DNA of 11,370 nt from an uncultured Flammeovirgaceae bacterium. GTDB lineage: Bacteria; Bacteroidota; Bacteroidia; Cytophagales; Cyclobacteriaceae. Position numbers and translations under genes: made by a program. The notes under the pieces are model-generated. The model was given only the letters and a program-made list of their open reading frames with translations, was not told the DNA's origin and made no database searches. The DNA is taken from contig CAKZPJ010000582.1 in assembly GCA_937138955.1 (NCBI GenBank), forward strand, positions 1-11,370. Reading direction: 5' to 3'. This document shows positions 1 to 11,370 of the stretch, one piece after another; within the stretch, counting starts at the first letter, position 1; every line of letters starts with the position of its first letter.

Positions 1-200
1 ATATTTTGATGATAATGCGCGCGTAGGGCAGAATGGACAATGTGTAAAAATCACTACTCACGCTAACTTTTTTCTGTTTAGTGGCTGAAGTAAGCGATTA
101 TTACACCCTACGGAAGTTTTTTTGAAATTATCTGAATGAAAGAGGCCGCAGGAGTTATTCAGCTGGCAAAATTGAAGAGATGCAAGACTAATTGTACTGT

Positions 201-548
201 CTACAAACGGTAAAGTGGGACGGCCTGCTCCAAGACCTCTTCCATAGTATCAATAGGAATATCTTTGGTGGGGTTTATGGATAACACCTTGATGCGTTTG
301 CGACCACCACTTTCTAGGGCTGAATGATCCAGGTAGCGTCCTTCCACCATGCCCACGTAGGGTACTCGAGTGTGCCGGTCAATTGAAAGGTAGCATAGCA
401 TCTTCTTACCATAATTGAAGAATGGATCACGAAACTTCCAAGTTTCACTAATCTGAGGATGATAACTCAGAATAATATCCCGTAAAGAAAGCAAGCAAAT
501 TCGGTTAGGCTCTATCTACTTTTCATAATACTCATCTAAAACCTTCAT
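201..548 (-). pseudogene. DUF1801 (YdhG-like) family gene interrupted by an in-frame amber codon
   Basis: Reading from an ATG at 548 gives MKVLDEYYEK, then TAG at 518-516, then IEPNRICLLSLRDIILSY and on to a stop at 203-201 with no shift of frame. The downstream part is recognisable as the DUF1801/YdhG-like family of small cytosolic proteins (about 115-120 residues in Bacteroidota): the LSLRDIIL segment, the ISETWKF..PFF.Y..KMLCYL core, VGMVEGRYLDH and the DIPIDTMEEVLEQAVPLYR end. The peptide before the TAG also fits the family N-terminus, so the gene was probably one frame of 115 codons. A TTG at 494 could only start a 97-residue protein lacking the first helix. Some core positions look drifted (WKFRDPFF where relatives have WKYGMPFF). 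The molecular function of the family is not known to me. It is divergent from the ligase gene at 633. Confidence 0.7.
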
Positions 549-632
549 ATTTTATAAATAATATAAATATTGTTATAATTATTTCGTTATATTGATTAAA
601 TTAGCAGAGGACGAAAAATAGTCGACTTGGAA
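549..632. promoter_or_regulatory. Divergent AT-rich intergenic region (putative promoters)
   Basis: This spacer separates the starts of the broken DUF1801 gene (-) and the ligase (+), so any promoters for both must lie here or just inside the genes. Positions 549-605 are almost entirely A and T. I could not place a convincing Bacteroidota -7 box (TAnnTTTG) in either direction, so no promoter is assigned to exact bases. A GAGG at 607-610 is too far from the ATG at 633 to be a normal ribosome binding site. Confidence 0.4.
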
Positions 633-1892
633 ATGCTAAGAAAAGCTAAAAATTTTACGAACTACTACCTTCGCTATAACCTCTACTTCAAACAAGAAGT
701 TAAAAAAGTCCTGGAACACAAAGAATGGGACAGCAGTCAACTTCAGCACTGCCAAAATGAAGCATTTCTTTCGGTATTACATCAAGCGGTTAAACGATCT
801 CCTTTCTATCAAAAACTGTATGCTACCTACGGAGTTGATATACAAAATATTAAGTCTGTAGACGATATAGCTGACTTACCAATCATTACTAAAAAAGAGG
901 TAAGAGAGCACTTGGAGTCAATATACATTGGTAATCCTTGGGTTAAAACCAAGGGGCATACCAGTGGTACTTCAGGTACTCCACTAGTAGTGTATCGGGA
1001 TTATCGGTCAACCTTGAAAGAGGGGGCGTACATTTGGGCACAGCGAGCCATGTTTGGTTACCAACCTGGCATGAAAACGGTTTCTTTACGAGGTATTCTT
1101 GACCGACGGCAAATGAAGCAGTACGATCCACACGCGAACTGTTTGTACTTGTCTAGCTTCAATCTGAGAGAAGAAAATGCCGACTGGTATTGTCAGCAGA
1201 TTCAGCAGTTTGAGCCTTACGCAATTTTAGCTTACCCCAGTTCGGTAGAGATTTTAGCTAATTTCTTTCAAAGCCGAGATTTAACATTGAACGTACCGTT
1301 AATCTTTACCTCATCGGAGCAGGTATACCAGCACCAGCGAGAGAAGATAGAAAAGGTATTCAATACCAGAATAGTAGATTGGTACGGAAATGCTGAACGA
1401 ACCATTGCCTTAGAGCAGCGTAAGGATAATCAGTACTACGAATTACCATTATACTCAGTAAATGAATATGAAGAGAACAGAACAATCTCTACGAGTTTAA
1501 TTTCTACCTCGTTTCCACTCATTCGGTACCAGGTAGACGATACAATTATTCCTTGCAAGGATCGGAGCAATTATCAGGTTGAGGCGATTGTAGGGCGATA
1601 CGATGATGTACTGCAGTTACCCGACGGGACTAAAATTGGCCGTATTGGCGCAACGTTCTCAGATATTGACGGACTGGAATTAGCGCAAATTCACCAAAAA
1701 TGCCGAGAGCAGTTTACAATCAACTTGGTTGTCAACGATCATTTTAGCGGACACGGCTTAGAGAAGATGAAATCAAGGCTAAGTAATTTAGCGGGAAACC
1801 AACTACAGTACGATATTGTTTATGTGCAGGAAAGCGATATCATAAGAACCAAAGCCGGTAAATTTAAACTAGTCATCAGCAGTACAACTTAA
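633..1892 (+). CDS. PaaK/CapK-like adenylate-forming ligase (phenylacetate-CoA ligase family)
   Basis: About 420 residues, close to the usual length of the phenylacetate-CoA ligase/CapK-like branch of the ANL adenylate-forming superfamily. Counted from a possible TTG start at 627 (ATG at 633 is residue 3), the phosphate-binding loop TSGTSGTP is at 112-119, the adenine/acid-site motif YGNAERT at 253-259, RYQVDD at 300-305, GRYDD at 323-327, and a C-terminal RTKAGKFK segment at 407-414 that could supply the catalytic lysine. Such enzymes activate a carboxylic acid as an acyl-AMP and usually pass it to CoA; CapK-like members are often found in polysaccharide loci. There are no polysaccharide or aromatic-degradation genes here, so the substrate cannot be inferred. 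It is the only plus-strand gene and converges on the DUF1989 gene 23 bases away. ATG at 633 is preferred over TTG at 627, but weakly. Confidence 0.85.
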   Translation: MLRKAKNFTNYYLRYNLYFKQEVKKVLEHKEWDSSQLQHCQNEAFLSVLHQAVKRSPFYQKLYATYGVDIQNIKSVDDIADLPIITKKEVREHLESIYIGNPWVKTKGHTSGTSGTPLVVYRDYRSTLKEGAYIWAQRAMFGYQPGMKTVSLRGILDRRQMKQYDPHANCLYLSSFNLREENADWYCQQIQQFEPYAILAYPSSVEILANFFQSRDLTLNVPLIFTSSEQVYQHQREKIEKVFNTRIVDWYGNAERTIALEQRKDNQYYELPLYSVNEYEENRTISTSLISTSFPLIRYQVDDTIIPCKDRSNYQVEAIVGRYDDVLQLPDGTKIGRIGATFSDIDGLELAQIHQKCREQFTINLVVNDHFSGHGLEKMKSRLSNLAGNQLQYDIVYVQESDIIRTKAGKFKLVISSTT

Positions 1893-1918
1893 ACAATCAC
1901 CCAAAGCGTAATTGTTTA
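1890..1918. terminator. Palindrome joining two convergent stop codons, possible bidirectional terminator
   Basis: TAAACAAT (1890-1897) and ATTGTTTA (1911-1918) are perfect 8-base inverted repeats with a 13-base loop. The first arm begins with the TAA of the ligase gene and the second ends in the TAA of the DUF1989 gene read on the minus strand. Its position between convergent genes fits a shared terminator, but the stem is short and AT-rich and there is no clear U tract on either side. Confidence 0.3.
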
Positions 1919-2503
1919 GAATGTATCTAGTACTTCGTAGTCAATGGGTTTAAAGGAATAGTTATTTGATTGTTCGGCTGAGCAGGCGGTTAATCCTACC
2001 ACGAGATCCATTTCTGCTTTTAATACTACATAGTCACCAGCTTTAGAAAGGGGAGGGTCTACTGATAGCACACCATCTGGAGCAAATTGAACATTCATAA
2101 ATATATTGAATGCTGTAGGTATCTCATCGGGAGTGATACCGTATTTTTCTAAATTGGTATGCAAGTTCTCAAAGCAGCTAGGGTGATAATCGGTAGTGCC
2201 GTAGATAATTTTGAAAGTCTCAGGGCTGCAAGGGGCTAGCAAAAAATCGTTGCGTCCGTTCGTATCCTCAATTATCTCAAACATAACACTGCTCCGATTA
2301 CTGTATAGCGAGTGCCCTTTCGTAATTAGCAATGTGTTACAGTAGTCTAGCGTTTTTCCAGACGAAAGCCACTCCTTTTTGTCATGCTGATTAAAACAAA
2401 CCATATCCGAAACCTGCTCACCAGTAGGGTCGGTTACCCGTAGGTACTGGCCTTTTTTCACTATAAAAGCGGCCCCTGATTGCGGGGCTATCCGATTACT
2501 CAT
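1916..2503 (-). CDS. DUF1989 / urea carboxylase-associated (UAAP) family protein
   Basis: A 195-residue cytosolic protein if started at the ATG at 2503-2501. The open frame extends to 2590, but that extension lies inside the upstream gene in another frame. The ATG gives MSNRIAPQSGAAFIVKKG, a normal DUF1989 N-terminus, and overlaps the upstream stop in ATGAGTAA, an arrangement typical of translational coupling. Family features: VKKGQYLRVTDPTGEQVSD (15-33), HPSCFENL (107-114), NIFMNV (133-138) and a late Cys/Asn segment CSAEQSNN (174-181); His107, Cys110 and Cys174 are candidate metal ligands. Family members next to urea carboxylase (UAAP1/2, CgdAB) were shown to be carboxyguanidine deiminases, but here there is no carboxylase and only one subunit, so that exact activity is unlikely. 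Its partner is the YqcI/YcgG protein. A role on a guanidino or ureido product is inference. Confidence 0.85.
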   Translation of the reverse strand: MSNRIAPQSGAAFIVKKGQYLRVTDPTGEQVSDMVCFNQHDKKEWLSSGKTLDYCNTLLITKGHSLYSNRSSVMFEIIEDTNGRNDFLLAPCSPETFKIIYGTTDYHPSCFENLHTNLEKYGITPDEIPTAFNIFMNVQFAPDGVLSVDPPLSKAGDYVVLKAEMDLVVGLTACSAEQSNNYSFKPIDYEVLDTF

Positions 2504-3185
2504 CACGATTATCTTGGTGTAAAAACGGACACTTCCAGGCTGAAGAAACTTTTCGGCCACTGTACTGCCGCGCTTCGGTAATAGTACCAAAGTCGGCCGC
2601 CATCGGATTAATTTGACCTTGTAGGCTTTGGTCTCGCTCTCTAATAACTTTTCGCATCTTTTGATATTTACCTTCCGCCTTTAAAATGTCAAATTGACTA
2701 TGCAGGTTAAACACTAAAGCAGGATTGGTAAACCTTCGAGCCAAGCGCGAACTGTTGGCGTGCAACCCAATGATAAAAAAGGCAGTTTTAGCAAAGCTAA
2801 ATCCAAATTCTTTACTATCAGGATCATGAGAAACCGAAGAATCCCACGGCTGATCGTCTAGGCGATGTAAGACAGATAATTGCTGCCAGAGAAGTTTCTC
2901 GAAGCGCTTTTCTTCCATTGATCGTGGCTGCTCAAAGATTGCAACAAATGTTGTAAAGTTACTGTCTAAAGTTTCTCTTTCTGCAATAAAATTGTGAAGA
3001 TCTGGTGCCATTGTTTCGGCTGCTTCAGTACTGCCTAGCTCGTTATAATAGCCCATTCGGTAGACATTGGTATTAAATGCGGCTTTAGCCCCCAAACAAG
3101 GATATTGTTGGTTTAGCACAACGCTCCTAAATTCCTCTTCAATAGAGGAAGGAACTGATTTTGAATGAGTTTCGGTAAAATTCAT
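2496..3185 (-). CDS. YqcI/YcgG (GntA-type) heme-dependent N-oxygenase family protein
   Basis: A 229-residue protein from an ATG at 3185, full length for the YqcI/YcgG family. Visible family signatures in order: YPCLGAKAAFN (28-38), FGFSFAKTAFFIIGLHANSSRLARRF (127-152, in two runs), FNLHSQFD (159-166), IRERDQSLQGQINP (181-194), DFG..TEARQYSGR (198-211) and the C-terminal WKCPF (217-221). Cys30, Cys219 and the histidines at 142 and 162 are the conserved-looking heme or metal ligand candidates; I cannot decide which is used. The characterised relative GntA is a heme enzyme that N-hydroxylates a guanidino group in guanitoxin biosynthesis; most other members are uncharacterised. No signal peptide, so probably cytosolic. 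It is the first gene of a two-gene operon with the DUF1989 protein, its stop codon lying inside the start region of that gene. Substrate not known. Confidence 0.85.
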   Translation of the reverse strand: MNFTETHSKSVPSSIEEEFRSVVLNQQYPCLGAKAAFNTNVYRMGYYNELGSTEAAETMAPDLHNFIAERETLDSNFTTFVAIFEQPRSMEEKRFEKLLWQQLSVLHRLDDQPWDSSVSHDPDSKEFGFSFAKTAFFIIGLHANSSRLARRFTNPALVFNLHSQFDILKAEGKYQKMRKVIRERDQSLQGQINPMAADFGTITEARQYSGRKVSSAWKCPFLHQDNRDE

Positions 3186-3216
3186 TAGAACTGAGTAAAA
3201 GGAAAAATTCTATAAA

Positions 3217-3237
3217 ATGATGATGGTCTATCATCGT
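3217..3237 (-). promoter_or_regulatory. Stem-loop in the leader of the YqcI/YcgG-DUF1989 operon
   Basis: GATGAT (3219-3224) and ATCATC (3230-3235) pair around a 5-base loop, and the stem extends by a wobble pair and an A-T pair to 3217/3237. It ends about 30 bases upstream of the start codon at 3185. It could affect translation or be chance; there is no U tract, so it is not a standard attenuator. Confidence 0.3.
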
Positions 3238-3413
3238 ATATCGTAAGCAGTAGCTGATATAAAACAGCTGGTTTTACCTATTATTTTGTGATATTTTATA
3301 ATTTAACTTATAATTAATATAAATACTAAGATTTTATAATAAATTTATTTAAACTTTTACTAAGTATTTGTGCTAACGTGATGATTTATTATCTCTGTTT
3401 TGCTTGTTATTTT

Positions 3414-3445
3414 TACTCAAGTAGTTAGAGAATTTTACTTGAGTA
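3414..3445. repeat. Perfect 10-base inverted repeat, operator or terminator-like
   Basis: TACTCAAGTA (3414-3423) and TACTTGAGTA (3436-3445) are exact reverse complements separated by 12 bases. On the plus strand the right arm is followed by a T-rich run (3446-3454), as in an intrinsic terminator, but no plus-strand gene lies upstream. On the minus strand the run after the hairpin is A-rich. It may instead be an operator for the minus-strand operon that starts at 3185, or transcription-barrier DNA. Confidence 0.35.
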
Positions 3446-3659
3446 TTTATTTTTGTAACGTAGACCTTTAAATAACATGCTGTCTTTATAATATGTGTCC
3501 GCTAAAGCAGTAGGCGTAACTTGAAGAATAGCTGTGCTTGTATAAACTAATGTGAATATTCGGTGCATTCTATGTTTGGCACAAAGTATCTGAAAGCGTG
3601 TGCTATCCAATACATATCCTTTAGATATACAAGGCAGCCTAATAGTAGAAACACCAATT

Positions 3660-4328
3660 CTAGCGTTTGGCTAATGCGATCATGTCCTTAGGATTTATTA
3701 TATCTTTCTCGTAACCACCCACGGTAGCTTGAATCATAGCTAATCCGATCTGAGTAGTACTTACCACATAATTGGGTACAAGGATTTTTACGGCCTTCAC
3801 GAGCCACATGAAGTAGTCGTACATAAACTGGTATCCCTTTGTGCGGGACTTTATCCCCCGAAGAGGTAAGAGAACGCCGGGGCGAAACATAAATGCCTGC
3901 CGGAAGCCCATTTGAAGTATATCATTTTCAGCTTTACCTTTTACTCGAGCCCACATCATACTGCTCGTTTCCGAAGAGTCGGAACCCTGACCTGAAACAA
4001 AGATAAAAGTCATTTCCGGATTATTTTTATAGAGTACTTCTGCCAGTGCCATCGTATACTCGTAAGTAATTTTGCGGTACTGATCTTCCTTCAGCCCAGC
4101 AGCACTAATTCCTAAGCAGTAGTAGCAGGCATCATAACCTACTAAACTTTCCTTCATTGAAGTAAAGTCGGAGAAATCTTGGTGAAGAATTTCTTTAAGC
4201 TTATGATGGGTTATTCCGACAGGGCTTCGACCAAAGGCTAACACCTCATTGATGGCTTCATGGTCTAAGCACTCGAGCAAGACTCCTTTGCCAATCATGC
4301 CTGTAGCCCCCGTAATGATGACTTTCAT
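3660..4328 (-). CDS. Atypical SDR, NAD(P)-binding protein (TIP30/HTATIP2-like)
   Basis: A 222-residue cytosolic Rossmann-fold protein from an ATG at 4328. The nucleotide-binding glycine motif TGATGMIGKG is at 6-15, with a phosphate-contact arginine likely in AFGRSP (31-36). The middle has CLGISAAG (71-78) and VSGQGSDSSE (111-120), and the segment WARVKGKAEN (126-135) holds the lysine usual in this branch, followed by RPGVLLP (149-155). This matches the atypical SDR subgroup that includes human TIP30/HTATIP2 and many bacterial 'epimerase' proteins of about 215-225 residues. The classical YxxxK pair is not obvious, so enzymatic activity and substrate are open. It is the last gene of a run of minus-strand genes, 74 bases downstream of the broken HD-hydrolase gene, and may share its transcript. 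Confidence 0.8.
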   Translation of the reverse strand: MKVIITGATGMIGKGVLLECLDHEAINEVLAFGRSPVGITHHKLKEILHQDFSDFTSMKESLVGYDACYYCLGISAAGLKEDQYRKITYEYTMALAEVLYKNNPEMTFIFVSGQGSDSSETSSMMWARVKGKAENDILQMGFRQAFMFRPGVLLPLRGIKSRTKGYQFMYDYFMWLVKAVKILVPNYVVSTTQIGLAMIQATVGGYEKDIINPKDMIALAKR

Positions 4329-4402
4329 AGTGATGCAGTAGTTAGGTTGAGTATTTTACTATGGTTACTTACGGGTAATGAGAACGTAAAGATGCTATCA
4401 TC

Positions 4403-5026
4403 TTATTTTAGAGATTGCAACTCAGCTTTCAGATTATCTCGTGCAGGTTGCTCATAATTCTCATAGAAAATATCTGTTTTAAAGATTCTATCCATTGCCA
4501 GGAAGTTCCGAAACATCTTCTTTCGTCCTCTTCGGTAGAGAAAACCGGGGTAGATAGCGTACTCCTTCCGGATGTTCCTGGTGTATTCCTGATAGATACT
4601 CGGACTTTCGCCCAGGATAGCCAGATCAAAGTCTAGCAGGTAGTTAGTATCAGAGTCATTGTTGGGTAAATGGTTTTGGGTAGCTACAATCTGGGTGTAG
4701 CACTTGGTGATTTTATCGGTAGGTACTCACAGTTGAAATAACCGTTCTTGAGCAATATTTGCACTTTTCAGTTCATTGTCTTTTTGGGTTGCATCGTAGA
4801 CAATATCATGGTAGAAAATACTGAACAGCACTGTATCCGGATCGAGTAATTTATTATGATACTTCGTAGTGTGATCTACCATACACTTCATATGAGTTAA
4901 GTCATGATAGTGCCGCTTCTTGTTAGTATAGCCTCTCTTAATTTCTGTCCATAGCGCGCGGACTAGTTGATTATCGTTGGTATACTTCGTGGCTAGATTT
5001 TGCCAGAAAGCTACTGTGTGTTCCAT
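4403..5026 (-). pseudogene. HD-superfamily phosphohydrolase (COG4339-type) gene with in-frame UGA at codon 100
   Basis: From ATG at 5026 the frame reads 99 residues to TGA at 4729-4727 and then continues without any shift for 107 more residues to TAA at 4405-4403. Both halves match one family, the predicted metal-dependent HD-superfamily hydrolases of about 200 residues. The N-terminal part has HYHDLTHM (39-46), FYHDIVYD (71-78, the HD pair) and DNE..SA (83-89). The part after the TGA has DFDLAILG, YQEYTRNIRKEY, YRRGRKKMFRNFL, IFKTDIF and ARDNLKAEL, the normal C-terminal half. A 99-residue product would lack the second half of the metal site and be inactive. A change of CGA to TGA is the simplest explanation. 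TGA ends the 96-residue membrane protein gene at 8360, so TGA is used as a stop in this genome. It lies 57 bases downstream of the DUF1330 gene. Confidence 0.8.
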
Positions 5027-5083
5027 CGTACGATTTTTTCTTAGACGTATGAATCATAGCGGTGCGAAAGGATTACCGAAAAA

Positions 5084-5521
5084 TTATTCAGCCGATTTTG
5101 TTATCTCGCTCTCGGAGATCGGAAGCAAGCGGGAATCTTCCACAGTAGCGGTGCGGTGTCCGGCAATTTTGAGGTACTCTTCATCTTGGGCAAATGCCAA
5201 GAACTTGGCTACTGATTCGTGTTCTACTAACAGTACAGCATTCCATTTCTCCTGTTTCGAACCGATTAAAAAGTGTCCGCTATTACCGTAAAATAGAATG
5301 CGGCTCCCTGCCTTTTTTAGCAGTGGCGTAGTATAATCGATGTAGAGTTGATAAGCCTCTTCTCCCGAAATTTCCTTCTCTGGTTGTATCGATGCTAATT
5401 CCGAGTAATCAGCCACCGTCTTAAATCTCAATAAGTTGAGCATCACTACTGGTCCTTTACCATGAAAATCCTGGTAAAATTTCTTTCCGGCTTCAATGGT
5501 CGCTTCAATATGGTTTCCCAT
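5084..5521 (-). CDS. DUF1330 family protein (dimeric alpha/beta-barrel)
   Basis: A 145-residue soluble protein started at ATG 5521-5519. It shows the DUF1330 pattern of a ferredoxin-like dimeric alpha/beta-barrel: GPVVMLNLLRFK (23-34), ISGEEAYQLYIDY (51-63), SRILFYGNSGHFLIGSKQEKWNAVLLVEH (73-101, in pieces), FLAFAQDEEYLK (107-118) and RTATVEDSRLLP (123-134). No catalytic residues are established for the family, and no function can be given. The N-terminal 20 residues precede the usual domain start by a little and form a helix (EATIEAGKKFYQDF). It lies 88 bases downstream of the sugar porter and 57 bases upstream of the interrupted HD gene, all in the same direction, so cotranscription is possible but not shown. 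Confidence 0.8.
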   Translation of the reverse strand: MGNHIEATIEAGKKFYQDFHGKGPVVMLNLLRFKTVADYSELASIQPEKEISGEEAYQLYIDYTTPLLKKAGSRILFYGNSGHFLIGSKQEKWNAVLLVEHESVAKFLAFAQDEEYLKIAGHRTATVEDSRLLPISESEITKSAE

Positions 5522-5609
5522 GACTTTCTTGTGAGGGTTGATCAGTCAAGTCTAGGTAATAAATAAGTGTGACCTACGGTTATTGCTAGTGCTCATTCAA
5601 CTATATAAT

Positions 5610-6926
5610 TTACTTCGCTAGCCTTTTGCTTAGTGCTTCAAGGGATACTCCTTTAGTTTCGGGCATTTTGAATTTTACCCACAGAAGTTGCCAGACCATC
5701 ATAACACTAAAAAACGCAAAGACAATCCCGGGGCCAACGGTTGAAAAGAGTACTGGTATGAACGAAGGAATCATGGCGGCCAGAACCCAGTGAACAGAAG
5801 ATCCGAAAGCTTGACCCGAAGCTCTCAGGTGGTTAGGGAATAGTTCTGAGATAAATACCCAAATTACCGTTCCCTGACCCATTGCGTGAGCGAAAACAAA
5901 AATAAATAGAAATATTACGACGGAAATTCCTTCCCAGTTGAGGAAGAACGCCATCGAAATCAGAGCCAAAGAAATGATGTAGCTAAATGAGCCGATATAC
6001 ATCAGGCGTTTTCTTCCCCACCGATCAATTAAAGACATGCCAATCATCGTAAAAACTACATTGATAAATCCAATACCTACGCTGCTTAAGAATGCAGCAC
6101 TTTTACCTAAACCGGCTTCTTCTAGTATTCTGGGAGCGTAGTACCAAAAAGCATTAATACCGGAGAACTGATTGAAGAAGGCAATAAAAAATGCCAGCAA
6201 GAGTGGGCCGCGATATTTTTTCATAAAGATACTTTCGGCATGAGTGGGGGTATCGGCCGTAATTTCCTCCGCAAAGGCATCAAAATTTCGTGATGGATCT
6301 ACTATGTGCAAGACATTTATTGCTTCTTCTTTACGCCCTTTTATCAGCAGCCATCTAGGACTTTTAGGTACGCTAAACACAATCAAAGTGTAGAGTAGTG
6401 CCGGAAATGCCTCAACGCCAATCATCCAGCGCCAAGCGTACTCACCAACGTCTCTCAACAAATAGTTTGAAATGAATGCGATCAACACTCCGAGCACAAT
6501 ACTGAACTGATACATAGCCACCAGTCTTCCCCGATCTTTGGCGGGAGAAATCTCAGAAATATAGGCGGGGGCTGCAATAGTGGAAGCTCCTACTCCCAGA
6601 CCGCCGATAAATCGGAAGAAAGCAAAAGTGTAGGGATCGTTTACTAAAGAGGAACCTACCGCTGAAACAAAATATAATATGCCAATTCCTATCAGGGTAT
6701 TTTTCCTACCAAAACTGTTAGTTGGAATACCGCCAAAGATAGCTCCGGCTACGGTTCCCCACAGGGCCATTGCCATCACCACGGTGCCGTGAAAAATATC
6801 TGACGATTGCCAGAGTTCTTGCAACTGCTGATCTGCTCCCGAAATTACGATAGTATCAAATCCAAACAGAAATCCGGCTAAGGCAACGGAGAGCGACCAG
6901 ATTAGAATTTTATTATTCTCTAGCAT
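5610..6926 (-). CDS. MFS sugar porter (xylose/glucose-type, TC 2.A.1.1)
   Basis: A 438-residue inner-membrane transporter with about 12 hydrophobic segments, a typical length for the sugar porter family. Diagnostic motifs: GFLFGFDTIVISGA in helix 1 (18-31), FGRK in the loop between helices 2 and 3 (72-75), RFIGGLGVGAS in helix 4, PKSPRWLL at the end of helix 6 (canonical PESPRWL), NQFSGINAFWYYAP in helix 7 (sugar-binding QQxSGxN motif, with the first Gln replaced by Asn), DRWGRKRL between helices 8 and 9, and PETKG after helix 12 (422-426). It probably moves a monosaccharide in symport with protons or by facilitated diffusion; the sugar cannot be told, and no sugar kinase, isomerase or regulator is next to it. 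A 140-base upstream spacer suggests its own promoter. Confidence 0.9.
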   Translation of the reverse strand: MLENNKILIWSLSVALAGFLFGFDTIVISGADQQLQELWQSSDIFHGTVVMAMALWGTVAGAIFGGIPTNSFGRKNTLIGIGILYFVSAVGSSLVNDPYTFAFFRFIGGLGVGASTIAAPAYISEISPAKDRGRLVAMYQFSIVLGVLIAFISNYLLRDVGEYAWRWMIGVEAFPALLYTLIVFSVPKSPRWLLIKGRKEEAINVLHIVDPSRNFDAFAEEITADTPTHAESIFMKKYRGPLLLAFFIAFFNQFSGINAFWYYAPRILEEAGLGKSAAFLSSVGIGFINVVFTMIGMSLIDRWGRKRLMYIGSFSYIISLALISMAFFLNWEGISVVIFLFIFVFAHAMGQGTVIWVFISELFPNHLRASGQAFGSSVHWVLAAMIPSFIPVLFSTVGPGIVFAFFSVMMVWQLLWVKFKMPETKGVSLEALSKRLAK

Positions 6927-7066
6927 ATTTTACTCACTGAAATACTTTTGACGGGTAATATACTATTACTTTATTACGATGAGTCGGATTTGGCTAGTTA
7001 TTCGCTGGTTTGAGCAGGGGAGTGGGTTCAATAGAGCCATTAGTTGATTTAGAGGGTGGCTTGTAG

Positions 7067-7615
7067 CTATTCTTCCAACAGCGCAGGAGTATCTAGCAAA
7101 GGATCGGGATTATAGAGTGCTTGGTACCAGGCAACAGTAGAGGCGTACCACGTCCAGATATTAAGCGGTAGATAGGCTCGAGCCAATTGCTTATCTCCTT
7201 CACGAGCTAACTGATAGCTACGTAAAGCAACCAGTGCATCGCCTTGGGTCCAAAGGGCAGCCAGCCAGGGGCTACGCTTGCGAAAGTATACCCAGCCAAA
7301 CGTTACGAAGATCAACCAATGAACTCCCTGCAAACGCAGCAGTGGCTGACGATTAGGAAAACGCTTAGGGGAATTGAGCAGACGGAGGGCCGCCCAAATT
7401 AGCGCAATATTATTCAGTGGCCAAGCCACGCCAAATAGCCAAGAAGGCGGCGACCAAGGGGGCGTTTTCTGAGACTCGTACTGCTCATCTGATTGCTGAG
7501 GATCACCACCACTTAAGCGACCAAGAATACTCGCTGCTATTAGGAAAAGAGCACCTTGCCACCAAGTAAACTTTTTCTTGCGGGAGGTCGATGAAAAAAT
7601 AGGATTCCGTTTCAT
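7067..7615 (-). CDS. TspO/MBR family membrane protein
   Basis: A 182-residue protein from ATG 7615 with a basic N-terminus (KRNPIFSSTSRKKK) and about five transmembrane segments (roughly 18-34, 57-79, 98-113, 117-136, 146-168). The segment KTPPWSPPSWLFGVAWPLN (50-68) matches the TspO signature KPxWxPPxWxFxxxW, and YLPLNIWTWYASTVAWYQALYNPD (148-171) resembles the last helix ending in N-P. TspO proteins bind tetrapyrroles and other ligands and are linked to stress and porphyrin handling. The helix 3 region (GVHWLIFVTFGWVYF) is diverged from the usual N..W.p.FFG pattern, so ligand binding may differ. Expressed from its own start; 91 bases separate it from the ABC ATPase gene upstream. Confidence 0.75.
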   Translation of the reverse strand: MKRNPIFSSTSRKKKFTWWQGALFLIAASILGRLSGGDPQQSDEQYESQKTPPWSPPSWLFGVAWPLNNIALIWAALRLLNSPKRFPNRQPLLRLQGVHWLIFVTFGWVYFRKRSPWLAALWTQGDALVALRSYQLAREGDKQLARAYLPLNIWTWYASTVAWYQALYNPDPLLDTPALLEE

Positions 7616-7706
7616 AGGTTAAAAAATTGTTTAGTGTATAACTGATAAGTGCTGAATTGTTTGATAGTTATAGCGAATTTAGGCGGTGCAAAAATCCTGA
7701 CTTCTA

Positions 7707-8363
7707 CTAACCAGACAAATACCCCCATTTGGTTAGTTCATCAGCATCTTCCATAACCTTGGTTCCTCCGTCGTACATTAAAATGATTTTGGTCGTAATA
7801 TCCAACACATTCCGGTAGTCGTGGTCGGTAACGATGAACCCCTTGGTTTCACTCTGCTTTTGAATAATTTCCTTTATCTCGTCTTTGTAAACCGGAGCTA
7901 CTCCGTTAAACGGTTCATCCAGTAGCGAGAATTTACTGTTCGCATAGACCGTAAGTAGAATTTCTAAAACCCTGATTTCACCACCCGAGAGTTCTTTGCT
8001 TTTCTTGTGAAGATGAGGTTTAACTAGAGAGTGGCTTTTTATAATGTTTGCGTAGGTTGGTTCACACATCATCGAGATGATAGCAGACACTTTTAGGTGA
8101 CTGGGTAGATAACTTTCTTGGGGTAAGTAGCTAATCTGTTGATTATTATCGGAGATGTTGTTGATAATTTGGTCGCCTATCTTTACCATTTTACTTTCGG
8201 CGGGCATACAACCGAAAATTATTTTTAGTAGGGTAGATTTTCCCGAACCATTTCTACCGAGTAGGCCAATGATCTCTCCTCTTTTGCAAGCAACGAACAC
8301 ATCGGTTAGAATGTGCTTGGTTCCGAAACTCTTTATGATACTATCTGCTTGAAGCTCGCTCAC
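7707..8363 (-). CDS. ABC transporter ATP-binding protein
   Basis: A 218-residue nucleotide-binding subunit with all ABC motifs: Walker A GRNGSGKST (36-44), Q-loop LPQES with Gln82, signature LSGGE (125-129), Walker B FSLLDEP (145-151) and the switch histidine in VTDHD (His181). The start is GTG at 8363-8361, overlapping the TGA of the upstream membrane protein in GTGA; this overlap decides the start and implies translational coupling. The partner is the 96-residue membrane protein, so the two probably form a small ABC-2-like exporter or membrane-acting ATPase complex. The substrate is not inferable. There is no periplasmic binding protein or second permease in view. Confidence 0.9.
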   Translation of the reverse strand: MSELQADSIIKSFGTKHILTDVFVACKRGEIIGLLGRNGSGKSTLLKIIFGCMPAESKMVKIGDQIINNISDNNQQISYLPQESYLPSHLKVSAIISMMCEPTYANIIKSHSLVKPHLHKKSKELSGGEIRVLEILLTVYANSKFSLLDEPFNGVAPVYKDEIKEIIQKQSETKGFIVTDHDYRNVLDITTKIILMYDGGTKVMEDADELTKWGYLSG

Positions 8364-8650
8364 AGTAAAGCAATTACCCCATTGACGATGAATACGTTAG
8401 CAATGCAAGCTGCCCACAGCACGATTTTGCTGATACCAAGGTTGTAGTAAAAATAGTACTCATTAGCATACCGAAGCTCGTAAACGAAGAACTGAAACAA
8501 CGGAAGGATGAACAGGTAAGCCAATCCCGCATTAGTGCTGAAGGCCCCTTCGTTCACACTACTTCCGAAGAAACCTAGTAATAACGAAATGATGACGGCT
8601 GGTAACAATAGCTTTCTCTGAAACACCCAGATGTACCGAACTCTTCTCAC
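8360..8650 (-). CDS. Small three-helix membrane protein, probable partner of the ABC ATPase
   Basis: A 96-residue hydrophobic protein with segments at about 13-33, 41-60 and 77-96 and a basic N-terminus (MRRVRYIWVFQRK). Between helices 2 and 3 it has ANEYYFYYNLGISKIVLW, a stretch I recognise from small or larger membrane proteins encoded beside ABC ATPases in Bacteroidota; the NLGISK part resembles the amphipathic coupling-helix region of ABC-2 type permeases. It starts at GTG 8650, 13 bases after the amidohydrolase stop; an in-frame TGA just upstream (8656-8654) rules out a longer form. It ends in TGA overlapping the ATPase start. At 96 residues it is far smaller than an ordinary permease, so it is either a minimal subunit that oligomerises or works with a membrane protein encoded elsewhere. 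Substrate unknown. Confidence 0.7.
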   Translation of the reverse strand: MRRVRYIWVFQRKLLLPAVIISLLLGFFGSSVNEGAFSTNAGLAYLFILPLFQFFVYELRYANEYYFYYNLGISKIVLWAACIANVFIVNGVIALL

Positions 8651-8663
8651 CGCTCAGGTCTGG

Positions 8664-10010
8664 CTACTCATTACCTACATCACGCTTTTCACTTTCTTGT
8701 ACCAACGGTTCGTCTTCATATTTAGCTTTATACTTCTCGTATAGTCGCTGTTGCATAGCCGGAAGAGTAATTTCCCTTCCATCAATAAAGGCTTTAGTAA
8801 TTCGGTTGGTCCGCATATCTAAAGCATCGCCTTCGGAGACAAATAATGTGGCGCTTTTTCCTTCCTCCAGTGTGCCGTAGCGGTCGCCGATACCGAGGAT
8901 TTGGGCATTACTTTGGGTAATTAACTGTAGGGCAGCTTCTTTATCAGCCCCGTGAGCAGCGGTAGTACCCGCTATAAACGGCAGATTTCGAGCACTCGCG
9001 TTCATGCCTCGTTCGTAGCCTAGCCCTACCGTTAGCCCCGCTTCTTGTAACTGATGGGGGAGCGCATAAGGTTGGTTCACCGGATCATCGGGGTGGTTAG
9101 GTAGTACGTGGGTGTTGCTGACAATAACAGGAATGTCTCTAGCTTTCAAAAAGTCTTTCACTAATAGAACATCACCGCTGCTAATTAGTACGATGCGTTG
9201 CACATTACGATCTTCGGCAAAGCGGATACTTTCAATAATTTGCTTGGCCTCATTGGCATGAATGTGTAAAGCTCTTGATCCATTAAATAGGCCACCCAAT
9301 GCTTCTAGTTTCAAGTTTAGCTCCTGAGGTTTATCCATCTCCAGGTAGGCAGTAGCATCGGCAAAAAGCTCTTCTAACATTCGGCGTTGCTCATCGTACT
9401 GTTCGTTCTTCACTCGCCTTACCGTGTAGGTGGTACGATCGAATTTCTGGCGGAATCGACCGGGCCAGTTTATGTGCATCGCATCGTCGGACTGTACTAC
9501 GGCATCCTCCCAGTTCCAGGCATCAAGTTGCATTACTGACGACGTGCCGGGAATGATACCGCCTTGCGGAGTGGTCTGCGCTAGTAGAATACCATTAAAG
9601 CGCAGCGTAGGAATAACTTCCGAATCGGTGTTATAGGAAATTACGGCTCGGATATTGGGGTTTAGGTTGCCCCGCTCAGCTTCATCTACCGTAGCACTCA
9701 CCGCCCCAATTTCTTTTAGCCCAACCGTAGTATTAGGAAGAATAAAACCCGGATAGATATGCTGGCCCTCCGCCGGTAAAACTTGGTAATCAGACAAATC
9801 CATATCTTCCAATACGCTGGTTTCAGCCACCATTTCTATTTTTCCATCTCGGAAAGCCACCGCTCCGTTTTCTACAACTTCGCCATTGCCCACGTGTACA
9901 GTAGCTCCCGCCAAAATAATCGGTTGCGATTGGGGCTCACCAGGAGAAGGAACCTGAGCGAAAGTGGATAGGCTGATAATAAAAGCGATAAAGGTTATAT
10001 AGTATTTCAT
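8664..10010 (-). CDS. Secreted amidohydrolase-family protein lacking the usual metal ligands
   Basis: A 448-residue protein with an N-terminal signal peptide (MKYYITFIAFIISLSTFAQ, 1-19), so exported to the periplasm or beyond. It has the composite N-terminal beta-sandwich strand set (ILAGATVHVGNGEVVENGAVAFRDGKIEMV), the IYPGFI turn (85-90) and the C-terminal ILGIGDRYGTLEEGKSATLFV.....FIDGREI of imidazolonepropionase-like amidohydrolases. However, the HxH normally following PGFID is replaced (PGFILPNTT, 87-95), and the metal-binding Asp of the last strand is not present in GLGYERGMN (329-337). Histidines remain at 249, 251 and 301. It is therefore either inactive, structural, or uses an altered site. 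It is next to a second amidohydrolase gene with intact HSH, a pairing common in Bacteroidota; they may form one complex. It leads directly into the membrane protein gene. Confidence 0.85.
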   Translation of the reverse strand: MKYYITFIAFIISLSTFAQVPSPGEPQSQPIILAGATVHVGNGEVVENGAVAFRDGKIEMVAETSVLEDMDLSDYQVLPAEGQHIYPGFILPNTTVGLKEIGAVSATVDEAERGNLNPNIRAVISYNTDSEVIPTLRFNGILLAQTTPQGGIIPGTSSVMQLDAWNWEDAVVQSDDAMHINWPGRFRQKFDRTTYTVRRVKNEQYDEQRRMLEELFADATAYLEMDKPQELNLKLEALGGLFNGSRALHIHANEAKQIIESIRFAEDRNVQRIVLISSGDVLLVKDFLKARDIPVIVSNTHVLPNHPDDPVNQPYALPHQLQEAGLTVGLGYERGMNASARNLPFIAGTTAAHGADKEAALQLITQSNAQILGIGDRYGTLEEGKSATLFVSEGDALDMRTNRITKAFIDGREITLPAMQQRLYEKYKAKYEDEPLVQESEKRDVGNE

Positions 10011-10028
10011 GATTATCTCTTTGTTTTT

Positions 10029-10098
10029 GTGTGTTCAAGTATTCACGTGTTCGTGAGATCTTACACAAGTACACGAACACCTGAACACACGAATACAC
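10029..10098. repeat. Octamer-periodic imperfect hairpin between the two amidohydrolase genes
   Basis: The left arm (10029-10055) and right arm (10072-10098) are inverted copies around a 16-base loop. The inner 9 bases GTGTTCGTG/CACGAACAC pair perfectly, and the outer GTGTGTTCA (10029-10037) pairs perfectly with TGAACACAC (10082-10090) in a shifted register. The arms are built of 8-base units: GTGTTCAA, GTATTCAC, GTGTTCGT on the left; ACACGAAC, ACCTGAAC, ACACGAAT on the right. It fills most of the 95-base spacer. There is no U tract on the minus strand, so it is not an ordinary terminator there; a REP/MITE-like element or an mRNA-stabilising processing structure is more likely. Confidence 0.6.
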
Positions 10099-10105
10099 TT
10101 TGGTT

Positions 10106-11370
10106 TTAATGAATATGTTCTGTATGACCGAACCCAATATCTTCACAGTGAAACAGTTGCTGAATAGTGCGACTGGCCGACTGGGTTGAAGCCCCGTTCT
10201 TCTTGGCATTCTGCATTTTCTGCACTAATCGGGCGCGTTGTTCAGCTACCCATTCTTTCTTCTCTTCATTGGTTTCTATGTCGTAGTAGACTTTACCATC
10301 TACCATTGTTTTCTCTGCTTGAGCGTAGATAGAAAGTGGGTTGTCGGTCCAGAGTACCAAGTCGGCATCTTTGCCCACTTTGATGCTGCCCATCTGATCT
10401 TCTAGGTGAAGTAGCTTAGCGGGGTTTAGGGTAACCATTTTCCAGGCGTCTTCTTCCGACATTCCTCCGTACTTCACTGACTTAGCGGCTTCCTGATTTA
10501 GTCGGCGAGCCATCTCAGCATCGTCGGAGTTGATGGCTACGGTTACTCCGGCCATATCCATCAGGGTAGGGTTGTACGGAATAGCATAGCGCACTTCAAA
10601 TTTATAGGCCCACCAGTCGGCAAATGTAGAACCGCCCGCTCCGTGTTCGGCCATTTTATCGGCTACTTTGTATCCTTCCAGAATGTGCGTGAAAGTATTA
10701 ACATCAAAATCAAATTGGTCAGCTACGTGCATCAGCATATTGATTTCAGATTGTACGTAGGAGTGGCAGGTGATAAAGCGTTCGCTATCCAATACTTCCG
10801 CTAAAGCTTCCAGAGCTAGGTCGCGACGGGGAGCTGAGGTTTGTGCTTTCTGGCGAGTGGACAAAACTTCGTACTCTTTCCAAGCCTGATCGTACTCCTT
10901 CGCGCGGGTGAATGCATCTAAGAATACCTGCTCAACACCCATACGAGTTTGCGGATAACGGATAGAACTGTTATTACTGGAGCGTTTTACGTTCTCGCCC
11001 AGTGCAAACTTAATATGTTCATCGGCTCCCTCAATCAACATATCCTGCGGAGAAGCACCCCAACGCATTTTCACCAGAGCCGACTGCCCCCCAATGGGGT
11101 TAGCCGAACCGTGCAGCAGTTGCGATGCCGTTACTCCGCCCGCCAACTGACGGTAAATATTAATATCATCGGATTCTACTACATCTTTCATGCGTACCAT
11201 GGCCGAGTTGGTGGCTACGTCATTTACGCTGGAAAGGGCAATGTGCGAGTGCTCGTCGATAATACCGCTGGTTAAATGCTTACCGTTACCATCAATTTCA
11301 GTAGCTCCGCTAGCCGAAAGGTTCTGCCCAACTTCGGCAATCTTACCATCGCGCACCAGTACATCCGCAT
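10106..11370 (-). CDS. Amidohydrolase family protein, 5' end outside the window
   Basis: The frame is open to the right edge; a GTG at 11356 is internal, because the preceding codons read ADVL, which continues the family sequence (ADVLVRDGKIAEVG). About 420 C-terminal residues are visible. Counted from that GTG, the metal motif HSH is in GIIDEHSHIA (31-40), further ligand candidates are His198 (CHSY) and His224 (HILEGYK), and the last-strand Asp is in INSDDAE (275-281), so the active site looks intact. The VGKDADLVLW segment (327-336) closes the domain. The C-terminus has a helical extension (EEKKEWVAEQRARLVQKMQ) and a His-rich tail (HCEDIGFGHTEHIH, 403-416). Family members hydrolyse amide or cyclic amide bonds; relatives in Bacteroidota are often about 1000 residues with an extra N-terminal domain. 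Substrate unknown. It probably precedes the second amidohydrolase in one operon. Confidence 0.85.
   Translation of the reverse strand, partial: ADVLVRDGKIAEVGQNLSASGATEIDGNGKHLTSGIIDEHSHIALSSVNDVATNSAMVRMKDVVESDDINIYRQLAGGVTASQLLHGSANPIGGQSALVKMRWGASPQDMLIEGADEHIKFALGENVKRSSNNSSIRYPQTRMGVEQVFLDAFTRAKEYDQAWKEYEVLSTRQKAQTSAPRRDLALEALAEVLDSERFITCHSYVQSEINMLMHVADQFDFDVNTFTHILEGYKVADKMAEHGAGGSTFADWWAYKFEVRYAIPYNPTLMDMAGVTVAINSDDAEMARRLNQEAAKSVKYGGMSEEDAWKMVTLNPAKLLHLEDQMGSIKVGKDADLVLWTDNPLSIYAQAEKTMVDGKVYYDIETNEEKKEWVAEQRARLVQKMQNAKKNGASTQSASRTIQQLFHCEDIGFGHTEHIH

Follow-up and report, generated by a model that had tools for sequence, protein, structure and literature searches.

The YqcI/YcgG and DUF1989 genes of the window

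The window, i.e., the whole stretch of 11,370 nts analysed here, carries on its minus strand a GntA-like gene of the YqcI/YcgG family (2496-3185, 229 aa), which matches PF08892 with 210 bits (cut-off 27). It is followed on the same strand by a DUF1989 gene (1916-2503, 195 aa), which matches PF09347 with 205 bits (cut-off 27) and runs from an ATG at 2503 to a stop at 1916. The start of the DUF1989 gene lies within the end of the YqcI gene, and the overlap of 8 bases (2496-2503, minus strand, ATGAGTAA) claimed in a preliminary description of this DNA was confirmed. The list of open reading frames also offers a longer DUF1989 frame, starting with a TTG at 2590, but the ATG at 2503 is favoured because the six closest database proteins (P0001-P0006) are 195-196 aa long. 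The assembly, which is 94% complete, contains one PF08892 and one PF09347 copy, the latter a lone DUF1989 gene as had been claimed. A related Flammeovirgaceae MAG encodes a YqcI protein 82% identical and a DUF1989 protein 95% identical to those of the window, with the same overlap of 8 bases.

The pair stands apart from its surroundings, since its downstream neighbour on the plus strand (627-1892) is convergent with it, ending 23 bases short of the DUF1989 stop, and the next upstream gene on the minus strand (3660-4328) lies 474 bases away. The product of the convergent gene is acyl-CoA ligase-like (PaaK/F390-like) and scores under all NCBIfam cut-offs listed. The window also encodes a TspO/MBR family protein (7067-7615; PF03073, 58 bits), a member of a tetrapyrrole-linked family, at a distance of about 4 kb from the gene of the predicted heme enzyme.

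Conservation, possible transfer and fusion of the pair

The distribution of both genes was followed in two overlapping genome samples, one of the phylum (395 genomes) and one of the order (291 genomes), both including the genome of the window. In the phylum sample, YqcI was found in 9 genomes (9 loci) and DUF1989 in 10 (11 loci). In the order sample, 11 genomes have YqcI over cut-off, at 12 loci, and exactly these 11 also have DUF1989, again at 12 loci. Most genomes of both samples have neither gene. When each locus is counted once, DUF1989 lies directly behind YqcI on the same strand in all 20 over-cut-off loci, which belong to 19 genomes. One further genome of the order sample (G506) has a YqcI match of 20 bits, under the cut-off, and no DUF1989. 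The sole genome with DUF1989 and without YqcI (G154) carries two tandem DUF1989 copies and, roughly 2 kb from them, a urea/guanidine carboxylase, which is the known Cgd arrangement. Among 31 loci including the window, the two genes overlap in 25, are spaced by 3-7 bases in 4 and by 32 and 161 bases in the remaining 2, these counts depending on the start codons chosen by the script.

Both domains also occur in one chain. A search with a joined YqcI and DUF1989 query gave 984 matches, the best 120 of which were examined and contained 96 new proteins; 60 of these map to both domains, with YqcI first in 60/60, and 45 are complete. The source names of the fusions include Nannocystis, Chondromyces and Legionella, while those on contigs without an organism name may be artefacts of gene calling or sequencing. 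In trees that combine 22 of the 45 complete fusions with 18 two-gene loci and 2 outsiders, at least 3 (DUF1989 tree) or 4 (YqcI tree) changes of the fused state fall on well-supported branches, and 6 or 7 are counted by parsimony. A single change, as judged from these trees, does not explain the pattern, and the changes could be gains, losses or both.

Conserved adjacency or fusion had been set as a check by the preliminary description, and the pair passed it. The 20/20 adjacent loci and the 60 two-domain proteins in one order point, as plain counts, to a pairing beyond chance. Adjacency, fusion and co-occurrence point to a functional link between YqcI and DUF1989 in an undescribed two-step reaction. 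In the open-licence literature searched under YqcI, DUF1989 and other family names, none of the papers listed names both families.

The two proteins also vary together. Over 32 loci, pairwise distances of YqcI and DUF1989 correlate with r = 0.83, a raw value not set against a null for shared ancestry. The Hymenobacter locus and two of the 14 records from plasmids described below do not enter this comparison. Several groups recur in the separate YqcI and DUF1989 trees, and the six alphaproteobacterial copies have the same Bacteroidota group as neighbours in each tree, a pattern compatible with joint transfer of the two genes. The rows of the window, Deinococcus and L075 change place between the trees, and this partial agreement counts against a two-step reaction shared by the pair.

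A tblastn search of plasmids with YqcI returned 43 records, of which 17 share 37-47% identity with the query and the other 26 no more than 29%. With DUF1989, 505 records were returned, and among the 60 listed, 14 are at least 53% identical and the next is 36% identical. By coordinates, all 14 of these DUF1989 places at 53% or more (among the 60 of 505 listed) lie directly behind a YqcI gene of the same record, in Bacteroidota, Deinococcota, Alpha- and Betaproteobacteria. Judged by these identities to the protein of the window (at least 53%, then 36% for the next plasmid match among those listed), the cassette DUF1989 is a distinct subfamily. Three of the 17 closer plasmid YqcI genes (one in Rahnella and two in Streptomyces) have no DUF1989 partner, which counts against the two-step reading because it implies that the GntA-like heme enzyme has a use outside the pair as well. 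As for the 26 distant YqcI records, no annotated DUF1989 was seen in the 5 neighbourhoods inspected (0/5), plasmid annotation being incomplete.

Several loci deserve a separate mention. In the Rahnella plasmid (L027, 5923-11208), the GntA-like gene without DUF1989 lies among SDR, 2Fe-2S, LysE, tRNA-ligase-like and MOSC genes, a run which looks like a separate biosynthetic cluster. In the Hymenobacter plasmid (L030, 6683-7248), the DUF1989 match follows an open YqcI frame and is split between two reading frames, owing to a frameshift or a sequencing error. The record MT836826 of a phage collection (L109, 5687-7116) contains a YqcI-DUF1989 pair with the overlap ATGA beside bacterial-looking genes and is probably a mislabelled actinobacterial fragment. 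The ycgG-ycgH-ycgI genes of B. subtilis may represent a looser version of the pair.

Predicted active sites and known relatives

The YqcI protein exceeds the PF08892 cut-off, adopts an AglA-type fold in its structure model and has a Cys near its N-terminus, as found in the YqcI/YcgG heme N-oxygenase family. This residue, Cys30 (codon at 3096-3098, minus strand), is the predicted axial heme ligand and is invariant in 33/33 cassette YqcI proteins, 8/8 other YqcI proteins and 45/45 complete fusions. The heme ligand of the family is described as a Cys in AglA (Cys44, PMC12866846) and in ChmN (Cys47, PMC10849742), Cys30 being equated with Cys44 of AglA as the invariant Cys and not by residue-level structure alignment. 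AglA, GntA and ChmN are reported as guanidine N-oxygenases (PMC12866846, PMC10849742), and AglA, the argolaphos N-hydroxylase, is said to hydroxylate the internal guanidine nitrogen of AMPn-Arg in an antibiotic pathway (PMC12866846). The YqcI protein of the window is predicted to be a thiolate-heme guanidine N-hydroxylase. AglA, the one relative for which a solved structure was found, differs from it in that antibiotic setting and shares 18-20% identity with it; at this distance the guanidino substrate is an inference, a point against the two-step reading.

Among the closest known systems is GntA, whose profile (NF041366, cut-off 145) gives 290 bits with the YqcI protein of the window, within the same PF08892 family and with the same predicted Cys ligand, a likeness measured by profile score. 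It gives 247-290 bits in all 7 cassette and fusion YqcI proteins tested, including 4/4 fusions, 223 bits for the solo Rahnella copy and 67 for the distant Priestia copy. Many plasmid YqcI genes are annotated as gntA of guanitoxin biosynthesis. Unlike GntA, the cassette enzyme is partnered by DUF1989, and no toxin-type cluster was recognised in the window or the annotated plasmid pair loci, NF041366 being the only gnt model applied; "GntA-like" is therefore the better reading for cassette genes. Since NF041366 also covers the fusions tested and the solo Rahnella gene, its name looks too narrow, and if the two-step reading holds, the automatic label "guanitoxin biosynthesis" on these genes is probably misleading.

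The DUF1989 protein scores over the PF09347 cut-off, and its structure model has the DUF1989 fold and matches DUF1989 structures. Its predicted metal ligands are Cys92 (codon at 2228-2230, minus strand), whose counterpart in the alignment with the Tdm-like comparator is also a Cys, Cys110 (2174-2176, minus strand) and Cys174 (1982-1984, minus strand). Each is present in 32/32 cassettes and 45/45 complete fusions, as is the invariant Asp33. With these residues, the protein is predicted to be a metal-dependent enzyme that cleaves C-N bonds. The fourth position of interest, His107, is found in 32/32 cassettes but is kept in 29 of the 45 complete fusions and replaced in 16, so that the predicted metal site is not uniform, which again counts against the two-step reading.

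Alternatively, in a complex of both proteins, DUF1989 could be a structural or substrate-binding partner and YqcI the sole catalyst. A fixed complex would fit the gene overlap and the fusions, and the three Cys are missing from the UAAP1 comparator and one G154 copy, so that the DUF1989 fold can serve without the site. The invariance of the three Cys and Asp33 throughout the cassettes and complete fusions argues the other way. In addition, DUF1989 is the more conserved partner (mean pairwise identity of 59% vs 43% for YqcI over the 32 loci compared) and is therefore unlikely to be a mere accessory. Overall, a purely non-catalytic role for DUF1989 seems quite improbable.

Two kinds of DUF1989 enzymes serve as comparisons. 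The first are UAAP1 and UAAP2, which we take to be models of the CgdA/CgdB carboxyguanidine deiminase. UAAP2 belongs to the same family and keeps all three metal Cys; however, the protein of the window scores 119 bits against UAAP2 (cut-off 285) and 113 against UAAP1 (cut-off 206), and its assembly has a single gene where CgdA/CgdB has two DUF1989 subunits. The cassette proteins also carry an Asp where CgdA/CgdB has Lys or Arg. This Asp53 (codon at 2345-2347, minus strand), a possible contact for a cationic substrate, is specific to the cassette type, being present in 32/32 cassettes and 45/45 complete fusions while six comparators have K, R, R, A, K and L; its loop is poorly modelled (pLDDT below 50 at 51-57). 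Cgd proteins are described as acting on carboxyguanidine (PMC12508155). The urea/guanidine carboxylase profile TIGR02712 is over its cut-off in G154 but in 0/19 cassette genomes, all 19 of which have partial matches under the cut-off. The absence of a urea carboxylase, as claimed earlier, is thus borne out at this threshold, and the carboxyguanidine pathway was rejected on the same count.

The second is Tdm, in which a DUF1989 domain with Zn held by three Cys is described together with a GcvT domain, and which cleaves a C-N bond of an N-oxide, converting trimethylamine N-oxide to dimethylamine and formaldehyde (PMC12560246). The DUF1989 protein of the window resembles it (phmmer E 3.6e-19 to 9q59) and shares the three-Cys site and His107, whereas the solved chain has 793 aa with a GcvT domain and the window protein has 195 aa with PF09347 only. 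An assignment as Tdm itself was rejected (NF053776, 92 bits vs a cut-off of 1100, no GcvT domain).

Tdm nevertheless suggests another outcome, namely an N-dealkylation, in which YqcI would hydroxylate the internal (alkylated) nitrogen and DUF1989 would split the alkyl C-N bond to give guanidine and an aldehyde. The DUF1989 domain of Tdm is reported to release formaldehyde from an N-oxide (PMC12560246), AglA to act on an internal nitrogen (PMC12866846), and the MgdH-MgdL pair, made of other enzymes, to free guanidine by a hydroxylase and a lyase (PMC12508155). The three Cys and His107 are common to the cassette and the Tdm-like comparator, UAAP2 having Gln and the haloarchaeal copy Glu at position 107. 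Against this, His107 is replaced in the 16 complete fusions mentioned above and is also present in the Klebsiella DUF1989 of another context; moreover, neither a guanidine riboswitch match near the cassettes nor an over-cut-off guanidine carboxylase that would use the freed guanidine was found. An N-dealkylation is held to be somewhat unlikely.

A candidate two-step reaction and its context

The best explanation is that YqcI N-hydroxylates a guanidino compound and that DUF1989 then cleaves a C-N bond at the guanidine carbon, a proposal whose chances are put at about even. In the first step, the thiolate-ligated heme of YqcI would draw on O2 and on electrons supplied by a reductase of the host to form an N-hydroxylated guanidino compound. 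In the second, the three-Cys metal site of DUF1989 would break a C-N bond of this product, with hydrolysis at the guanidine carbon as the likeliest route. Gene overlap and recurrent fusion point to a direct transfer of the intermediate from one protein to the other or to a need for both in a fixed ratio, and the cassette would constitute a portable, stand-alone module. This two-step reading is backed by the 20/20 and 14 plasmid adjacencies, the fusions, the distance correlation, the conserved Cys and the model matches, and further by the lack of an over-cut-off carboxylase in the 19 cassette genomes, by family chemistry and by the genes beside the cassettes, among which no recurring third gene was found.

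In D-cycloserine biosynthesis, a YqcI-type hydroxylase is likewise followed by a metallohydrolase, the arginase-like DcsB, which acts on N-hydroxyguanidine. There, the second enzyme is arginase-like and not a DUF1989 protein, and the pair belongs to an antibiotic cluster. The hydroxylase of this pathway, DcsA, is described as YqcI-type (PMC8976061).

The order of genes and domains leaves the order of reactions unfixed. DUF1989 could act first and provide YqcI with its substrate, which might also be something other than a guanidine. YqcI members with published activity are, however, reported to act on guanidines (PMC10849742, PMC12866846), and these variants are considered rather improbable.

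If the proposed hydroxylation and cleavage are true, YqcI/YcgG enzymes would play a general part beyond antibiotic and toxin clusters and one DUF1989 subfamily would function without a carboxylase. Two partly understood enzyme families would thereby be tied into a concrete two-enzyme reaction, encoded by two adjacent genes in Bacteroidota, Deinococcota, Alpha- and Betaproteobacteria and, going by the names of the sources, as a single chain in Nannocystis, Chondromyces and Legionella.

Regulation was addressed in the regions around the cassettes. Neither the window nor 30 other cassette loci gave a match to any Rfam family, guanidine riboswitches included, which counts against the two-step reading. 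The motif GGAAC-N16..18-GTT occurs 45-54 bases before the YqcI start in 3 of the 8 alphaproteobacterial loci on plasmids (L032, L033 and L034). At its rate of 5e-5 per base (both strands, 8 loci), finding it in at least 3 of 8 loci within 100 bases has P ~7e-6, a value that is only indicative because the strictness of the motif and the search distance were adjusted in the course of two scans; the looser first scan had given 4/6 alphaproteobacterial and 0/4 other loci. The motif is that of the general-stress promoter of EcfG, described as GGAAC-N17-20-GTT (PMC6599016) or GGAAC-N16-CGTT (PMC7083833). Judged from this motif, the cassette is probably switched on by general stress in some Alphaproteobacteria.

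A more speculative extension, which appears unlikely, is that the cassette is a widespread, stress-linked counterpart of nitric oxide synthase spread over two active sites. The heme enzyme would form an N-hydroxyguanidine from a common metabolite, e.g., arginine or agmatine, and the metal enzyme would cleave it with no second oxidation. The product, either a small and reactive nitrogen compound (hydroxylamine or an N-hydroxyurea) or guanidine, would serve as a stress signal or protectant.

Stress-type genes were noted among those flanking the cassettes (catalase, KGG, LigD, Hsp20 and PRC-barrel), an observation uncorrected for background. Other DUF1989 subfamilies were seen beside M20 metallohydrolase and cupin genes in a Klebsiella plasmid (L088, 3625-6221) and near an agmatinase and a Zn hydrolase in Halalkalicoccus (L087, 4998-10026), contexts which suggest further ureide or guanidino routes.
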